Shown here in pieces: positions 1-64,000 of a DNA stretch of 64,000 nt. How positions within the stretch are numbered: position 1 is the first letter of the stretch; each line of letters begins with the position of its first letter. The stretch is from Opitutus sp. Lineage in GTDB: Bacteria > Verrucomicrobiota > Verrucomicrobiia > Opitutales > Opitutaceae. The notes beneath the pieces were generated by a model. That model ran no database searches and was not told the origin of the DNA. It saw only the letters and a program-made list of their open reading frames with translations. The stretch lies in assembly GCA_024998815.1 (NCBI GenBank), contig JACEUQ010000001.1:1612001-1676000 (forward strand). Direction: 5' to 3'. Both the position numbers and the translations under genes were made by a program.

Positions 1-1
1 A

Positions 2-1258
2 CAGGACACGGGAGCGGCCGGTTATTTGGTGACCAGTTGGGAGCCGCACCGACTGGCCTTTCCCACGACGTCGCTCATGGACGCGGCTGCCGCCACGCTC
101 TGGCTCGACCCGAGCACCCCTGACGACCCCGCCAGCCTGCTCGCCGCCGGCCTGCGGCGCTACGAACCGGTGCTCGGGGCTGTCGCGGCCCGTAGCCTCG
201 CCCGCCGTATTCTAGCCACTGACGCGCAGGCGTTTGTGGGCAACTCGCGCTGGGAAATTAACAACGGCTGGGCCCCAGTCGCGTCCCGTCGCGACAGTCC
301 CCTGCCCTTCGCCCGCGCCTCACGCCGCCTCTCCCGCCTAGCCACTACGCCCGAGTTAACCGAACAGGACGGCCTCAAATTCCCGCTCCAATTCCTCGCT
401 GCCACCGCCCGCTTCCTCGCCTACCTCGCCGAGCGCGAGGCATTTGTCCGCATCTGCGTGGCTCATATCCACCGCCTGCGCCGCCTGGTCAACAGTGAGG
501 CCGCGGACGACTCCGCTGCGATGCACGAAACACTCCGGCTGGCAGACGAGCAGGCCGCCCGCTTCGCCGACTCGCTCAGCCACGCCCGCGAGGACGCCCG
601 CCTGCTCTGGACGACTTCGCGCTCCGCCGACACCTTTGCCTCCTCGCCCAACGCCCGCCTGCTGGCTGTCGACGAGGCCCAACTGCTCGCGCTGCGCGCA
701 TGGTTCGACGCCTGCGGTGGACAACTCGCCCACGTCTTTCGCGCCTCGCCGGTGTGCGGCCGCTGGACGCTACGGTTCATCCTCCACCACTTCGCTCCGG
801 CCCACCAAAAAGTGGTGATCGAACAACAGTCGCCCGACGGCACCTGGCGGGAGTTACACAGCCGGGTGTTGATCGAATTCCGCGGCCAGTCGGCGCAGGT
901 GAACACGCCGAAACTTCGCTTCGAATTCGCCTGCCCGGTGGAAAACCCCGACGCCCCGCTACGCATCGCTTCGCGGTGCTTGGGGGAATTTGCAGTGAGC
1001 CACATCGAGTTGACCGACGGGGTGGACACGCGGCGGATGCGGAAACCGGAGATAATCCATGGGCGAGACGCCCGTGCCACACCGGAGCATCAATCCCATG
1101 GGCGAGACGCCCATGCCACGCCGGGGCATCAATCCCCTGGGCGAGACGCCCGTGCCACACCGGAGCGCCACCGGCTCGGCCAACCCGCGCCGACCTCAGG
1201 ATGGCCCAAAATCGATTGGTTGACTAACACCGGCGAGCTGCCGCTGAACTTCGGCTAA
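2..1258 (+). CDS. C-terminal part of a large protein, possibly a glycoside hydrolase (start outside window)
   Basis: The frame is open to the left edge, and the first visible codons read GAAGYLVTSW without a plausible start, so the N-terminus lies outside. The motif GYLVTSW followed by helical, Arg/Ala/Leu-rich sequence recalls the end of a TIM-barrel glycosidase domain (GH20-like) with a C-terminal domain; this is a guess. Residues near the end (nt about 1058-1171) are three 13-residue repeats of the type HGRDARATPEHQS, which look like a non-coding dispersed repeat that became translated. After the repeats the protein continues with GWPKIDWLTNTGELPLNFG and a stop. The gene is convergent with the SWIM gene. 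It could equally be a family-specific Verrucomicrobial enzyme; function is not assigned. Confidence 0.5.
   Translation, partial: QDTGAAGYLVTSWEPHRLAFPTTSLMDAAAATLWLDPSTPDDPASLLAAGLRRYEPVLGAVAARSLARRILATDAQAFVGNSRWEINNGWAPVASRRDSPLPFARASRRLSRLATTPELTEQDGLKFPLQFLAATARFLAYLAEREAFVRICVAHIHRLRRLVNSEAADDSAAMHETLRLADEQAARFADSLSHAREDARLLWTTSRSADTFASSPNARLLAVDEAQLLALRAWFDACGGQLAHVFRASPVCGRWTLRFILHHFAPAHQKVVIEQQSPDGTWRELHSRVLIEFRGQSAQVNTPKLRFEFACPVENPDAPLRIASRCLGEFAVSHIELTDGVDTRRMRKPEIIHGRDARATPEHQSHGRDAHATPGHQSPGRDARATPERHRLGQPAPTSGWPKIDWLTNTGELPLNFG
1058..1171 (+). repeat. three tandem 39-bp GRDARAT-type repeats inside a CDS
   Basis: Three copies of a 39-bp unit whose core is GGGCGAGACGCCCGTGCCAC. 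The core contains the short inverted repeat GGGCG/CGCCC. All units are in frame and encode HGRDARATPEHQS-like peptides. Units differ at a few positions (CCCGTG/CCCATG, ACACCGGAG/ACGCCGGGG). Confidence 0.8.
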
Positions 1259-1310
1259 TCCACGGCCAAATAAAACACCTCGGCGAGGAGCGGCAAAGCG
1301 AAGGAATGAA

Positions 1311-1366
1311 GTAGCGCAGGCTTCCAGCCTGCATTCTGTTCGGAGCAGACTGGAAGTCTGCGCTAC
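1311..1366. repeat. REP-like hairpin between convergent genes
   Basis: Inverted repeat with arms GTAGCGCAGGCTTCCAGCC and GACTGGAAGTCTGCGCTAC. It belongs to a dispersed family, with other copies at 2785-2859 and about 46364-46440. It lies between the 3' ends of two convergent genes and could act as a bidirectional terminator. Confidence 0.75.
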
Positions 1367-1397
1367 TTTCACCGCCTAGGAGCGACTAAAGTCGGCG

Positions 1398-2528
1398 CTA
1401 CTTCGCGACCTTCTTCGCTGCCTTTGCCTTCGGTTTACCTGTGAGCAATGCGTCAATCTGCGCCACCGCCTTCGCGACTGCCGCGGCGGACTTAACGACT
1501 GCCGATTCCTTACGCGGACTGACCCGCACGGGCTTCACCGTAACCTTCGGCACCCGCTTGGCGGACTTAACACCAACTTTCGCGGCCGACTTCGTTGGCT
1601 TCGTCCCCTTCGGCTCAGGCTTCGCAACATTCTGCGCGGGCTTCACCACTGGGGCGGACTTCGCCACCTGACGCCCCTTGGCGCGGACCTTTAAGGCGGG
1701 CAACGCCGGCGCGGTCGCCTTCACCGGTTTAAGCGGCGTCACCCGCGCCAACACCGCAGGCACTGTCGATATAACAGGTGCTGCCGCACCGCCAATATCG
1801 ATGCCAAACACATCCGCCAAATCCGCGTCTGCCAAAGAGGCGGTGGCCGAGTCTGAGGCGAGGACCGAGCTCCGCGACACCGCGCTAAGCGCCTCGGCAA
1901 CGAGTTCCTGATGGTCCACTCCGCGTAGTAAAAACAATAACTCCGGGCGCGAATCCAGCCGTGCACCCACGCCATAAAGCACGGCGGCCAGGTGCTTGCA
2001 CAGGCTCGCCGAATCAGGGCACGAACAGTCCAACTCAATCTCGTTCGGGGCCGGAAACAATCCGCTGGCCCGGTCGGTGATTACCCGCAACACCTCGTCG
2101 GGCAGGCGGCCTTGGAGCAACCCGACAAGCGAAGTGATTTTACCCGCGCAGGCCGCCTTGATCGCCACCCAGCGCGCGGGAGCGAGCGGTTTGATTTTAA
2201 TGCTTTCCTCATAAAGCGAGGAGCCTTGCACGCGCGCGGTGATGAGGCCGGCAGTAATTTGCAGGTCCACCACGGAGCCGTTGCGCACGTAGGTGCGGCC
2301 ACGGGGCAGACGGTTTTCGTAATCGCTGTAGGATTCCAAATGGTCGCACCACGCCTTACCCCAGAAGGTGGTGGCGATTTTTTTACCCGTGATAACGACA
2401 GGGCTCCAACCGGAGCCGTTTTTGGCGGCCTTGGCGGCGGCCTTTTCCGCCTGAGCGCGGCGTTGAGCGACCGGCACATAAGGAGCGAAACCGGAATAAC
2501 TGCGCGAACGGGAGGAATACCAGGCCAT
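1398..2528 (-). CDS. SWIM zinc-finger protein with histone-H1-like tail
   Basis: A 376-residue protein. Residues about 165-180 hold the SWIM signature CxCx(6)CxH (CSCPDSASLCKH), a zinc-binding fold used for DNA or protein contacts. The N-terminal half (residues 40-120, with GKKIATTFWGKAWCDHLE) is the conserved part of bacterial SWIM proteins. From about residue 255 to the end the sequence is a Lys/Ala/Pro/Val-rich, low-complexity basic tail like histone H1, probably binding DNA non-specifically. It lies downstream of an SNF2 helicase gene on the same strand, a pairing seen in many bacteria, so the two probably act together on DNA. The roughly 400-bp gap to that gene is filled by hairpin repeats. 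The ATG at 2528 begins MAWYSSRSRSYSGF. Confidence 0.85.
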   Translation of the reverse strand: MAWYSSRSRSYSGFAPYVPVAQRRAQAEKAAAKAAKNGSGWSPVVITGKKIATTFWGKAWCDHLESYSDYENRLPRGRTYVRNGSVVDLQITAGLITARVQGSSLYEESIKIKPLAPARWVAIKAACAGKITSLVGLLQGRLPDEVLRVITDRASGLFPAPNEIELDCSCPDSASLCKHLAAVLYGVGARLDSRPELLFLLRGVDHQELVAEALSAVSRSSVLASDSATASLADADLADVFGIDIGGAAAPVISTVPAVLARVTPLKPVKATAPALPALKVRAKGRQVAKSAPVVKPAQNVAKPEPKGTKPTKSAAKVGVKSAKRVPKVTVKPVRVSPRKESAVVKSAAAVAKAVAQIDALLTGKPKAKAAKKVAK

Positions 2529-2705
2529 GAGCGAGGAGGTTAACAGTGAAAGTATGCGAGACGCGGTGATCGCGAAAGCGGGTTACTCTCCCCGGCCTCC
2601 AAGTGGATGCAAGACTCCAATCCCGAGCCAAAGCCTACCCCATTGTGTTAGGCTTTTGCTCGGGCTGCGGTGGGGGAAGCGGGTTCGACATGGACGGCGC
2701 GGACG

Positions 2706-2919
2706 ACACAGAGGTCGTCCCTCCGGGGGCTCGGGATCGAGGGAGGGTCCACCTCCGTGTGGGCCGGCTCAGGCGTCCGCGAAAAGTAGCGCAGACTTCC
2801 TTGTCTGCCTCGGGCGCTTGCCTGGACTGACGCGGAGCAGACTGGAAGTCTGCGCTACTTTCCGATCCCGAACGACACGGAGGTCGTCACTCCGACCGAA
2901 GGAGGGCACACTTCCGTGT
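2706..2919. repeat. cluster of three REP-like hairpins (intergenic 2529-2927)
   Basis: The nearly 400-bp gap holds three inverted repeats from two families. The pairs at 2706-2761 and 2875-2919 have arms like ACACGGAGGTCGTC and CACTTCCGTGTG. The one at 2785-2859 is a copy of the AGTAGCGCAGACTTCC / GGAAGTCTGCGCTACT family. No gene is seen here. Confidence 0.75.
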
Positions 2920-2927
2920 GGGCTAGC

Positions 2928-5738
2928 TCAGGTGGCGTCCGCCGCCGTCGCGGTGCGCAGGTCCAGCGCGACAAACTTCAACAGTTCGTCGTCACCCATC
3001 TCGGTCAACGCCACCTCGCCGCCCGCACTCAACACGGCGTCGGCCATCGCCCGCTTTTCCGTGATCAGTTTGTCGATACGCTCCTCCAGCGTGCCTCGAC
3101 ACACGAACTTGTGCACCAGCACGTTCTTCTTTTGCCCAATACGATACGCGCGGTCCGTCGCCTGATTCTCCACCGCCGGATTCCACCAGCGGTCAAAATG
3201 AATGACGTGCCCCGCCTCCGTGAGCGTGAGCCCGGTGCCGCCCGCCTTGAGCGAGAGAATAAAAAAGGGCGGTCCGTCCGGCTGCTGAAACTGCTCCACC
3301 AAGCGCCGCCGCTCGGCCACCGGCGTGCCACCGTGCAACACCAGTCCCGGCTTTCCAAATACGCCCGCCAGAAAATGCTGGAGCGGCCCGGTCATCTCGC
3401 GGAATTGGGTAAACACCAAAACTTTCTCCTGCCGCTCGGCTATTTCTCCAGCGAGCTCGGCCAGACGCATGAACTTGCCGCTTTCCTCCGGCACGTAATC
3501 GCCACCCGCTTGCGCGCCGGCCCACTGCGCAGGGTGGTTGCAGAGTTGCTTGAGGCGCATGAGCAGCGCCAACACCAGCCCTCGCCGCTCCATCGCGTCG
3601 GCGGCCGCCAGCTTCTCCTTCAGCTCATCGACCATGCCGGCGTACAGAACCGCTTGGCGTTTGGAGAGGCTGCACAGGGCGTTGACCTCGGTCTTGTCGG
3701 GTAAATCCGCGATGATGCTGCGGTCGGTTTTCATGCGGCGCAAAATGTACGGTGCCACCAATTGGCGCAGCGGTGCGTAGCCGGCGGGATCAGCCGATTG
3801 CGTGAGCTTTTTGGCGAAGCGGGTGAACTCGGCGGCTTTGCCCAGCAGGCCGGGATTAAGGAAATCAAACAGCGACCACACATCGCCGAGGCGGTTTTCC
3901 ACCGGCGTGCCCGTTAAAGCGATACGCCGGGGCGCGCGTAGTTCTTTAACCGCCCGGCTTTGGCGCGAACCGGAATTCTTGATCGCCTGGGCTTCGTCGA
4001 GCACCACCAGGGACCAGTCGCGGGCGCGCAGGCCGTCGAGCTTGGCCACCAATCCATAGGTCGTGAGCACCACGTCCACCCCCGTCAGCGCAGCCGGTGG
4101 CGGTGCGGTGAGCACCGCCAGTTCTGCTGGCGTGCAGGCCGAACCGTGCGCCACCCGCAGGCGCAACGTCGGGGCGAACTTGGCCGCCTCCGCGCTCCAG
4201 TTGCCCAACAGCGAAGCGGGCAACACCAGCAGCGCGGGCGGGGCGTCCGGCTGCGCGGCGCGGGCGTGCAACAGCAGGCCGAGCACCTGGATGGTTTTAC
4301 CCAGCCCCATGTCGTCGGCCAGACACGCGCCGAGGCCCAGGCGGCTGAGAAAGCGCAACCACTCCACACCCGCCGCTTGATATGGGCGCAACGTCGCCAA
4401 CAGGCCCGGCGGCAGGGGCGGGGCGGACGGAGCCTTACCATCCGCCGCAGCGTCGCCATCCGTCTTTTCGCCATCGGCGCCGGCCTCCGCACGGGTGGAC
4501 GCGCCGGGATTACGCATGGCCGCCAGGGTGGCGCGCAACCATTCGCCGGGCTGCACGCGGGTCCAGCGGCGCACGTCGTCGGACTCGGCCTCGGGCGCAC
4601 CGGTGCCGGTCTGCGCCCCCGCCAGCAAACGCAGGCCCTCGGCAAAACTCACCCCGCCCGAGCGTCGGCCTTTTTCCAACTCGCGCCAATGCGCCAGAAC
4701 CTGGTCGAGCTTTTCGCGGTCCACCTCGACCCAGCGGCCCTTTAACAACACCAGCCCCTCGGAACTGGCGGCGAGTTGCGCCCACTCCTCGGGAGAAATG
4801 GTTTCGCCGTCCAGGGTGAGTCCCACCTGAAAATCGAGCATGGAGTCCAGCCCGACGCCGACGGGCGATTTGCCGCCCACGGTCACCGACACCGCTGGAC
4901 GCGCCGGTTTACCGCCCCGCCACCAGTCGGGTAAGCGCACGAGCACGCCGCTGTCTTCGAGCGCGGCCACGTCGCGCAAAAAGCGATACGCCTCGGCCGG
5001 CTTCCAGCGCTGGGGTTGAAACACGCGCTGCGAATCCACCAGCTCGCGCACACAAGCGCTGCGCTCGGCGGCGCGTTGCACGGGTGCGAGCAGAGCAACG
5101 AGGGCGGGGCGCTGCTCGGCTTGGGCGTATTCCTGCAACGCGCGTCCGAGGGGCAGGTATTGGGGCTTGGCCTGCTCTGAAAGGCGGTGGGTGTAGGTGG
5201 CCAGAAACGCGAAGGGGAAATCGGGATCACGTTTATTTTCCGCCAAGTGAAAAGTCACCCGGCCGACCTGGTTCCACAGCGGATTGCGCTCGTGCAACCA
5301 GCCGCCCGCCCCGCCCGCATGCAACCGGCCCAGCGCCGCCACCGCCGCATCCATGTCGGCCCACAGAGCGGCCAGCACCTCGGGGCTTAGGTATTCACCG
5401 CCAGGCAGGGGCGGCGCAGATAACACAACGTCCATGCCCACCGCTTCCAGGGGAGCGACGAGCGCGCCAGCGGACTCGGGCTGTTGGCAGAGTTGCGAAA
5501 AGTAGCGGCGGGCCAACTCGCGCCAAAACACCCCGGCCACCGGCAACGGCTCACCCAACGCCTCGGTGCCCAGCCAGATCAAAATCCGCGCCGAGCCGCT
5601 CGCTGGTGCCGCGAGGTCGTCCGCGATGGAACGCTCCGCCGTGGCCCGTGCGAGTCCGTCCGCCACCGCCGTCGGCAGCGCGGCCAGCTCCGCAGCGTAG
5701 GGCCGCAAATGACCGTGGGGCGTGAGTAAAATCGGCAT
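2928..5738 (-). CDS. SNF2-family DEAD/DEAH-box helicase
   Basis: An ATP-dependent DNA translocase of the bacterial SNF2/RapA-like group. The start is taken at the ATG encoding MPILLTPHGHLRPY, because the longer frame to 5777 adds only a non-conserved stretch; this gives 936 residues. The N-terminal ~450 residues are the SNF2-associated region. The helicase core shows motif I (DDMGLGKTIQ), motif II (LDEAQAIKN, a DEAQ box), motif III (LTGTPVENRL), and in the C-terminal lobe motif V (KAGGTGLTL) and motif VI (QATDRAYRIGQ). A Gly/Ala/Asp-rich linker precedes the core. It is followed on the same strand by the SWIM protein gene, a likely functional partner in nucleoid or repair work (inference). Confidence 0.95.
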   Translation of the reverse strand: MPILLTPHGHLRPYAAELAALPTAVADGLARATAERSIADDLAAPASGSARILIWLGTEALGEPLPVAGVFWRELARRYFSQLCQQPESAGALVAPLEAVGMDVVLSAPPLPGGEYLSPEVLAALWADMDAAVAALGRLHAGGAGGWLHERNPLWNQVGRVTFHLAENKRDPDFPFAFLATYTHRLSEQAKPQYLPLGRALQEYAQAEQRPALVALLAPVQRAAERSACVRELVDSQRVFQPQRWKPAEAYRFLRDVAALEDSGVLVRLPDWWRGGKPARPAVSVTVGGKSPVGVGLDSMLDFQVGLTLDGETISPEEWAQLAASSEGLVLLKGRWVEVDREKLDQVLAHWRELEKGRRSGGVSFAEGLRLLAGAQTGTGAPEAESDDVRRWTRVQPGEWLRATLAAMRNPGASTRAEAGADGEKTDGDAAADGKAPSAPPLPPGLLATLRPYQAAGVEWLRFLSRLGLGACLADDMGLGKTIQVLGLLLHARAAQPDAPPALLVLPASLLGNWSAEAAKFAPTLRLRVAHGSACTPAELAVLTAPPPAALTGVDVVLTTYGLVAKLDGLRARDWSLVVLDEAQAIKNSGSRQSRAVKELRAPRRIALTGTPVENRLGDVWSLFDFLNPGLLGKAAEFTRFAKKLTQSADPAGYAPLRQLVAPYILRRMKTDRSIIADLPDKTEVNALCSLSKRQAVLYAGMVDELKEKLAAADAMERRGLVLALLMRLKQLCNHPAQWAGAQAGGDYVPEESGKFMRLAELAGEIAERQEKVLVFTQFREMTGPLQHFLAGVFGKPGLVLHGGTPVAERRRLVEQFQQPDGPPFFILSLKAGGTGLTLTEAGHVIHFDRWWNPAVENQATDRAYRIGQKKNVLVHKFVCRGTLEERIDKLITEKRAMADAVLSAGGEVALTEMGDDELLKFVALDLRTATAADAT

Positions 5739-5910
5739 GTTAACGGGGCAGCGTTGCCCGGCCCGTCCGGCTGTCAAATCCCCCGTGTTTTCCTCCGCAA
5801 TCCCCGCCCGCTAGCCCGCCCTCGCCCGCTCGCATAAGCCCAATTCGCAATCAAGGTGAGATTAATTAACCTGGTCTCAGGGGATAGGATACCGTCGGGA
5901 AGCACCCTGC

Positions 5911-5968
5911 GCTCACGCTCAAGGCCACGAGGAGTGCATTCGCGAAGCGTGTGGCCTTCAGCGTGAGC
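5911..5968. repeat. long inverted repeat between SNF2 and CHAD genes
   Basis: Arms of 18 bp (GCTCACGCTCAAGGCCAC and GTGGCCTTCAGCGTGAGC) pair with a single mismatch across a 22-bp loop. It sits downstream of the minus-strand CHAD gene and upstream of the SNF2 gene, so it may serve as a terminator or be a REP-type element. No T-tract is evident. Confidence 0.6.
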
Positions 5969-6008
5969 TCCAGGATGCCGTAACACTCAACTTGAATGCT
6001 CATTGGCC

Positions 6009-6824
6009 TCAGCGGCGCGGTCGCGCGGGCGGATGCAGGCGGGGCGCCGAGTGGTCAAAGACCGACTTAGCGCGGCGGAAAATGCGGCGGGTTAACCGGG
6101 CCTGGCGGACCTTGACCTCCGCCAAGAGCTTTCGGGGAGGCCGCCGCCTGGCCCGCTTCAGCTGGGCCCGATAAAGGTCGAGATCCAGCCGATGGCCGAG
6201 GAGCGCACCGAGTTGGTGGGTGCGCCGGAGCCGTTTGGGGCGCCGCAACCAGCGCTGGAGGGCGAGTGTTTGGTAATAGAGATCCTTCACTCGCTTGCGC
6301 CAATCGTGAAGCGGCTCCCCCTCGGGTTGGTGCCGCGCCACTTGCCAGGCCTGTTGCGCGCGGCGGCAGGTTTTTTGGTAGCGCCGTTCCACCCGCTCCC
6401 AGGTGAGCGCAGCTAAATCCAGCGCATGGACTTGCCGGGTGAGCGCGTAGGCCAGCCGGAGTATCGGCACGGGATCGATGGGAGCGCTTTGAGGCGGACG
6501 GGTGCGTCCGCCAAGGTCCCGGCCCAATGCGCTGAGCACATCGGTATCGCGCTGGGCAGCGACGGCGCCCTTCAACTTGCGGATGGAATCCCGCAGTTCG
6601 CGTAGCGCCGCAGGCTGCGCACCGGGCGGCACCAACCGCAGCAGGGACTGGAGTTTTTTCATGCGTTTGCGCAACGCGTGAATCGAGTTCGAGGGCCAGA
6701 GGGGAATTTTAGCCACATCTTTAACGGCTTGGGCGCACAACTGCAGGAGAAGCTGTAGCAGCCAGGCCCCGGCCTCGGTGCTGGGCAGAGGCGAACGACG
6801 CGGGCGCGTAACAGGGGGCTTCAT
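6009..6824 (-). CDS. CHAD domain protein
   Basis: A 271-residue Arg/Leu/Ala-rich all-helical protein. CHAD domains bind polyphosphate or acidic polymers through conserved histidines and basic residues. Here two duplicated signatures are visible, HALRKRMKKLQSLLRL around residue 50 and HDWRKRVKDLYYQTLAL around residue 175, matching the two-repeat CHAD architecture. No CYTH domain is attached. The protein is very basic, especially at the C-terminus (RRIFRRAK). No operon partner. The ATG at 6824 begins MKPPVTRPRRSP; nothing shows how it is regulated. Confidence 0.8.
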   Translation of the reverse strand: MKPPVTRPRRSPLPSTEAGAWLLQLLLQLCAQAVKDVAKIPLWPSNSIHALRKRMKKLQSLLRLVPPGAQPAALRELRDSIRKLKGAVAAQRDTDVLSALGRDLGGRTRPPQSAPIDPVPILRLAYALTRQVHALDLAALTWERVERRYQKTCRRAQQAWQVARHQPEGEPLHDWRKRVKDLYYQTLALQRWLRRPKRLRRTHQLGALLGHRLDLDLYRAQLKRARRRPPRKLLAEVKVRQARLTRRIFRRAKSVFDHSAPRLHPPARPRR

Positions 6825-6992
6825 GGCAAAACGGGGTGAGGCGGGAAGTTCGCCCTTATTCCCAAGCCGTCAACCCGCCGCGCCATTCAGGACAGCAAGA
6901 AGGCCGTAATATTTAGTCGGCACTGAAAAACGCGCGGCTTTAGCGCTCGGGCTAAGGACGCATCCAACTTCATCAACCGCCGCCCCCCCTTA

Positions 6993-7049
6993 TTGATACT
7001 GAGATTCCGTCTTAAATGCAGTTGACTTGAGTACGAGTCTCAATCTTAA
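6993..7049 (+). promoter_or_regulatory. putative promoter with Fur-like palindromic operator
   Basis: A -35-like TTGACT (7022-7027) and a -10-like TCTTAA (7044-7049) are 16 bp apart, upstream of the porin ATG at 7068. The spacer is filled by the palindrome TTGAGTACGAGTCTCAA (7027-7043: TTGAG-N7-CTCAA). A related but weaker element, TTGATACTGAGATTC, lies at 6993-7007. The placement suits a repressor. The resemblance to Fur/Irr-type boxes and the flavin/PepSY operon content suggest metal control (inference). Confidence 0.45.
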
Positions 7050-7067
7050 CAGCGATCTTCTTTCGAA

Positions 7068-8345
7068 ATGAAAAACCTAAATGACTGTATGAAGTGGGGT
7101 GTGGCGGCGGGGGTCAGTGCGCTTTTGAGCGGCGCGGCGATGGCCGATACGCTGCCGAGCGCCGAGGAGATGTGGGCGCTGATCCAAAAGCAGCAGAAGC
7201 AGATCGATGAGTTATCGCGCAGTTTGGCCACGGCCACCGAGCGCACGGCGCAGGTGGATGCCCGCACCAAGAGCGTTGAGCAAAAGGTTGAAGCGACTTC
7301 GGCGCATGTGGAGTCACTCGCCACCGAAACCGCCGGCAAAGGCGGCGGCTTGATTGAAGGCACGACCATTGGCGGCTACGGCGAGTTGCACTACAATAGC
7401 GGGCCCACCGACATGATTGATTTTCACCGGTTCGTGCTATTCGTGAACCACGATTTTAATGAAAAAATGCGGTTGGTCTCCGAGCTGGAGGTCGAGCACG
7501 CCTTAGTGAAAAACGCCTCCACAGGCCAACCCGGCAGTACCGGTGAACTGGAGCTGGAGCAGGCGTATGTGGAATTTGACCTGACCGCCCAGTCGCAGGC
7601 CAAGGCGGGTTTGTTTTTGCTGCCGATCGGTATTCTTAATGAGACCCACGAGCCGGCCACGTTTTACGGCGTGGAGCGCAACAAGGTTGAAAGCGATATC
7701 ATCCCCACCACCTGGTGGGAGGGCGGCGTCGCCTATTCACGCCAATTTGAGAGCGGCCTGAGCTACGACGTTGCGGTTCATTCTGGGCTCACAAAAACTG
7801 CAGGCGCCGACCTTGGCGATATCCGCAAAAGTCGCCAAAAAGTGGCTAGTGCCGATGCGCAGGACGGCGCCGTCACCAGCCGCGTCAAATACACCGGCAT
7901 CAAGGGCCTGACACTGGCCACTTCGGTTCAGTATCAGCAGGACATTGCCCAGAGCACCTTGGCGCGTGAAAACGCGGACGCCTTGCTGACCTCGGTGCAT
8001 GCGGATTGGCGTAAAGGCGGCTTTGGACTGCGGGCGCTGTATGCCCGCTGGGACATTAACGGGCCGACGGCGCAATCCACCGGCCGTGATGTTCAGTATG
8101 GTTACTACATCGAGCCGTCCTACCGCTTCCCCATCAGCGTGGGTGAGTTGGGCTTTTTTGCCCGTTACAGCGTGGTGGACAATCAGGCCGGCAATTCGGC
8201 GGCATCGGAAAAGCGTTACACGGACCTCGGTGTAAACTACTGGCCGCATGCGCAAATCGTGCTGAAAGCCGATGTGCAGTTCGTCGATAATCCGACTGCA
8301 ATCGACGAAGAAATCTTCAGTCTCGGGCTCGGCTTCCAATTCTAA
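7068..8345 (+). CDS. outer-membrane porin with coiled-coil N-terminus
   Basis: A 425-residue exported protein. A signal peptide ends about residue 26 (LLSGAAMA|DTL). Residues 30-85 form a periplasmic coiled coil (EEMWALIQKQQKQIDELSRSL), as in porins anchored to peptidoglycan. The rest is a beta barrel with GGYGELHYN near its start, many alternating aromatic strands, and a C-terminal strand ending in Phe (SLGLGFQF), typical for outer-membrane insertion. It resembles phosphate-selective-porin-like (OprO/OprP-type) channels; the substrate is unknown. It is the first gene of a four-gene plus-strand operon with an FMN-binding protein, a PepSY protein and ApbE, which suggests a role in metal or redox-substrate uptake (inference). 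Confidence 0.8.
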   Translation: MKNLNDCMKWGVAAGVSALLSGAAMADTLPSAEEMWALIQKQQKQIDELSRSLATATERTAQVDARTKSVEQKVEATSAHVESLATETAGKGGGLIEGTTIGGYGELHYNSGPTDMIDFHRFVLFVNHDFNEKMRLVSELEVEHALVKNASTGQPGSTGELELEQAYVEFDLTAQSQAKAGLFLLPIGILNETHEPATFYGVERNKVESDIIPTTWWEGGVAYSRQFESGLSYDVAVHSGLTKTAGADLGDIRKSRQKVASADAQDGAVTSRVKYTGIKGLTLATSVQYQQDIAQSTLARENADALLTSVHADWRKGGFGLRALYARWDINGPTAQSTGRDVQYGYYIEPSYRFPISVGELGFFARYSVVDNQAGNSAASEKRYTDLGVNYWPHAQIVLKADVQFVDNPTAIDEEIFSLGLGFQF

Positions 8346-8370
8346 AAAGGATGGGTTGTCTGCGACTGTA

Positions 8371-8907
8371 ATGAAAGCGTTCCGCCTGCTTATTGCCTGG
8401 AATATCGGTCTACTCGCCTGGGTGGCGAGGGCCGAGGACGATGTCTATCTGGCTCCGGAACGCTTTCTTGAGGAGACGTTTGTCGAAGCTGCGGGGGTGC
8501 CAGCCCCGCAGTTGGTGTGGTTAACCAAGGAGGCGCGCGAGCAGGTGCGGTCCATCCTCGGTCACGATTATCCGTCGATGCGGATTCGTTACTGGTCGGC
8601 GGGTGCGCGCACGGCGTGGATATTGGAAGAGGTGGGCAAAACCAAACCCATCACAATGGGCCTGGTGGTGGCGGGGGGGCGCCTTGAGCGGATCAAGGTG
8701 CTCATCTACCGCGAGAGCCATGGCTGGGAGGTAAAGTATCCGTTTTTCACCGATCAATTTAACGGCATCGGGCTGGATGCGTCTGGAAGGCTCTCGCGGC
8801 CGATCGACGGGATCTCGGGTGCGACTTTGTCGGTGAATGCGTTGACCAAGCTGGGGCGGCTTGCTCTGTTTTTGGATGCTTTTGTGCGCAAAGCGCAGGC
8901 CCCTTGA
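8371..8907 (+). CDS. FMN-binding domain protein (flavinylation target)
   Basis: A 178-residue exported protein. A signal sequence is visible (LLIAWNIGLLAWVARA|ED). The C-terminal FMN_bind domain carries the flavinylation motif DGISGAT at about residues 148-154, whose Thr receives FMN through a phosphoester bond made by ApbE. The ATG at 8371 is chosen because the longer frame overlaps the upstream porin. An apbE gene two genes downstream would supply the modifying enzyme, and the intervening PepSY protein could pass electrons across the membrane to this flavoprotein. The electron acceptor is not known. Confidence 0.85.
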   Translation: MKAFRLLIAWNIGLLAWVARAEDDVYLAPERFLEETFVEAAGVPAPQLVWLTKEAREQVRSILGHDYPSMRIRYWSAGARTAWILEEVGKTKPITMGLVVAGGRLERIKVLIYRESHGWEVKYPFFTDQFNGIGLDASGRLSRPIDGISGATLSVNALTKLGRLALFLDAFVRKAQAP

Positions 8908-8922
8908 TGCGGACGCGATACG

Positions 8923-9696
8923 ATGAAAAAAAACACATTTAAGGATTCGCACGGGCGTCGTGCACCGATGGCTTGGCATCGGCGGGTGGGCGTGGCGTTT
9001 GCCGTGGTGTTTGTCGCGGTGGCGGTGACGGGACTGGCGCTCAACCATAGTTTGCGCCTTGGGCTGCAGGAGCGCGTGCTCGAAGCCGACTGGATTTACC
9101 GCTGGTATGGGATGCAACCGGCGGGAGAGCCCGTGGGGTTTCAGCTGGCAGGCGGGAAGCGGGCGGTGGGACTGGCGGGCGCGTTGTACCTAGAGGAACG
9201 GGCCGTGGGCAGTCTGCATGAGCTGCGCGGCGCGGTGTCGCTGGGCGACACCTGGGTCGCGGCGGGTTCGCGGGAGGTGCTCATGCTGTCGCGGGACGGA
9301 GACGTGATTGAACGGCTCGACGGTGCGTCGTTGCCACCGGGTGAGGTGCTGGCGGTGGGCCTGACGCAGACGGCTGAAGGCCCGGAGGCGGCGCGGCTGG
9401 TGTTAACCCTGAGTTCCGGGCGATATAGTTTTGACCGTGAGCTGGTGGGCTGGAAGGTGCTGGGCTCGAAGGCGCGGGTCGCGGCGGTGGCACCTATCGA
9501 GGTCCCAGCGGAATTGCGCAACCGCATCGTGCGGGCGTACCGGGGCGATGGGCTGTCCGTTTACCGAGTGGTGCTGGATGTGCATTCGGGGCGCTTTTTT
9601 GGGGCGCTCGGCATTGGGATCGTCGATCTCTCGGCCCTGGCCATGGGGTTTCTCACGTTGACGGGTGTTTACCACGTTTACCGCCGGCGGCGTTAA
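8923..9696 (+). CDS. PepSY-associated transmembrane protein
   Basis: A 257-residue inner-membrane protein. One membrane helix lies at about residues 20-42 (VGVAFAVVFVAVAVTGLALNH) and another at the C-terminus (IGIVDLSALAMGFLTLTGVYH), followed by the basic stop-transfer VYRRRR. The periplasmic domain between them (about residues 45-225) would face the FMN-binding protein. PepSY transmembrane proteins of this size often work as membrane electron carriers, for instance in reduction of ferric siderophores; that function here is inferred from the operon. It starts 15 bp after the FMN protein ends. Confidence 0.75.
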   Translation: MKKNTFKDSHGRRAPMAWHRRVGVAFAVVFVAVAVTGLALNHSLRLGLQERVLEADWIYRWYGMQPAGEPVGFQLAGGKRAVGLAGALYLEERAVGSLHELRGAVSLGDTWVAAGSREVLMLSRDGDVIERLDGASLPPGEVLAVGLTQTAEGPEAARLVLTLSSGRYSFDRELVGWKVLGSKARVAAVAPIEVPAELRNRIVRAYRGDGLSVYRVVLDVHSGRFFGALGIGIVDLSALAMGFLTLTGVYHVYRRRR

Positions 9697-9724
9697 AGGC
9701 ACAGGGAGTATTTTTTCTGTTTTT

Positions 9725-10711
9725 ATGATCAACCGGCGTCGTTTTATTCAGATCGTGGCCCTCGGGTCGTTGGTGGGCGCGCGCGGCCTGCGCGAAGCCT
9801 GGGCAAAGGCGGACACCCCTGAAATGACCGTGACGACTTGGCAAGGGATCGCCTTGGGGGCCGAGGCGTCGATCCAGATTCATCACCTGGGCCGCCCGGA
9901 GGCAGAGCGGTTGCTCGCTACGTGCCGGGCGGAGATGGTACGGCTAGAGGGAATTTTTAGTCTCTATGACGAACACTCGGCGTTGGCCCGGCTCAACCGA
10001 CTGGGGCGCCTGGCGGAACCGCCGGCGGAGTTACTTGAGGTGCTAAGACAGGCGCACGCACTGAGTGAGGCCAGCGGCGGGGCGTTTGATGTCAGCATCC
10101 AGCCGGTGTGCGCTTTACTGGCTGCGGCCGGAGCGACCGAACCGACGACAACCGAGTTGGCCTTGGCACGGGGGCGAGTCGATTACCGGCGTATACAGAT
10201 TGAGGAACGTGAGATCGTGCTGGCGGGTGAGGGTATGCAGCTGACGTTAAACGGTCTAGCCCAAGGGTATATTACCGACCGGGTGGCCAGCGTGCTGCAG
10301 GCCGGAGGGTGCCGGAACACGCTGGTTGATTTAGGCGAAAAGCGGGCGTTGGGCCCCCACGGGACGGGTCGGCCATGGAGCTTGGGCATCGAAGCGCCGG
10401 GGCAACGAGGGCGACTGGCCGGAGTTTTGGAATTGGCAGATGGCGCGCTGGCGACGTCGGGTGGGTATGGAACGGTCTACGGCGGGGGGCGGCATCACCT
10501 GCTGGATGCGAGGATCGGAGACAATCGGCCGGACGCACCAAGCGGGGTAACCGTGATGGCGCCAACAGCACTGCTGGCCGATGGACTCTCGACCACACTG
10601 GCGGTGCTCGCCCCACGGGAAGCGAAGGCGCTGTTGACGCGTTATCCCCACTGTTCGGCGTACGTGATCAAGCAAGGCGAGCCCGAGCGGTTGTGGCGAC
10701 TCGGGGGGTAG
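9725..10711 (+). CDS. apbE: FAD:protein FMN transferase ApbE
   Basis: A 328-residue protein starting at the ATG encoding MINRRRFIQIVALGS, a twin-arginine-like export signal (RRRF followed by a hydrophobic stretch), so it acts in the periplasm. Conserved ApbE segments include LNGLAQGYITD and the Mg-binding region LLADGLSTTLAVL near the C-terminus. The usual LGG motif reads DLGEKRALG here, a modest deviation. It transfers FMN from FAD to Thr in the SGAT motif, present in the gene two positions upstream. It is the last gene of the operon. Confidence 0.88.
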   Translation: MINRRRFIQIVALGSLVGARGLREAWAKADTPEMTVTTWQGIALGAEASIQIHHLGRPEAERLLATCRAEMVRLEGIFSLYDEHSALARLNRLGRLAEPPAELLEVLRQAHALSEASGGAFDVSIQPVCALLAAAGATEPTTTELALARGRVDYRRIQIEEREIVLAGEGMQLTLNGLAQGYITDRVASVLQAGGCRNTLVDLGEKRALGPHGTGRPWSLGIEAPGQRGRLAGVLELADGALATSGGYGTVYGGGRHHLLDARIGDNRPDAPSGVTVMAPTALLADGLSTTLAVLAPREAKALLTRYPHCSAYVIKQGEPERLWRLGG

Positions 10712-10900
10712 GCAAGACACCGAGGCAGCAGGTGCTGGATTTAAGGGCCGGTTTTGGCTTTGAATCAAGCGGTTGCGCAAGGTGGCGGGCTGGCGGTAGG
10801 GCTTTTCCGGCGTGATTTGACGCTGATAAAGGAACAATCATTTTAGTAGAGTAGAGAGAGCCGCGCGTCGGTAACCCGTCAGCGCGACCCTCCCCCTCGT

Positions 10901-10934
10901 CAAACCGTGCAAGCGGTTTTCCCGCACACGGCTT
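10901..10934 (-). ncRNA. group II intron domain V
   Basis: On the minus strand this 34-nt hairpin reads AAGCCGTGTGCGG, a GAAA loop and then CCGCTTGCACGGTTT. It has the two stems and bulge expected of the catalytic domain V, located 38 nt downstream of the maturase stop codon. Confidence 0.85.
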
Positions 10935-10972
10935 ACCGAGTCCCCATTCTTTCGGCTTGGTTTCAGCGGATT

Positions 10973-12212
10973 TCATTGCTTCCAAGCCGCCGTAAGCGGC
11001 CAGTGCCATAGTTTGTATTGACCATGCAAACGGTCGTCGGTGAAGAACTCGAAGAGTCCGTGGGTGCGGCTATACTTTCGCCACAGCCATCGGCGTAGCC
11101 GGTTACGAACAAAGACCTGCTGGTTACTAAACACGTGCGTGCTGTTGCCGTAATGAAACGCCGTCGCCCAACCGCGAGTGATTTGGTTGACCTTGCGGAC
11201 CACCGCCACCGCCGGTTGGTTGCGCGTTCGCACATCTAGCTCCATCCGCACTTTGTCGCGTAACTTGGCCAGACTTTTCGCACTGGGTTCCACGTGCGGA
11301 TACCTTCGTTTGCTCTTCATGCCTTGCCGCCATGCGACGGAAAAACCGAGGAACTCAAAGCCTTCCTTTCGTGTATCCACCAGTCGGGTTTTCTCTTCGT
11401 TGAGCTTTAACTTACGTGCCTCCAGCCACCGTTTCAGTCGCGTTTGCAGCCCCGCCCCTTGACCCGGTTTGCACAGGATCAGGAGGTCGTCGGCGTAACG
11501 CACCATCGTCGGCTTTTGTTCGCACTTCTCATTCACCGCGTGATCAAGGTCGTTGAGGTAGAGGTTCGCCAAGAGCGGTGAGATGACTCCGCCTTGCGGC
11601 GTGCCACACCCGTTCGGGAGCACCTTGCGGCACCCCGTGTCCCGGTCCTCTTCCACGATGGGTGCGCGCAGCCATGTTTTTATTAAACGCAACACGCTCC
11701 CATCGCTCACCCGTTTGGCCACCAATTGCAGGAGTTCGCGGTGCGGGATCATATCGAAGTAGCTCGATAAATCCGCGTCCACCACCTCCACCTTTCCGCT
11801 CAGCATGGCTTCCTTGACCTTATCCATCGCCTGATGGGTCCGACGTTTCGGCCGGTAGGCGTAGGAATGGTCATGGAAGTCCGCCTCTAGGATTGGCTGC
11901 AACACGATCACCGCCGCGCTTTGCACCACCCGGTCTTTCACCGTAGGGATGCCCAGCGCACGACGTTTGGTCCTGGCCTGATCCTTCCATATATAGACGC
12001 GCAGGACCGGACTGGGTCGGTAGGTTTTCGTTCGCATTTCCTCCGCCAGCGCAAGCAGCCATGCCGCCCGATAGGCTTCGTTCTTTACGAGCGTTTCCAC
12101 CTCGAACCCGTCCACTCCCGGCACGCCGTCATTGGCGATCACCTGATCGAGCGCATCCGACAGAATGTCCTGCCGATACAGCTCTCCATACAAACTATAG
12201 AACCGCCAATGC
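10973..12212 (-). pseudogene. ltrA: group II intron reverse transcriptase/maturase, 3' part (split by IS21 element)
   Basis: Encodes the reverse transcriptase core: PGVDG near the break, the RT2-3 region KRRALGIPTVKDRVVQ, the catalytic box MVRYADDLLIL, and the maturase (X) domain. The protein ends in LWHWPLTAAWKQ, with no HNH endonuclease domain. Upstream the frame runs into the terminal sequence of the inserted element. Joining codons across the insertion and dropping one copy of the 8-bp duplication restores PHWRFYSLYGEL in frame with the part at 15595-16105. The gene was therefore intact before the insertion. Confidence 0.9.
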
Positions 12213-12313
12213 TGTGAGCGGCGGCGCGAACACCGTCTATTTCTGGCGGTTACAAAATCACCTGTCGTAAAAGCCGATGACCGGCCCCGCCAGGGGCCGA
12301 TCATCAGGCCCGG

Positions 12314-13081
12314 TCAGCTTGCAGGTTCGTCGGCCAGGCGGTCTTTCATGCGGTAGGATTTGCCCTCGATGACGACGGTCTGAGCGCGGTGCAGCAGGCG
12401 GTCCAAGATCGCCGCGGTGATGCCAGCGTCGTTGTTAAAGATCCCTGCCCAGTGTTTGTAGGCCTTGTTGGTGGTGACGATCAGCGAGCCGCGTTCGTAG
12501 CGTTGGCTGACGATCTGGAAGAGCAGGTCGGCCCCCGACTTGTCGAGCGGCAGGTAGCCGACCTCATCGAGCACGAGCACCGCAGGGGTCATGTAACGCT
12601 TCAACTCGGCTTGCAACCGGTGCAGGGACTGGGCGGTGACCAGGGCGTTGATCGCGTCCACCGCCGTCGTAAACAGCACCGTGTAACCCGCCTGGCAGGC
12701 CGCGTAGCCCAACGCGCTCGCGAGATGTGTCTTCCCAAGCCCCACACCACCGCAAAACACCACGTTGGTGCGCTCCTTCACAAAGCCCAGTTCGAAGAGG
12801 TGCCGCACCTGCGCTTCGTTCAACTCCTTGGGCCAGTCCCACTGGAACTGGTCGACGGTTTTCTTGACCGGGAAGCGCGCCGCCTGGATACGCCGCTCCA
12901 GCGCCCGGATCTGGCGGTCCTGGGTCTCGGCCTGCACCAGTCGGCGTAAAAATTCGGCGTGCGAACAGCGCGCCTTGGCCGCCTCGGCGGTCAGTTCGCC
13001 GTGGTGACGCAACAGGTAACCGAGTTTCAGATACTTGAGCTGGTCTTTTAATAAATCGGGTTTTTCGGGTTCTGTTTTCAT
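12314..13081 (-). CDS. istB: IS21 helper ATPase IstB (copy 1)
   Basis: A 255-residue AAA+ ATPase. The Walker A motif is GGVGLGKTH (residues ~110-118) and the Walker B region is VLVLDEVGYLP. It is related to DnaC/DnaI helicase loaders and assists target selection by IstA. Its start overlaps the istA stop by 4 bp, so translation is coupled. It differs from the second copy by a handful of substitutions (for example TNVVF here, TNAVF there). Confidence 0.95.
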   Translation of the reverse strand: MKTEPEKPDLLKDQLKYLKLGYLLRHHGELTAEAAKARCSHAEFLRRLVQAETQDRQIRALERRIQAARFPVKKTVDQFQWDWPKELNEAQVRHLFELGFVKERTNVVFCGGVGLGKTHLASALGYAACQAGYTVLFTTAVDAINALVTAQSLHRLQAELKRYMTPAVLVLDEVGYLPLDKSGADLLFQIVSQRYERGSLIVTTNKAYKHWAGIFNNDAGITAAILDRLLHRAQTVVIEGKSYRMKDRLADEPAS

Positions 13082-14544
13082 TGGGTATAGGGGCTTAAAT
13101 CCGGGGGACGCAGTTCGAGTTCCAGTGCGGCCAACGCGTCGGCGCGGGTGAGGTGGATCGGCCCGGCTTGCGGCAAGGCCCGCGCGCGTTGTTCGAGCAA
13201 GTTGAGGATGTAATCGCTGGAGTAGGCGCCGAGTTCATGGGCGCTTTCGATCGCCCGGCCGACTGCCTCCGTTCCATACAGGGCCACCAAACCCACGATA
13301 GTCGCCAGGTGGTGTCCCGCGTTGAGCCGGCGCTCCTCCAGCCCCCGTTGGTAGGCGGGTGCCGCCGGGCTCAGTTCCAAAAACCGTAGCCGCAGGCGCT
13401 GCCGCGCCCCCTGCCGTTTGCGCTCCTCGAGTTCGCGCACATGCTCGGGGTTTTCCACATCGGCGCGGCGGGCAAAACTGCGGGCGTGCTCGGCCACCAG
13501 GGTGCGTTCCGCAAAAAACCTCACCTGCGCCCCCTCGATCTGCGCGGTGAGTAGCGCCCCGGCAAACTTCGTGGGCACCGAGTAGCGGTTCGTTTCGATA
13601 CTCACCCGGCACCGCCGCGACGCCCGCACGCTTAAGGTGCGCACCGCCGGACTGGCCACCGGGTTAAGCGGCAGGAGCGCAGCGCGCTCCTCGGGCAGCC
13701 GGTCCACCGGCCGGCCCTGGGGTTCAGCGTGAACGCGCACGTTGGCCACCGTTTCCAGCCACAAGCTGGCGGCCGGCCCCAGCTCGGTAAACCCATTCAT
13801 CTGCCTCCCGCCAAGGAAGCTTTTTTTCACGTAACCCACCGCGTTTTCCACCATGCCCTTGGACTGCGGATGCCCCGGCCCGCACGCTTTTATCGTAAAC
13901 CCGTAGTGCCGGGCAAAGTCCAGGTACTGGGCGTTGTACACCGGGTCGGTCCCGGGCACATGCGAGAGGACGGCCGTCTTGCAGTTGTCCACCATCACCT
14001 CGCGCGGCACCCCGCCGAGTTTTTCAAAGGCGCGCCGGTGACAGCCCAGCCACCACTCCTGGCCCTGCCCGAGGGTAAATTCCACATGCAGGAACCGGCT
14101 GTACCCCAAAACCATGACGAAAAAACTTAAAGCCCGCCGGGTGCCGTCCACCTCCACCGCGCCAAAACTGCCCCAGTCCACCTGCGCGGTCTGGCCGGGG
14201 GCGAACTTGAGGGTAAGAAACGCCTCCAGGTTCCGCGGCCGCACCCGCCGCACGTAGTCTTTCAAAATTGAATACCCGCCCGTGTACCCCCGCTCGCGCA
14301 CCTTTTGCCAGAGCTGCATGGCGGTGAACGGATGGGCCTCCAGCCACCGCGCGATCGCCGGCTTGTGCACGTCGAGCTTGCTTGGCCTAGGCACCTGCGC
14401 GGCCTGGCTGCGCGCGTACTTTTCCTGCGCCTGCCAGCGCCTCACCGTCTGCACGTGCAACTGGAGCGAGCGGGCGATTTGCGGCGCACTGTGACCGGCA
14501 GCCTCCGCCTGTTTTATCCGGCAATACAGTTCGTAATTGATCAC
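13078..14544 (-). CDS. istA: IS21 transposase IstA (copy 1)
   Basis: A 488-residue transposase. The N-terminal helix-turn-helix is at residues ~17-40 (SAPQIARSLQLHVQTVRRW). The DDE catalytic core has D in TAQVDWGSFG, D in VMVDNCKT and E in SKGMVENAVGYVKK. A C-terminal beta-barrel-type domain follows. It overlaps istB and the upstream small gene by 4 bp each, so the genes are translationally coupled. Confidence 0.95.
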   Translation of the reverse strand: MINYELYCRIKQAEAAGHSAPQIARSLQLHVQTVRRWQAQEKYARSQAAQVPRPSKLDVHKPAIARWLEAHPFTAMQLWQKVRERGYTGGYSILKDYVRRVRPRNLEAFLTLKFAPGQTAQVDWGSFGAVEVDGTRRALSFFVMVLGYSRFLHVEFTLGQGQEWWLGCHRRAFEKLGGVPREVMVDNCKTAVLSHVPGTDPVYNAQYLDFARHYGFTIKACGPGHPQSKGMVENAVGYVKKSFLGGRQMNGFTELGPAASLWLETVANVRVHAEPQGRPVDRLPEERAALLPLNPVASPAVRTLSVRASRRCRVSIETNRYSVPTKFAGALLTAQIEGAQVRFFAERTLVAEHARSFARRADVENPEHVRELEERKRQGARQRLRLRFLELSPAAPAYQRGLEERRLNAGHHLATIVGLVALYGTEAVGRAIESAHELGAYSSDYILNLLEQRARALPQAGPIHLTRADALAALELELRPPDLSPYTQ

Positions 14545-14900
14545 GCCCCCACCTCCCGGCTCGGCGACGGCGTTACCGCCAGCGTGTGCGATGGCCTGCC
14601 CCGGTCCAAGGAAAGCACCTGGTAAAGTGGCGCGGCGTAGGCGATCACCCCGGCCTCGATTAACTGCCGACGCGCCTCGACCAGGCCGTCCTCGCTGAGC
14701 GTGAGCAGCCGGGCCAGGGTGCGCGTGGCGTAGTAACTCAGCCCGTCGGCGTCACCCACGGTTACCAGGACCAGATAAAGTCCCCAGGCGGGGGCACTGG
14801 CCCGCCCCAGGTAATTGCCCCGCACCAGCCGGTGGTCCAGCCAGCTAAACTGGGCCGGCGTGCGCCGGAGTTGTTCGCGATCGATCGGTTGTTTTTGCAT
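14541..14900 (-). CDS. accessory protein of the IS21-family element, HTH-like (copy 1)
   Basis: A 119-residue protein with no assigned function. The middle (WGLYLVLVTVGDADGLSYY, then TRTLARLLTLSEDGLVEAR) looks like a winged-helix DNA-binding fold of the replication-initiator/Rep type. It overlaps istA by 4 bp and the upstream gene by 56 bp. It is present intact in both copies, so it is probably a functional part of the element, for example in end or target recognition (inference). Confidence 0.7.
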   Translation of the reverse strand: MQKQPIDREQLRRTPAQFSWLDHRLVRGNYLGRASAPAWGLYLVLVTVGDADGLSYYATRTLARLLTLSEDGLVEARRQLIEAGVIAYAAPLYQVLSLDRGRPSHTLAVTPSPSREVGA

Positions 14901-15402
14901 AATCGGGCGGCTGGACGTCGATGCCCAGGATCACCCGCCCCCGGGAGTGCAGGTGTCGCAGCATGGGTTCGAGGTCCTCTTGTAACGTCACTCCGGCGAA
15001 CTGCGCGATAAGCCCCACGAGCACAGGGTTTTGCGACTCCCAGCTGTCTTGTAACGCCGCGCAGGGATTCGGTAACGCCACCTCGGCGACCGGCTCGGCT
15101 TTAGGCTGGTGCACAACGGATTGCGTAGTTGGGATGTCTTGTAACGCCACCCGCCGTCGCGGCCCCCTCCGCCTTGAGTACCCCGGATTGGCCTTCCGCC
15201 ACTCCTGCACCCGTTGGACATTTTCTGGGCCTTTCCAGTGGTCGAGGTTCTCCGGCTTCGCCAACCATTTGGCCTGACTGGCCGCCCGGCTCGCCCGTCG
15301 GCATCCCGGCTTCCCGCAGTAGCGCTGACGCTCGCGGTTATGCGCGTCGGGCAGAAAGAAATCGACACAGTGCAAACACTTGCGTGAACCGGCTGGATGC
15401 AT
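14845..15402 (-). CDS. zinc-ribbon accessory protein of the IS21-family element (copy 1)
   Basis: A 185-residue protein. The N-terminus has two cysteine pairs, CLHC and CGKPGC, within the first 35 residues. This is a likely zinc-binding site followed by a basic stretch (RRASRAASQAKWLAK), suggesting nucleic-acid binding. The C-terminal half is acidic and helical. It is the first gene of the element's four-gene operon. No standard IS21 element needs it; its presence in both copies argues that it is a real gene. Confidence 0.7.
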   Translation of the reverse strand: MHPAGSRKCLHCVDFFLPDAHNRERQRYCGKPGCRRASRAASQAKWLAKPENLDHWKGPENVQRVQEWRKANPGYSRRRGPRRRVALQDIPTTQSVVHQPKAEPVAEVALPNPCAALQDSWESQNPVLVGLIAQFAGVTLQEDLEPMLRHLHSRGRVILGIDVQPPDYAKTTDRSRTTPAHAGPV

Positions 15403-15594
15403 CGCTGTGCATCCGCCAAGCGTCCCGCCGGTTCAATCTCCACCCATTCGCACCCCTCATATCCCCAGCCGGACAGGGAAGAAAACCCACCCACGGAAGA
15501 AGAGTATTACTCTTTTTAAGGGGAAGAAGATCCACCGAAGAAGAAGTGCATTCCTAACCGCCAGAAATAGACGCTTTCCCGCTCGCCGCTCACA

Positions 15595-16105
15595 GCCAAT
15601 GCGGCTCCGCTTTTGCTTTCCGATATAGCACACGTTGCAGCTTCCGAACCTTCGGTGACGTTTTTATCCAGAGTTCATCACCCCAGCCATCGTCGGGTCC
15701 TTTGCCGCTCTGTGATGCGTGGGAACAAGTGCCCTCCCTTCGCTCCCCGGCGGTTTTAATGTCCGCTAGATCATCACTACTATGGAGGTCTCCGACTCCT
15801 GCCACGGCCCGTCCGGCCTTACGAGGTTTTGCCGCGCTTGTGCCGGTGGTTGAGGCATCGCAAGACGCCCCACCGCCGCAGGTCTCACCACTTAACCTAA
15901 CGACCTTTCCCAACCCGCCGCCCCCGCTGACTCCGCCGACGTGTTGATCGGAAATCAACGATTTAGGTCCTACGTCTTTGCGAGACTGCCTTTTCCGATC
16001 CTTGCAGTCTTCACCGTTCAGGTAGCGGCTGGACTCGTCGGTTGTTTCGGTAACGGAGCTCATTGAATGGGGTTCACCTTCGTTGCGGCTGACTGGTTCG
16101 GGCAT
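15595..16105 (-). pseudogene. ltrA: group II intron reverse transcriptase, 5' part
   Basis: N-terminal segment of the maturase gene, ending in TSPKVRKLQRVLYRKAKAEP before the IS21 insertion; it continues in frame at 12204 on the other side. The start may be the ATG at 16105 (MPEPVSRNEG) or the one at 16063 (MSSVTETT). The first ~120 residues are unusually Ser/Gly-rich and overlap structured intron RNA, so the true start may be further inside. Confidence 0.75.
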
Positions 16106-16472
16106 ACGGTCGTGCTTTCCGGCGAGGCCTCGCGGCCTGCATCCGTGACCGGGCCCTTCGACCGCGAATCGTTAAATTCGGTCGAACAGACTTTCACTGT
16201 TATGGTTGTTAGTTTCATGGTCGCACACCCAAATTCCTGAGTTGGTCGGCGCGATCTGGTGCAACCTGCTGGGCATCTGACCGTTCATTCACCCACTCGA
16301 AGCACTATTTAGTGCACCTCGGGGATTCACTCACGATCATCTGCTCCAGCATCTTGCGCCAACTCATCGCCGCCAACTCAGGAGTTCGGGTTTAAAAAGG
16401 CGCGCGGGATCAAAAGCCGCTTCTTGCAACTGGCCGTGTTTTGGCCGCACTTCAACGCAGGGAATTGGGCAC

Positions 16473-16505
16473 AAAAAAGCGCCGAAGATTGCTCTTCGGC
16501 GCTTT
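16473..16505 (-). terminator. intrinsic terminator after rplQ
   Basis: A 13-bp perfect stem (AAAGCGCCGAAGA / TCTTCGGCGCTTT) with a 4-nt loop, followed on the minus strand by a run of T. It ends the ribosomal protein cluster about 40 bp after the rplQ stop. Confidence 0.9.
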
Positions 16506-16544
16506 GACGGGACGTAGGAGGCGCCCGGAGGCGCTGCTTACGAC

Positions 16545-17021
16545 TTAGGCTTGGGCCTCGGGAGCGGCTTCCGCAGCGGGTGCGGCAACCTTCTTGGCTT
16601 TGGCAGGCTTCTTGGACTTGGTGTAACCCTTGTCGTCGGCCTTAACGAACTCGATGATCGCCATTTCGGCGGCATCGCTCACGCGGGGGAGAGCGAGCTT
16701 GTAGATACGGGTGTAACCGCCGTTACGGTTAACGAACTCCTTGTACTTTTCGTTGAACAGAAGGGTGATCATGTCTTCGTTGCGCACGTCCTTGAGGGCG
16801 AGGCGACGGAGATGGACGGCATCCTTCTTTTCGGTCTTCGCGGCGGCCTGTTTGGCCTTCGTGATGATCTTTTCGACAAAGGGACGGAGGGCCTTCGCCT
16901 TGGCGAGGGTCGTCTCGATACGGTCGTGCTCGATGAGCGAGGCGGCCATATTGGAGAGCATAGCAGCGCGGTGAGGCGAGCTACGACCGGCGAGGGAGTG
17001 ACTGTGTTTTTTGTGGCGCAT
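16545..17021 (-). CDS. rplQ: 50S ribosomal protein L17
   Basis: A 158-residue protein. The core MRHKKHSHSLAGRSSPHRAAMLSNMA is the L17 signature, and the N-terminal ~115 residues are conserved. The C-terminal extension KAKKVAAPAAEAAPEAQA is Lys then Ala/Glu-rich and lineage-specific. It is the last gene of the cluster, following rpoA with a 188-bp gap, and is followed by a strong terminator. Confidence 0.97.
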   Translation of the reverse strand: MRHKKHSHSLAGRSSPHRAAMLSNMAASLIEHDRIETTLAKAKALRPFVEKIITKAKQAAAKTEKKDAVHLRRLALKDVRNEDMITLLFNEKYKEFVNRNGGYTRIYKLALPRVSDAAEMAIIEFVKADDKGYTKSKKPAKAKKVAAPAAEAAPEAQA

Positions 17022-17209
17022 TGTGGTGTTTTTTTAAGAGCGGTGCCCGATCGGCAATCCGGACCGCAGCGTTGAGCGGCACGGACGGCGCAAGCACCGC
17101 AAAAGTGGAATTAGGTATCGGGTGACGAGTTGTCGGATGAACGGAGTAGGCGGGGAGCGAGCAGTAGGCGGATGCTCGCTACTCACTCCCCGCTATTCGT
17201 TACGTCCGA

Positions 17210-18217
17210 TTAGGCGTCTTTTTTGACGGCATCGAGGAGGCGCTCGTCGATCTTCATGCCAAGCGAGAGACCGAGGGCCTCGAGCTTGTCTTTGATCTCG
17301 TTGAGCGACTTCTTGCCGAAGTTGCGATACTTGAGCATTTCCTGCTCAGACTTCATCGCAAGTTCGCCAACGGTCGTGATGTTGGCGTTGTTCAAGCAGT
17401 TAGCTGCACGAACCGAAAGCTCGATTTCGTTAACCGACATGTTGAGGAGCTTACGGAGCTTATTCTGCTCTTCGCTGACCTCAGACTGCTGGTTCTCGAA
17501 CTCGAAGGACTCGTCGCTGACGCGATCGAAGACATCGAGGTGGTGCTTCAGGATCGAACCGGACTGCTTCAAGGCGTCGTCCGGGGTGATGCGGCCGTCC
17601 GTCCAGATCTCGAGAATGAGCTTATCATAATCGGTAATCTGGCCGACGCGGGTGTTTTCCACGGCGTACTTGACGAGACGAACAGGGGAGAAAAGCGAGT
17701 CGATCGGGATAACACCGATGGCCTGCTCTTCTTTCTTGTTCTGCTCACCAGGATAGTAACCGCGACCGGTCTTGATCTCGATTTCAGCCTCGAAAGAGGT
17801 GTTTTTCTCGAGGGTAGCAATGACCTGGGTCGGATTGACGATGGTGATGTTGGAATCACCCTGGATGTCAGCGGCCGTGACATACCCGGCACGGTTCTTC
17901 ACCTTGATGGAGAGGGTGATGGACTCACGTTTCGTGGAAACGATGAGCACCTTCTTCAGGTTGAGGACGATGTCGGTGACATCTTCGACGACCCCATCAA
18001 TGCTCTGGAACTCGTGATTAACCCCCTCGATCTTGATCGAGGAGATGGCAGAACCCTCGATCGAGCTCAGAAGAACGCGACGCAGAGAATTGCCGATGGT
18101 GTGACCATAACCGGCTTCGAATGGCTCGGCGATGAACTTGGCGTAGGTCGGCGTGGAGCCTTCCTCAACCTTGTTAAGTTTATTGGGCAGTTCGAACTTT
18201 CCGAGGCGTTTGGGCAT
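17210..18217 (-). CDS. rpoA: RNA polymerase alpha subunit
   Basis: A 335-residue protein. The N-terminal assembly domain has GHTIGNSLRRVLLSS around residue 40. The C-terminal domain (from about 250) has LSVRAANCLNNANITTVGEL and RNFGKKSLNEIKDKL, the helix-hairpin-helix that contacts UP elements and activators. The position between rpsD and rplQ is the standard alpha-operon order. Confidence 0.98.
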   Translation of the reverse strand: MPKRLGKFELPNKLNKVEEGSTPTYAKFIAEPFEAGYGHTIGNSLRRVLLSSIEGSAISSIKIEGVNHEFQSIDGVVEDVTDIVLNLKKVLIVSTKRESITLSIKVKNRAGYVTAADIQGDSNITIVNPTQVIATLEKNTSFEAEIEIKTGRGYYPGEQNKKEEQAIGVIPIDSLFSPVRLVKYAVENTRVGQITDYDKLILEIWTDGRITPDDALKQSGSILKHHLDVFDRVSDESFEFENQQSEVSEEQNKLRKLLNMSVNEIELSVRAANCLNNANITTVGELAMKSEQEMLKYRNFGKKSLNEIKDKLEALGLSLGMKIDERLLDAVKKDA

Positions 18218-18258
18218 GGAGGTGAGTGTTTGCTGCGTTGGGTTGAGAAAACTCCGGC

Positions 18259-18870
18259 TTAGAAGCGGGAGTAGAACTCAACGATGAGCTGCTCGTTGAT
18301 GTTGGCAGCGATTTCGTCGCGGTTAGGCAGACGATTGACCACGGCCTTGAATTGCTCGGCGTTGAGCGAGAGCCAGCCCGGGACGGGACGGCCGCGGTTC
18401 TCTTCCAAGTTGCGCTGGGCAAGCTGGCGGGAGGACGCGAGGTTCTTGATCTCGATCTCGTCGCCGGCCTTGATGACGGCGCTGGCGATGTCGAGCTTGT
18501 GACCATTAACGCGCACGTGGCCGTGGCCAACGAGCTGACGGGCGGCGGCGCGGCTCTTGGCGAAACCAAGGAGGTAAACGACGCTGTCCAGACGGGTCTC
18601 GAGGAGCTGCAAGAAGCGCTCGCCGGTGACGCCGCGCTCGCGCTTGGCGATTTCGAAGGTGCGGCGGAATTGACGCTCGAGCAGACCGTAGGTGTAACGG
18701 AGCTTCTGCTTTTCGTTCAAGCCGACGGCGTACTCGGAGAGCTTGCGGCGGAGCTTGGGGCCGTGTTGCCCTGGGGGGAAGTTGCGTTTCTCAAACGCCT
18801 TGGTCGCGCCGAAGATCGGCGTGGCGAAACGGCGGCTGATGCGGGTGGTAGGACCTGTGTAACGTGCCAT
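18259..18870 (-). CDS. rpsD: 30S ribosomal protein S4
   Basis: A 203-residue protein. An N-terminal S4 region (ARYTGPTTRISRRF) is followed by an S4 RNA-binding domain at about residues 92-155 (RLDSVVYLLGFAKSRAAARQLVGHGHVRVNG). There is no N-terminal zinc-binding cysteine cluster, so this is the zinc-free form. It is a primary 16S rRNA binder and often the translational regulator of the alpha operon. Confidence 0.97.
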   Translation of the reverse strand: MARYTGPTTRISRRFATPIFGATKAFEKRNFPPGQHGPKLRRKLSEYAVGLNEKQKLRYTYGLLERQFRRTFEIAKRERGVTGERFLQLLETRLDSVVYLLGFAKSRAAARQLVGHGHVRVNGHKLDIASAVIKAGDEIEIKNLASSRQLAQRNLEENRGRPVPGWLSLNAEQFKAVVNRLPNRDEIAANINEQLIVEFYSRF

Positions 18871-18916
18871 GATGGGTTACTGTTAAATGAATTCCGTGAT
18901 GAGGATAAGCGTCAGA

Positions 18917-19531
18917 TTAGACGCGACGGCGCTTACGGGGACGGCAGCCGTTGTGCGGCACCGGGGTAACGTCGATGATGGTGTTGATTTCCAGACCGAT
19001 GGCCTGGAGGGCGCGAATGGCGCTGTCGCGGCCGAGGCCGGGACCGGAAACCTTGATCACGACATCCTTAAGACCATGGGACATGGCGTTACGGGCGGCG
19101 TCTTGGGCGACGACCTGGGCGGCGTAGGCGGTGGACTTACGCGAACCGCGGAAGTTGCACTTGCCTGCGCTGGACCAAGCGATGACCTGACCTTTTTGGT
19201 CGGTGATCGAAACGATCGTGTTGTTGAAAGAAGCGAGGATGTTGGCGACGCCGGAAACGACGTTCTTGGAGCCCTTGGCCTTGCGGATCTTGATCGTACC
19301 GAGCTCTTCTTTGAGAAGGTCTTCGGCGGTGGGCTGCTTGGCGACGCCACCGATGAGCTCGACGGGCTTCTGCTCAGCCGCAGGAGCGGGAGCAGCGCCT
19401 TCGGCACCATCGGTTTTGGGGGCCTTGGAAGCCTTGGCAGGCTTATCGGCAGCGGGAGATTTGACCTCGGCGCCGGCAGCGGCGACCTTCGGGGTCTTTT
19501 CTTTCTTAGGAGCGGACTTTTCTTCAGCCAT
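18917..19531 (-). CDS. rpsK: 30S ribosomal protein S11 with long N-terminal extension
   Basis: At 204 residues it is much longer than the usual ~130. The conserved core starts at about residue 80 ([26 protein letters not shown]) and ends in the typical [11 protein letters not shown]. The first ~75 residues are a Lys/Ala/Glu/Pro-rich, probably disordered extension ([12 protein letters not shown]...). The ATG at 19531 is 12 bp after the rpsM stop, which supports the long form. Confidence 0.95.
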
Positions 19532-19543
19532 GGTAGTAAATTT

Positions 19544-19921
19544 TTATTCTTTGGCCTTGGTGACGCCGACGGTACGGCGCGGGCCCTTGCGGGTGCGGGC
19601 ATTGGTGCTCGTGCGCTGACCGCGAACGGGCAGGCTCTTGCGGTGGCGAACGCCACGGTAGCAATTAATCGCCTGGAGGCGCTTCAGGTTGCCCATGAGC
19701 TCACGGCGGAGATCGCCCTCAACCACCCACTTGTTCTCAGTGATGATGTGAAGGATTTTGTTGAGCTGCTCCTCAGTGAGGGCTTCAGCGCGGGAGTCGG
19801 GATCAATACCGACTTCTTTAACGATCAGGTCCGCGCGGACGGGACCGATTCCGTAGATGTAACGGAGGGCAAACGCGATTTTCTTCTTCGCGGGAATATC
19901 AACACCGAGAATACGTGGCAT
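19544..19921 (-). CDS. rpsM: 30S ribosomal protein S13
   Basis: A 125-residue protein starting [21 protein letters not shown]. It has the helix-hairpin-helix region and the C-terminal [19 protein letters not shown] tail that reaches the P-site tRNA. It is preceded by map. The rpmJ (L36) gene usually found just upstream is absent from the 86-bp gap. Confidence 0.97.
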
Positions 19922-20007
19922 GGATGGTTGGGTTTAGGGACGTTGGAAGGTTGAGCAACAGGACCGCAGCGCAAGGCATTTGGTCCGGAAAGTTTTAGGG
20001 AAAGTGT

Positions 20008-20778
20008 TTAATTAGCCTTTGGGATCGTGAGGATCTCAGGGCCGGTTTCAGTGGTGAGCACGGTGTGTTCGAAGTGTGCGGAGGGAGAGTTGTCAGCGGT
20101 GACAATCGTCCAGCCGTCACTTAGGGTCTTGGTCCGATAGGTCCCCAGATTGACCATGGGCTCGATCGCCAATGTCATACCTGGCTTGATTTTTTCACCT
20201 GCATTGCGGCGGCCGAAGTTGGGGATTTGCGGGTCTTCGTGCATCGAAATACCAACCCCATGACCGACCAGATCGCGAACGACGCCAAAGCCGTGGGCTT
20301 CGACGTGAGTTTGAATGGTATGGGAGATATCGCCGATGCGATTGCCGACGATCGCCTGCTTAATCCCGAGGTAAAGCGCCTCTTCAGAGACGCGTAACAA
20401 CTCGGCAATTTTAGGGGAAACCGTGCCCAGCGGTACGGTGGTGGCGTTGTCACCAATGTAGCCGTTATATTCAATAACGACATCCAAAGAGACCACATCG
20501 CCATCGTGCAAAACGCGCTTCAGCGAACCGATTCCGTGTACCACTTCTTCGTTAACCGAAAGACAGGTGTAAGCGGGAAACCGGCGGCTGCCGATTTTGT
20601 AACCATAACAAGCGCTCCTAGCTCCGTGCTGCGACATAAAGTCGCGTGCAGCTTGATCCAAGTCATAAGTCGTAATCCCCGGACGAACGAGCTCTTTGAG
20701 CTGTTTTAACACGAGGGCGGCAATCGCACAGGATTCACGCATCCGCATGATCCCTTCTTTATTTTTAATGGGAATCAT
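20008..20778 (-). CDS. map: methionine aminopeptidase, type I
   Basis: A 256-residue enzyme that removes initiator Met from nascent proteins. Metal ligands are recognisable: D in VSLDVVIEYNG, D in YIGDNATT, H in GHGVGISMHEDP, E in LAIEPMVN and E in FEHTVLTTETG. It overlaps the upstream adenylate-kinase-like gene by 4 bp. Its place between secY/adk and rpsM is the standard spc-alpha junction. Confidence 0.97.
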   Translation of the reverse strand: MIPIKNKEGIMRMRESCAIAALVLKQLKELVRPGITTYDLDQAARDFMSQHGARSACYGYKIGSRRFPAYTCLSVNEEVVHGIGSLKRVLHDGDVVSLDVVIEYNGYIGDNATTVPLGTVSPKIAELLRVSEEALYLGIKQAIVGNRIGDISHTIQTHVEAHGFGVVRDLVGHGVGISMHEDPQIPNFGRRNAGEKIKPGMTLAIEPMVNLGTYRTKTLSDGWTIVTADNSPSAHFEHTVLTTETGPEILTIPKAN

Positions 20779-21239
20779 AGGACTGCAAATTCAGGGGCTT
20801 CGATGAGAAGGCCCAAAGTGCGATAGTGCTCAACGAGTAACTCGGCGGAGTCAGATAAAGGAATGACGCCGTGAAGATTTTCATCACGGGCATCAAGCCA
20901 CTCGTCGAACACTTTGGCTTGGAGCAACGTAGCCGGGAAGCCAATTAAGGCGAAACCCGCATCAGGTTTACGTGCCCAAAACCAACGACGCACGAGTGCG
21001 AGGGTGGTTTCGTCCGACAGGGGTGATTCCTGGCGGATCGCCCGTTCGACCATTTGGCCGAGGGACGATGCACGTGAAATCTCTCGCTGAATCAAGTCAA
21101 CGAGAGAGACGTGCTCAATATTCAAAGAACGAAGCTGATTCTCCCACATTCCAGTGGAGCATGGAGAGGAACCGAGCAGTAAGAACTTCTGTTGGGCCGG
21201 AGGGCCGTAAGAAGAAAAGAGGTCAAAGCTTTCAGTCAC
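20775..21239 (-). CDS. degenerate adenylate-kinase-like protein in the adk position
   Basis: A 154-residue protein, against about 215 for adenylate kinase. Alignable features are a P-loop-like start (FLLLGSSPCSTG in place of GxPGxGKGT, with no Lys), the NMP-binding region LGQMVERAIRQESPLSDETTLALVRRW, and IGFPATLLQAKVFDEWL in place of DGFPRTxxQA. The LID domain is missing. It lies exactly where adk normally sits, between secY and map, and is translationally coupled to map by a 4-bp overlap. It is probably an inactive descendant of adk that has kept a structural or regulatory role (inference). A functional adk should be elsewhere in the genome. Confidence 0.75.
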   Translation of the reverse strand: MTESFDLFSSYGPPAQQKFLLLGSSPCSTGMWENQLRSLNIEHVSLVDLIQREISRASSLGQMVERAIRQESPLSDETTLALVRRWFWARKPDAGFALIGFPATLLQAKVFDEWLDARDENLHGVIPLSDSAELLVEHYRTLGLLIEAPEFAVL

Positions 21240-21257
21240 TACCGACGAAGTAAAGCT

Positions 21258-22760
21258 TTATTTCAAAAGAATTCGATAAGCCCAAATACCCACACCAAGC
21301 GCGAGGAGCACAAGGACGGGCACGGCCAACTTCATCACGGCCTCGGAACTGAGGGCATCACTTGTGGCACTGGGAGAATTCGAACTGCGAGCGCGTACGC
21401 GGCCCTTCTTAAGGAATCCGTCGTAGTGGCGCTGCAACAGGAAGGTCTCGATCTGCTTCATCGTATCCAAAATCACGCCCACCGTGATCAGCATGCCGGT
21501 GCCGCCGAAAAACACAGCCAATCGTTGAGGAACGTTAAGCTCGAAGAGGAAAATGTCGGGCATAACGGCAATCAGCGTCAAAAAGATAGCGCCAGCCAAA
21601 GTCATGCGGGTCATGATGAAATCCAGAAACTTTGCGGTGGGAGCACCGGGACGCACGCCAGGAATATAACCGCCGTATTTCTTCAGGTCATCGGCAATCT
21701 GAATGGGTTTGAACATGACCGACACCCAGAAATAGCTGAAGAAAAGGATCAGGGTCGCCATGGAGGCGTAATACACCCAGTGGCCACGCAACAAGTTTTG
21801 TGCAAACTCGGTGAGGAACTTCATATCGAAGGCAGCCCCCACTTGGGAGAAAATCTGCTGGGGAAAAAGCAAAATGGCGCTGGCGAAAATCACGGGCATG
21901 ACACCGGAATAATTGACCTTGAGGGGAAGGAAGGAGCTTTGACCGCCCATGACCTTGTTACCAACAACCCGCTTGGCATACTGAACCGGAATCTTACGCT
22001 GGCCCTGCACAACCAGAATGATTCCCATCGTCACAAGAACGAACAGAAGGATCATAACAACCGCCTGCGGCAAACCAAGGCCCTTAACACCAATGGCCGG
22101 GAAAAACAACTGGTAGGCGGTTGCGGCTGCACCGGGGATGTCGGCCAAAATACCAACAGAAATGAGCAACGAAACGCCGTTACCGATGCCGCGCTGGGTA
22201 ATCTGCTCGCCCAACCACATGAGAAGGAGCGTACCGGCAGTCATGAAGACAACCGAAGTAATTAAGAACCAAGCTTTTGGCGCAATCACGATTGAGCCAT
22301 AGACATTGACATCGAAATTAGACCCGAACAGGCGCGCCGGATTTTCCAGGGCCAAAATCAAGAGCGTACCCTGAACCAAACAAATGATGAGCGTGGCGTA
22401 GCGGGTATACTGAGTGAGTTTTTGGCGGCCCACATCACCCTCTTGCGAGAGGCGGCTAAGGGCGGGAACCACAGCCGTCATCAATTGAAAGATGATCGAT
22501 GCGCTGATGTAGGGCATGATGCCTAGGGCGAAAACAGCACCTTTAACAAGTGCGCCACCCGTGAACATGTTGTAGAGACCAACCAAAGCGCCGCCGTTAC
22601 TGCCGGCTTGGTCCTTGAAAAAGGCAGCCAAGGGCGCGGGATTGAGGCCGGGGAGCGGGATATGCGCACCCACACGGGCGACAAAAAGGAGTGCCAACGT
22701 ATAAAAAATACGGGAGCGAAGCTCAGGGATCTTCAGGGAATTCGTGAATGCAGAGAGCAC
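21258..22760 (-). CDS. secY: protein translocase subunit SecY, with extra C-terminal membrane helix
   Basis: A 500-residue channel protein with the usual ten membrane helices. Recognisable segments are RIFYTLALLFVARVGAHIPLPG at the start, QGTLLILALENPA, QRGIGNGVSLLI and the cytosolic loop PVQYAKRVVG. Ordinary SecY ends soon after the segment here reading YDGFLKKGRVRAR. This protein continues with a Ser-rich linker and a further hydrophobic helix (MKLAVPVLVLLALGVGIWA), then ends RILLK. It is preceded by an intrinsic terminator after rplO. Confidence 0.96.
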   Translation of the reverse strand: MLSAFTNSLKIPELRSRIFYTLALLFVARVGAHIPLPGLNPAPLAAFFKDQAGSNGGALVGLYNMFTGGALVKGAVFALGIMPYISASIIFQLMTAVVPALSRLSQEGDVGRQKLTQYTRYATLIICLVQGTLLILALENPARLFGSNFDVNVYGSIVIAPKAWFLITSVVFMTAGTLLLMWLGEQITQRGIGNGVSLLISVGILADIPGAAATAYQLFFPAIGVKGLGLPQAVVMILLFVLVTMGIILVVQGQRKIPVQYAKRVVGNKVMGGQSSFLPLKVNYSGVMPVIFASAILLFPQQIFSQVGAAFDMKFLTEFAQNLLRGHWVYYASMATLILFFSYFWVSVMFKPIQIADDLKKYGGYIPGVRPGAPTAKFLDFIMTRMTLAGAIFLTLIAVMPDIFLFELNVPQRLAVFFGGTGMLITVGVILDTMKQIETFLLQRHYDGFLKKGRVRARSSNSPSATSDALSSEAVMKLAVPVLVLLALGVGIWAYRILLK

Positions 22761-22791
22761 GGCAATAAATCGGAGGACAGGAAATCAGAAT

Positions 22792-22826
22792 AAAAAAAAG
22801 GCCGCGCGATATAATTTCGCGCGGCC
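22792..22826 (-). terminator. intrinsic terminator between rplO and secY
   Basis: A 10-bp GC-rich stem (GGCCGCGCGA / TCGCGCGGCC) around a short AT loop, followed on the minus strand by TTTTTTTT. It lies in the 77-bp gap and would end or attenuate spc-operon transcription before secY. Confidence 0.85.
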
Positions 22827-22837
22827 TGCACCTAATA

Positions 22838-23284
22838 TTAGGCGACGATGGCCTGGCCGCCTGCGGCCTCAATCTTGGCCTTGGCGGTGTCGGAGAACTT
22901 GGCGGCAGTCACCTTGAAGGCGCGCGTGAGTTCACCGGTACCGAGAACCTTGAGCAGTTTTTTGTCACCGCGAACGAGGCCGAGCTTGGTGAGGATCTCG
23001 GAGTTGAGCTCCGTGATGCTAGCGTCAAGCTTGGCAAATTCGCCGATGTTAACCACCTCGGGAGCATTGCGGAATGCAGCCTGGTTGAAGCCGCGATGGG
23101 GCAACTTACGATAAAGGGGCATCTGGCCGCCTTCGAAGCCGGGACGGATGGAGCTACCGGAGCGGGCCGATTGGCCCTTACCGCCGCGACCGGAGGTCTT
23201 ACCGTGGCCGCTGCCTTCGCCGCAGCCTACGCGCTTCTTACGGTGGACAGCGCCTTTAACGTTCTTAAGTTCGTGGAGTTTCAT
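22838..23284 (-). CDS. rplO: 50S ribosomal protein L15
   Basis: A 148-residue protein. The Gly-rich N-terminal tail GSGHGKTSGRGGKGQ is typical, followed by FEGGQMPLYRKLPHRGF. It directly follows rpsE; the usual rpmD (L30) gene between them is missing (only a 70-bp gap). It is followed by a strong intrinsic terminator. Confidence 0.97.
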   Translation of the reverse strand: MKLHELKNVKGAVHRKKRVGCGEGSGHGKTSGRGGKGQSARSGSSIRPGFEGGQMPLYRKLPHRGFNQAAFRNAPEVVNIGEFAKLDASITELNSEILTKLGLVRGDKKLLKVLGTGELTRAFKVTAAKFSDTAKAKIEAAGGQAIVA

Positions 23285-23354
23285 GTATTTTCCTAAATGG
23301 GTCGCCCCACCCTACTATATAGTAAGGTGGGACTCGGATTATTCTTTAACCAGA

Positions 23355-23918
23355 TTAAGCCGAACGGGCGGCTTTGATTTGCTCGGCGGTACGCAGCTGC
23401 AAGAGACCGTTGAGGGTCGCATGCACCACAGCAATGTGATTGCTGGAACCGCTGGACTTGGTGAGGATGTTCTTGATGCCAGCAGCCTCAAGCACGGCGC
23501 GAACGGCACCACCGGCGATGAGGCCGGTACCGGTCGAAGCGGGCTTCAGGAGGACCTTGCCGCCGTCGGCAATACCCATGACATCGTGCGGGATCGTGTC
23601 GCCCTTGAGCTGCACGGTCACGAAGTTCTTCTTGGCGTTCTCGGTGCTCTTTTTGATAGCATCGGGAACCTCGTTGGCTTTGCCGTAACCGACACCAACG
23701 CGACCTTTACGGTCACCAACTACGCAAATGGCGGAGAAGCTGAAGCGACGACCACCCTTAACGACTTTAGCGCAACGGTTAATGAAAACGATCTTTTCAA
23801 CCAACTCGTTACCATGCTCGTCGTAGGACTTCGGGATCTCGCGAGGACCGCGATTTTCCCGACGGGGCGGACGCTGCTGCTGATCACCAGCGGGAGCTGC
23901 AGGAGGAATAGTGCTCAT
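23355..23918 (-). CDS. rpsE: 30S ribosomal protein S5
   Basis: A 187-residue protein. The S5 N-terminal RNA-binding domain ([18 protein letters not shown]) is followed by the C-terminal domain with [14 protein letters not shown] and [15 protein letters not shown]. About 35 residues rich in Pro/Gln/Arg precede the core and form a disordered extension. It starts 4 bp after the rplR stop. Confidence 0.97.
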
Positions 23919-23921
23919 AGA

Positions 23922-24284
23922 TTAGAATGCGAGACCACCTTCGCGAGCGGCATCTGCGAAGACTTTAACTTTACCGTGGTAGAGAGCGCCGCAGCGATCG
24001 AACACAACGGAGGTGATACCGGCGGCCTTGGCCTTAGCGGCGAAAGCTGCACCAAGGGACTTGGCACCGGCGATGTTGGCGGAGAGCTCCAGCTTGCGCA
24101 GGTCGGCATCGAGGCTCGAGAGGAAGGCCAGCGTGGTGCCGGCTTGGTCGTCGATAGCTTGTGCGTAGATGTGCTTGCTGGTGAAGCGAACAGCCAAACG
24201 GGGACGGAGGGCCGTGCCGAAAACCTTCTTGCGAATGCGCCAACGACGCTTCTGGAGTAGGTCAGCTTTGCGAGTAGTGGACAT
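23922..24284 (-). CDS. rplR: 50S ribosomal protein L18
   Basis: A 120-residue protein, a 5S rRNA binder. Recognised by RRWRIRKKVFGTALRPRLAVRFTSKHIYAQAIDD and the C-terminal VVFDRCGALYHGKVKVFADAAREGGL. It sits between rplF and rpsE in standard spc order. Confidence 0.97.
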   Translation of the reverse strand: MSTTRKADLLQKRRWRIRKKVFGTALRPRLAVRFTSKHIYAQAIDDQAGTTLAFLSSLDADLRKLELSANIAGAKSLGAAFAAKAKAAGITSVVFDRCGALYHGKVKVFADAAREGGLAF

Positions 24285-24332
24285 TTATTTTTTATGCTCG
24301 GGAGAGCTAGTAAATTGTTATGATTACAAAGG

Positions 24333-24869
24333 TTAAGCGACCGTCTTGCCTTCTTTACGGCGGACGCGCTCGCCAACGATACGGACGCCCTTACCCTTGT
24401 ACGGCTCCGGCGGATAGTAGCTGCGGATGGTCGCAGTCACCATGCCAACAAGCTGCTTGTCAGCGCCCTCAACCTTGACCTTGGTCTGGTCGGCGACGGT
24501 GATTTTGATGCCCTCGGGGATGTCGAAAAGAATCGCGTGCGAATAACCGAGCGCGAGGTCAAGTTGCTTGCCCTTGAGGACAGCCTTGAAACCGACGCCC
24601 TGAATTTCGAGATCCTTAACGAAGCCTTCGGATACACCCTTGACCATGGCGGCGATCACCGAGCGAACGGTGCCGAACATGGCGCGGGAGAAACGACTCT
24701 CGTCGAGGGGCGCAATGGTGACAGTTTTGTCAGCATGCACAATGGAGACAACGGGAGCAAAAGTCTTAGCGACTTTGCCCTTGGGGCCTTCGACCGACAC
24801 GGTGTGTCCGGTAACGACGACCTTAACCTTGTCAGGAATGATAACTGGAATTTTGCCTACGCGTGACAT
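24333..24869 (-). CDS. rplF: 50S ribosomal protein L6
   Basis: A 178-residue protein. The start is the ATG encoding MSRVGKIPVIIP, the universal L6 beginning; the longer frame overlaps rpsH. It ends with the signature PEPYKGKGVRIVGERVRRKEGKT that contacts 23S rRNA. Confidence 0.97.
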   Translation of the reverse strand: MSRVGKIPVIIPDKVKVVVTGHTVSVEGPKGKVAKTFAPVVSIVHADKTVTIAPLDESRFSRAMFGTVRSVIAAMVKGVSEGFVKDLEIQGVGFKAVLKGKQLDLALGYSHAILFDIPEGIKITVADQTKVKVEGADKQLVGMVTATIRSYYPPEPYKGKGVRIVGERVRRKEGKTVA

Positions 24870-24885
24870 GTGGGTTTGTTCCAGG

Positions 24886-25278
24886 TTACCAGACTTTGCA
24901 GAGCAATTCGCCGCCAACTTTTTGGCGACGGGCATCTTGGTCCTTCAACAGGCCCTTCGAGGTCGAAAGGATGCTGATGCCGAGACCGTTCAGCACGCGG
25001 GGGATCTCCGTGTAGCTGTAGTAGAGGCGGCGACCGGGGGTCGAAACGCGGGAGAGATTTGTGACTGCCGGAGCGTTGTCCACATACTTGAGCTTAACAA
25101 CCAGGGTCTTGTGACCACGGTCATCAGTCGAAAGGGAAACGCCGGAGACAAAGCCTTCGGATTTAAGGATAGCGGCTAGGCTTTCCTTGAGGTTGGAGTG
25201 CGGCGATACGCACTCGGCGAGACCAGCTTTATACGCATTGCGTAGGCGGGTCAGGAAGTCGCTGACGGGATCTGTCAT
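24886..25278 (-). CDS. rpsH: 30S ribosomal protein S8
   Basis: A 130-residue protein beginning MTDPVSDFLTRLRNA. The C-terminal RNA-binding part has GLGISILSTSKGLLKDQDARRQKVGGELLC. S8 is often the spc-operon translational repressor in other bacteria. It lies 16 bp upstream of rplF. Confidence 0.97.
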   Translation of the reverse strand: MTDPVSDFLTRLRNAYKAGLAECVSPHSNLKESLAAILKSEGFVSGVSLSTDDRGHKTLVVKLKYVDNAPAVTNLSRVSTPGRRLYYSYTEIPRVLNGLGISILSTSKGLLKDQDARRQKVGGELLCKVW

Positions 25279-25338
25279 GGTGGATGTTGTTTTAGTAGAG
25301 CTCGCGGGTCATATCCGACCCCCGTGGCCCTGAAATTG

Positions 25339-25644
25339 TTACCAAGAGGACTTGGTCACGCCCGGGATCTTGCCGTTCAGAGCAAGCTCGCGGAAGGTGA
25401 TACGCGAAACGCCGAACTTGCGAATGAAGGCGCGAGGGCGACCGCTCATGGAGCAACGGTTACGAATGCGATTCTTCGCGGAGTTACGGGGGAGTTTCTG
25501 AAGCTTTTTCTGTGCGGCGAAAAACTCTTCGTCGTTCGTGACAGGATTAGCGAGGATGGCTTTGAGCTCGGCGCGTTGAACGGCGAACTTAGCGACGAGA
25601 GCCTTGCGCTTCTCGTTTTTGTTGATGGCGGATGTCTTCGGCAT
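25339..25644 (-). CDS. rpsN: 30S ribosomal protein S14 (long, zinc-free form)
   Basis: A 101-residue protein ending [27 protein letters not shown], typical of S14. It is the long form without the CxxC pairs of the zinc-binding type. It lies between rplE and rpsH. Confidence 0.97.
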
Positions 25645-25656
25645 AACGAAAAAGGA

Positions 25657-26253
25657 TTAGGCTGCGTTGTTCTTGGCGGCGGCCGCGTCGGCGGCGACCT
25701 GCTGCTCGGTGCGACGGAAGGGCATGCCGAGGAGCTTGAGGAGTTCGCGGCCTTCGTCATCCGTGGATGCGGTGGTCACGATGGTGATATCAAGACCCAT
25801 GGCCTTCTTCACATTCTCAACGGTGATTTCCGGGAAAATGGTGAAGTCGGCGACGCCGAGATTGTAGTTGCCCTGACCGTCGAGCTTGGAGCCGACGCCG
25901 CGGAAGTCGCGGATAGTAGGAAGTGCTACCGCGAGAAGGCGATAGAGGAAATCCCACATGCGCTCACCACGGAGGGTGACGTGCGCACCGACGACCTGAC
26001 CCTCGCGCAGCTTGAAGTTCGAGATAGCCTTCTTGGACTTCGACAGAACTGGTTTTTGACCAGCAATGAGGGCAAGATCGCGCTGAATGTCGGCGATCTG
26101 GTTTTTGTCGGCTTCTGCATCAATACCCGTGTTGATGGAGATCTTTACGATCTTCGGCAACTGGTGGGTGTTTTTGTAGCCGCGGCTTTTGACCAAGGCA
26201 GGGACAACCTGCTCGGTGTAGTGTTTTTTAAGGAAAGGAGTGTTATTGCTCAT
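25657..26253 (-). CDS. rplE: 50S ribosomal protein L5
   Basis: A 198-residue protein. The ATG at 26253 (MSNNTPFLKKHYTEQV) is preferred over the one 15 bp upstream, because L5 normally begins with this segment. Conserved parts are KIVKISINTGID, QKPVLSKSKKAISNFKLREG and MGLDITIVTTASTDDEGRELL. The C-terminal ~20 residues are Ala/Asn-rich. A 123-bp gap with a hairpin separates it from rplX. Confidence 0.96.
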   Translation of the reverse strand: MSNNTPFLKKHYTEQVVPALVKSRGYKNTHQLPKIVKISINTGIDAEADKNQIADIQRDLALIAGQKPVLSKSKKAISNFKLREGQVVGAHVTLRGERMWDFLYRLLAVALPTIRDFRGVGSKLDGQGNYNLGVADFTIFPEITVENVKKAMGLDITIVTTASTDDEGRELLKLLGMPFRRTEQQVAADAAAAKNNAA

Positions 26254-26315
26254 TATGGTAAGAGCCACCGGATTACCGACCCGGATGGCAATTAGAGAGT
26301 GTGTAGAGGCGGAAA

Positions 26316-26348
26316 AGGGTCGAAGTTACATGAAGTAGCTTCGACCCT
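26316..26348. other. inverted repeat in the rplX-rplE gap
   Basis: Arms AGGGTCGAAG and CTTCGACCCT, 10 bp perfect, pair across a 13-nt centre that can extend the stem. On the minus strand a short TTTT follows. It may attenuate transcription or process the mRNA between rplX and rplE. Confidence 0.5.
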
Positions 26349-26376
26349 GGCAAGCCCTAATTTAATTATTTAGAGA

Positions 26377-26643
26377 TTAGGCCTTGGCGGCGCGTTTTTT
26401 GGACGCGTCGAACACGGCTTTCTTCTGCAGATTGGAAACGTGGACCGAACCCTCGCGCTCAACAATAGCGCCGGCGGGGTTGGCCTCGGACTTCTTCATG
26501 TGGCGCTTGAGCATCGCGACGCCTTCAACGCGAACGCGATCCTTAGCGGGAAGGATCTCGATGACTTTGCCCGATTTACCTTTTTGGGAACCGGCGATAA
26601 CGACGACATCGTCGCCGCGTTTTACGTGATATTTAACGGACAT
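26377..26643 (-). CDS. rplX: 50S ribosomal protein L24
   Basis: An 88-residue protein with the KOW motif near its start (KRGDDVVVIAGSQKGKSGKVIEILP). It is an assembly initiator of the large subunit. It follows rplN with a 1-bp gap. Confidence 0.97.
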   Translation of the reverse strand: MSVKYHVKRGDDVVVIAGSQKGKSGKVIEILPAKDRVRVEGVAMLKRHMKKSEANPAGAIVEREGSVHVSNLQKKAVFDASKKRAAKA

Positions 26644-26644
26644 G

Positions 26645-27010
26645 TTAGAGGACCTCCGGAGCGAGCGAGATGATCTTCATGAAGTTTTTCGCACGCAGTT
26701 CGCGAGCGACAGGGCCGAAGATACGGGTGCCCTTGGGATTGCCATCCGCAGTGAGGATGACGACGGCGTTGCTGTCGAAACGCAGGTAGCTACCATCGGC
26801 GCGGCGAACCGGAGCCTTGGTGCGGATGATGACGGCCTTGTGAACCTCACCCTTTTTCACGGAAGCATCGGTGGAGCTTTCCTTGATGTGGAGGGTGACG
26901 ACATCACCGACGCCAGCGGTGGTGGTGTTCTGACCTTTTTTGCTGATATACATCGCGCGACGAGCGCCTGTGTTATCAGCGACTTCTACCCATGAACGGA
27001 GTTGTAGCAT
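26645..27010 (-). CDS. rplN: 50S ribosomal protein L14
   Basis: A 121-residue protein. [20 protein letters not shown] and the C-terminal [23 protein letters not shown] identify it. It lies between rpsQ and rplX. Confidence 0.97.
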
Positions 27011-27040
27011 GACGGGTGTCTTTGTTAAATGTTATGGGAA

Positions 27041-27373
27041 TTAAGCCTTGGTCGTCTTGGTGGGGACGAGATCGGCAACATCATTTTCGCTGATCGCAGC
27101 GCCATCGGCGGCAACGGCAGCTTGAATGATTTTGACGATGCGCCAGCGCTTGAGGCGGCTCAGCGGACGAGTCTCCATGATCTCGACCTTGTCACCGACC
27201 TTGGTCTCGTTCTTCTCGTCGTGCACGTGCACAACGGTTTTACGATTGATGGTCTTCTGGTAACGCGGATGCGGGATCTTGTAGGGAACGGTAACCTTGA
27301 TGGACTTGTCGCCAGAGCGGCTGGTGACGAAACCGGTGAGGTCCTTGCGAGAATTGCGGGTCGTGGTGGACAT
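27041..27373 (-). CDS. rpsQ: 30S ribosomal protein S17
   Basis: A 110-residue protein with the OB fold signature (RKDLTGFVTSRSGDKSIKVTV, VHDEKNETKVGDKVEIMETRPLS). The C-terminal ~30 residues (VKIIQAAVAADGAAISEND...) extend beyond the usual end of S17. Confidence 0.97.
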   Translation of the reverse strand: MSTTTRNSRKDLTGFVTSRSGDKSIKVTVPYKIPHPRYQKTINRKTVVHVHDEKNETKVGDKVEIMETRPLSRLKRWRIVKIIQAAVAADGAAISENDVADLVPTKTTKA

Positions 27374-27385
27374 GTGGATATACGA

Positions 27386-27592
27386 TTAGGCGGCGGCCTT
27401 CTTATTCTTGGCGGTGCGCGCAGTCTCGAGACGGGCGATATCCTTACGCAGGATACGCAGCTCGTGGGTCTTCTCGACCTGGCCGGTCTGCTTGCGCAGG
27501 CGGAGGTGAAGAAGCTTTTCGCGGTTTTCGGTCAGCTTGGCGTCGAGCTCAGCGGAGGCTAGCTCGTTAATGGGATTGATCTTCTTGCTCAT
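27386..27592 (-). CDS. rpmC: 50S ribosomal protein L29
   Basis: A 68-residue two-helix protein; [36 protein letters not shown] is the L29 signature. It lies next to the tunnel exit in the ribosome. It is 12 bp upstream of rpsQ. Confidence 0.97.
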
Positions 27593-27625
27593 GGCGATTT
27601 TTTCCAGCGGGTAGCCGGAGTTTGG

Positions 27626-28048
27626 TTAGGCGGCGGTGCCTTCGCGCACAATGAAGCGGCAACGGAAGGGCAGTTTGGCGTCGGCAAGGCGGAAAGCCTC
27701 TTTTGCGACGGTCACGGTGACACCACCGAGTTCGAACAGGACTGCACCTGGCTTGATCTGGGCGACATAATATTCGACCGGACCTTTACCAGAGCCCATG
27801 CGCGTTTCGGCAGGTTTCTTAGTGATTGGCTTGTGGGGGAAAACGCGAATCCAGAGTTTACCCTTGCGCTTTAGATGGCGCGAAATGGTGACTCGGGCGG
27901 CCTCAATCTGTTGGCCGGTCATAGGACCACGGCTGAGGGATTGGAGACCGAATTCGCCGAAGGAAATCGTGTTACCACGCTTGGCGTTACCCTTACGGGA
28001 ACCCTTTTGTGACTTACGATATTTGGTGCGTGCTGGAGCGAGAGCCAT
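27626..28048 (-). CDS. rplP: 50S ribosomal protein L16
   Basis: A 140-residue protein. [47 protein letters not shown] and [18 protein letters not shown] are diagnostic. It lies between rpsC and rpmC as usual. Confidence 0.97.
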
Positions 28049-28090
28049 GATGGTTTCTCTTTAGTTAAATGGTTAGGACGGGCGACGGGT

Positions 28091-28726
28091 TTAGAGCGTC
28101 GTGTCAGCTTCCTTTTTGCAGATCCAGCATTTGACGCCGATCTTGCCGTAAACGGTCTTCGCTTCAGCGAACCCGTAGTCGATGTTTTCGCGGAGCGTGT
28201 GGAGAGGAACACGACCCTTGCGCTGCCATTCGCGACGAGCGATGTCGGCACCACCGAGACGACCGGAAGATTGAATACGAATGCCCTCGGCACCGAGCGC
28301 CATGGCCAACTCAACGGCCTTTTTCATGGCGCGGCGGAAAGCGATGCGGCGTTCGAGCTGCAAGCATACGTTTTCGGCAACAAGCTGAGCTTCGATCTCG
28401 GGCTTCTTGACCTCTTGGATGTCAAGGAGGACGTCCTTGCCGGTGAGCTTTGCGAGCTCGGCCTTGATGTTCTCGATCTCGGCGCCCTTGCGGCCGATCA
28501 CCAGACCCGGACGGGCGGTGTAGATCTTGACGCGAACGCGGTTGGACGCGCGCTCGATGAAGATACGGGGAACAGAAGCCTGCTTGAGCTTCTCCATGAG
28601 TTTCTCACGGATGATTTGATCTTCGAAGAGGAGCTTAGCGAAGTCCTTCTTGGAAGCATACCAGCGGGATTGCCAGTTGCGGCGAACGGCTAGACGGAAG
28701 CCGATTGGATTGGTCTTTTGGCCCAT
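28091..28726 (-). CDS. rpsC: 30S ribosomal protein S3
   Basis: A 211-residue protein. The N-terminal [14 protein letters not shown] is followed by a KH domain ([24 protein letters not shown]) and the C-terminal domain with [32 protein letters not shown]. The C-terminus ends [14 protein letters not shown], where most S3 proteins have VKVWI and no cysteine pair. Confidence 0.97.
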
Positions 28727-28735
28727 GGTGGTAAA

Positions 28736-29077
28736 TTAGTTGGAGTTACCGTCGGAGAGGACGATGAGGATGTGGGACATCTTCTTACGGCGGGGCATCG
28801 CGGTACCGCGGGCACCGGCCTTGAAGCGCTTCAAGACGGGTCCGTTTTCAACCAACGCGCTCTTCACGAACAGATTGTCGGAGGAGAGGTTGTTGTTGTT
28901 TTCGGCGTTAGCGATGGCGCTCTTGAGCGTCTTCACGATCAGGCGGGCGGACTTACGCGGGATGAGCGTAAGGAGATCGACGGCATCGTTGGCTTTGCGA
29001 CCTTGGATGGTACGAACGACTTCGCGCACCTTTTTAGGGGACATGCGCGCGTAGCGAGTGAGGGCTTGGACTTCCAT
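28736..29077 (-). CDS. rplV: 50S ribosomal protein L22
   Basis: A 113-residue protein; the helical N-terminus (YARMSPKKVREVVRTIQG) and the tunnel-lining hairpin (RFKAGARGTAMPRRKKMSHI) are clear. In this genome it is separated from rpsS by a small exported-protein gene. Confidence 0.97.
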   Translation of the reverse strand: MEVQALTRYARMSPKKVREVVRTIQGRKANDAVDLLTLIPRKSARLIVKTLKSAIANAENNNNLSSDNLFVKSALVENGPVLKRFKAGARGTAMPRRKKMSHILIVLSDGNSN

Positions 29078-29143
29078 TTGATTAAGATTCCCTTTTGGGG
29101 CGACAGCAGGACCGAAGTCCCCTGCCCTTTTTGTAGTTATTGA

Positions 29144-29479
29144 TTATACCTTGAGAGTTTTTACGTTGGCAGTGTCTCCGGACCGGATCGTTTGACCCGG
29201 GAGTAAGTGGATAATGATAGCGGCACTGGCGCGGGGGCGAAGTTCGACGAGTACGACCTCGGCTATTTTCACTCCTGAACGCATGATGCTGAATACCATC
29301 CCTTGACGAAGGCCGGTTTCGAAGCCGGCGCCGAGGAGAACGACATCCGCGATGCGGGTCGGCTCTACGGCCACTACCAAAGCCCCCGAGATCGTGCGGA
29401 ACGCCTGGAGTTGTTCTGCTTTGCAGTTCACCGAAGTGAAAAACAAAGCAGCCAAAACGATGGCGATCCGCAGGATCAC
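29144..29479 (-). CDS. small exported protein inserted in the S10 operon between rpsS and rplV
   Basis: A 111-residue protein with a GTG start and a signal peptide (ILRIAIVLAALFFTSVNCKA). The mature part is a small beta-rich domain (GALVVAVEPTRIADVVLLGAGFETGLRQGMVFSIMR and LVELRPRASAAIIIHLL). It resembles the short periplasmic domains that read FETGLRQGM in cell-envelope proteins of this phylum. The gap to rpsS is 17 bp and to rplV 66 bp, so it should be cotranscribed with ribosomal proteins. It has no ribosomal homology that I recognise. Function unknown. Confidence 0.7.
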   Translation of the reverse strand: MILRIAIVLAALFFTSVNCKAEQLQAFRTISGALVVAVEPTRIADVVLLGAGFETGLRQGMVFSIMRSGVKIAEVVLVELRPRASAAIIIHLLPGQTIRSGDTANVKTLKV

Positions 29480-29496
29480 GAGGGCGGTTTAGCGTA

Positions 29497-29775
29497 TTAG
29501 ATTTCCTTGCGGGTCATGCCACCGTGGCCCTTGAACACGCGGGTGAGCGCGAATTCGCCGAGCTTGTGACCGACCATGTTCTCGGTGACGTGAACCGAGA
29601 TGAAGGCTTTGCCGTTATGAACGCTGAACGTGTGGCCGATGAAATCGGGCGTAATCGTCGAGCGGCGGGACCAGGTTTGGATGGGTTTCTTGGAACCACC
29701 GGCCTTGATGGCCTTCTCGATTTTCTCGAGCAGGTGGTAATCGACAAAGAAACCTTTTTTGATGGAGCGTGCCAT
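29497..29775 (-). CDS. rpsS: 30S ribosomal protein S19
   Basis: A 92-residue protein starting [22 protein letters not shown], with the conserved [43 protein letters not shown]. It lies 18 bp after rplB. Confidence 0.97.
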
Positions 29776-29793
29776 ATTGGTAAGGTGTAGAAA

Positions 29794-30663
29794 TTACTTC
29801 TTTCCGCGGGGCTTGCGACCGTTATGGCGAACAAGGATCTGGGAGCTGGAAGGCTTGGAGCGTTTGCGCGTCGGGAAACCCTTGGCGAGCTGACCCCAAG
29901 GAGAAACGAGGTGTTGGCGACCGCCACCACCCTTGGATTTACCCTGACCACCACCGTTGGGGTGATCGACCGGGTTCATCGCCACACCGCGCTGGCGGGG
30001 GCGTTTGCCAAGCCAACGATTACGACCGGCTTTACCGAGCGAAGCGTTGATCTGGTCGGCGTTACCGACCTCACCAATGGTGGCGCGGCAGTTGGCGTTG
30101 ACCAAACGAACTTCGCCAGAGGGAAGCTTGATTTGGGCAAAACCGTTCTCGACGTTGACCAACTCAATGGAGGTACCAGCGGTACGGCCGAGTTGCGCCC
30201 CGCGACCGGGAACGAGCTCGACGTTGTGCAGCTTGGTGGACGGAGGGATGATCGAGAGCGGGAAATTGTTACCCACGTTGAAATCATTCAACGCAGCCTT
30301 GTTCGAGGTGACGATGGTGTCGCCAGCCTTGAGGCCCTTGGGGGCAAGGATGTAACGCTTTTCGCCGCTCGAATAAGCGATGAGAGCGATGTGGGCAGTA
30401 CGATTCGGATCATACTCGATGGCCTGCACGCGGGCGGGCATGTCGAGGATGTCGCGCATGAAATCGATGATGCGGTAAAGCTTCTTATGGCCACCGCCGC
30501 GACGACGGCAGGTGATGCGACCATAGACGTTACGACCACCGCTCTTAGGCTTGGGCTCGGTGAGCTTGGCCTCGGGGCGTTTTTTGGAAAGACCCTCAGG
30601 CTTGTTCAGCTGCGTGAAGCGCTGGGAAGGCGTGAGGGGACGACGTACAGGAGTGAGAGGCAT
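29794..30663 (-). CDS. rplB: 50S ribosomal protein L2
   Basis: A 289-residue protein. The conserved GRNVYGRITCRRRGGGHKK, the central IELVPGRGAQLGRTAGTS-like segment and the C-terminal MNPVDHPNGGGQGKSKGG (with the peptidyl-transferase-proximal His) identify it. It follows rplW. Confidence 0.98.
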   Translation of the reverse strand: MPLTPVRRPLTPSQRFTQLNKPEGLSKKRPEAKLTEPKPKSGGRNVYGRITCRRRGGGHKKLYRIIDFMRDILDMPARVQAIEYDPNRTAHIALIAYSSGEKRYILAPKGLKAGDTIVTSNKAALNDFNVGNNFPLSIIPPSTKLHNVELVPGRGAQLGRTAGTSIELVNVENGFAQIKLPSGEVRLVNANCRATIGEVGNADQINASLGKAGRNRWLGKRPRQRGVAMNPVDHPNGGGQGKSKGGGGRQHLVSPWGQLAKGFPTRKRSKPSSSQILVRHNGRKPRGKK

Positions 30664-30680
30664 GGTGTGTGTTCTCCAGA

Positions 30681-30959
30681 TTAGACGAGCTCGATCTTGT
30701 CGCCGGCCTTAAGAGTCACGACGGCCTTCTTGTAGTTAGAAGTCATGCTCGGGCGGCCTTGACGGCTCTTTTTGTTTTTACCGCGGATGACGGCGGTGTT
30801 GACGCGGGTAACCGTGACCTTGAAGGCTTTTTCAACGGCTACGGCGATCTGGTGCTTGTTGCTGGTGATCGCTACTTCGAAGGTGTACTGGCCAAGCTCG
30901 GAAGAGAGCTTGTTGGACTTCTCGGTGAGACGGACGAGTTTCAGGACGTTAGGGATCAT
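30681..30959 (-). CDS. rplW: 50S ribosomal protein L23
   Basis: A 92-residue protein. LVRLTEKSNKLSSELGQYTFEV and the C-terminal VTLKAGDKIELV are typical. It forms part of the tunnel exit docking site. Its start overlaps the rplD stop by 1 bp. Confidence 0.97.
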   Translation of the reverse strand: MIPNVLKLVRLTEKSNKLSSELGQYTFEVAITSNKHQIAVAVEKAFKVTVTRVNTAVIRGKNKKSRQGRPSMTSNYKKAVVTLKAGDKIELV

Positions 30960-31594
30960 TAGTTCTTACCTCCGTTGACGCGGGCGATGATAGCCTCCAG
31001 AGCGGTGGTGCTGACGATGATCTTCTTGTATTGCGCGAGATCGAGCGTGTTGAGCGTGCAGGCTTCCTGGAGCGAGATACGCTGAAGGTTGCAGGCGGCG
31101 CGGGCCGTGTCGGCGGTGAACTCGGAGTCCACGATGAGGATCTTGCCTACGGGAGCGATGCGGGCGATGACCGCGTCCAAGACCTGGGTCTTAACGGGGG
31201 CAACTTCCCAACGCTCGATGACGTCAACTTCACCAGCGGAAAGACGATCGAACAGCGCGCGGCTGAAAGCGAGGGCCTTGACCTTGGAGTTGATCTTCTT
31301 GGAGTAGTCGCGGGGCTTGGGCCCGAAGACAACGCCACCGCCGACCCAGATCGGGGAGCGGGTGGAACCGGCGCGAGCGCGACCGGTGCCCTTTTGGCGC
31401 CAGGGCTTTTTGCCGCCGCCGGACACTTCGCCACGGGTTTTCGTGGAGTGGGTGCCGAGACGGTTGTTGGCATTGATCGCGACGATCACTTCCTTGACGG
31501 CTTGGAGGCCTTTGTCGCCTTCGAATACGGGGATACCGGCGAAATCTTGTTCGCGGGAGGTCTTACCGTCAGAGCTGAAAACTTTGAGTTTCAT
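30959..31594 (-). CDS. rplD: 50S ribosomal protein L4
   Basis: A 211-residue protein. [45 protein letters not shown] is the tunnel-lining loop diagnostic of L4. It sits 22 bp after rplC. Confidence 0.97.
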
Positions 31595-31616
31595 GTGCAG
31601 TTATTCTCCTTAAGGG

Positions 31617-32267
31617 TTAGGCTTTCTTGGGCTGACCCTTGATGGCGGTGCGAACGATGACGTCGTCACCATTGGCGCCAGGGATGGCACCTTTGACCAA
31701 GATAAGGTTCTTCTCGGGAAGAACTTTAACGATCAAAAGGTTCTGAAGGGTGCGCTGGAGCTGGCCCATGTGGCCAGGCATCGCTTGGTTCTTCCAAACG
31801 CGGCCAGGAGTCTGGCGCATACCGATCGAACCGATACGGCGATGGAACATGGAACCGTGCGTGGCCGGACCGCCACCAACACGGAAACGCTTCACAACGC
31901 CCTGGAAGCCTTTGCCCTTGGTGACGCCAGTGACGTCAACAAGCTGGCCTTCAGTGAAAGTGGAGACGGTGATCACATCACCGACTTTGTTGGTCGAAGG
32001 CGCATCGAGGCGAACTTCGCTAAGAACGCGCGGAGCGTCTTCAAGACCAGCCTTGGCGGCGTGGTTCTTTTCGGCCTTGGAGGCGTTCTTGGATTTCTGC
32101 TTGGAGAAACCGATCTGGACGGCGTTGTAACCGTCGACCTGAATCGTCTTGATTTGGACGACCGGGCATGGGCCGGCTTCGACCACGGTGACGGGGACTA
32201 AGACGTTTTGTGCGTCGTAGACCTGCGTCATCCCGATTTTTTTACCGAGTAGGGTGCTGATTGACAT
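31617..32267 (-). CDS. rplC: 50S ribosomal protein L3
   Basis: A 216-residue protein. The start STLLGKKIGMTQVYD and GKGFQGVVKRFRVGGGPATHGSMFHRRIGSIG are diagnostic. A 122-bp gap separates it from rpsJ and may hold leader sequence; no clear promoter is seen. Confidence 0.97.
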   Translation of the reverse strand: MSISTLLGKKIGMTQVYDAQNVLVPVTVVEAGPCPVVQIKTIQVDGYNAVQIGFSKQKSKNASKAEKNHAAKAGLEDAPRVLSEVRLDAPSTNKVGDVITVSTFTEGQLVDVTGVTKGKGFQGVVKRFRVGGGPATHGSMFHRRIGSIGMRQTPGRVWKNQAMPGHMGQLQRTLQNLLIVKVLPEKNLILVKGAIPGANGDDVIVRTAIKGQPKKA

Positions 32268-32389
32268 GGCTAAGTGGTAGGTGGAAAGTTTTCCGTTTAA
32301 CGGCCTACATTAGAGAAGCCCAGCGGTGCACGGGGTGCACATGGGACGCTGCTAAAATGTAAATTACGTGTTCTGGGTCGGTCGATAAC

Positions 32390-32698
32390 TCACACCGTGA
32401 TGGTGATGTCAACGCCGGAAGGAAGATTTAATTTCTTGAGCTCGTCGACCGTCTGGGCGGTGGGCTCAATGATGTCGATAAGACGCTTGTGGGTCCGCGT
32501 TTCGAACTGCTCCATCGACTTTTTGTCGACGTGCGGCGAACGGTTAACCGTCAGCTTTTCGATGCGCGTGGGCAACGGGATGGGCCCGGAGACACGAGCG
32601 CCGGAGCGCTTGGCTGTTTCTACGATTTCGGATGCGGACTGGTCGATTACGCGATAGTCGTAGCCCCGAAGTTTGATGCGAATGCGTTGGCCTTTCAT
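32390..32698 (-). CDS. rpsJ: 30S ribosomal protein S10
   Basis: A 102-residue protein; the start [24 protein letters not shown] and SRGPIPLP-type segment [29 protein letters not shown] are typical. It follows fusA with a 21-bp gap. No tuf gene is found between fusA and rpsJ. Confidence 0.98.
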
Positions 32699-32719
32699 GG
32701 CGGTAAAAAGAACGAAGGG

Positions 32720-34903
<2,184 letters not shown>

Positions 34904-34924
34904 GGGTGGTAATGAACTGACGGA

Positions 34925-35398
34925 TTACCAACGGAGGTGGGCGAAGGCGCGATTGGCCTGGGCCATCTTGTGGGTGTCTTCCTTCTTCTTAACAACCGAA
35001 CCGGTGTTGTTGTAGGCGTCGACAATCTCGGAGGCCAGAGCGTCCTTCATGGGAACACCCTTGCGGCCGGATGCGGCGGTGACGATCCAGCGGAGCGCGA
35101 GACTCTCTTGGCGCTCGTAGGAGATTTCCACGGGAACCTGGTAGGTGGCGCCACCAACGCGGCGGCTCTTGACCTCGAGACGAGGACGGGCGTTTTCCAA
35201 CGCGCCGATCATCAAATCAACGGGATCACCCTTTTCGAGTTTCTCGGAGACCTTCTCAAACGCACCGTAGACGATGCGCTCAGCGGTGTTCTTCTTGCCG
35301 TCTTCCATGACGACATTGACGAGATGGGCAACCAGCGTGCTGTTATAACGGATGTCCGGAGCGGCTTGGCGCTTATCGGCTTTGTGACGGCGTGACAT
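34925..35398 (-). CDS. rpsG: 30S ribosomal protein S7
   Basis: A 157-residue protein. [25 protein letters not shown] and [26 protein letters not shown] are diagnostic. It lies 20 bp after rpsL and is often the str-operon repressor in other bacteria. Confidence 0.98.
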
Positions 35399-35418
35399 GG
35401 ATATGGTTCTCGGTTAAA

Positions 35419-35814
35419 TTACTTCTTGGGAGCGGCCTTGGCGGCCTTCGGGCGCTTAACACCGTACTTCGAACGGCTGCGGCGGCGTTTTTCAACACCG
35501 GTGGCGTCGAGGGTACCACGGACGATGTGGTAACGAACACCAGGCAAGTCCTTCACGCGGCCACCGCGCACGAGCACAATGGAGTGCTCCTGGAGGTTGT
35601 GGCCCTCGTCAGGAATATAGGAGATCACTTCGCTACCATTCGTCAGGCGAACCTTGGCGACTTTACGGATAGCGGAGTTCGGCTTCTTAGGGGTGCGGGT
35701 CATGACCTGCACGCACACGCCGCGACGGAAGGGGTTGCCTGAGAGCGCGGGGGACTTGGATTTCGCACGAATTTGGCGACGTCCCTTGCGTACGAGTTGG
35801 TTGATGGTGGGCAT
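35419..35814 (-). CDS. rpsL: 30S ribosomal protein S12
   Basis: A 131-residue protein beginning [12 protein letters not shown]. It contains the decoding-centre segments [17 protein letters not shown] and [17 protein letters not shown]. The C-terminus has a short Lys/Ala tail. It is the first gene of the cluster. The 299-bp region upstream (35815-36113) must hold its leader and promoter, but I see no convincing -35/-10 pair there. Confidence 0.98.
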
Positions 35815-36113
35815 ATCGAAGTATGGCTATGAAATGAGAAAAGAGGCGGAAGCTACCAAACCCGAGGTCACCGGCAAGAAGATTTTGGATAAATTGTTGA
35901 CTCCCCCAAAAATCGCCTCCCGTCCGCCTTCTTTACCCTCCCTTAACCCGCTCCATTGCAAGCTATCTAAGCCCAAATCACCCTGCATTTGATTCCCCTC
36001 AGTCACCTATGCTGTTAGCACTGATTTTCGTCCGGTAACCACGGTTTGCAGGTGCATATTAAAACTCCGCGCCTTCGATTTCTCGCCTTTGGCCGAAAAG
36101 ATCTCCTCCGCGC

Positions 36114-37310
36114 TTAAACCGCCCCGCTGTATTCCGCCAAAACCGAAACATCCGCCTCCACCGCCTGAAACTCGCGCAACCGCTCGACTCCGCCCATCCT
36201 CCGCACCGCCCACACGGCATGGGCCCGCACCACGGGCGACGTGTGACCCGCCAACGCCACCAGCGATTCCAGGCAATCCAACGCACCGGTATTCGCTGCC
36301 ACAATACAGGCGTTGCGCAACAGACCGGCCAGCTTCACCCGCTTGATGGCCGTGCCCTTGAACACCGCTGCAAATCGCTCCGGCGTCAGCTCCAGAACCT
36401 CGTGCAGCGGCATGTCCGCCAGCCCGTAACGCGCCGCCAGCAACACCTGCCGGCCTGCCTGCGCAAAGCGGTTCCACGGGCACACCTCCAGGCAGGTGTC
36501 GCAGCCGTAAATTCGCTGCCCAATCCCCACTCGCAGTTCGCGCGGGATAATCCCTTTGTTTTCAATGGTCTGGTACGACACGCAGCGCCTCGCATCAACC
36601 ACACCAGGCGCGGGCAATGCCTGCGTCGGACACGCGTCCATGCAGCGCGTGCACTTGCCGCACAATAATCCCGGCTCCAGCTCCCGCCCGGCCGCCTCTT
36701 TTCTCACCGGCTCGTCGGGCTCGAATTCCAGCGTGGTCAGGACTGCGGCGAGGAACAACCAGTTGCCGTGTCGACGCGAGATCAGCATGCCGTTTTTGCC
36801 GATAAATCCTAAGCCTGATTTGGCCGCCCAACCGCGCTCAATCACCGGTCCCGTATCCACATAATAACGATAATCCGCCGCCGTCACTGCGCCGAGTTCC
36901 TCTAGCACTTTTCCCGCGTCCACCAGCGCCGCTTTGATCGTATCGTGGTAATCATCGTAGAGCGCATAGCGCGCCCAGGCGGGCCGCACCCGTGAGCTTC
37001 CGCCCTCTGCATCGTCCCCCACCCGCTCCGCACCGCCCTTCGGAGCATCGCCCCCCCCCACCTGAACCGCACTAGTCGGCGGCAGGTAATTCACCCCGAG
37101 CATGATCACCGAGCGTGCCCCTGGCTGCACCAGAGTCGGGTCACTGCGCTTAGGCACACTGCGCTCCATCCAGTTCATTTCCGCATGGTAACCGGCCGCG
37201 ATCCAATCACTCAGGCGCGGCCCGAAACCGCTCTCCACGCGGGCAAATCGCACCTCATCGAAACCCAGCGCGTGCAAACGCGCGCGCACTGCCTCGCGCT
37301 CAACCGCCAT
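36114..37310 (-). CDS. queG: epoxyqueuosine reductase QueG
   Basis: A 398-residue cobalamin-dependent iron-sulfur enzyme for the last step of queuosine tRNA modification. The N-terminal half is the DUF1730 domain (GYHAEMNWMER, SVIMLGVNYLPP). A two-cluster ferredoxin region follows at about residues 210-300: CGKCTRCMDACP, then CDTCLEVCPW. A C-terminal HEAT-like repeat follows. A low-complexity insert (GGGDAPKGGAERVGDDAEGG) around residue 85 is unusual. It overlaps aroK by 11 bp. Confidence 0.93.
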   Translation of the reverse strand: MAVEREAVRARLHALGFDEVRFARVESGFGPRLSDWIAAGYHAEMNWMERSVPKRSDPTLVQPGARSVIMLGVNYLPPTSAVQVGGGDAPKGGAERVGDDAEGGSSRVRPAWARYALYDDYHDTIKAALVDAGKVLEELGAVTAADYRYYVDTGPVIERGWAAKSGLGFIGKNGMLISRRHGNWLFLAAVLTTLEFEPDEPVRKEAAGRELEPGLLCGKCTRCMDACPTQALPAPGVVDARRCVSYQTIENKGIIPRELRVGIGQRIYGCDTCLEVCPWNRFAQAGRQVLLAARYGLADMPLHEVLELTPERFAAVFKGTAIKRVKLAGLLRNACIVAANTGALDCLESLVALAGHTSPVVRAHAVWAVRRMGGVERLREFQAVEADVSVLAEYSGAV

Positions 37311-37866
37311 GCGCTTTTTTCCGGTTCATTTCCCGCGAAAACTCCACGGCCTCTCGCCGGTACGCGCGCAGCACGTGTTGCATGATGTCGAGCATCGGCC
37401 GCCCGTCGGTCAGGATCACCGTGCCCGCCTTGCTATAAATAGGTTCGCGCGCCGCGTACAGTGTGCGGATGCGCTCCATGGGGTCGGCCACGTCGAGCAG
37501 CGGCCGGTTGCGATTTCCCTGCGTGCGTCGCATCACGGTTTCCATCGAGGCATGCAGGCAAACCACCACGCCTCGCTCGCGCAGCGCCTCCGCCATGCCC
37601 GGCTGCACCACCAAGCCACCTCCGCAGGCCACCACGGCGCGGGTTGCCGCATGCCCGCCAAAAACAAAGTCGTACTCCATCTTCCGAAACGCCGCCTCAC
37701 CGTCCTCCTCAAAAATCTGGGGTATCGACCTGCGCTGAATGCGCTCGATTTCGTGGTCGCTGTCGAGCAACGCGAATCCCAGCCGGTGCGACACGATCCG
37801 CCCGATGGTGGTCTTGCCGGTTCCCATGAACCCGACCAGATAGAGATTAACTTCGCTAGGTGACAT
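37300..37866 (-). CDS. aroK: shikimate kinase
   Basis: A 188-residue enzyme that phosphorylates shikimate in aromatic amino acid synthesis. Walker A is GFMGTGKTT (residues ~12-20), the shikimate-binding DSDHEIE follows at ~36, then the ACGGGLV loop, and the LID RRTQGNRNRPLL carries the catalytic arginines. It is coupled to queG by overlap. Confidence 0.93.
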   Translation of the reverse strand: MSPSEVNLYLVGFMGTGKTTIGRIVSHRLGFALLDSDHEIERIQRRSIPQIFEEDGEAAFRKMEYDFVFGGHAATRAVVACGGGLVVQPGMAEALRERGVVVCLHASMETVMRRTQGNRNRPLLDVADPMERIRTLYAAREPIYSKAGTVILTDGRPMLDIMQHVLRAYRREAVEFSREMNRKKAHGG

Positions 37867-38079
37867 TGCTCGTTATTCACCCAACTCGTACTGAGGCTAC
37901 TTGCCAAACCCGAAAAAGATTATCCGCACCGCACCCTTAATCTTGCCCCGTTAAAAGCGCCAAACGCAGCGAACGCCCCTCGCTTTGGCCCACGCCGCCA
38001 GCAAGCTCGCGGAAAATCCCGCACTTCGGCCCGCTAATTGCTTAGTGCAACCACACCTCACGCCCTCTCCCTTTTTCGA

Positions 38080-38937
38080 ATGAAGCTTAAAGTCTCCCAC
38101 CTCACCCGCTACGAGTATGCCCGCGAGGTCTCCTATTCGCCCCACCTGCTTTACATGCGCCCCCGCGACAGCGCCCTCCTTCGGGTTAACCACTTTAAGT
38201 TCAACATTTCCCCCGATTCCAAGGTCGTCTGGACCCGCGATTGCTCGGACAATCTCCTCGCTTGGGCCCATTTCTGGGAGCGCTCGCCCACCCTGAGCAT
38301 CCGCTCCGAGTTCGAGGTCGAAACGCTCGAAACCAACCCGTTCGACTTCATCCTCAAACCCTACGCGTTCACCGCCCCGTTCGAGTACGAGGAGCTCCAC
38401 CGGTTCACCCTCGCCCCCTACCTCGCGCAACCCTTCGGTGAAACCCAAGCCATTTTGCGCACCTGGCTGGATTTCCACTTCGTCGACCGTCCCAAGGAAA
38501 CCGTGCCCTACCTGGTCGCGCTCAACACCCTCGTCCACACCTCGCTTTCCTACACCCGCCGCTACGAGCGCGGTATCCAACCTTCACACACCACGCTCCA
38601 ACTGGGCACCGGCTCCTGCCGCGACTACGCCGTGCTCTTTGTGGAGCTTTGCCGCACCCTCGGCCTGGCCGCCCGCTTTGTCAGCGGCTACCAATTCGAC
38701 CCCACTCCCGACGCCCCCGCCTACGGGGCAATGCACGCTTGGGCTGAAGTTTATCTTCCGGGCGCCGGTTGGAAAGGCCTCGACCCGACCCACGGCATGT
38801 TTTGCGATGCCACGTTTATTCCCGTCGCCCACGCCGCCGTCGCCGAAAGCGTTAATCCCATCCAAGGCTCCTACTATTCGCCCGATCCCGTACCGTCCGA
38901 ACTCAGTCACAGCATCCTCGTCGAACAAATCTCATGA
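38080..38937 (+). CDS. transglutaminase-like cysteine protease family protein
   Basis: A 285-residue protein. The N-terminal bacterial transglutaminase-like domain (KLKVSHLTRYEYAREVSYSPH) is followed by a transglutaminase core at ~180-260. The putative catalytic Cys is in GTGSCRDYAVLFVELCR, His in GAMHAWAEVYLPG and Asp in LDPTHG. Such proteins usually hydrolyse or ligate peptide amides; the substrate is unknown. The start is the ATG encoding MKLKVSHLT. It overlaps the downstream DUF2126 gene by 4 bp; the two domains are often fused in other bacteria. Confidence 0.9.
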   Translation: MKLKVSHLTRYEYAREVSYSPHLLYMRPRDSALLRVNHFKFNISPDSKVVWTRDCSDNLLAWAHFWERSPTLSIRSEFEVETLETNPFDFILKPYAFTAPFEYEELHRFTLAPYLAQPFGETQAILRTWLDFHFVDRPKETVPYLVALNTLVHTSLSYTRRYERGIQPSHTTLQLGTGSCRDYAVLFVELCRTLGLAARFVSGYQFDPTPDAPAYGAMHAWAEVYLPGAGWKGLDPTHGMFCDATFIPVAHAAVAESVNPIQGSYYSPDPVPSELSHSILVEQIS

Positions 38938-41228
38938 GTGCGCCCGCCCCCTACTCCACCTCCACTTGGTCTGCCGTCCGCGCCTGCGCCGACGCCGTCG
39001 AGGCCTCCTTCGCCCAGAGCGGCGTGCTCTTCACCATGGGCGGCGAACCCACCTTCATCCCGCATGATCCGCAGGGGCCCGAATGGAACACCGCCGCGCT
39101 CGGCCCGACCAAACTCGGCTACGCCCGCCGCTTCGCCCGCCAGCTCATCCAGTCCGCCTACCCAGGCTCGGTCGTTCTAGAAACCTCCGGTAAACACTAC
39201 CCGGGCGAACCGCTCCCGCGCTGGGCCCTGCTCGTCCAATTTCGCGCCGATGGCCAGCCGCTCTGGAACGACATCACGCGCCTGCGCGCCGATACCGAAA
39301 CGGGAAAACACACGCTCAAAAACGCCCTCGCCGTCATCACCGCGATCGCCAAAAAAATCGCCGTACCCGCCGCCGGCATCCTGCCCACGCACGACCACGC
39401 CACGCCCGACAAAAACGCGGGCTTCGTTCTCCCTCTCGACCACGACGACACCACTTGGGTAAGCGACAACTGGCGCGCCGCCCTCAAACAAGACTCCGCC
39501 TCGCTTTTCCCCGGCGACAGCCTCATCGGCCTGCGCCTTCCCCTGGGCGAACTGGGCGAGGACAACCTCCGCCGCGCTCTCACCGTCGAGGTGCTCAACG
39601 GCTCGGTCACCCTGTTTATCCCGCCGCTTAAACTCGCGCCTTACATTGAACTGATCGCCGCGATCGAGAGCGCGTTCACCTCGCTCAAACTCAAAGACGC
39701 CGTGCTCGCCGGCTACGCCCCGCCCCTCGATCCCGCGCTGCCCACCATTGGCTTCGCATCCGATCCCGGCGTCATCGAGGTCAATCTCGCCATCTGCGAA
39801 AACTGGGCGGCCTACGATCGCCAGCTCGAACACCTTTATGCCGCCGCCGACGCCATCGGCCTGACCGCGCGCAAACTCCAGCTCAACGGCCGCGCCACCG
39901 GCACCGGCGGCGGAGCCCACCTGGTTTTTGGCGGACCGCTCGGACTGGTTTCGCCGTTCTTCGCCTTCCCCGCGCTCCTGCCCTCGGCGATCCGCTACTT
40001 CCAGCATCACCCCGCGCTCAGCTACGCCTTCTCCGGCCAATACATGGGCCCCAGCTCGCAGGCCCCGCGCATCGACGAGTCCACCTTTGAGGCGCTCTAC
40101 GAACTCGAAATCGCCTGCGCCGGCGCCGAGCAATTTGGCAACCCGCAGAACTTCGCCCTCTTCGACCTGCTCTTCCGCGACCTGCTCATGGACCGCTCGG
40201 GCAACACCCACCGCGCCGAGATCAGCGTGGACAAGCTCTGGAATCCGTTCGCCGGCAACGGCCGCGCCGGCCTCGTCGAATTGCGCGCCTTCGAGACGCA
40301 CCCCGACCGTCCTGCCATGTCGGTGGTGGCACTCTTTATACGCTCGATTTTCGCCCGCCTCGCCGCCGATCCCTTCAAGCCGGCCTTCATCCGTTGGGGT
40401 GGCGAACTGCACGACAAGTTCTTCCTACCCGCCTTCGTCTGGCAGGATTTATCCGCGATCTGCGCCGATCTGCGCGCCCACGGCATCCCGTTTGAAACCG
40501 AGTGGCTGCGCCCGCTCTGGGAGTTCCGTTTCCCCACACTCGGCGAATTCGTCTTCACGACCACCCCGCCGCCCGCCGCTAAGTCCAAAGGTAAACCCCA
40601 AGCCGAAAGTGTCACCCATAAGGTGACACTCCGTCAGGCGCTGGAAGCCTGGCCGCTCCTTGGCGAGCAGCCCAACGGGGGCGGCGGCACCTCGCGTTGC
40701 GTCGACGCCAGCATGGACCGCATCGAGGTTTCCGTGAGCGATCCCGCGCTCCTCGAAACCGGCCTACTCCTGGTCAACGGCCTGCCCTGCGAATTCCGTC
40801 CGCTTCCCGCAAGCTCGGAGCCTTCGGCAGCTCCAAGCTCCCAGCTCCCAGCTCAAAGCTCTAGGCTTGCCGCTCCCAGCTCCCAGCTCATGCCCCCGGC
40901 TGCGGCCGCCGGTGTGCGTTACCGGGCGTTTTTCTTAAACCCCGCGCTCCACCCGCACATCCCGGTGCATGCGCCCTTGCTCATCGAGTGGGTCGACAAA
41001 GCCACGTTTGCCGTCGTCGCCGCCGCCCGCTGGCACGTGTGGAACCCGCGCAGCGAATCCTACACCGACCGTCCCATGACGCCCGACCTAGCGAAACGCC
41101 GCTTCGCTGACCGCTGGGAAGCCTGGCCGCAGACGGTCGGTCAGCCGCGCATGATCATGAAAGTCGATTTCCCGCCCGAAGGCCGCCACACGCTCGACCT
41201 GCGCCGCTACCCGGCACAAGCCCGATGA
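38934..41228 (+). CDS. DUF2126 family protein
   Basis: A 764-residue protein. MGGEPTFIPHDPQGPEWNTAA near the start, GRATGTGGGAHLVFGGP and RAFETHPDRPAMSVVALFIRS are typical of DUF2126, which often follows a transglutaminase domain. The family has a glutamine-synthetase/ATP-grasp-like active-site flavour, but its reaction is not established. Residues ~625-660 are a Ser/Pro/Gln-rich insertion (SSQLPAQSSRLAAPSSQL) encoded by tandem AGCTCCCAGCTC repeats. It is coupled at both ends by 4-bp overlaps with its neighbours. Confidence 0.85.
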   Translation: MSAPAPYSTSTWSAVRACADAVEASFAQSGVLFTMGGEPTFIPHDPQGPEWNTAALGPTKLGYARRFARQLIQSAYPGSVVLETSGKHYPGEPLPRWALLVQFRADGQPLWNDITRLRADTETGKHTLKNALAVITAIAKKIAVPAAGILPTHDHATPDKNAGFVLPLDHDDTTWVSDNWRAALKQDSASLFPGDSLIGLRLPLGELGEDNLRRALTVEVLNGSVTLFIPPLKLAPYIELIAAIESAFTSLKLKDAVLAGYAPPLDPALPTIGFASDPGVIEVNLAICENWAAYDRQLEHLYAAADAIGLTARKLQLNGRATGTGGGAHLVFGGPLGLVSPFFAFPALLPSAIRYFQHHPALSYAFSGQYMGPSSQAPRIDESTFEALYELEIACAGAEQFGNPQNFALFDLLFRDLLMDRSGNTHRAEISVDKLWNPFAGNGRAGLVELRAFETHPDRPAMSVVALFIRSIFARLAADPFKPAFIRWGGELHDKFFLPAFVWQDLSAICADLRAHGIPFETEWLRPLWEFRFPTLGEFVFTTTPPPAAKSKGKPQAESVTHKVTLRQALEAWPLLGEQPNGGGGTSRCVDASMDRIEVSVSDPALLETGLLLVNGLPCEFRPLPASSEPSAAPSSQLPAQSSRLAAPSSQLMPPAAAAGVRYRAFFLNPALHPHIPVHAPLLIEWVDKATFAVVAAARWHVWNPRSESYTDRPMTPDLAKRRFADRWEAWPQTVGQPRMIMKVDFPPEGRHTLDLRRYPAQAR

Positions 41229-41806
41229 GCGTTACGCCGAATCCGCGCCTCGTTCACTTCATCGCCGGCGCCACGGGCGCTTGGCGTATCCGCGAAATCC
41301 GCACCGTCGTGGGCGAAAGTTTTCCTTTGGCCGCTCGGCTAGACGTAACCGCCACCCCGCCGCCAATCGCACTGCCGACTGCGTTGGACTGCGCCTGGTC
41401 TTTACGTGGAGCGACGAGCAATGAGCGCTACGTCACCCAAGACGAAAAACAGCAACTCATCGCCAAACAAGAGGGGCTCGGTCGCCCCGACTCGACTTAC
41501 GCCGCGTTGATACCGATCAAAAAATCGGCGGCCTGGTGGGCGCTCACGCAAGAAGCGCGTCGGGCGATTTTCGAGGAGAAATCCCACCACACACAAATTG
41601 GGCTACGTTACCTGCCTGCGATCGCGCGTCGGTTGCACCATTGCCGCGATTTGAGCACCGCCGAGCCGTTCGATTTTCTGACGTGGTTTGAGTACCCGGC
41701 GGCCGCCGAGGCCGATTTCGACCATTTGCTGCACGAGCTACGCGCCTCTCCGGAGTGGAGCTACGTCGAGCGCGAGGTCGATATCCGTTTAGAGAGGGCG
41801 TGCTAA
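41225..41806 (+). CDS. chlorite-dismutase-family protein
   Basis: A 193-residue protein. WWALTQEARRAIFEEKSHHTQIGLRYLPAIARRLHHC and FDFLTWFEYP are characteristic of the Cld/HemQ fold, which binds haem with a conserved His. Most such proteins outside perchlorate reducers are haem-related enzymes of uncertain substrate. It is the third gene of the transglutaminase/DUF2126 operon, an unusual partnership. Confidence 0.8.
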   Translation: MSVTPNPRLVHFIAGATGAWRIREIRTVVGESFPLAARLDVTATPPPIALPTALDCAWSLRGATSNERYVTQDEKQQLIAKQEGLGRPDSTYAALIPIKKSAAWWALTQEARRAIFEEKSHHTQIGLRYLPAIARRLHHCRDLSTAEPFDFLTWFEYPAAAEADFDHLLHELRASPEWSYVEREVDIRLERAC

Positions 41807-41992
41807 TAAGTGCGCCCCCCCCCGTTCAGCCTGCGCTGTGTTGGGGTGGCAACATAAAGACCGAGGCTCTTGTGGAGGCTGGTTGCCGATTAAGTGATCT
41901 TAAGGGCAGCGAGGATTCAGCGATGAAGGCCTGTTAACATTTAACCCGCTTCATTAGTTTGTCATTCACGGCTGCGCATGGGAGACCCCTGC

Positions 41993-43042
41993 ATGTTAAA
42001 TATTTCGGTTCTTGATTTGGTAACGCTGGTGGGCGGCGAGTTGTTATCCGGTCGACCTGAAGTTCTGATCACGAACTTTGCCTCACTTAAAGATGCGCAG
42101 CAGGGCGATTTGAGTTTCTTCAGTGATACCCGCTACCAAGTTCAGCTCAGTACGACCAAGGCGTTTGCGGTACTGGTCCCTCGCGATTACAGCCATTTCC
42201 CCGAGGGCGTCGCCTGCATCGGCGTCGCCGATCCTTCGCGCGCGTTTGAGCTGATCGTCGAGACGTATGGTGTCCAGTCCGTGCCTTTCAGCGCGGGTGT
42301 TCATCCGTCTGCGGTTATCGCGGCTACGGCGAAACTCGATCCGACAAAAGTCTGCGTCGGTGCTCATGCGGTCATCGATGAAGAAGCGGAGATTGCCGAT
42401 GGCGTTGAGATCGCGGCGGGATGCTATGTGGGGCGCGGCGTTCGCATCGGCCTCGACTCGAAACTTTTCGCCAACTCCACCGTACACATGGGGTGCGTTT
42501 TGGGTGAGCGCGTCATTTTGCATTCCGGCGTGGTCATCGGCGCAGACGGTTTTGGCTATGAATTCTCCAAAGGTCGCCACCGCAAGGTGCGCCAATCGGG
42601 CATCGTGCAAATTGATAACGATGTGGAAGTGGGGGCCGGCAGCATGATCGATCGCGCCCGCTTTGGCCGCACGTGGATAGGCGAAGGCACGAAGATCGAT
42701 AATCTCGTGCAGATCGGCCACAACGTCGTCATGGGACGGCACTGCATCGTCGTCGCTTGTGTTGCCATAGCTGGCAGCGCGGTGATTGGGGATTATGTCG
42801 TCATAGCTGCACAAGTCGGCATCGCCGGCCATGTGACCATCGGCTCACAGAGTAAGCTCGGTGGTCGCGCTGGCGTGACCAAGGACGTTCCCGCAGGTGA
42901 GACTTACCTGGGCTTCCCAGCCGTTCCCGCCAACGAGGAACGCAGGCGCATCGCGAGCGTTAACCGTCTGCCTAAACTCGTTGCACGAGTGAGCGAATTA
43001 GAGGCTCGGCTCAAAGCCCTTGAGCAACCCAACAAGGCCTGA
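41993..43042 (+). CDS. lpxD: UDP-3-O-acylglucosamine N-acyltransferase LpxD
   Basis: A 349-residue enzyme of lipid A synthesis in the cytoplasm. The N-terminal uridine-binding domain (ASLKDAQQGDLSFFSD) is followed by left-handed beta-helix hexapeptide repeats from about 100 to 315. The catalytic His region is IGHNVVMGRHCIV. The ATG at 41993 is preferred because GGAGA lies 8 bp upstream; an in-frame ATG at 41978 would add five residues. The short C-terminal helix ends ARLKALEQ. No lpx neighbours here; lpxB lies 10 kb away. Confidence 0.95.
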   Translation: MLNISVLDLVTLVGGELLSGRPEVLITNFASLKDAQQGDLSFFSDTRYQVQLSTTKAFAVLVPRDYSHFPEGVACIGVADPSRAFELIVETYGVQSVPFSAGVHPSAVIAATAKLDPTKVCVGAHAVIDEEAEIADGVEIAAGCYVGRGVRIGLDSKLFANSTVHMGCVLGERVILHSGVVIGADGFGYEFSKGRHRKVRQSGIVQIDNDVEVGAGSMIDRARFGRTWIGEGTKIDNLVQIGHNVVMGRHCIVVACVAIAGSAVIGDYVVIAAQVGIAGHVTIGSQSKLGGRAGVTKDVPAGETYLGFPAVPANEERRRIASVNRLPKLVARVSELEARLKALEQPNKA

Positions 43043-43430
43043 TTCTGGAGCATGCGGCGAGGACAAGGAGTAGAGATGGGCGTAAGAGCCTACGGAATGG
43101 GGCTACGATCTGCGCTGCAATGGCCGTGAAGGGGATCGGGGTTGGATCCACGATCGTAACGCGAACCGGCCCGCCTGAGTGCAATTGCTTAGGTAACGTC
43201 GAGGCCCCCCTCCTTTTGGCCGTGAAAAAACGCAGCGAAATACAGGGTTTGTTTTTGCGCTTCTTGAGTTCTTTTACGGCTAAACCCGATCCAGTCTGAG
43301 GCCAATGGCAGGCCAAATCACTCCGGTATGCACACCTGCTGGCGCCGCCGTCCGGCCAACAAAAAGCCCTCCGCCAGCAAAGGCGGAGGGCTAAGGCGAG
43401 CCAGCGGCTGAGGCCGCGAGCTCAGCGGGA
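43043..43430. other. intergenic region lpxD-FKBP
   Basis: No gene or strong signal is seen except the terminator at 43362-43392. Convergent genes flank it. Confidence 0.6.
43362..43392 (-). terminator. intrinsic terminator after the FKBP gene
   Basis: An 11-bp stem (AGCCCTCCGCC / GGCGGAGGGCT) with a 6-nt loop, followed on the minus strand by TTTTT. It ends transcription of the FKBP gene. Confidence 0.9.
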
Positions 43431-44237
43431 TTACTTGGCAGCGGGGGCGCTCACCGGGGCGGTGGTGGCGCTCACCGGCGCAGCGGCCTCGGGGGCAGGA
43501 GCGGGAGGCGCCTTGAAGTCGAGCAGTTCAACTTCGAACAGCAGCGTGGCGGCCGGGGGGATGGTCGGAGGACGGCCCTCTTCGCCGTAGGCGAGCTGGA
43601 AGGGAACGTAGAGCTTGATCTTGCCGCCCTTGGCGATCTTTTGCACGCCCTCAGTCCAGCCGGGGATCACGCCATTGAGGGGGAATTCAACGGGCTCGCC
43701 GCGTTGCACGGAGCTGTCGAACACGGTGCCGTCAACCAGGGTGCCGGTGTAGTGAACCTTGACCACATCCGTGGCCTTGGGGAAAGCGCCGGTGCCGGGG
43801 GTGACGATCTCGTAGTTCAGACCGCTGGGCAGGGCGACCACGCCGGGCTTGCCCTTGAGGGTGTCGAAGAACTTGGCGCTCAGGGCGTCGTTCTTGGTCT
43901 TCTGTTTGGCGGTGTATTCGGCCTGTTTGGCCTGCATGAATTTGTCGAGCTCAGGGCCGACTTCGTCGATCTTGAACGGCGACTCGGCGCCGCTGGCGGA
44001 AGCCTGAATGCCCTTGATGATGGAGGCGGTCTGCTCGGCGGTGAAACCGAGTTCGCTCAGGCCCATGCGACGGCCGACGAACCAGCCGAAGGTTTCGAGC
44101 AGCTGGGGCTCGGTGAACTTGGCAACCGCAGGGGCGGCGGCCGGGGCAGCCGCTGCAGGAGCGGCATCTTGAGCGGACAGAACAGCAACCGAGCTAATGG
44201 CAAGCAGGGCGGCCTTGATCGTGGAGGTTAATTTCAT
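43431..44237 (-). CDS. FKBP-type peptidyl-prolyl isomerase, exported
   Basis: A 268-residue periplasmic foldase. A signal peptide is visible (IKAALLAISSVAVLSAQ), then an Ala/Pro-rich linker. The N-terminal dimerisation domain (residues ~40-125, FTEPQLLETFGWFVGRRMGL) recalls FkpA/Mip. The FKBP domain (~140-245) has VVKVHYTGTLVDGTVFDSS, VIPGWTEGVQ and LAYGEEG, the hallmarks of rotamase activity. A Pro/Ala-rich C-terminal tail follows. It stands alone with its own terminator. Confidence 0.92.
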   Translation of the reverse strand: MKLTSTIKAALLAISSVAVLSAQDAAPAAAAPAAAPAVAKFTEPQLLETFGWFVGRRMGLSELGFTAEQTASIIKGIQASASGAESPFKIDEVGPELDKFMQAKQAEYTAKQKTKNDALSAKFFDTLKGKPGVVALPSGLNYEIVTPGTGAFPKATDVVKVHYTGTLVDGTVFDSSVQRGEPVEFPLNGVIPGWTEGVQKIAKGGKIKLYVPFQLAYGEEGRPPTIPPAATLLFEVELLDFKAPPAPAPEAAAPVSATTAPVSAPAAK

Positions 44238-44379
44238 AGTTTGGGGAAGATAAGAAACGGGAAAACGGAATTTGTGCCGTTATAAGTAGTAACTTTACGA
44301 ACAATCCCACGGCCTATGGCAACTTTTTACTCCCGACTCGCGTAAGTTCTTAACTCCGCACCTAGTTCCCCAACACCCC

Positions 44380-46305
44380 ATGCACCCCGATCTCTTTTGG
44401 ACGAGCCAAGATGGTCAGATTTTAACCGTTAAAAACAAAGATGCCCGCACGGTCAGCCTCCAGCTGGCCTTCTGGCCTCGCAACGTCGGCGAGCTGGAGT
44501 TCTGGGGCGAACACCTAGGCCAGCTCAACTTCACCGAGCGCAGCACCCTCGCGCGCATCGGCATCGAAATGATCCCCACGGGTCCGGGTGTCATCGAGGA
44601 AGGCCGCCTCATCATTGAGGCCGAAGCCTTTCTCTACGACGACAGCTTCCCCAACGCCGGTTACTGGAAAAAACTCCTCCGCCCCGGCGTAGGCGTGGGC
44701 CGCCTGTTTTACGCGCCGGAGTCGGCCAAGCTCGCCACCGCCGAAATTTGGGACGCGGTTCAGACCAACCGCATCAAGCTGCCCAACACCATCAGCATCG
44801 ACCGGCTCGGGCGCGTTTTCCTCACCCCGCATCACGTCCGCTACACCCTCAACGCCCGCCTCAAACGCCCCGACTTCGAGCGCATGGTCAGCGGCGAGGC
44901 CGGTCGCGCCTACCTCGACAAAGTTCAGATTCGCCAGGAGACCAATCTGCTCACCATCGGCCCGCGCTCAGGCGTGCTCACCAGCTGCTCGATGTACCTG
45001 AAAGAGCACTACGTCCTGCTCAACCGCGGCGAGGGCAACTTCGGCATCCACACCAGCGCCGTCCTGCTCGACCCGGTAAAAACCTTCGGCACCAACATCA
45101 TGTTGGAGATCTACAACACCGGCACGCAGCCGGTGGTTAACCCCATGGTTTCGGTGGAGATTTTCAACGCGCCCACCGTCACCACCAACGGCCAGGCGCC
45201 CGCCGACCCCGTATTTAAATCCCTGCTACGCCGCCGCACCCGCCTGCTGACCACGGCCACCGAGGTGTTTGCCACGATCGACACGCTGCCGCCCCAAACC
45301 GCTCCCGCCGCCAAGCCCCGCACCCGCATCTCCGTGCGCGGCCAGAGCGCCACCATGGAGAACTTCAGCCTGTTCCTGCGCACCGCCGGCGGCTCCGCGC
45401 CCAAACCCGATACGCTCACCACCTGCGGCTACCGCACCATGGTCGACGCCCTCGCCGCCGCCCCCGCCGATACCGACACCCTGCTCATCGACTACTTCCC
45501 CAACCTGCTCGAAAACATCGAGCTGTTGACCCATCTGCCCGAGCTCAAGCTGCGCCGCATCATCTTCCGCCAGCCCTCGCGCACGCACGGCTTCTTTTTA
45601 TCCAACAACGCCCACGGCCGCCTCCAGACCTACAACGACCTCGGCATCGACGTGTACTGGTTCAACACCGCGATGGGCGACCTGTACCGCCATATTTATA
45701 AAAAACATCACGGCTTCTTTGTCCGCGAGGAGCTCGGTCGCGTTTTTCAGGAGTCCACCATTCTCGCCTTTTATGGTTCAGCCGTTGGCCTGGAACAAGG
45801 CGACACCGACCGCATCTCCGGCCTGATCGACAAACTCACGGGCTTTATCGGCCCCAACGTGGGTATCCTCACCGGTGGTGGCGGCGGCGTGATGCGCCTC
45901 GCCACCGACCAGGCGCGGGCCAAGGGCGCGCTCACCGGCGCGTGCTTCCTCGAACTGGAGGCGCAACCGCCCGAGCTCGGCGTGGACTTCTTTAACACGT
46001 TTCAGGAAACCGCCCGCCATTACCGCCAAAAGTGGTTCGAAGTGGCCGACTTCTGCGTGTTTAACGTCGGCGGCGTGGGCACCCTAGAGGAGGTCGGCAT
46101 CGAGTTGTGCAACCTCAAGCTAGGCATCCGCCCGCGCACGCCCTACGTGTTTTACAATTCCGCCTGCTGGACGGATTTGCGCCGCCAGCTCAACGAGATG
46201 GTGAAGTCCAAACGCACCCCCGCGTGGATGCTCGACTACATGCTCTTCACCGACGACCCCGACGAGGTCGTGGCCTTTTACCGGAAGACCCTGCAAGTGC
46301 TGTAG
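44380..46305 (+). CDS. LOG-family protein with a long N-terminal domain of unknown function
   Basis: A 641-residue protein. Residues ~440-640 are a Rossmann-fold LOG/lysine-decarboxylase-like domain with ILTGGGGGVMRLATDQA and the VGGVGTLEEVG loop (the usual PGGxGTxxE, with Val for Pro). LOG enzymes split cytokinin-type nucleotides or act on purine nucleotides. Normal LOG proteins are ~200 residues. The ~430-residue N-terminus (LFWTSQDGQILTVKNKDARTVSLQLAFWP; NTISIDRLGRVFLTPHH) is not one I recognise. An Ala/Pro-rich linker lies near residue 305. Confidence 0.75.
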   Translation: MHPDLFWTSQDGQILTVKNKDARTVSLQLAFWPRNVGELEFWGEHLGQLNFTERSTLARIGIEMIPTGPGVIEEGRLIIEAEAFLYDDSFPNAGYWKKLLRPGVGVGRLFYAPESAKLATAEIWDAVQTNRIKLPNTISIDRLGRVFLTPHHVRYTLNARLKRPDFERMVSGEAGRAYLDKVQIRQETNLLTIGPRSGVLTSCSMYLKEHYVLLNRGEGNFGIHTSAVLLDPVKTFGTNIMLEIYNTGTQPVVNPMVSVEIFNAPTVTTNGQAPADPVFKSLLRRRTRLLTTATEVFATIDTLPPQTAPAAKPRTRISVRGQSATMENFSLFLRTAGGSAPKPDTLTTCGYRTMVDALAAAPADTDTLLIDYFPNLLENIELLTHLPELKLRRIIFRQPSRTHGFFLSNNAHGRLQTYNDLGIDVYWFNTAMGDLYRHIYKKHHGFFVREELGRVFQESTILAFYGSAVGLEQGDTDRISGLIDKLTGFIGPNVGILTGGGGGVMRLATDQARAKGALTGACFLELEAQPPELGVDFFNTFQETARHYRQKWFEVADFCVFNVGGVGTLEEVGIELCNLKLGIRPRTPYVFYNSACWTDLRRQLNEMVKSKRTPAWMLDYMLFTDDPDEVVAFYRKTLQVL

Positions 46306-46363
46306 GCGGAAGTGACATCAGAAATATCGGATCGAAAGTAGCGCGGTGCTTTAGCCCGCATGA

Positions 46364-46440
46364 AGTAGCGCAGACTTCCAGTCTGCTTTGATAAAATCCC
46401 CTCTCGGCAACTCAGAGCAGACTGGGAAGTCTGCGCTACT
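46364..46440. repeat. REP-like hairpin upstream of the permease gene
   Basis: Inverted arms GTAGCGCAGACTTCCAGTC and GACTGGGAAGTCTGCGCTAC, the same family as 1311-1366 and 2785-2859. Confidence 0.75.
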
Positions 46441-46584
46441 TTTCGACCCGTTACTGCCGACTCGCCCCCCCCACGCCCCCCCCCACTCCCGAAAACCCGC
46501 CCCTCCGGTTCACGCCTTGACGCGTAAAGGGGGGCGGCGTTGGTTGCCCCGCATGCGCAGCCTACCGTCCCCCACCCCTTTAGC

Positions 46585-47859
46585 ATGAAGGATAACCCCT
46601 CCACCGCTCCTTCGCGCCAAGTCTGGCTGTGGGTCATTGGCGGCTATTTATTCCAATCCATTCCGGCCGCCGTGCGCGACGAAGCCCTGCCCGTTGCCCT
46701 CAAAAACATCGGCTACGGCGACGCGATGATCACCCGGTCCGTCGCTCTGCTCGGCCTAATTTTCGGTTTTAAAATCCTCCTCGCACCCGTCGTGGCGGCG
46801 TTTCGCCCGCGCCAGTTTATCCTCTCGGCCGAGCTCACGGTCACGCTGCTGCTGGCAGCCATTGCCGGCCTCGTGTGCGCCCAAACCCCCTCGGCACCGC
46901 TCATCGTAACCGCGCTCGTCTTGCTCTCGTTCGTGGCGGCCGCGCATGACTTTGCGCTCGATGGCTATTTCGTCACCTCGCTCGATGACCGCACCCGCGC
47001 GACCCAGTCCGGGTTGCTCAATTTCGCCTCCAAGCTCGGCATGGTGCTGGCCGGCCCCGGACTCATCTGGCTGGCCGGGCGCATGATGGACAACGGCGCG
47101 CGCTCGGTGACGGCCTGGGCGGGTGCGCTCAGTGCAGCCGCGCTGTGCGGGTTATTCGCCTTCGCCGCCAACTGGGCCGGCCTGCGCCGCGAACCGCCAC
47201 CGCCTGCCGACATCCGCACGGTCAAGGAACGTTACCGCGAGATGGCCTCCGGACTCGTCCAACTTTTTGCCGATGTCCGCCTTCCCGCCATGCTCGGGCT
47301 GATCTTCTTTTACCGGGCGAGCGAGATCCACATGGCCAAAATCCTCCCGGTTTTCGCAGTCGACGTGAACCACGGCGGGCTAGCGCTGAGCAATGAAACA
47401 TACGCCGTGATGCGCATCGCCACCGCGGTGCTCGGGCTGGCGCTCGGCGGTTTTGTTGGATCTATGGTGGTGGCGCGCTTGGGCCTGGCCCGGGCGCTCG
47501 TTCCCCTGGGCATTGCCATGCACCTACCACTGGTGGCGGTCGCCTGGCTGGCCGCCAACGGTTCGCACGCCACGCCGCTGATTGGCGCCGTTTTTCTCAT
47601 CGAATACTTAGCCTACGGCGCCGGCTTCTGCGCGCTGATATTGGCGATGATGAAGGTCGCCGCAGGGCCGGGAGGCGCGGTGCGTTACGCCGCGCTGTCG
47701 ACCTTTGCCCTGCTCGCCAATTATCTACCCGGACTATGGGCCGGGCAGTTGGCCGAACAGCTGGGCTACGCGCATTATTTCCTCTTTGCACTCGTGCTTG
47801 CCCTGCCCGGAATCGTCGCCTCGGTCATGGCCCGAAAGCACTTCGCCGAACCGGCCTGA
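46585..47859 (+). CDS. AmpG-like MFS permease
   Basis: A 424-residue membrane protein with about 12 hydrophobic segments. The region AAAHDFALDGYFVTSLD with acidic and aromatic residues in helix 4 resembles AmpG-type permeases (PAT/MFS), which import muropeptides for cell-wall recycling. The start at the ATG encoding MKDNPSTAPSRQVWLW is preferred over the longer frame. The gene ends 33 bp before a transposon target. Confidence 0.75.
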   Translation: MKDNPSTAPSRQVWLWVIGGYLFQSIPAAVRDEALPVALKNIGYGDAMITRSVALLGLIFGFKILLAPVVAAFRPRQFILSAELTVTLLLAAIAGLVCAQTPSAPLIVTALVLLSFVAAAHDFALDGYFVTSLDDRTRATQSGLLNFASKLGMVLAGPGLIWLAGRMMDNGARSVTAWAGALSAAALCGLFAFAANWAGLRREPPPPADIRTVKERYREMASGLVQLFADVRLPAMLGLIFFYRASEIHMAKILPVFAVDVNHGGLALSNETYAVMRIATAVLGLALGGFVGSMVVARLGLARALVPLGIAMHLPLVAVAWLAANGSHATPLIGAVFLIEYLAYGAGFCALILAMMKVAAGPGGAVRYAALSTFALLANYLPGLWAGQLAEQLGYAHYFLFALVLALPGIVASVMARKHFAEPA

Positions 47860-48000
47860 TACCAAGAGCTCAATGATTTTGGACTTTGTTTGATACTGGT
47901 GTGAGCGGCGGCGCGAACACCGTCTATTTCTGGCGGTTACAAAATCACCTGTCGTAAAAGCCGATGACCGGCCCCGCCAGGGGCCGATCATCAGGCCCGG

Positions 48001-48768
48001 TCAGCTTGCAGGTTCGTCGGCCAGGCGGTCTTTCATGCGGTAGGATTTGCCCTCGATGACGACGGTCTGGGCCCGGTGCAGTAGGCGGTCCAGGATCGCC
48101 GCGGTGATGCCAGCGTCGTTGTTAAAGATCCCTGCCCAGTGTTTGTAGGCCTTGTTGGTGGTGACGATCAGCGAGCCGCGTTCGTAGCGTTGGCTGACGA
48201 TCTGGAAGAGCAGGTCGGCCCCCGACTTGTCGAGCGGCAGGTAGCCGACCTCATCGAGCACGAGCACCGCAGGGGTCATGTAACGCTTCAACTCGGCTTG
48301 CAACCGGTGCAGGGACTGGGCGGTGACCAAAGCGTTGATCGCGTCCACCGCCGTCGTAAACAGCACCGTGTAGCCCGCCTGGCACGCCGCGTAGCCCAAC
48401 GCGCTCGCGAGATGTGTCTTCCCAAGCCCCACACCACCGCAAAACACCGCGTTGGTGCGCTCCTTGACAAAGCCCAGTTCGAAGAGGTGCCGCACCTGCG
48501 CTTCGTTCAACTCCTTGGGCCAGTCCCACTGGAACTGGTCGACGGTTTTCTTGACCGGGAAGCGCGCTGCCTGGATGCGCCGCTCCAGCGCCCGGATCTG
48601 GCGGTCCTGGGTCTCGGCCTGCACCAGTCGGCGTAAAAATTCGGCGTGCGAACAGCGCGCCTTGGCCGCCTCGGCCGTGAGTTCGCCGTGGTGGCGCAGC
48701 AGGTAACCGAGTTTCAGGTACTTGAGTTGATCTTTTAATAAATCGGTTTTTTCGGGTTCTGTTTTCAT
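48001..48768 (-). CDS. istB: IS21 helper ATPase IstB (copy 2)
   Basis: A 255-residue AAA+ ATPase with Walker A GGVGLGKTH and Walker B VLVLDEVGYLP, nearly identical to copy 1. The few differences include TNAVF for TNVVF and one residue near the start. It overlaps istA by 4 bp. Confidence 0.95.
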   Translation of the reverse strand: MKTEPEKTDLLKDQLKYLKLGYLLRHHGELTAEAAKARCSHAEFLRRLVQAETQDRQIRALERRIQAARFPVKKTVDQFQWDWPKELNEAQVRHLFELGFVKERTNAVFCGGVGLGKTHLASALGYAACQAGYTVLFTTAVDAINALVTAQSLHRLQAELKRYMTPAVLVLDEVGYLPLDKSGADLLFQIVSQRYERGSLIVTTNKAYKHWAGIFNNDAGITAAILDRLLHRAQTVVIEGKSYRMKDRLADEPAS

Positions 48769-50231
48769 TGGGTATAGGGGCTTAAATCCGGGGGACGCAG
48801 TTCGAGTTCCAGTGCGGCCAACGCGTCGGCGCGGGTGAGGTGGATCGGCCCGGCTTGCGGCAAGGCCCGCGCGCGTTGTTCGAGCAAGTTGAGGATGTAA
48901 TCGCTGGAGTAGGCGCCGAGTTCATGGGCGCTTTCGATCGCCCGGCCGACTGCCTCCGTTCCATACAGGGCCACCAAACCCACGATAGTCGCCAGGTGGT
49001 GTCCCGCGTTGAGCCGGCGCTCCTCCAGCCCCCGTTGGTAGGCGGGTGCCGCCGGGCTCAGTTCCAAAAACCGTAGCCGCAGGCGCTGCCGCGCCCCCTG
49101 CCGTTTGCGCTCCTCGAGTTCGCGCACATGCTCGGGGTTTTCCACATCGGCGCGGCGGGCAAAACTGCGGGCATGCTCGGCCACCAGGGTGCGGTCCGCA
49201 TAAAACCTCACCTGCGCCCCCTCGATCTGCGCGGTGAGTAGCGCCCCGGCAAACTTCGTGGGCACCGAGTAGCGGTTCGTTTCGATACTCACCCGGCACC
49301 GCCGCGACGCCCGCACGCTTAAGGTGCGCACCGCCGGACTGGCCACCGGGTTAAGCGGCAGGAGCGCAGCGCGCTCCTCGGGCAGCCGGTCCACCGGCCG
49401 GCCCTGGGTTTCAGCGTGAACGCGCACGTTGGCCACCGTTTCCAGCCACAAGCTGGCGGCCGGCCCCAGCTCGGTAAACCCGTTCATCTGCCGCCCGCCA
49501 AGGAAGCTTTTTTTCACGTAACCCACCGCGTTTTCCACCATGCCCTTGGACTGCGGATGCCCCGGCCCGCACGCTTTTATCGTAAACCCGTAGTGCCGGG
49601 CAAAGTCCAGGTACTGGGCGTTGTACACCGGGTCGGTCCCGGGCACATGCGAGAGGACGGCCGTCTTGCAGTTGTCCACCATCACCTCGCGCGGCACCCC
49701 GCCGAGTTTTTCAAAGGCGCGCCGGTGACAGCCCAGCCACCACTCCTGGCCCTGCCCGAGGGTAAATTCCACATGCAGGAACCGGCTGTACCCCAAAACC
49801 ATGACGAAAAAACTTAAAGCCCGCCGGGTGCCGTCCACCTCCACCGCGCCAAAACTGCCCCAGTCCACCTGCGCGGTCTGGCCGGGGGCAAACTTGAGGG
49901 TAAGAAACGCCTCCAGGTTCCTCGGCCGCACCCGCCGCACGTAGTCTTTCAAAATTGAATACCCGCCCGTGTACCCCCGCTCGCGCACCTTTTGCCAGAG
50001 CTGCATGGCGGTGAACGGATGGGCCTCCAGCCAGCGCGCGATCGCCGGCTTGTGCACGTCGAGCTTGCTTGGCCTAGGCACCTGCGCGGCCTGGCTGCGC
50101 ACGTACTTTTCCTGCGCCTGCCAGCGCCTCACCGTCTGCACGTGCAACTGGAGCGAGCGGGCGATTTGCGGCGCACTGTGACCGGCCGCCTCCGCCTGTT
50201 TTATCCGGCAATACAGTTCGTAATCGATCAC
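48765..50231 (-). CDS. istA: IS21 transposase IstA (copy 2)
   Basis: A 488-residue DDE transposase, almost identical to copy 1 with the same catalytic segments (QVDWGSFG, VMVDNCKT, GMVENAVGYVKK). Differences include MIDYELYC for MINYELYC and FYADRT for FFAERT. Apparently functional. Confidence 0.95.
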   Translation of the reverse strand: MIDYELYCRIKQAEAAGHSAPQIARSLQLHVQTVRRWQAQEKYVRSQAAQVPRPSKLDVHKPAIARWLEAHPFTAMQLWQKVRERGYTGGYSILKDYVRRVRPRNLEAFLTLKFAPGQTAQVDWGSFGAVEVDGTRRALSFFVMVLGYSRFLHVEFTLGQGQEWWLGCHRRAFEKLGGVPREVMVDNCKTAVLSHVPGTDPVYNAQYLDFARHYGFTIKACGPGHPQSKGMVENAVGYVKKSFLGGRQMNGFTELGPAASLWLETVANVRVHAETQGRPVDRLPEERAALLPLNPVASPAVRTLSVRASRRCRVSIETNRYSVPTKFAGALLTAQIEGAQVRFYADRTLVAEHARSFARRADVENPEHVRELEERKRQGARQRLRLRFLELSPAAPAYQRGLEERRLNAGHHLATIVGLVALYGTEAVGRAIESAHELGAYSSDYILNLLEQRARALPQAGPIHLTRADALAALELELRPPDLSPYTQ

Positions 50232-50587
50232 GCGCCCACCTCCCGGCTCGGCGGCGGCGTTGCCGCCAGCGTGTGCGTTGGCCTGCCCCGGTCCAAGGAG
50301 AGCACCTGGTAAAGTGGCGCGGCGTAGGCGATCACCCCGGCCTCGATTAACTGCCGGCGCGCCTCGACCAGGCCGTCCTCGCTGAGCGTGAGCAGCCGGG
50401 CCAGGGTGCGCGTGGCGTAGTAACTCAGCCCGTCGGCGTCGCCCACGGTGACCAGGACCAGATAGAGGCCCCAGGCGGGGGCACTGGCCCGCCCCAGGTA
50501 ATTGCCCCGCACCAGCCGGTGGTCCAGCCAGCTAAACTGGGCCGGCGTGCGCCGGAGTTGTTCGCGATCGATCGGTTGTTTTTGCAT
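50228..50587 (-). CDS. IS21-element accessory HTH-like protein (copy 2)
   Basis: A 119-residue protein matching the copy at 14541-14900, with a putative winged-helix core (WGLYLVLVTVGDADGLSYY). Only C-terminal residues differ (PTHTLAATPPPS here, PSHTLAVTPSPS there). Function unknown. Confidence 0.7.
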   Translation of the reverse strand: MQKQPIDREQLRRTPAQFSWLDHRLVRGNYLGRASAPAWGLYLVLVTVGDADGLSYYATRTLARLLTLSEDGLVEARRQLIEAGVIAYAAPLYQVLSLDRGRPTHTLAATPPPSREVGA

Positions 50588-51089
50588 AATCGGGCGGCTG
50601 GACGTCGATGCCCAGGATCACCCGCCCCCGGGATTGCAGGTGTCGCAGCATGGGTTCGAGGTCCTCTTGTAACGTCACTCCGGCGAACTGCGCGATAAGC
50701 CCCACGAGCACAGGGTTTTGCGACTCCCATCTGTCTTGTAACGGCACGCAGGGATTCGGTAACGCCACCTCGGCGACCGGCTCGGCTTTAGGCTGGTGCA
50801 CAACGGATTGCGTAGTTGGGATGTCTTGTAACGCCACCCGCCGTCGCGGCCCCCTCCGCCTTGAGTACCCCGGATTGGCCTTCCGCCACTCCTGCACCCG
50901 TTGGACATTTTCTGGGCCTTTCCAGTGGTCGAGGTTCTCCGGCTTCGCCAACCATTTGGCCTGACTGGCCGCCCGGCTCGCCCGTCGGCATCCCGGCTTC
51001 CCGCAGTAGCGCTGACGCTCGCGGTTATGCGCGTCGGGCAGAAAGAAATCGACACAGTGCAAACACTTGCGTGAACCGGTTGGATGCAT
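50532..51089 (-). CDS. IS21-element zinc-ribbon accessory protein (copy 2)
   Basis: A 185-residue protein with CLHC and CGKPGC cysteine pairs, matching copy 1 with a few changes in the middle (PCVPLQDRW for PCAALQDSW). Kept open in both copies, which argues that it is a real gene. Confidence 0.7.
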   Translation of the reverse strand: MHPTGSRKCLHCVDFFLPDAHNRERQRYCGKPGCRRASRAASQAKWLAKPENLDHWKGPENVQRVQEWRKANPGYSRRRGPRRRVALQDIPTTQSVVHQPKAEPVAEVALPNPCVPLQDRWESQNPVLVGLIAQFAGVTLQEDLEPMLRHLQSRGRVILGIDVQPPDYAKTTDRSRTTPAHAGPV

Positions 51090-51363
51090 CGCTGTGCATC
51101 CGCCAAGCGTCCCGCCGGTTCAATCTCCACCCATTCGCACCCCTCATATCCCCAGCCGGACAGGGAAGAAAACCCACCCACGGAAGAAGAGTATTACTCT
51201 TTTTAAGGGGAAGAAGATCCACCGAAGAAGAAGTGCATTCCTAACCGCCAGAAATAGACGCTTTCCCGCTCGCCGCTCACAATACTGGAGGGCCAAACTC
51301 CATGTCGGCCGTGTCGGACATGCGCGACAGACCAGACGGAGCCGGTCCATCCAAAAGCCTAAA

Positions 51364-53104
51364 CCTAAATCCGGCAATAGAAACTAGCCAAAAATCACGC
51401 AGGTGATTGTTTGGCTGTCATATGCCGCCGTTTTTACCGCCGGAAAAAGCTCACCCCGAGGGTGAGTCAGAAAACCCTGATCACAAGGCAACGCCAAGCG
51501 ATGCCGCCGAGGTGTTGATTGTGGATACACCCGGAGGACGTTTTCGTGCGCAGTTCGCCCCAGAGTTGCCGGTGAGCCCCTTGGGGGCACTGGTGTTTTT
51601 CACGCAGTACTTGTGTGCGACAGGAGGCTTCGAGGCACTGGTTGCGGACACGCCGCTTTGTTACAGCAGCAACCGCGCACACCGCCCTCGCGACGTGATT
51701 GGAACCCTGCTTTTGGGGATGCTCTCCGGGCACTATCGCTACGCGCACCTCGCGGCCCTGCGCGGCGACGACATTGCCCCGAGCCTGCTCGGACTTAAGT
51801 CGATTGTCAGCGAGGATTGTGTGCGCCGGGCGCTGGCTCGCATCGGTGCCGAGCAGGGGCAGGACTGGTTGCGGCGTCACCTCGACCAAACCTGTCATGG
51901 GTTTTTGGATAACCAGTGGATCCTCGACATCGATGTCACCATCAAGCCCATCTATGGACGTCAGGAAGGTGCCAGCATCGGCTATAACCCGCAAAAGCCC
52001 GGACGCCCCAGCCACGCCTACCACACCTACTGGATCGCCACCTTGCGCCTGTGTCTGGACGTGGAGGTGCACCCCGGCGATCAATCCGCCGCCGGACATG
52101 GTTTTGCGGGGCTGTGGGCGCTCATCGACCGACTGCCAGCCGAGCGCCGGCCCCATCTTTTGCGCGGTGACTGCGCCTATGGCCAGGAGGCGCTGCTCAG
52201 TGAAGCTGAAGCGCGTAAACTCAACTATTTGTTCAAACTGCGCCGCACCGCCAAGGCCCGCGAGCTGGTGGCCGCGCTTGAACGCACCACCACCACCGCT
52301 TGGACCGACGCCGGACAAGGCTGGCAGGGCTGCGAAAGCTGCCTGCGCCTGCAAGGCTGGAACCGGGCCCGACGTGTGGTGGTCTTGCGCCGTCGCCTCA
52401 ACGACCAACGCCACCCCCGGGCCCGCCGCCGCCTCGTGCGCGAGCAAGCCGACCACGCTTTGCTGCTGAACATCCCCGACGCGGCCGCCTGCGAGCCGAT
52501 CATCTACGAACATCAGATCCTCGTTACGAGCCTGCCCTACGAGATCCTTACCCTTGCCACCCTGTATCGGGAACGTGGGGGCGCGGAAAACCCCTTCGAC
52601 GAGCTCAAGAACCAGTGGAGCTGGTCGGGGTTTACCTCCCAGGAGCTAAACTCCTGTCAGCACGCCGCGCGTTTGGCCGCACTGGTTTACAACTGGTGGA
52701 CGCTCTATCACCGCCTGCTTCAACCCGGTCAGCACCACGAGGCGGTGAGTACACGTCCCCGTCTGCTCTGCGGAGCGACCCGGCAGAGCGAACACTCCGG
52801 TCAACGCCGCCTGGACGTGCGCTTGAGCCATGCCGAGGCACCTCGCCTGAGTGAACTCATCACAAAGCTGGCCAGATGGTTACATGGTATCCTTCATAAT
52901 GCGGAGCAATGGAGTGTCGCCCAGCGCTGGGGGCAAATCGTAGCGAGGATTTTACAGGAAAACTTCCCTGTACTCGGCCCTGAACCGCCTTTGGCCACCG
53001 CCCCAAGCTGATCGCGCTTCCGTTCAGCCTGCCGCAGCACTCTCCACCCTCATCTATCCGACGGGCAACGCCCGCCGGCCGCACTTTCTATTGCCGGATT
53101 TAGG
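51364..53104 (+). mobile_element. IS1380/IS4-like insertion sequence (1741 bp)
   Basis: Perfect 20-bp terminal inverted repeats CCTAAATCCGGCAATAGAAA (51364-51383 and reverse at 53085-53104). It is flanked by the 5-bp direct repeat CTAAA (51359-51363 and 53105-53109). It encodes one transposase. Family assignment rests on the YREK motif and size, and is tentative. Confidence 0.9.
51422..53011 (+). CDS. DDE transposase, IS1380/IS4-like
   Basis: A 529-residue transposase. D in WILDIDVTIKP, D in LRGDCAYGQEALL, and the Y-2-R-3-E-6-K signature in YRERGGAENPFDELK give the catalytic triad with the spacing of IS4-superfamily enzymes. The ATG at 51422 is used (an upstream TTG at 51407 also opens the frame). 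It lies alone between the inverted repeats. Confidence 0.92.
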   Translation: MPPFLPPEKAHPEGESENPDHKATPSDAAEVLIVDTPGGRFRAQFAPELPVSPLGALVFFTQYLCATGGFEALVADTPLCYSSNRAHRPRDVIGTLLLGMLSGHYRYAHLAALRGDDIAPSLLGLKSIVSEDCVRRALARIGAEQGQDWLRRHLDQTCHGFLDNQWILDIDVTIKPIYGRQEGASIGYNPQKPGRPSHAYHTYWIATLRLCLDVEVHPGDQSAAGHGFAGLWALIDRLPAERRPHLLRGDCAYGQEALLSEAEARKLNYLFKLRRTAKARELVAALERTTTTAWTDAGQGWQGCESCLRLQGWNRARRVVVLRRRLNDQRHPRARRRLVREQADHALLLNIPDAAACEPIIYEHQILVTSLPYEILTLATLYRERGGAENPFDELKNQWSWSGFTSQELNSCQHAARLAALVYNWWTLYHRLLQPGQHHEAVSTRPRLLCGATRQSEHSGQRRLDVRLSHAEAPRLSELITKLARWLHGILHNAEQWSVAQRWGQIVARILQENFPVLGPEPPLATAPS

Positions 53105-53166
53105 CTAAATGCAAGGAAACGTTGGCATTAGAAGCGGGCAAGCGGCGGAGACTGGTTGCCCGCCCC

Positions 53167-54336
53167 CTACCCGCCCCCTACCTTACGCAAAACCCAATCG
53201 GCAACCGTGCCGCCAGCCGGCCTGCGCAGCAACGCCCGCAGTTGTTCGGCCTGCGCCTGAGTGGCGATCAACCGCTCGATATTCCGCAGACACCCCGTAA
53301 GTTCCCCGGCGAGCGCGGCGGGCGTGGCGGCACCTTGGATAAACTCCGGGTACATCGGCGCTTTTAACAACAAGTTGGCAATGCCCAGATACGGCACTTT
53401 GACCAGCCAACGCCCGAGCAAGTAGGTGAGCGGATTGGCCCGGTAAACCACCGCGCCTGGAATCGCGGCCAGCGCGCAGTGCATCGACATGGTGCCACTC
53501 GAGGTAAGCACAGCCGAAGCCGATACAGGGACTCCCGTTGGCATCAGTTTCACATTCGCCGGAAGGACTTCGGATTGAAGCACAGTTTTGACAAACTCGC
53601 TCGGATACAGGACAACCGCATCGCGGTTACCCGTCTTGGCGTAGGCAGCGTGACTGGCCAGCAGCAGCGGAAAAATCCTCGCCACGGCCTGTTTGCGACT
53701 TCCCGGAAGCAGCAAAACTGGACCGGCCGGATCATAACGCACCGGCGCCTCGTGCGACTCGTCCAAAAACGGATGGCCCACGAATTCAACAGGAAGGGTA
53801 GTATCGGCATAGCACTCCACCTCAAAGGGAAAAATAACCGCCAGCGCATCCAAATCGCGCGCCATGGTGAAACGCCGCTTGGCCTTCCACGCCCAAATTT
53901 GGGGCGAAATGTAAAAGAGCGTCTTGATTGAGCCCCCGCCCTGAACGGAGAGCCCCCGCTCTCGAAGCACCTTGGCAAGGCGAAGATTAAGCCCGGGGTA
54001 ATCGACAAAACAAATCGCCCGCGGCCTGAATTCGGCGATCCACCGCAAGGTTTCCTCAAAAAGCGCCTTAAAAAAGGGGTAATTCTTCAAAACCTCAACC
54101 AAACCGACGACCGAAGTGGCAGTCATGTCATGTAAAACCTGGGCACCAGCATTGGCCAAAGCAGGGCCCCCGAGAGCGACGACCTTAAAACCGGGCCGTT
54201 GCAGTCGCAAGTCGCGCACAAGCGTGGCGGCATGTTGGTCGCCCGAGTGCTCACCAGCAATCACGAGTAAATCCACCCGACCGTTAGCGGGCGGTGGTAG
54301 GCGAAAGGGTGTAGTCGGTTTCATAAGGCGTGGCAT
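53167..54336 (-). CDS. lpxB: lipid-A-disaccharide synthase LpxB
   Basis: A 389-residue peripheral membrane glycosyltransferase that joins UDP-diacylglucosamine and lipid X. Conserved parts are VIAGEHSGDQHAATLV near the N-terminus, SPQIWAWKAKR, VEFVGHPFLDE and LLPGSRKQ. The ATG at 54336 or at 54324 (MKPTTPF) may be used. It is on the same strand as the cassette array, and its start is only 41 bp from the R' end of the last attC-like site, so cassette transcription may run into it. Confidence 0.93.
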   Translation of the reverse strand: MPRLMKPTTPFRLPPPANGRVDLLVIAGEHSGDQHAATLVRDLRLQRPGFKVVALGGPALANAGAQVLHDMTATSVVGLVEVLKNYPFFKALFEETLRWIAEFRPRAICFVDYPGLNLRLAKVLRERGLSVQGGGSIKTLFYISPQIWAWKAKRRFTMARDLDALAVIFPFEVECYADTTLPVEFVGHPFLDESHEAPVRYDPAGPVLLLPGSRKQAVARIFPLLLASHAAYAKTGNRDAVVLYPSEFVKTVLQSEVLPANVKLMPTGVPVSASAVLTSSGTMSMHCALAAIPGAVVYRANPLTYLLGRWLVKVPYLGIANLLLKAPMYPEFIQGAATPAALAGELTGCLRNIERLIATQAQAEQLRALLRRPAGGTVADWVLRKVGGG

Positions 54337-54376
54337 AGCATTTCACAGACTGAGGAATAAAAACGATACTTTTTCT

Positions 54377-54479
54377 GCCGAACGTTTAAGCTCAGCGACG
54401 AACGTGCTTGGCGCGGAGCGTGCTGCTCGGAGCACGATCCGTGACAAGCATGTTCGTTCGCTGTAGCGCCTGGTTCGGC
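54377..54479 (-). other. attC-like site 1 (last in array, next to lpxB)
   Basis: R'' GCCGAAC (54479-54473) and R' GTTCGGC (54383-54377) in cassette orientation, with a 103-bp imperfect palindrome between them. The inner arm is the GACGAAC/GTTCGTTC variant, both sides matching. Confidence 0.85.
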
Positions 54480-54534
54480 TCAGTGGTTTTTAATTTCCGA
54501 TTTCCGGCTGTATAATGTTTCATACGCCGAATTA

Positions 54535-54834
54535 TTATTTTTTGGATGCAACTTCAAAATGCTCTCCAGCGATTGAAATATGCAGAAATCCAGGATCAAC
54601 GCGAAACGACAAATCCTTAATTCTACTTCGTTCGACATATTCCCATTCTGGACCCGGCGCGCCATTAATCTCAATGACACCAAATACTCCATTTTCGATC
54701 CTGATATGATTTGGTTTACCGCAGGACGGGCAAACATGCCAAATTGCCTGTAACTTCGGCCACGAAAATGGGGCGGTTTTTACGGCATCACGAAGAACCA
54801 CTTCGATTCCGCAATGTTTACAGTGTATTGCCAT
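54535..54834 (-). CDS. cassette 1: zinc-ribbon protein of unknown function
   Basis: A 99-residue protein starting MAIHCKHCGIEVV, 11 bp after the upstream R' box. Two cysteine pairs, CKHC and CPSC, about 30 residues apart form a likely zinc ribbon. The C-terminal half is a beta-rich segment (GVFGVIEINGAPGPEWEYVE). No family recognised. The longer open frame upstream is only the attC site translated and should not be included. Confidence 0.7.
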   Translation of the reverse strand: MAIHCKHCGIEVVLRDAVKTAPFSWPKLQAIWHVCPSCGKPNHIRIENGVFGVIEINGAPGPEWEYVERSRIKDLSFRVDPGFLHISIAGEHFEVASKK

Positions 54835-54844
54835 GTTTATTTTT

Positions 54845-54947
54845 GCCGAACGTTTAAGCTCAGCGACGAACGTGCTTGGCGCGGAGCGTGCTGCTCGGAG
54901 CACGATCCGTGACAAGCATGTTCGTTCGCTGTAGCGCCTGGTTCGGC
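54845..54947 (-). other. attC-like site 2
   Basis: R'' at 54947-54941, R' at 54851-54845. The vapC stop (54948-54950) abuts R''. Confidence 0.85.
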
Positions 54948-55331
54948 TCAGCTGCTTTTCTTCTTTTCGATGTATTGAACTCTGAGTTTCTGTGAAAAAT
55001 GCCCGTCCTGCGTCCAGAGCGTCGCATTATATTTCTGCGTAATCGCATAAATAATAGAATCAGCAAATGCCAATTTCTCATCATTTCCAAGAGCAGCAGC
55101 CTCAATAGCAAGATCAGCATCTAAATCTACAACCTTCCCCTGCTGCATTGCTGCGATTGCAAGAAACGCATCATCCTCACCTTTTTCTCGGACAATAACC
55201 TTAAACACTTCGTAAATACAAACGGAAGGAACAATCAATAGTTCCGCATCTTCAATCGCCTGAGAAAAAAAGTCAGCAGTAGGCTCGTCGGCGAAATATG
55301 CGAGCCATGCAGATGAATCTACAACATTCAT
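54948..55331 (-). CDS. vapC: cassette 2: VapC-type PIN-domain toxin
   Basis: A 127-residue PIN-domain ribonuclease. Acidic active-site residues are visible: D5 in NVVDSSAWLAYF, E in VCIYEVFKV, D in KLAFADSIIYA and D in LWTQDGHF. Such toxins cleave tRNA or rRNA. It is translated by a 4-bp overlap from the antitoxin gene upstream. Its stop touches the attC R'' box. Confidence 0.9.
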   Translation of the reverse strand: MNVVDSSAWLAYFADEPTADFFSQAIEDAELLIVPSVCIYEVFKVIVREKGEDDAFLAIAAMQQGKVVDLDADLAIEAAALGNDEKLAFADSIIYAITQKYNATLWTQDGHFSQKLRVQYIEKKKSS

Positions 55332-55534
55332 ACGCGGTCGCCGTCGCGAACAAATGAAGTATCGATTCCCTTTAAATAACCACGAAGCGATCTGATGTCG
55401 CGAACAGGAATGACTTCAATTCGATTTCGGAAGGATAACATTCGGGCTTTTTCGCCAGAACGAAGCCCCATAGCTTCTCTTATCCGTTGTGGTATAACAA
55501 TTTGAAATTTGGGTGATATAGTTACGGTTTCCAT
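55328..55534 (-). CDS. vapB: cassette 2: AbrB/MazE-type antitoxin
   Basis: A 68-residue protein from the ATG encoding METVTISPKFQIVIPQ, a swapped-hairpin AbrB DNA-binding domain (IPQRIREAMGLRSGEKA) that would neutralise the PIN toxin and repress the operon. The C-terminal tail binds toxin. The start is 47 bp from R', leaving just room for a promoter. Confidence 0.9.
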   Translation of the reverse strand: METVTISPKFQIVIPQRIREAMGLRSGEKARMLSFRNRIEVIPVRDIRSLRGYLKGIDTSFVRDGDRV

Positions 55535-55580
55535 GCGTATGACGGTATCACGAACGATCATAAAATCAAGTTTTATTTTT

Positions 55581-55683
55581 GCCGAACGTTTAAGCTCAGC
55601 GATGAACGCGCTTGGCGCGGAGCGTGCTGCTCGGAGCACGATCCGTGACAAGCGTGTTCATTCGCTGTAGCGCCTGGTTCGGC
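55581..55683 (-). other. attC-like site 3
   Basis: R'' at 55683-55677, R' at 55587-55581. Inner stem GAACGCGCTTG faces CAAGCGTGTTC, a compensated change from the common GTGCTTG/CAAGCAT. Confidence 0.85.
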
Positions 55684-55719
55684 TCAGTAGGTTTGTGTCG
55701 CTCGTTTTTCGCCGCGCCA

Positions 55720-55980
55720 CTATAAACTCCTAAATTTACTTTTACCTCCATACGCGTGTTCGAAAAATTTTTTGGCAGTCTTGAATCGATCGTTTAAAAA
55801 AAATGCCGCTCCGCGGCACTTGAATCGATCCCTAAAAACTGGGTTTGACGTTCTGCATCGGCCTCCGGACGCCGTCTCGACTCGATCTACAAACGAAGTT
55901 CCGAAATAATGACTAATCGCAGTCTTTTGATAATTCGCATCTCCAAATCCTAATTCCAATTTAAACGCGAGCTGCGCCAA
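55720..55980 (-). CDS. cassette 3: hypothetical protein (weak)
   Basis: An 86-residue open frame with a TTG start at 55980, 22 bp from the R' box, and its stop 37 bp before R''. The sequence (LELGFGDANYQKTAISHYFGTS) matches no family I know, and it has an unusually basic C-terminus. It may be a degraded gene. Confidence 0.35.
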   Translation of the reverse strand: MAQLAFKLELGFGDANYQKTAISHYFGTSFVDRVETASGGRCRTSNPVFRDRFKCRGAAFFLNDRFKTAKKFFEHAYGGKSKFRSL

Positions 55981-56001
55981 AGTGTATTTCCGATTAATTT
56001 T

Positions 56002-56104
56002 GCCGAACGTTTAAGCTCAGCGATGAACGTGCTTGGCGCGGAGCATGCTGCTCGGAGCATGATCCGTGACAAGCATGTTCATTCGCTGTAGCGCCTGGTT
56101 CGGC
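56002..56104 (-). other. attC-like site 4
   Basis: R'' at 56104-56098, R' at 56008-56002. The apical stem reads GAGCATGCT/GGAGCATG, a compensated variant of GAGCGTGCT/GGAGCACG. Confidence 0.85.
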
Positions 56105-56112
56105 TCAGTAAG

Positions 56113-56146
56113 GTTTGGGTTTCTGGCTCCAGAGATATTCATTCGC
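56113..56146 (-). repeat. conserved pre-attC block (cassette 4)
   Basis: Contains TTTCTGGCTCCAGAGATATT (plus-strand text), one of five copies found just upstream (cassette sense) of an attC-like site. The other copies are at 58383, 59099, 61104 and 63221. Confidence 0.75.
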
Positions 56147-56160
56147 GCTTGGTCTTAAAT

Positions 56161-57969
56161 AGAGCCTGTCCCAAATTTCCGGATTTTTAAAAAGTGCGCA
56201 GAGGTCCATTGGGATTGCGGGCGAACGAGGTGGCACGAATCACCCCAGCGACGTTAAACGGCGGCCCGAATCGATTTTTCCCGCCCCCAAGCGCGGTAGT
56301 AAGGTACGGCAAAGCCGGGGCGAGCCCCAGGGTTATTCACATTTTTGCCGGAAAATTGAATTAAGCGGCCAGCGGAAGTGTTATTTCCTCGGCAAGGATT
56401 CGTGACACCAGCCAGAGGTTGTGACCGAGTACACTCCAACCCACCGAACGGTAGCGGTTGGCAAACCCTTTACAGCGCAAGCGTCCGCCGAGGCGTTGTT
56501 TGAGGATCGCAATGCGCGCTTCGGTCGCCGAACGGCGCCGCTGCAATTGGGCGAAGCGTTTTTCGCTCAAACGCTCCTTGAGCGCGTGCGGATCACGCGG
56601 GCATACCGCATCGTAAACGTCTTGTTGCTTGAGCATTGCGGAAGTTTTTTTGGTGGCGAAGCCGCGGTCGGTGCCGACCGCGCTAATCGGCGCACTCAGG
56701 TCAAAGCGGTTCTGCCGCGCCAGGCTTTCCTCGAGTTGGCACCATTCTGCCGGAGCCGCGCCCTGGTAGAGTTGCCAGTCGGTGATTAAACCGGAGAGCG
56801 CCTCGCTCAACAGCAACGAGTTGCCAAACTCGACTTGGCTCCCTGCTTTGCCGCGAACCAGTACGTTCACATCAAGTTCATGCACGCTGAGGATCTTTTG
56901 GTCGTTGGGCACCGGGCGTCCGCCGATGATGCGCTCGTGGGCCTGCTTGATGACGGCGGGCAGTTGGCCGAGCATAGCGTCGATGCGGGTGGTTATCCGC
57001 TTGGTTTGGCGTTGGCTGTAATGGGTTTGGCTATACTTCTGCGCCAACAGGTCGCGGTGGCGGCGGGCATGTTCTCCGATCGTGCGTAACAGCGTCTTCA
57101 TCTTGCGCAGGATCTGTTTACGCGCGCGCTTGGCGTCGTTGCGGCGGCCTGCGTGGGTCATTGACATGCACAACTTGTTCATCTGCTTGGCAAAGCACTC
57201 CGGCTCTTCAGGCATACGGTGGAGCAGTCCAGCGCGGCGGATTAAAATCATGGCCTTGAGCAAAGTCTTGGACACATCACGCAACAGCACCCAGTCCACC
57301 GGGAAGTGGATGTTGGTCTCCAAGCACGTGCCGTCGATGAGGCAAACATCCATGTCCAGCGGCGCGCTCAACCCGAGTTCAGTGGCGCGATCCTTCTCGC
57401 CGCACATCTCCACCAACACTTGCCCCATCCAGCGCACCTGTTCGGCGGTGAAAAACTTCGAGGCCCGCTCCAGCACACTTTTGGACGCCCCCTTGATTCC
57501 CTCAAGCGTGCGAACACCGCAAAAATCCGCCAGTAAATCACTTGAGGCAATGCTACGGGAAAGCTCGCGAAAGGATATGTTGCCCAAATGCACCCGCAAC
57601 ACTTCAAAGCGTAACGCTTTGAGCGCAAACTCCATACGCTGGCGTAGTTGTGCGACACTGGCTTGGCCTGCCCCCGCCTTGGCAAAGTCCATCGCCATCG
57701 TCTCCAAGTGGCTGCCACGCAACAACGCGTCGAGTCCTTCCAATTGCTGGCGAAACTCGGCGTAATCTTTATTGGCACCGACTGGCGTTAGCGCCGGACG
57801 CAACCAGCGTTGCAGGGCAATGGCCGAGGTGGCGGATACGGGTTTTGACTTCATGGCCGATTATAGCGGCTTTTTTTTGACCAAAACCAGGGAATTACCC
57901 CTCTTTAGGCATCATTAAACTTATGCTAATAGTTCACTGCTAGGTTTTTATGCTTTCGGGACAGGCTCT
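56161..57969 (-). mobile_element. IS (ISNCY/IS1182-like) inserted in cassette 4 (1809 bp)
   Basis: Terminal inverted repeats AGAGCCTGTCCC / GGGACAGGCTCT and a 4-bp direct repeat AAAT (56157-56160 and 57970-57973). One transposase gene. The insertion separates the LexA-N-like gene from the pre-attC block and attC of the same cassette. Confidence 0.88.
56361..57854 (-). CDS. DDE transposase (ISNCY/IS1182-like)
   Basis: A 497-residue protein. D in VCLIDGTCLETN, D in VGTDRGFATKK and E in RSATEARIAILKQRLGG are the probable catalytic residues. The central helical region contains a Lys/Arg-rich segment. The C-terminus (GWSVLGHNLWLVSRIL) is like IS5-superfamily enzymes. Family name uncertain. Confidence 0.88.
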   Translation of the reverse strand: MKSKPVSATSAIALQRWLRPALTPVGANKDYAEFRQQLEGLDALLRGSHLETMAMDFAKAGAGQASVAQLRQRMEFALKALRFEVLRVHLGNISFRELSRSIASSDLLADFCGVRTLEGIKGASKSVLERASKFFTAEQVRWMGQVLVEMCGEKDRATELGLSAPLDMDVCLIDGTCLETNIHFPVDWVLLRDVSKTLLKAMILIRRAGLLHRMPEEPECFAKQMNKLCMSMTHAGRRNDAKRARKQILRKMKTLLRTIGEHARRHRDLLAQKYSQTHYSQRQTKRITTRIDAMLGQLPAVIKQAHERIIGGRPVPNDQKILSVHELDVNVLVRGKAGSQVEFGNSLLLSEALSGLITDWQLYQGAAPAEWCQLEESLARQNRFDLSAPISAVGTDRGFATKKTSAMLKQQDVYDAVCPRDPHALKERLSEKRFAQLQRRRSATEARIAILKQRLGGRLRCKGFANRYRSVGWSVLGHNLWLVSRILAEEITLPLAA

Positions 57970-58017
57970 AAATAATCTTTGTAAAACTGAAATCGAGGCG
58001 AATCTCTATTTCTGAAT

Positions 58018-58257
58018 TTAATCCAAATCAGGCAAATCAGCCTTGCTCAAAATCAACGCTATAGAACGCCCTTGGCCAGGAATACGAGAAATGAAACCTT
58101 TCCGCTCAAGCGTAAGAATCATTTGGTGAATAGACGAGGAAGCCACTTTGAAATACGTGATGAAATCAGCCTCGGCTGGCGGGCAACAATGAGTTTTCGT
58201 GTAATAATAAATAAACGCAAGATACTGGCCCTGTGTTTTTGTGTAAACGACGCTCAC
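58018..58257 (-). CDS. cassette 4: LexA N-terminal-like winged-helix protein
   Basis: A 79-residue protein starting 13 bp from R'. It aligns with the LexA DNA-binding domain: QGQYLAFIYYYTKTHCCPPAEADFITYFKVASSSIHQMILTLERKGFISRIPGQGRSI matches the pattern of three helices and a wing. The LexA peptidase domain is absent, so it may be a stand-alone regulator that binds SOS-like boxes. This matters because integron integrases elsewhere are LexA-controlled (inference). Confidence 0.8.
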   Translation of the reverse strand: MSVVYTKTQGQYLAFIYYYTKTHCCPPAEADFITYFKVASSSIHQMILTLERKGFISRIPGQGRSIALILSKADLPDLD

Positions 58258-58269
58258 GGTTTTAATTTT

Positions 58270-58372
58270 GCCGAACGTTTAAGCTCAGCGATGAACGTGC
58301 TTGGCGCGGAGCGTGCTGCTCGGAGCACGATCCGTGACAAGCATGTTCATTCGCTGTAGCGCCTGGTTCGGC
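58270..58372 (-). other. attC-like site 5
   Basis: R'' at 58372-58366, R' at 58276-58270. Inner arms GATGAAC/GTTCATTC. Confidence 0.85.
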
Positions 58373-58382
58373 TCAGTACGGA

Positions 58383-58414
58383 TTGGGTTTCTGGCTCCAG
58401 AGACATTCATACGC
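58383..58414 (-). repeat. conserved pre-attC block (cassette 5)
   Basis: One-base variant (AGACATTC) of the block shared by five cassettes, located between the antitoxin stop and attC-like site 5. Confidence 0.75.
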
Positions 58415-58419
58415 TTTGA

Positions 58420-58647
58420 TTAGGCGGTATGCGTCTTCCTATTCCAAACCAAGCTAAGCTTTCGGCTATGCTCCGCGCAGTCCCTCAAATAAAGGTTTAT
58501 CAAATTCTGATACGGAATTCCGGTCTCAGTAGACATAGCTTTAAAATAATCAACGACATCATTCTCTAGTCGGATGGTGACGGCCTTCTTCTCCTTTTTG
58601 ATATAAGGATTACGAACTGCATTTGAGAAGTTATATTCAGCTTTCAT
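58420..58647 (-). CDS. brnA: cassette 5: BrnA-like antitoxin
   Basis: A 75-residue ribbon-helix-helix protein: KKAVTIRLENDVVDYFKAMSTETGIPYQNLINLYLRDCA. This BrnA/CopG-type region binds the operator and the toxin. It follows the toxin gene with a 4-bp overlap, in the order typical of brnTA. Confidence 0.88.
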   Translation of the reverse strand: MKAEYNFSNAVRNPYIKKEKKAVTIRLENDVVDYFKAMSTETGIPYQNLINLYLRDCAEHSRKLSLVWNRKTHTA

Positions 58648-58937
58648 AATTTATTTCTCCAATAAGGAATTTGTTCTTTGGTTCCGGCTTTCCGCGCAGA
58701 AATAATCCTAATCACTGATTTTTCCTCACGAAAACAATGAACAACAACGAGCGCTCGATTTTCAGCGCTAAGACCTAAAATTACAAAACGGTCCTCAACA
58801 ACAGAGTGTTCCGGATCTGGAATCACAAGCGCATACTCATCAAGGAAAACAGATTGTGCCTCATCAAACGTAATTTGATGCTTTGTCGCATTCGATGCGG
58901 CCTTCTTTGGATCCCACTGAAATTTAAGGTTCGGCAT
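58644..58937 (-). CDS. brnT: cassette 5: BrnT ribonuclease toxin
   Basis: A 97-residue toxin. FQWDPKKAASNATKHQITFDEAQSVFLDE and VHCFREEKSVIRIISARKAGTKE are the BrnT signature (RelE-like fold). The ATG is 50 bp from R', enough for a promoter within the cassette. Confidence 0.9.
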   Translation of the reverse strand: MPNLKFQWDPKKAASNATKHQITFDEAQSVFLDEYALVIPDPEHSVVEDRFVILGLSAENRALVVVHCFREEKSVIRIISARKAGTKEQIPYWRNKL

Positions 58938-58986
58938 ACCAGACGCAGCAACATGCCGTATTGCTCACGGAATTCAAGATTTTTTT

Positions 58987-59089
58987 GCCGAACGTTAAAG
59001 CTCAGCGACGAACGTGCTTGGCGCGGAGCGTGCTGCTCGGAGCACGATCCGTGACAAGCATGTTCATTCGCTGTAGCGCCTGGTTCGGC
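58987..59089 (-). other. attC-like site 6
   Basis: R'' at 59089-59083, R' at 58993-58987. Inner arms GACGAAC/GTTCATTC carry one uncompensated C/A mismatch, and R'-proximal text reads GTTAAAG. Confidence 0.82.
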
Positions 59090-59098
59090 TCAGTACTG

Positions 59099-59149
59099 CT
59101 TGGGTTTCTGGCTCCAGAGATATTCATACGCAATGGTTCGGCTCAGTGG
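59099..59149 (-). repeat. pre-attC block plus duplicated R''-like box (cassette 6)
   Basis: The shared block (59099-59131) is followed to the right by a second GTTCGGCTCAGT (59136-59147), the text that normally marks R''. The cassette 3' end therefore has two R''-like boxes about 50 bp apart. Confidence 0.75.
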
Positions 59150-59170
59150 TTTATATTTCAGAGTAGTGAT

Positions 59171-59389
59171 TCATTCACCAATTAAATCGGGATTATTGTT
59201 TCGGTTCTGGCGCTCGGAAATAATGTCCCAATGACCTTCCTGCGACAAATAAATATCACAAGCGTTCCGGCGAATAAACTCATCGACCGGCAAACCTTCT
59301 ACGAGAGGAATCTTCCATCGCTTGAGCTTCCCATTAACAAAACATTTCTCAATCCGATAATCTTTGTTTTTAATTTGTTTCTTCTTCAT
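59171..59389 (-). CDS. cassette 6: small unknown protein
   Basis: A 72-residue basic protein starting MKKKQIKNKDYRIEKCFVNGK. The sequence PLVEGLPVDEFIRRNACDIYLSQEGHWDII ends before a short polar tail. No family recognised. A 138-bp AT-rich leader between R' and its start includes the inverted repeat AAAACTA/TAGTTTT (59465-59485), which may hold a promoter. Confidence 0.6.
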   Translation of the reverse strand: MKKKQIKNKDYRIEKCFVNGKLKRWKIPLVEGLPVDEFIRRNACDIYLSQEGHWDIISERQNRNNNPDLIGE

Positions 59390-59526
59390 GTGTCGCAGGC
59401 ACGTGAAACTGGATTAGGTAAAATCTTTAGGGAGTAAAACGTAGGCTTCGTACGGGCATTCTAAAAACTAGTCGATTAGTTTTGATATTCGAATGCACCG
59501 TGTCGCGCACCAATGTCTTTAATTTT

Positions 59527-59629
59527 GCCGAACGTTTAAGCTCAGCGATGAACGTGCTTGGCGCGGAGCGTGCTGCTCGGAGCACGATCCGTGACAAGCA
59601 TGTTCATTCGCTGTAGCGCTTGGTTCGGC
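59527..59629 (-). other. attC-like site 7
   Basis: R'' at 59629-59623, R' at 59533-59527; arms GATGAAC/GTTCATTC. The yoeB stop is 11 bp from R''. Confidence 0.85.
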
Positions 59630-59639
59630 TCTGTGGTTT

Positions 59640-59897
59640 TCATTCATAATGGTAACGAACCTGAGCGATCTTAATGACATCACCTTCGACTCTATATACC
59701 AATCGGTGTTCATCTGTAATACGCCTAGACCAATATCCACTTAAAGCATGCTTCAAAGGTTCAGGCTTACCGATGCCTTCATATGGATTTCTGAAAATAT
59801 CCTTCAGCAAATCATTAATCTTCTTCAGTATTTTCTTATCGAACTGTTGCCAGTAAACGTAATCGTCCCACCCACGAGATGAAAACTGAATATTCAT
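59640..59897 (-). CDS. yoeB: cassette 7: YoeB-type ribosome-dependent RNase toxin
   Basis: An 85-residue RelE-superfamily toxin. WDDYVYWQQFDKKILKKINDLLKDIFRNPYEGIGKPEPLKH and RRITDEHRLVYRVEGD with terminal RYHYE match YoeB, including the conserved His/Tyr end. It cleaves mRNA in the ribosomal A site. It overlaps the antitoxin gene by 4 bp. Confidence 0.95.
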   Translation of the reverse strand: MNIQFSSRGWDDYVYWQQFDKKILKKINDLLKDIFRNPYEGIGKPEPLKHALSGYWSRRITDEHRLVYRVEGDVIKIAQVRYHYE

Positions 59898-60154
59898 TTC
59901 GTGAGATCATCGATCGACTTCGTAATACCACCACTACCTTTTAATTCCGAAATTGAATCAAGAAGGCGGCGAGCATTCGCAGGAGAACGAAGTAAATAGG
60001 CAGTCTCCTGAAGTGATTCGTAATCCTCAAGTGACATCATAACAACGGCTTGATCTCGATTACGAGTGATAATCACCGGGTCATGATCCACACAAACATG
60101 ATCCATTGTAGACGCGAGGCTTTCCCGTGCAGCGGTATAAGTAATTGCTTTCAT
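59894..60154 (-). CDS. yefM: cassette 7: YefM-type antitoxin
   Basis: An 86-residue Phd/YefM antitoxin: ITYTAARESLASTMDHVCVDHDPVIITRNRDQAVVMMSLEDYESL is the DNA-binding N-terminal domain. The C-terminus wraps the toxin. It starts 47 bp from R'. Confidence 0.95.
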   Translation of the reverse strand: MKAITYTAARESLASTMDHVCVDHDPVIITRNRDQAVVMMSLEDYESLQETAYLLRSPANARRLLDSISELKGSGGITKSIDDLTK

Positions 60155-60200
60155 ATGGACGTTAAACTGTCCATGCGGCAGCGGATGTCAAGTTTTCTTT

Positions 60201-60303
60201 GCCGAACGTTTAAGCTCAGCGATGAACTGCGTTGGCGCGGAGCGTGCTGCTCGGAGCACGATCCGTGACAATGCAGTTCATTCGCTGTAGCGCTTGGTTG
60301 GGC
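60201..60303 (-). other. attC-like site 8 with variant R'' (GCCCAAC)
   Basis: R'' is GCCCAAC (60303-60297), R' is GTTCGGC (60207-60201). GCCCAAC fits the canonical RYYYAAC exactly. The variant matches the TTGGGC at the 5' end of the same cassette. Confidence 0.88.
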
Positions 60304-60313
60304 TCAGTGGTTT

Positions 60314-60985
60314 TCATCCGAAAACGATAATATCAGTAATGGTGTGAGCAATCATTAACACCGTGATGTTGGGGTACAAAACATAAAAAATTGATGAGAA
60401 AACACCAACCGCAAACGTAGGAACCAAATTCTGAATTCCGCCTTCCCAATGAATAACAGAAAACAGAAAAGATGAAACAATCACGAAAAGAAAACTAGCG
60501 CTAAAGCCAAAACCAAAAAAACGACGAACAAATGACCTAAAAAAAAGCTCCTCTACAACTCCAGCCGTAAGTGAAAACCACAGTAAAACAAAAAATCCGG
60601 CCAAACCACCGCGCGGAATTAGTGAGCCATAATTAAACCCATTTGCTAAATAATTAACACTGAAAACCAACTTCGACCAAGCCTGAACACCCACATAAAC
60701 GTGATAAAACAGAAAGATGGCAGCAGAACAAAAAAGCAAATACTGAATCCACTGAGAGACTGAACACGGCAATGAAAATCCTAGATCCTTAAAATTACCA
60801 CCGCGCTTTGAAAAAACATACAAAGTCACCAAAGGAACCAATAACCAAGTAAATAAATCCACAGACCAATATAAAACCGGCGAATCCACCAGCAATGGAT
60901 TGTAAAAACCGTTCAATAAGAGCAAAGAAAATAAGGGTAGAAATAAGCCCAACCAGAAACCAAAATTAAATCGAAGGGTTTCCAT
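60314..60985 (-). CDS. cassette 8: CPBP-family intramembrane metalloprotease
   Basis: A 223-residue membrane protein with about six to seven hydrophobic helices. Motif 1 EELFFRSFVRR (the EExxxR of CPBP/CAAX proteases), motif 2 FSVIHWEGG (FxxxH) and motif 3 IAHTITD supply the metal ligands. Relatives process bacteriocins, confer self-immunity or join defence systems; the role here is unknown. The start (METLRFNFGF) is only 7 bp from R', so it needs an external promoter. AT-rich. Confidence 0.88.
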   Translation of the reverse strand: METLRFNFGFWLGLFLPLFSLLLLNGFYNPLLVDSPVLYWSVDLFTWLLVPLVTLYVFSKRGGNFKDLGFSLPCSVSQWIQYLLFCSAAIFLFYHVYVGVQAWSKLVFSVNYLANGFNYGSLIPRGGLAGFFVLLWFSLTAGVVEELFFRSFVRRFFGFGFSASFLFVIVSSFLFSVIHWEGGIQNLVPTFAVGVFSSIFYVLYPNITVLMIAHTITDIIVFG

Positions 60986-60991
60986 ATTTTT

Positions 60992-61094
60992 GCCCAACGT
61001 TTAAGCTCAGCGACGAACGTGCTTGGCGCGGAGCGTGCTGCTCGGAGCACGATCCGTGACAAGCACGTTCGTTCGCTGTAGCGCCTGGTTCGGC
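60992..61094 (-). other. attC-like site 9 with variant R' (GTTGGGC)
   Basis: R'' GCCGAAC (61094-61088), R' GTTGGGC (60998-60992). GTTGGGC fits canonical GTTRRRY. The six bases TTGGGC would belong to cassette 8. Arms GACGAACGTGCTTG/CAAGCACGTTCGTTC are fully paired. Confidence 0.88.
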
Positions 61095-61103
61095 TCTGTA
61101 CTG

Positions 61104-61136
61104 ATTGGATTTCTGGCTCCAGAGATATTCATACGC
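61104..61136 (-). repeat. conserved pre-attC block (cassette 9)
   Basis: Copy of the shared block, directly after the vapC stop codon at 61140-61142. Confidence 0.75.
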
Positions 61137-61139
61137 TAA

Positions 61140-61388
61140 TCACGACATCACTCGGCTCATCGGATAGTGCTGATCGATAAAAGTAAAATCGCGGTCATTC
61201 TCAAGTAAGCAAACGCCATGCTGAATAACCGTGGCGGCAATTAAACAATCTATCGAATTCCTGATAGTAATACCCTCTTTCCTCAAATTCCGATATATTG
61301 TCGCACCTAATTCAAAAGTAGATTGGTCTGATTCTAAATAAATCAGATTACCAAATTGCTGCTTGGTCATCACATACTGCTTTTCCTC
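61140..61388 (-). pseudogene. vapC: cassette 9: vapC toxin, 3' part (split by ISL3 element)
   Basis: C-terminal half of a PIN-domain toxin with active-site D in NSIDCLIAATVI and D in LLENDRDF. Removing the IS and one 8-bp duplication joins VLQGIREEK to QYVMTKQQFGN in frame, restoring a 132-residue VapC. Confidence 0.92.
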
Positions 61389-62701
61389 GGTTCTTCCCGT
61401 TTTGTTGTGGGTTCGGGCATAAAAGCAGCTAAAAAGTAAAGATGAGCATAAGCGCACATGAACATTACCGGCGGTTGCTGTTGCTGCCGGAACCGTGGGA
61501 AGTAACCAAAGTGGAGGAAGACATTCTCGGACTAAACGTGACGGTCTGGTTACGATGGCCAGACGGGGCCAAGGTGCCGTGCCCAGTGTGCGGTCAGTTG
61601 ATGCCTATTTACGACCGAATGAAGGAGCGGAGTTGGCGTCACCGTGATGTGATGCAATATCGACTCGAACTGCGGTGCGCGGTGCCCCGCTGCGATTGCG
61701 AGGAGCATGGTGTTAAAACGATGCACGTGCCGTGGGCCGAACCAGGCTCGCGGTTCACCTCGCTTTTTGAAAGCTTTGCCGTGGCCGTGATCGCCTCTAG
61801 CCGATCGCTAAGCCAAGCCGCCGAGTTGCTGGGACTTCATTGGGATAGTGTACAACGTATAATCGATCAGGCTGTTGAGCGAGGCTTGGCGCGGCGAAAC
61901 CTCGACGGCATCACCCGAGTTGGCTTAGACGAAAAGAGTTTTTTGCGCGGTCAAAGCTACGTTTCATTGATGACCGATCTCACCGGTCGGCGGGTACTGG
62001 ACGTGGTTCCAGGCCGGGATACAGGGAGTGGGTTAAAGCTTTGGGCATCATTATCAAAGGAGCAAATTGACGGGATTGAAGCCGTCGCGATGGACATGGG
62101 TGCATCCTTCATCGCCGCCACCCACCAGGCCGCGCCCAACGCTGACATCGTTCACGACCGCTTTCATGTTTCAAAGCCTATGAACGAGGCGGTCGATCAT
62201 ACCCGCCGGGATGAGGCCGCTGAACTCGCTGCCAAAGGCGATGACATCTTAAAACGCACTCGCTTTCTTTGGCTGCATGGCATCGTTCCTGATGACCGCA
62301 AAGAGCACTTCGAGGCGCTGCTGGAGTCCAATCTTCGTACGGCCAAGGCATGGGCTTATAAAGAGCAGCTGGTCGAGTTTTGGGGACAACCCAACGCCGA
62401 TGCGGGTAATACTTTCTTCCAGCTGTGGTATCGCTCGGTTATGAGTAGCCGCCTGCCCAGAGTCAAAAAAGTAGCAAAGTCACTAAAAGCCCATCTGGCC
62501 GGATTACTGACTTACTTTAAGCACCGTATTTCGAATGCACTCACCGAGGGTTTTAATTCAAAAATCCAAGCAATTAAAGCCGATGCTCGTGGCTTCCGTA
62601 AGTTCGAAAACTATCGCACCCGTATTCTTTTCTTTTGTGGTAAACTCGACCTCGAGCCTAATTTCCCCCCAGCCCTAACCCACAGTATTCCGTGAAGAAC
62701 C
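61389..62701 (+). mobile_element. ISL3-family insertion sequence in vapC (1313 bp)
   Basis: Imperfect inverted repeats start GGTTCTTC and end GAAGAACC, and TGTGGGTT matches within. It is flanked by the 8-bp direct repeat TTTTCCTC (61381-61388 and 62702-62709), the duplication length of ISL3 elements. Confidence 0.95.
61442..62695 (+). CDS. ISL3-family transposase
   Basis: A 417-residue transposase. The zinc finger is at the N-terminus (CPVCGQ, then CAVPRCDC). An HTH follows (SLSQAAELLGLHWDSVQRIID). Catalytic D is in VGLDEKSFLRG, D in DIVHDRFHVSKPMNEAVD, and E in SNALTEGFNSKIQAIK. Apparently intact. It reads opposite to the host cassette. Confidence 0.95.
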   Translation: MSISAHEHYRRLLLLPEPWEVTKVEEDILGLNVTVWLRWPDGAKVPCPVCGQLMPIYDRMKERSWRHRDVMQYRLELRCAVPRCDCEEHGVKTMHVPWAEPGSRFTSLFESFAVAVIASSRSLSQAAELLGLHWDSVQRIIDQAVERGLARRNLDGITRVGLDEKSFLRGQSYVSLMTDLTGRRVLDVVPGRDTGSGLKLWASLSKEQIDGIEAVAMDMGASFIAATHQAAPNADIVHDRFHVSKPMNEAVDHTRRDEAAELAAKGDDILKRTRFLWLHGIVPDDRKEHFEALLESNLRTAKAWAYKEQLVEFWGQPNADAGNTFFQLWYRSVMSSRLPRVKKVAKSLKAHLAGLLTYFKHRISNALTEGFNSKIQAIKADARGFRKFENYRTRILFFCGKLDLEPNFPPALTHSIP

Positions 62702-62859
62702 TTTTCCTCTCGAATACCTTGAAGCACCTCGGTCATAATAAAACCGCATAAACACAAATCAGCACGAGCCTGAATCAACTCAACCAATTTGTCGGTATGA
62801 GGAGTATTTCGATTACGAAGAAAATCTATCCAAACAGTCGAATCAACAAGGACCTTCAC
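62702..62859 (-). pseudogene. vapC: cassette 9: vapC toxin, 5' part
   Basis: N-terminal half MKVLVDSTVWIDFLRN... with D6 and E44 (TEVLQG) of the PIN active site, cut after EEK by the ISL3 insertion. Its ATG overlaps the vapB stop by 4 bp. Confidence 0.92.
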
Positions 62860-63059
62860 GCTACGCGCCCTTTCCGCATCGCATTCAAATCACCATCCCA
62901 GTTTACGGCGCCGCGAAGATTCAACAGTCCGAGCTGCGACTCATGACGCACTAACTGCGTAAGCGCATAATGAATAAGCTCTTTTTGAGTCTTCAGACCA
63001 GTCAATTTTAAGGCTTCACCAACCAACCGATCATCGAGAACTATGTTTGTTCGTTTCAT
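62856..63059 (-). CDS. vapB: cassette 9: VapB-type antitoxin
   Basis: A 67-residue protein MKRTNIVLDDRLVGEALKLTGLKTQKELIHYALTQLV, a ribbon-helix-helix-type VapB of the VapB-2TM (RHH) group, with a C-terminal toxin-binding tail (LRGAVNWDGDLNAMR). It remains intact although its toxin gene is interrupted. It lies 49 bp from R'. Confidence 0.92.
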   Translation of the reverse strand: MKRTNIVLDDRLVGEALKLTGLKTQKELIHYALTQLVRHESQLGLLNLRGAVNWDGDLNAMRKGRVA

Positions 63060-63107
63060 GGCATACACACGAAACCAAATCGGCGTGTGTAGGCAAGTTT
63101 TATTTTT

Positions 63108-63210
63108 GCCGAACGTTTAAGCTCAGCGATGAACTGCGTTGGCGCAGAGCGTGCTGCTCGGAGCACGATCTGTGACAATGCAGTTCATTCGCTGTAGCGC
63201 CTGGTTCGGC
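63108..63210 (-). other. attC-like site 10
   Basis: R'' at 63210-63204, R' at 63114-63108. Stem GCGCAGA/TCTGTGA is a compensated variant of GCGCGGA/TCCGTGA, and GAACTGCGTTG faces CAATGCAGTTC. Confidence 0.85.
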
Positions 63211-63220
63211 TGTATAGTTT

Positions 63221-63270
63221 TTCGGTTTCTGGGTCCAGAGGTATTCATGCGCTATAAAGGCTGGTTCGGC
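63221..63270 (-). repeat. pre-attC block plus R''-like box (cassette 10)
   Basis: Block variant (TTTCTGGGTCCAGAGGTATT) at 63221-63252, then a second GTTCGGC at 63264-63270 that falls inside the last codons of the lipoprotein gene (encoding VPNQPL). Confidence 0.7.
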
Positions 63271-63620
63271 ACAGTTTTCTTCTCCCAGAGCCGGGAATAT
63301 CTGAGCACCTGTCCACTGCTGGAAATCTCCATCTCCACAATCTCCCCATAACTATTACCGGGATAATCTGCGCACGCGCGGACGATCCAATTCTTCTCGG
63401 TCTTTTTCTTTGGATAGAGCGCGTCCGAGTCTTTATCGCTGAGAACGAAACTCCATCCAAGTCGGCCTTCCCTTGTTCGGATTTCGCTTTGCGCTGCGGC
63501 TCTTACTACGGGCCAGCTGGAATCTTGCTTGAGCGCCTTCCACTCCACGAGCGATTCAGATGTGCTGCATCCCCAGGTTAGCAACAAGACGAGTGCGAGG
63601 AGTGGAGCGTATGCGTGCAT
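63252..63620 (-). CDS. cassette 10: small lipoprotein
   Basis: A 122-residue protein. The signal peptide and lipobox LLALVLLLTWGCS predict lipidation at Cys18 and export. The mature part (LVEWKALKQDSSWPVVRAAAQSEIRTREGRLGW, then DSDALYPKKKTEKNWIVRACADYPGNSYGEI) matches no family I know. The start is 11 bp from R'. Its C-terminus is encoded by an R''-like box, suggesting the original end was altered by recombination. Confidence 0.75.
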   Translation of the reverse strand: MHAYAPLLALVLLLTWGCSTSESLVEWKALKQDSSWPVVRAAAQSEIRTREGRLGWSFVLSDKDSDALYPKKKTEKNWIVRACADYPGNSYGEIVEMEISSSGQVLRYSRLWEKKTVPNQPL

Positions 63621-63630
63621 GATTTCTTTT

Positions 63631-63733
63631 GCCGAACGTTTAAGCTCAGCGATGAACGTGCTTGGCGCGGAGCGTGCTGCTCGGAGCACGATCCGTGACA
63701 AGCATGTTCATTCGCTGTAGCGCCTGGTTCGGC
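63631..63733 (-). other. attC-like site 11
   Basis: R'' at 63733-63727, R' at 63637-63631; arms GATGAAC/GTTCATTC. Confidence 0.85.
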
Positions 63734-63734
63734 T

Positions 63735-64000
63735 TCATATCTTCTTCCGACCTCGTACTAACTTCAAAATTCCCCGAGGTCGTTGCCGCATATCAACCAC
63801 AGCTACAATCGTAGTCACATCAGGTTCAATAGCGTAAAAAATAGCGAAAAAAGTATTCCGTATAATAACACGACGGAAAAAAACAAATTTCTTTGAAAAC
63901 ATCTCTGGATTCCACTCAATCCAGTGAACTGCTTCGAGAAACTGGCCGTGAAAATAATCAGCACCATCTAAACGCCATGAATAAAATTCCTTGGCCGCAC
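63735..64000 (-). CDS. cassette 11: RelE/ParE-family toxin (N-terminus beyond window)
   Basis: The visible 87 residues include RLDGADYFHGQFLEAVHWIEWNPEMFSKKFVFFRR, then FFAIFYAIEPDVTTIVAVVDMRQRPRGI, the pattern of plasmid-stabilisation RelE/ParE toxins (terminal beta strands with R and basic tail RGRKKI). The stop codon (63735-63737) sits 1 bp from the R'' box. The start and any antitoxin lie to the right of the window. Confidence 0.8.
   Translation of the reverse strand, partial: AAKEFYSWRLDGADYFHGQFLEAVHWIEWNPEMFSKKFVFFRRVIIRNTFFAIFYAIEPDVTTIVAVVDMRQRPRGILKLVRGRKKI

Follow-up and report, generated by a model that had tools for sequence, protein, structure and literature searches.

The stretch analysed here (the window, 64,000 nucleotides of an Opitutus sp. 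genome, G000:C1:1612001-1676000) takes in, at its right end, a portion of a chromosomal integron whose array, on the minus strand, occupies G000:C1:1666377-1713698 and comprises 63 attC sites of one family and one orientation, 62 of them 103 bp and one 99 bp long; the 46 distinct sequences among them have a mean column identity of 92%. One cassette of this array carries a gene for a CPBP protein and is flanked by two integrated attC sites and by two further cassettes. The downstream neighbour carries toxin-antitoxin genes, the YoeB and phd_fam models exceeding their cut-offs and the narrower YefM model staying under its own; its 5' start is TTCGGC and its R'' is GCCGAAC. The upstream neighbour carries a VapC-like gene (VapC match of 55.6 bits, under the cut-off of 80) and an inserted ISL3-family element (transposase 321.2 bits, cut-off 180), and the same cassette without this element (795 bp) is present elsewhere in the array. 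Relative to this uninterrupted copy the parts flanking the element share 9 overlapping bases (GAGGAAAAG) that resemble a target duplication. On the gene 3'-end side the attC is adjoined by a sequence of roughly 40 bases (plus strand TTTCTGGCTCCAGAGAYATTCAT; variants occur) that is common to more than ten otherwise unlike cassettes. A plasmid search with the array part of the window returned 219 records, and among the 20 listed 19 concerned toxin-antitoxin genes and one touched no annotated feature.

Features of the CPBP cassette and its surroundings (window positions)
Feature	Position	Strand	Remarks
CPBP gene cassette	60207..60997	-	791 bp; begins with TTGGGC and ends at the terminal G of its own attC
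5' hexamer TTGGGC of the CPBP cassette	60992..60997	-	also the final hexamer of R' in the attC integrated upstream
R'' box GCCCAAC of the CPBP cassette's own attC	60297..60303	-	complementary to the cassette's 5' hexamer
Integrated attC downstream of the CPBP gene	60201..60303	-	array site 56 (site 8 of the first-pass annotation)
Integrated attC upstream of the CPBP gene	60992..61094	-	array site 55 (site 9 of the first-pass annotation)
CPBP (Rce1-like, PF02517) protein gene	60314..60985	-	223 aa; ATG 12 bases inside the cassette
Upstream neighbour cassette, VapC-like gene	60998..63113	-	ISL3-family element inserted at about 61389-62700
Downstream neighbour cassette, Phd/YefM-type antitoxin and YoeB-type toxin genes	59533..60206	-	
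TTTCTGGCTCCAGAGAYATTCAT-type stretch	58375-58417, 59091-59133, 61095-61137, 63211-63253		

Read on the minus strand, the upstream attC combines R'' GCCGAAC (61094-61088) with R' GTTGGGC (60998-60992), and the downstream attC combines R'' GCCCAAC (60303-60297) with R' GTTCGGC (60207-60201), the terminal hexamer TTCGGC of the latter being part of the next cassette. Both integrated sites are mismatched at box base 4. The first-pass annotation had described each site as internally mismatched and the two variant boxes as matching each other across the cassette body, and had set the cassette limits at 60207 and 60997; direct reading of the sequence shows both statements to be exact, as TTGGGC starts from 60997 and the terminal G is 60207. 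The CPBP cassette body recurs with 694 of 694 bases the same in two further cassettes of the array. In a search of 56 genomes (the array of Verrucomicrobia bacterium IMCC26134, L026, not among them) the CPBP protein had high-identity matches solely in its own genome; since, besides the three copies of the array, the search yielded no more than two weak matches (E about 5e-6), it is uninformative on the box pair in relatives.

The three copies of the CPBP cassette share the same body and the same attC up to the G and always start with TTGGGC. The three attCs upstream of them all have R'' GCCGAAC and differ from one another at 6, 8 and 10 positions, and the hexamers downstream of the copies are TTCGGC from other cassettes. 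By themselves the two CPBP boxes show only that the putative exchange lay 5' of hexamer base 3. A closer bracket comes from a comparison of 15 pairs of copied cassettes, with c40/c52 left out (89% alike; 19 differences separate their own attCs and 15 the upstream ones). As far as the G, the cassette's own attC was free of differences in 11 of the 15 pairs and differed by one or two bases in the remaining four, whereas the upstream attCs differed at 3 to 26 positions; the hexamer was the same in 14 pairs, c11/c29 differing at one base. Hexamer and cassette are thus directly seen to be inherited together across contexts. Among the copies the upstream attC difference nearest to the junction is at -3 (pairs with c34), followed by -4 and -5, and copies agree from +1, the first base at which hexamers of different cassettes diverge being +3. 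Since upstream differences extend to -3 and the cassettes agree from +1, the exchange appears to lie between -3 and +3 around G^TT, that is, within five bonds with G^TT in the middle, unless the change at -3 arose after insertion. The crossover point after the G of G^TTGGGC proposed in the first-pass annotation thus falls inside the bracket, which does not fix a single bond. Passages of PMC3518468 and PMC8876359 place the exchange between G and TT.

These copies also bear on the possibility that homologous recombination between similar attC repeats moved the cassettes, in which case neither a site-specific exchange nor a circle would be needed. Recombination among attCs is plausible at 92% identity, and rearrangement of the region is evident from the cassette copies and IS insertions. 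Homologous crossovers would, however, be expected anywhere in the about 100 bp of an attC, whereas in the 15 pairs the differences are concentrated in the upstream attCs, the cassettes' own attCs being the same or nearly so, and the hexamer travels with the gene behind it. The comparison of copied cassettes therefore disfavours this explanation, which we regard as very improbable.

Over the whole array, in 62 consecutive site pairs, the hexamer following the G was compared with the R'' of the next site (the same cassette) and with the R'' of its own site. In 47 pairs it agreed with both, which makes them uninformative between the two readings, in 11 with the cassette only, in one with the site only, and in three with neither. 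Cassette-wise agreement thus amounts to 58/62, whereas 200,000 shuffles average 43.55 and never exceed 54. Site-wise agreement (48/62, shuffle mean 43.54, P about 0.02) is slightly raised, from which we infer that neighbouring cassettes sometimes carry the same variant, an example being sites 35-38. Copied cassettes in the array deprive the pairs of independence, and the attCs adjoining the three CPBP copies supply six of the 11 cassette-only pairs.

The four pairs that are not cassette-matched belong to c49, c11, c52 and c53. In c11 the hexamer is TTCGGA and in its copy c29 TTCGGC, and the two bodies agree to 99.76% over 422 bases; this one-base difference between copies points to a change after copying. 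The exception c49 spans 7.7 kb and holds other mobile elements; it contains an ORF that by eye resembles a tyrosine recombinase, other ORFs, and a transposase ORF that is also present in the window at 56361-57854. The diverged attC at site 52 is common to c52 and c53. The first cassette, which lies outside the 62 pairs, has a hexamer without the C that is present in c60, its interrupted copy. The transposase just mentioned is ISNCY-like, with a model score of 198.9 bits (under the cut-off of 325), and measures 497 aa; its two copies in the array (window 56361-57854 and L008:2348-3841) lie one inside cassette c60 and the other in the 7.7-kb gap.

To extend the comparison to other genomes we used a covariance model of the attC (R1), which found sites in 19 of 56 genomes, our own included. 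Ten other genomes or records (L016, L026, L072 and seven further genomes, which may be close relatives of these three) contributed loci with 211 sites, of which 17 were unusable, and 172 testable pairs. Agreement was cassette-wise in 151 and site-wise in 61 (both in 56, cassette only in 95, site only in 5, neither in 16). Within-locus shuffles (5,000) gave a mean of about 64 for either reading, with maxima of 84 cassette-wise and 83 site-wise, so that only the cassette-wise count departs from chance. If distinct discordant combinations are counted once per locus, 72 favour the cassette and 5 the site. The box pattern and its generality are thus observed directly. Of the 21 pairs that are not cassette-matched, 16 are off by a single base.

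The first-pass annotation had derived the pattern from a former circular state of the cassette, with a single attC, and had called it hard to explain otherwise. The discordant pairs support that reading at 11 to 1 in the array itself and at 95 to 5 in other genomes; it also fits the occurrence of three CPBP copies with the same hexamer in three contexts together with an integron integrase gene, and the remark about other explanations was fair. The annotation had asked whether variant hexamers always match the R'' of their own cassette and not that of their site, and had named matches within a site alone as contrary evidence; such site-only matches do occur (1/62 here and 5/172 elsewhere). Later mutation at one end would explain these few pairs, and since about a third of the pairs in other genomes match site-wise anyway (background 0.35), five site-only cases among 21 mismatches need no special cause. 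The site-only matches are also what could be cited in favour of a repair guided by the attC hairpin, in which one box of an integrated site would serve as the template for the other. Such repair predicts matching within sites, yet in the other genomes site-wise agreement is no better than chance, and we give this explanation even less credence than homologous recombination. Independent point mutations agreeing by chance across the CPBP gene might seem adequate for one cassette, as only a single box position differs and one agreement alone is weak evidence, but cassette-wise agreement exceeds every shuffle both here and elsewhere, leaving chance with a negligible probability.

The CPBP gene thus almost certainly resides in an ordinary cassette of a chromosomal integron, whose box pattern would have been produced by recombination by the integrase, IntI, at G^TT via a circle. 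The free circle would carry one complete attC with complementary outer boxes (R'' GCCCAAC, R' GTTGGGC). After a cut by IntI in the bottom strand of the folded attC, at G^TT in R', the cassette would be inserted into attI or a further attC. Opening of the circle at this cut would make TTGGGC the 5' end of the cassette, fused to the G of the upstream attC, and the cassette's own R'' would then be paired with the hexamer of the next cassette. As an integrated attC is in this way a hybrid of two cassettes, box variants would agree across the cassette body and not within the site. Integrase activity in the Opitutus strain, the exact bond and the circle itself are what we infer here.

An intI gene is seen directly at the start of the array, beyond the window. 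It gives a TIGR02249 match at 1715052-1715990 on the plus strand with 416-418 bits (cut-off 265); the ORF (L009:14434-15996) encodes 520 aa, residues 207-519 of which make up the match, and the narrower integrase model NF011946 reaches 328 bits against a cut-off of 435. In 14 control genomes all TIGR02249 matches were below the cut-off (other tyrosine recombinases) and none above it. The gene reads away from the cassettes, which lie on the minus strand from 1714055, with a putative attI in between; the first cassette junction, at 1714055, reads AACG^TTCGGA. The nearest named relatives of IntI in genome_contigs (L010-L015; best 80 of 139) come from MAGs that bear the labels Opitutaceae, Verrucomicrobia and, once, Akkermansia, with an identity of 80% in the Opitutaceae MAG L010. 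IntI has about 200 extra N-terminal residues ahead of the TIGR02249 match. The six best relatives (L010-L015) align from query residues 1-21 on, and most others start at about 140-250, with L086 at 47 and a few near 320 (best 80 of 139). This N-terminal part has no Pfam match, and the best hit of the N-terminal 200 aa against solved structures, an outer membrane porin with an E-value of 0.045, is taken as chance.

The bottom strand of the attC is predicted to fold more stably than the top strand in all 63 sites (46 distinct sequences); for the two sites flanking the CPBP gene the predicted ssDNA folds have -40 and -36.7 kcal/mol on the plus (bottom) strand versus -34.6 and -26.5 kcal/mol on the top strand. 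The circular and the integrated form of the attC differ in 15 cassettes, and the circular form is predicted to be more stable in 13 of these and less stable in two (c49, c53). For the CPBP attC the predicted values are -40.3 kcal/mol with 7/7 box pairs in the circle versus -36.7 kcal/mol with 6/7 in the integrated form. The greater stability of the circular form mostly follows from the box match and is therefore not independent evidence.

By the ACID definition (PMC2674596, 2009) a cassette begins at the first T of R', ends with the G of the R' that follows, and owns the attC of its circular form; the CPBP cassette has the same limits and the same attC assignment. Cassettes bounded by GTTRRRY, and a closed-circular form, are likewise described in PMC3053210. 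As the cassette is already so defined in print, the finding is correct but ordinary: it adds a new array, not a new mechanism, and the box pattern is an expected consequence of known integron recombination. The usual box of the present array, GTTCGGC, differs from the quoted consensus GTTRRRY in that its base 4 is C. Base 4 is C in 53/62 hexamers of the array and a purine in 9/62 (the CPBP cassettes included), and it is C in 85/172 hexamers of the other genomes; we take GTTRRRY as the consensus that these papers quote and do not treat it as a defining feature of a cassette. A literature word search for GTTCGGC together with attC gave no integron title among the matches listed, and novelty is not claimed. 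The array of IMCC26134 (CP011265, L026) resembles the one described here: its attC sites score up to 109.1 bits with R1, a relative of IntI (53% identity over residues 213-518) lies beside it, and 13 of 13 tested pairs are cassette-matched.

With 234 cassette pairs (62 + 172) the comparison demonstrates quantitatively that it is in its circular and not in its integrated form that the attC makes a coherent unit, which suggests that annotators rebuild the attC from the two ends of a cassette before scoring box complementarity. A further reading, which we consider rather doubtful, is that end agreement records the last circular state of a cassette and that compensating pairs of end variants would mark changes fixed in that state. 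In the array the two ends lie hundreds of bases apart and are free to drift separately, so that the share of cassettes with mismatched ends would measure turnover; if this reading were true, the shares of 4/62 here and 21/172 elsewhere would gauge the turnover of the arrays.

Two solitary attC sites of the same family are found on G000:C2, far from the array (1369446-1369548 and 937674-937776). For the former (L121:7447-7549) a matching hexamer, which would have pointed to insertion at a secondary site, was looked for upstream, and none was present within 1.5 kb. Within the array, cassettes duplicated or triplicated at 99-100% identity in differing contexts comprise c3/c55, c4/c48, c6/c15/c56, c8/c33, c11/c29, c17/c41, c18/c35, c19/c34/c58, c20/c30, c22/c51 and c27/c54; these many near-identical copies point to recent copying within the array. 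Some cassettes end in the whole body of another (c16 with c4, c5 with c39 and c26 with c32; positions 202-645 of c16 equal c4) and look like fusions through attC loss. Half attC sites lie inside the twin cassettes c17 and c41, at 1702748-1702710 and 1689896-1689858.
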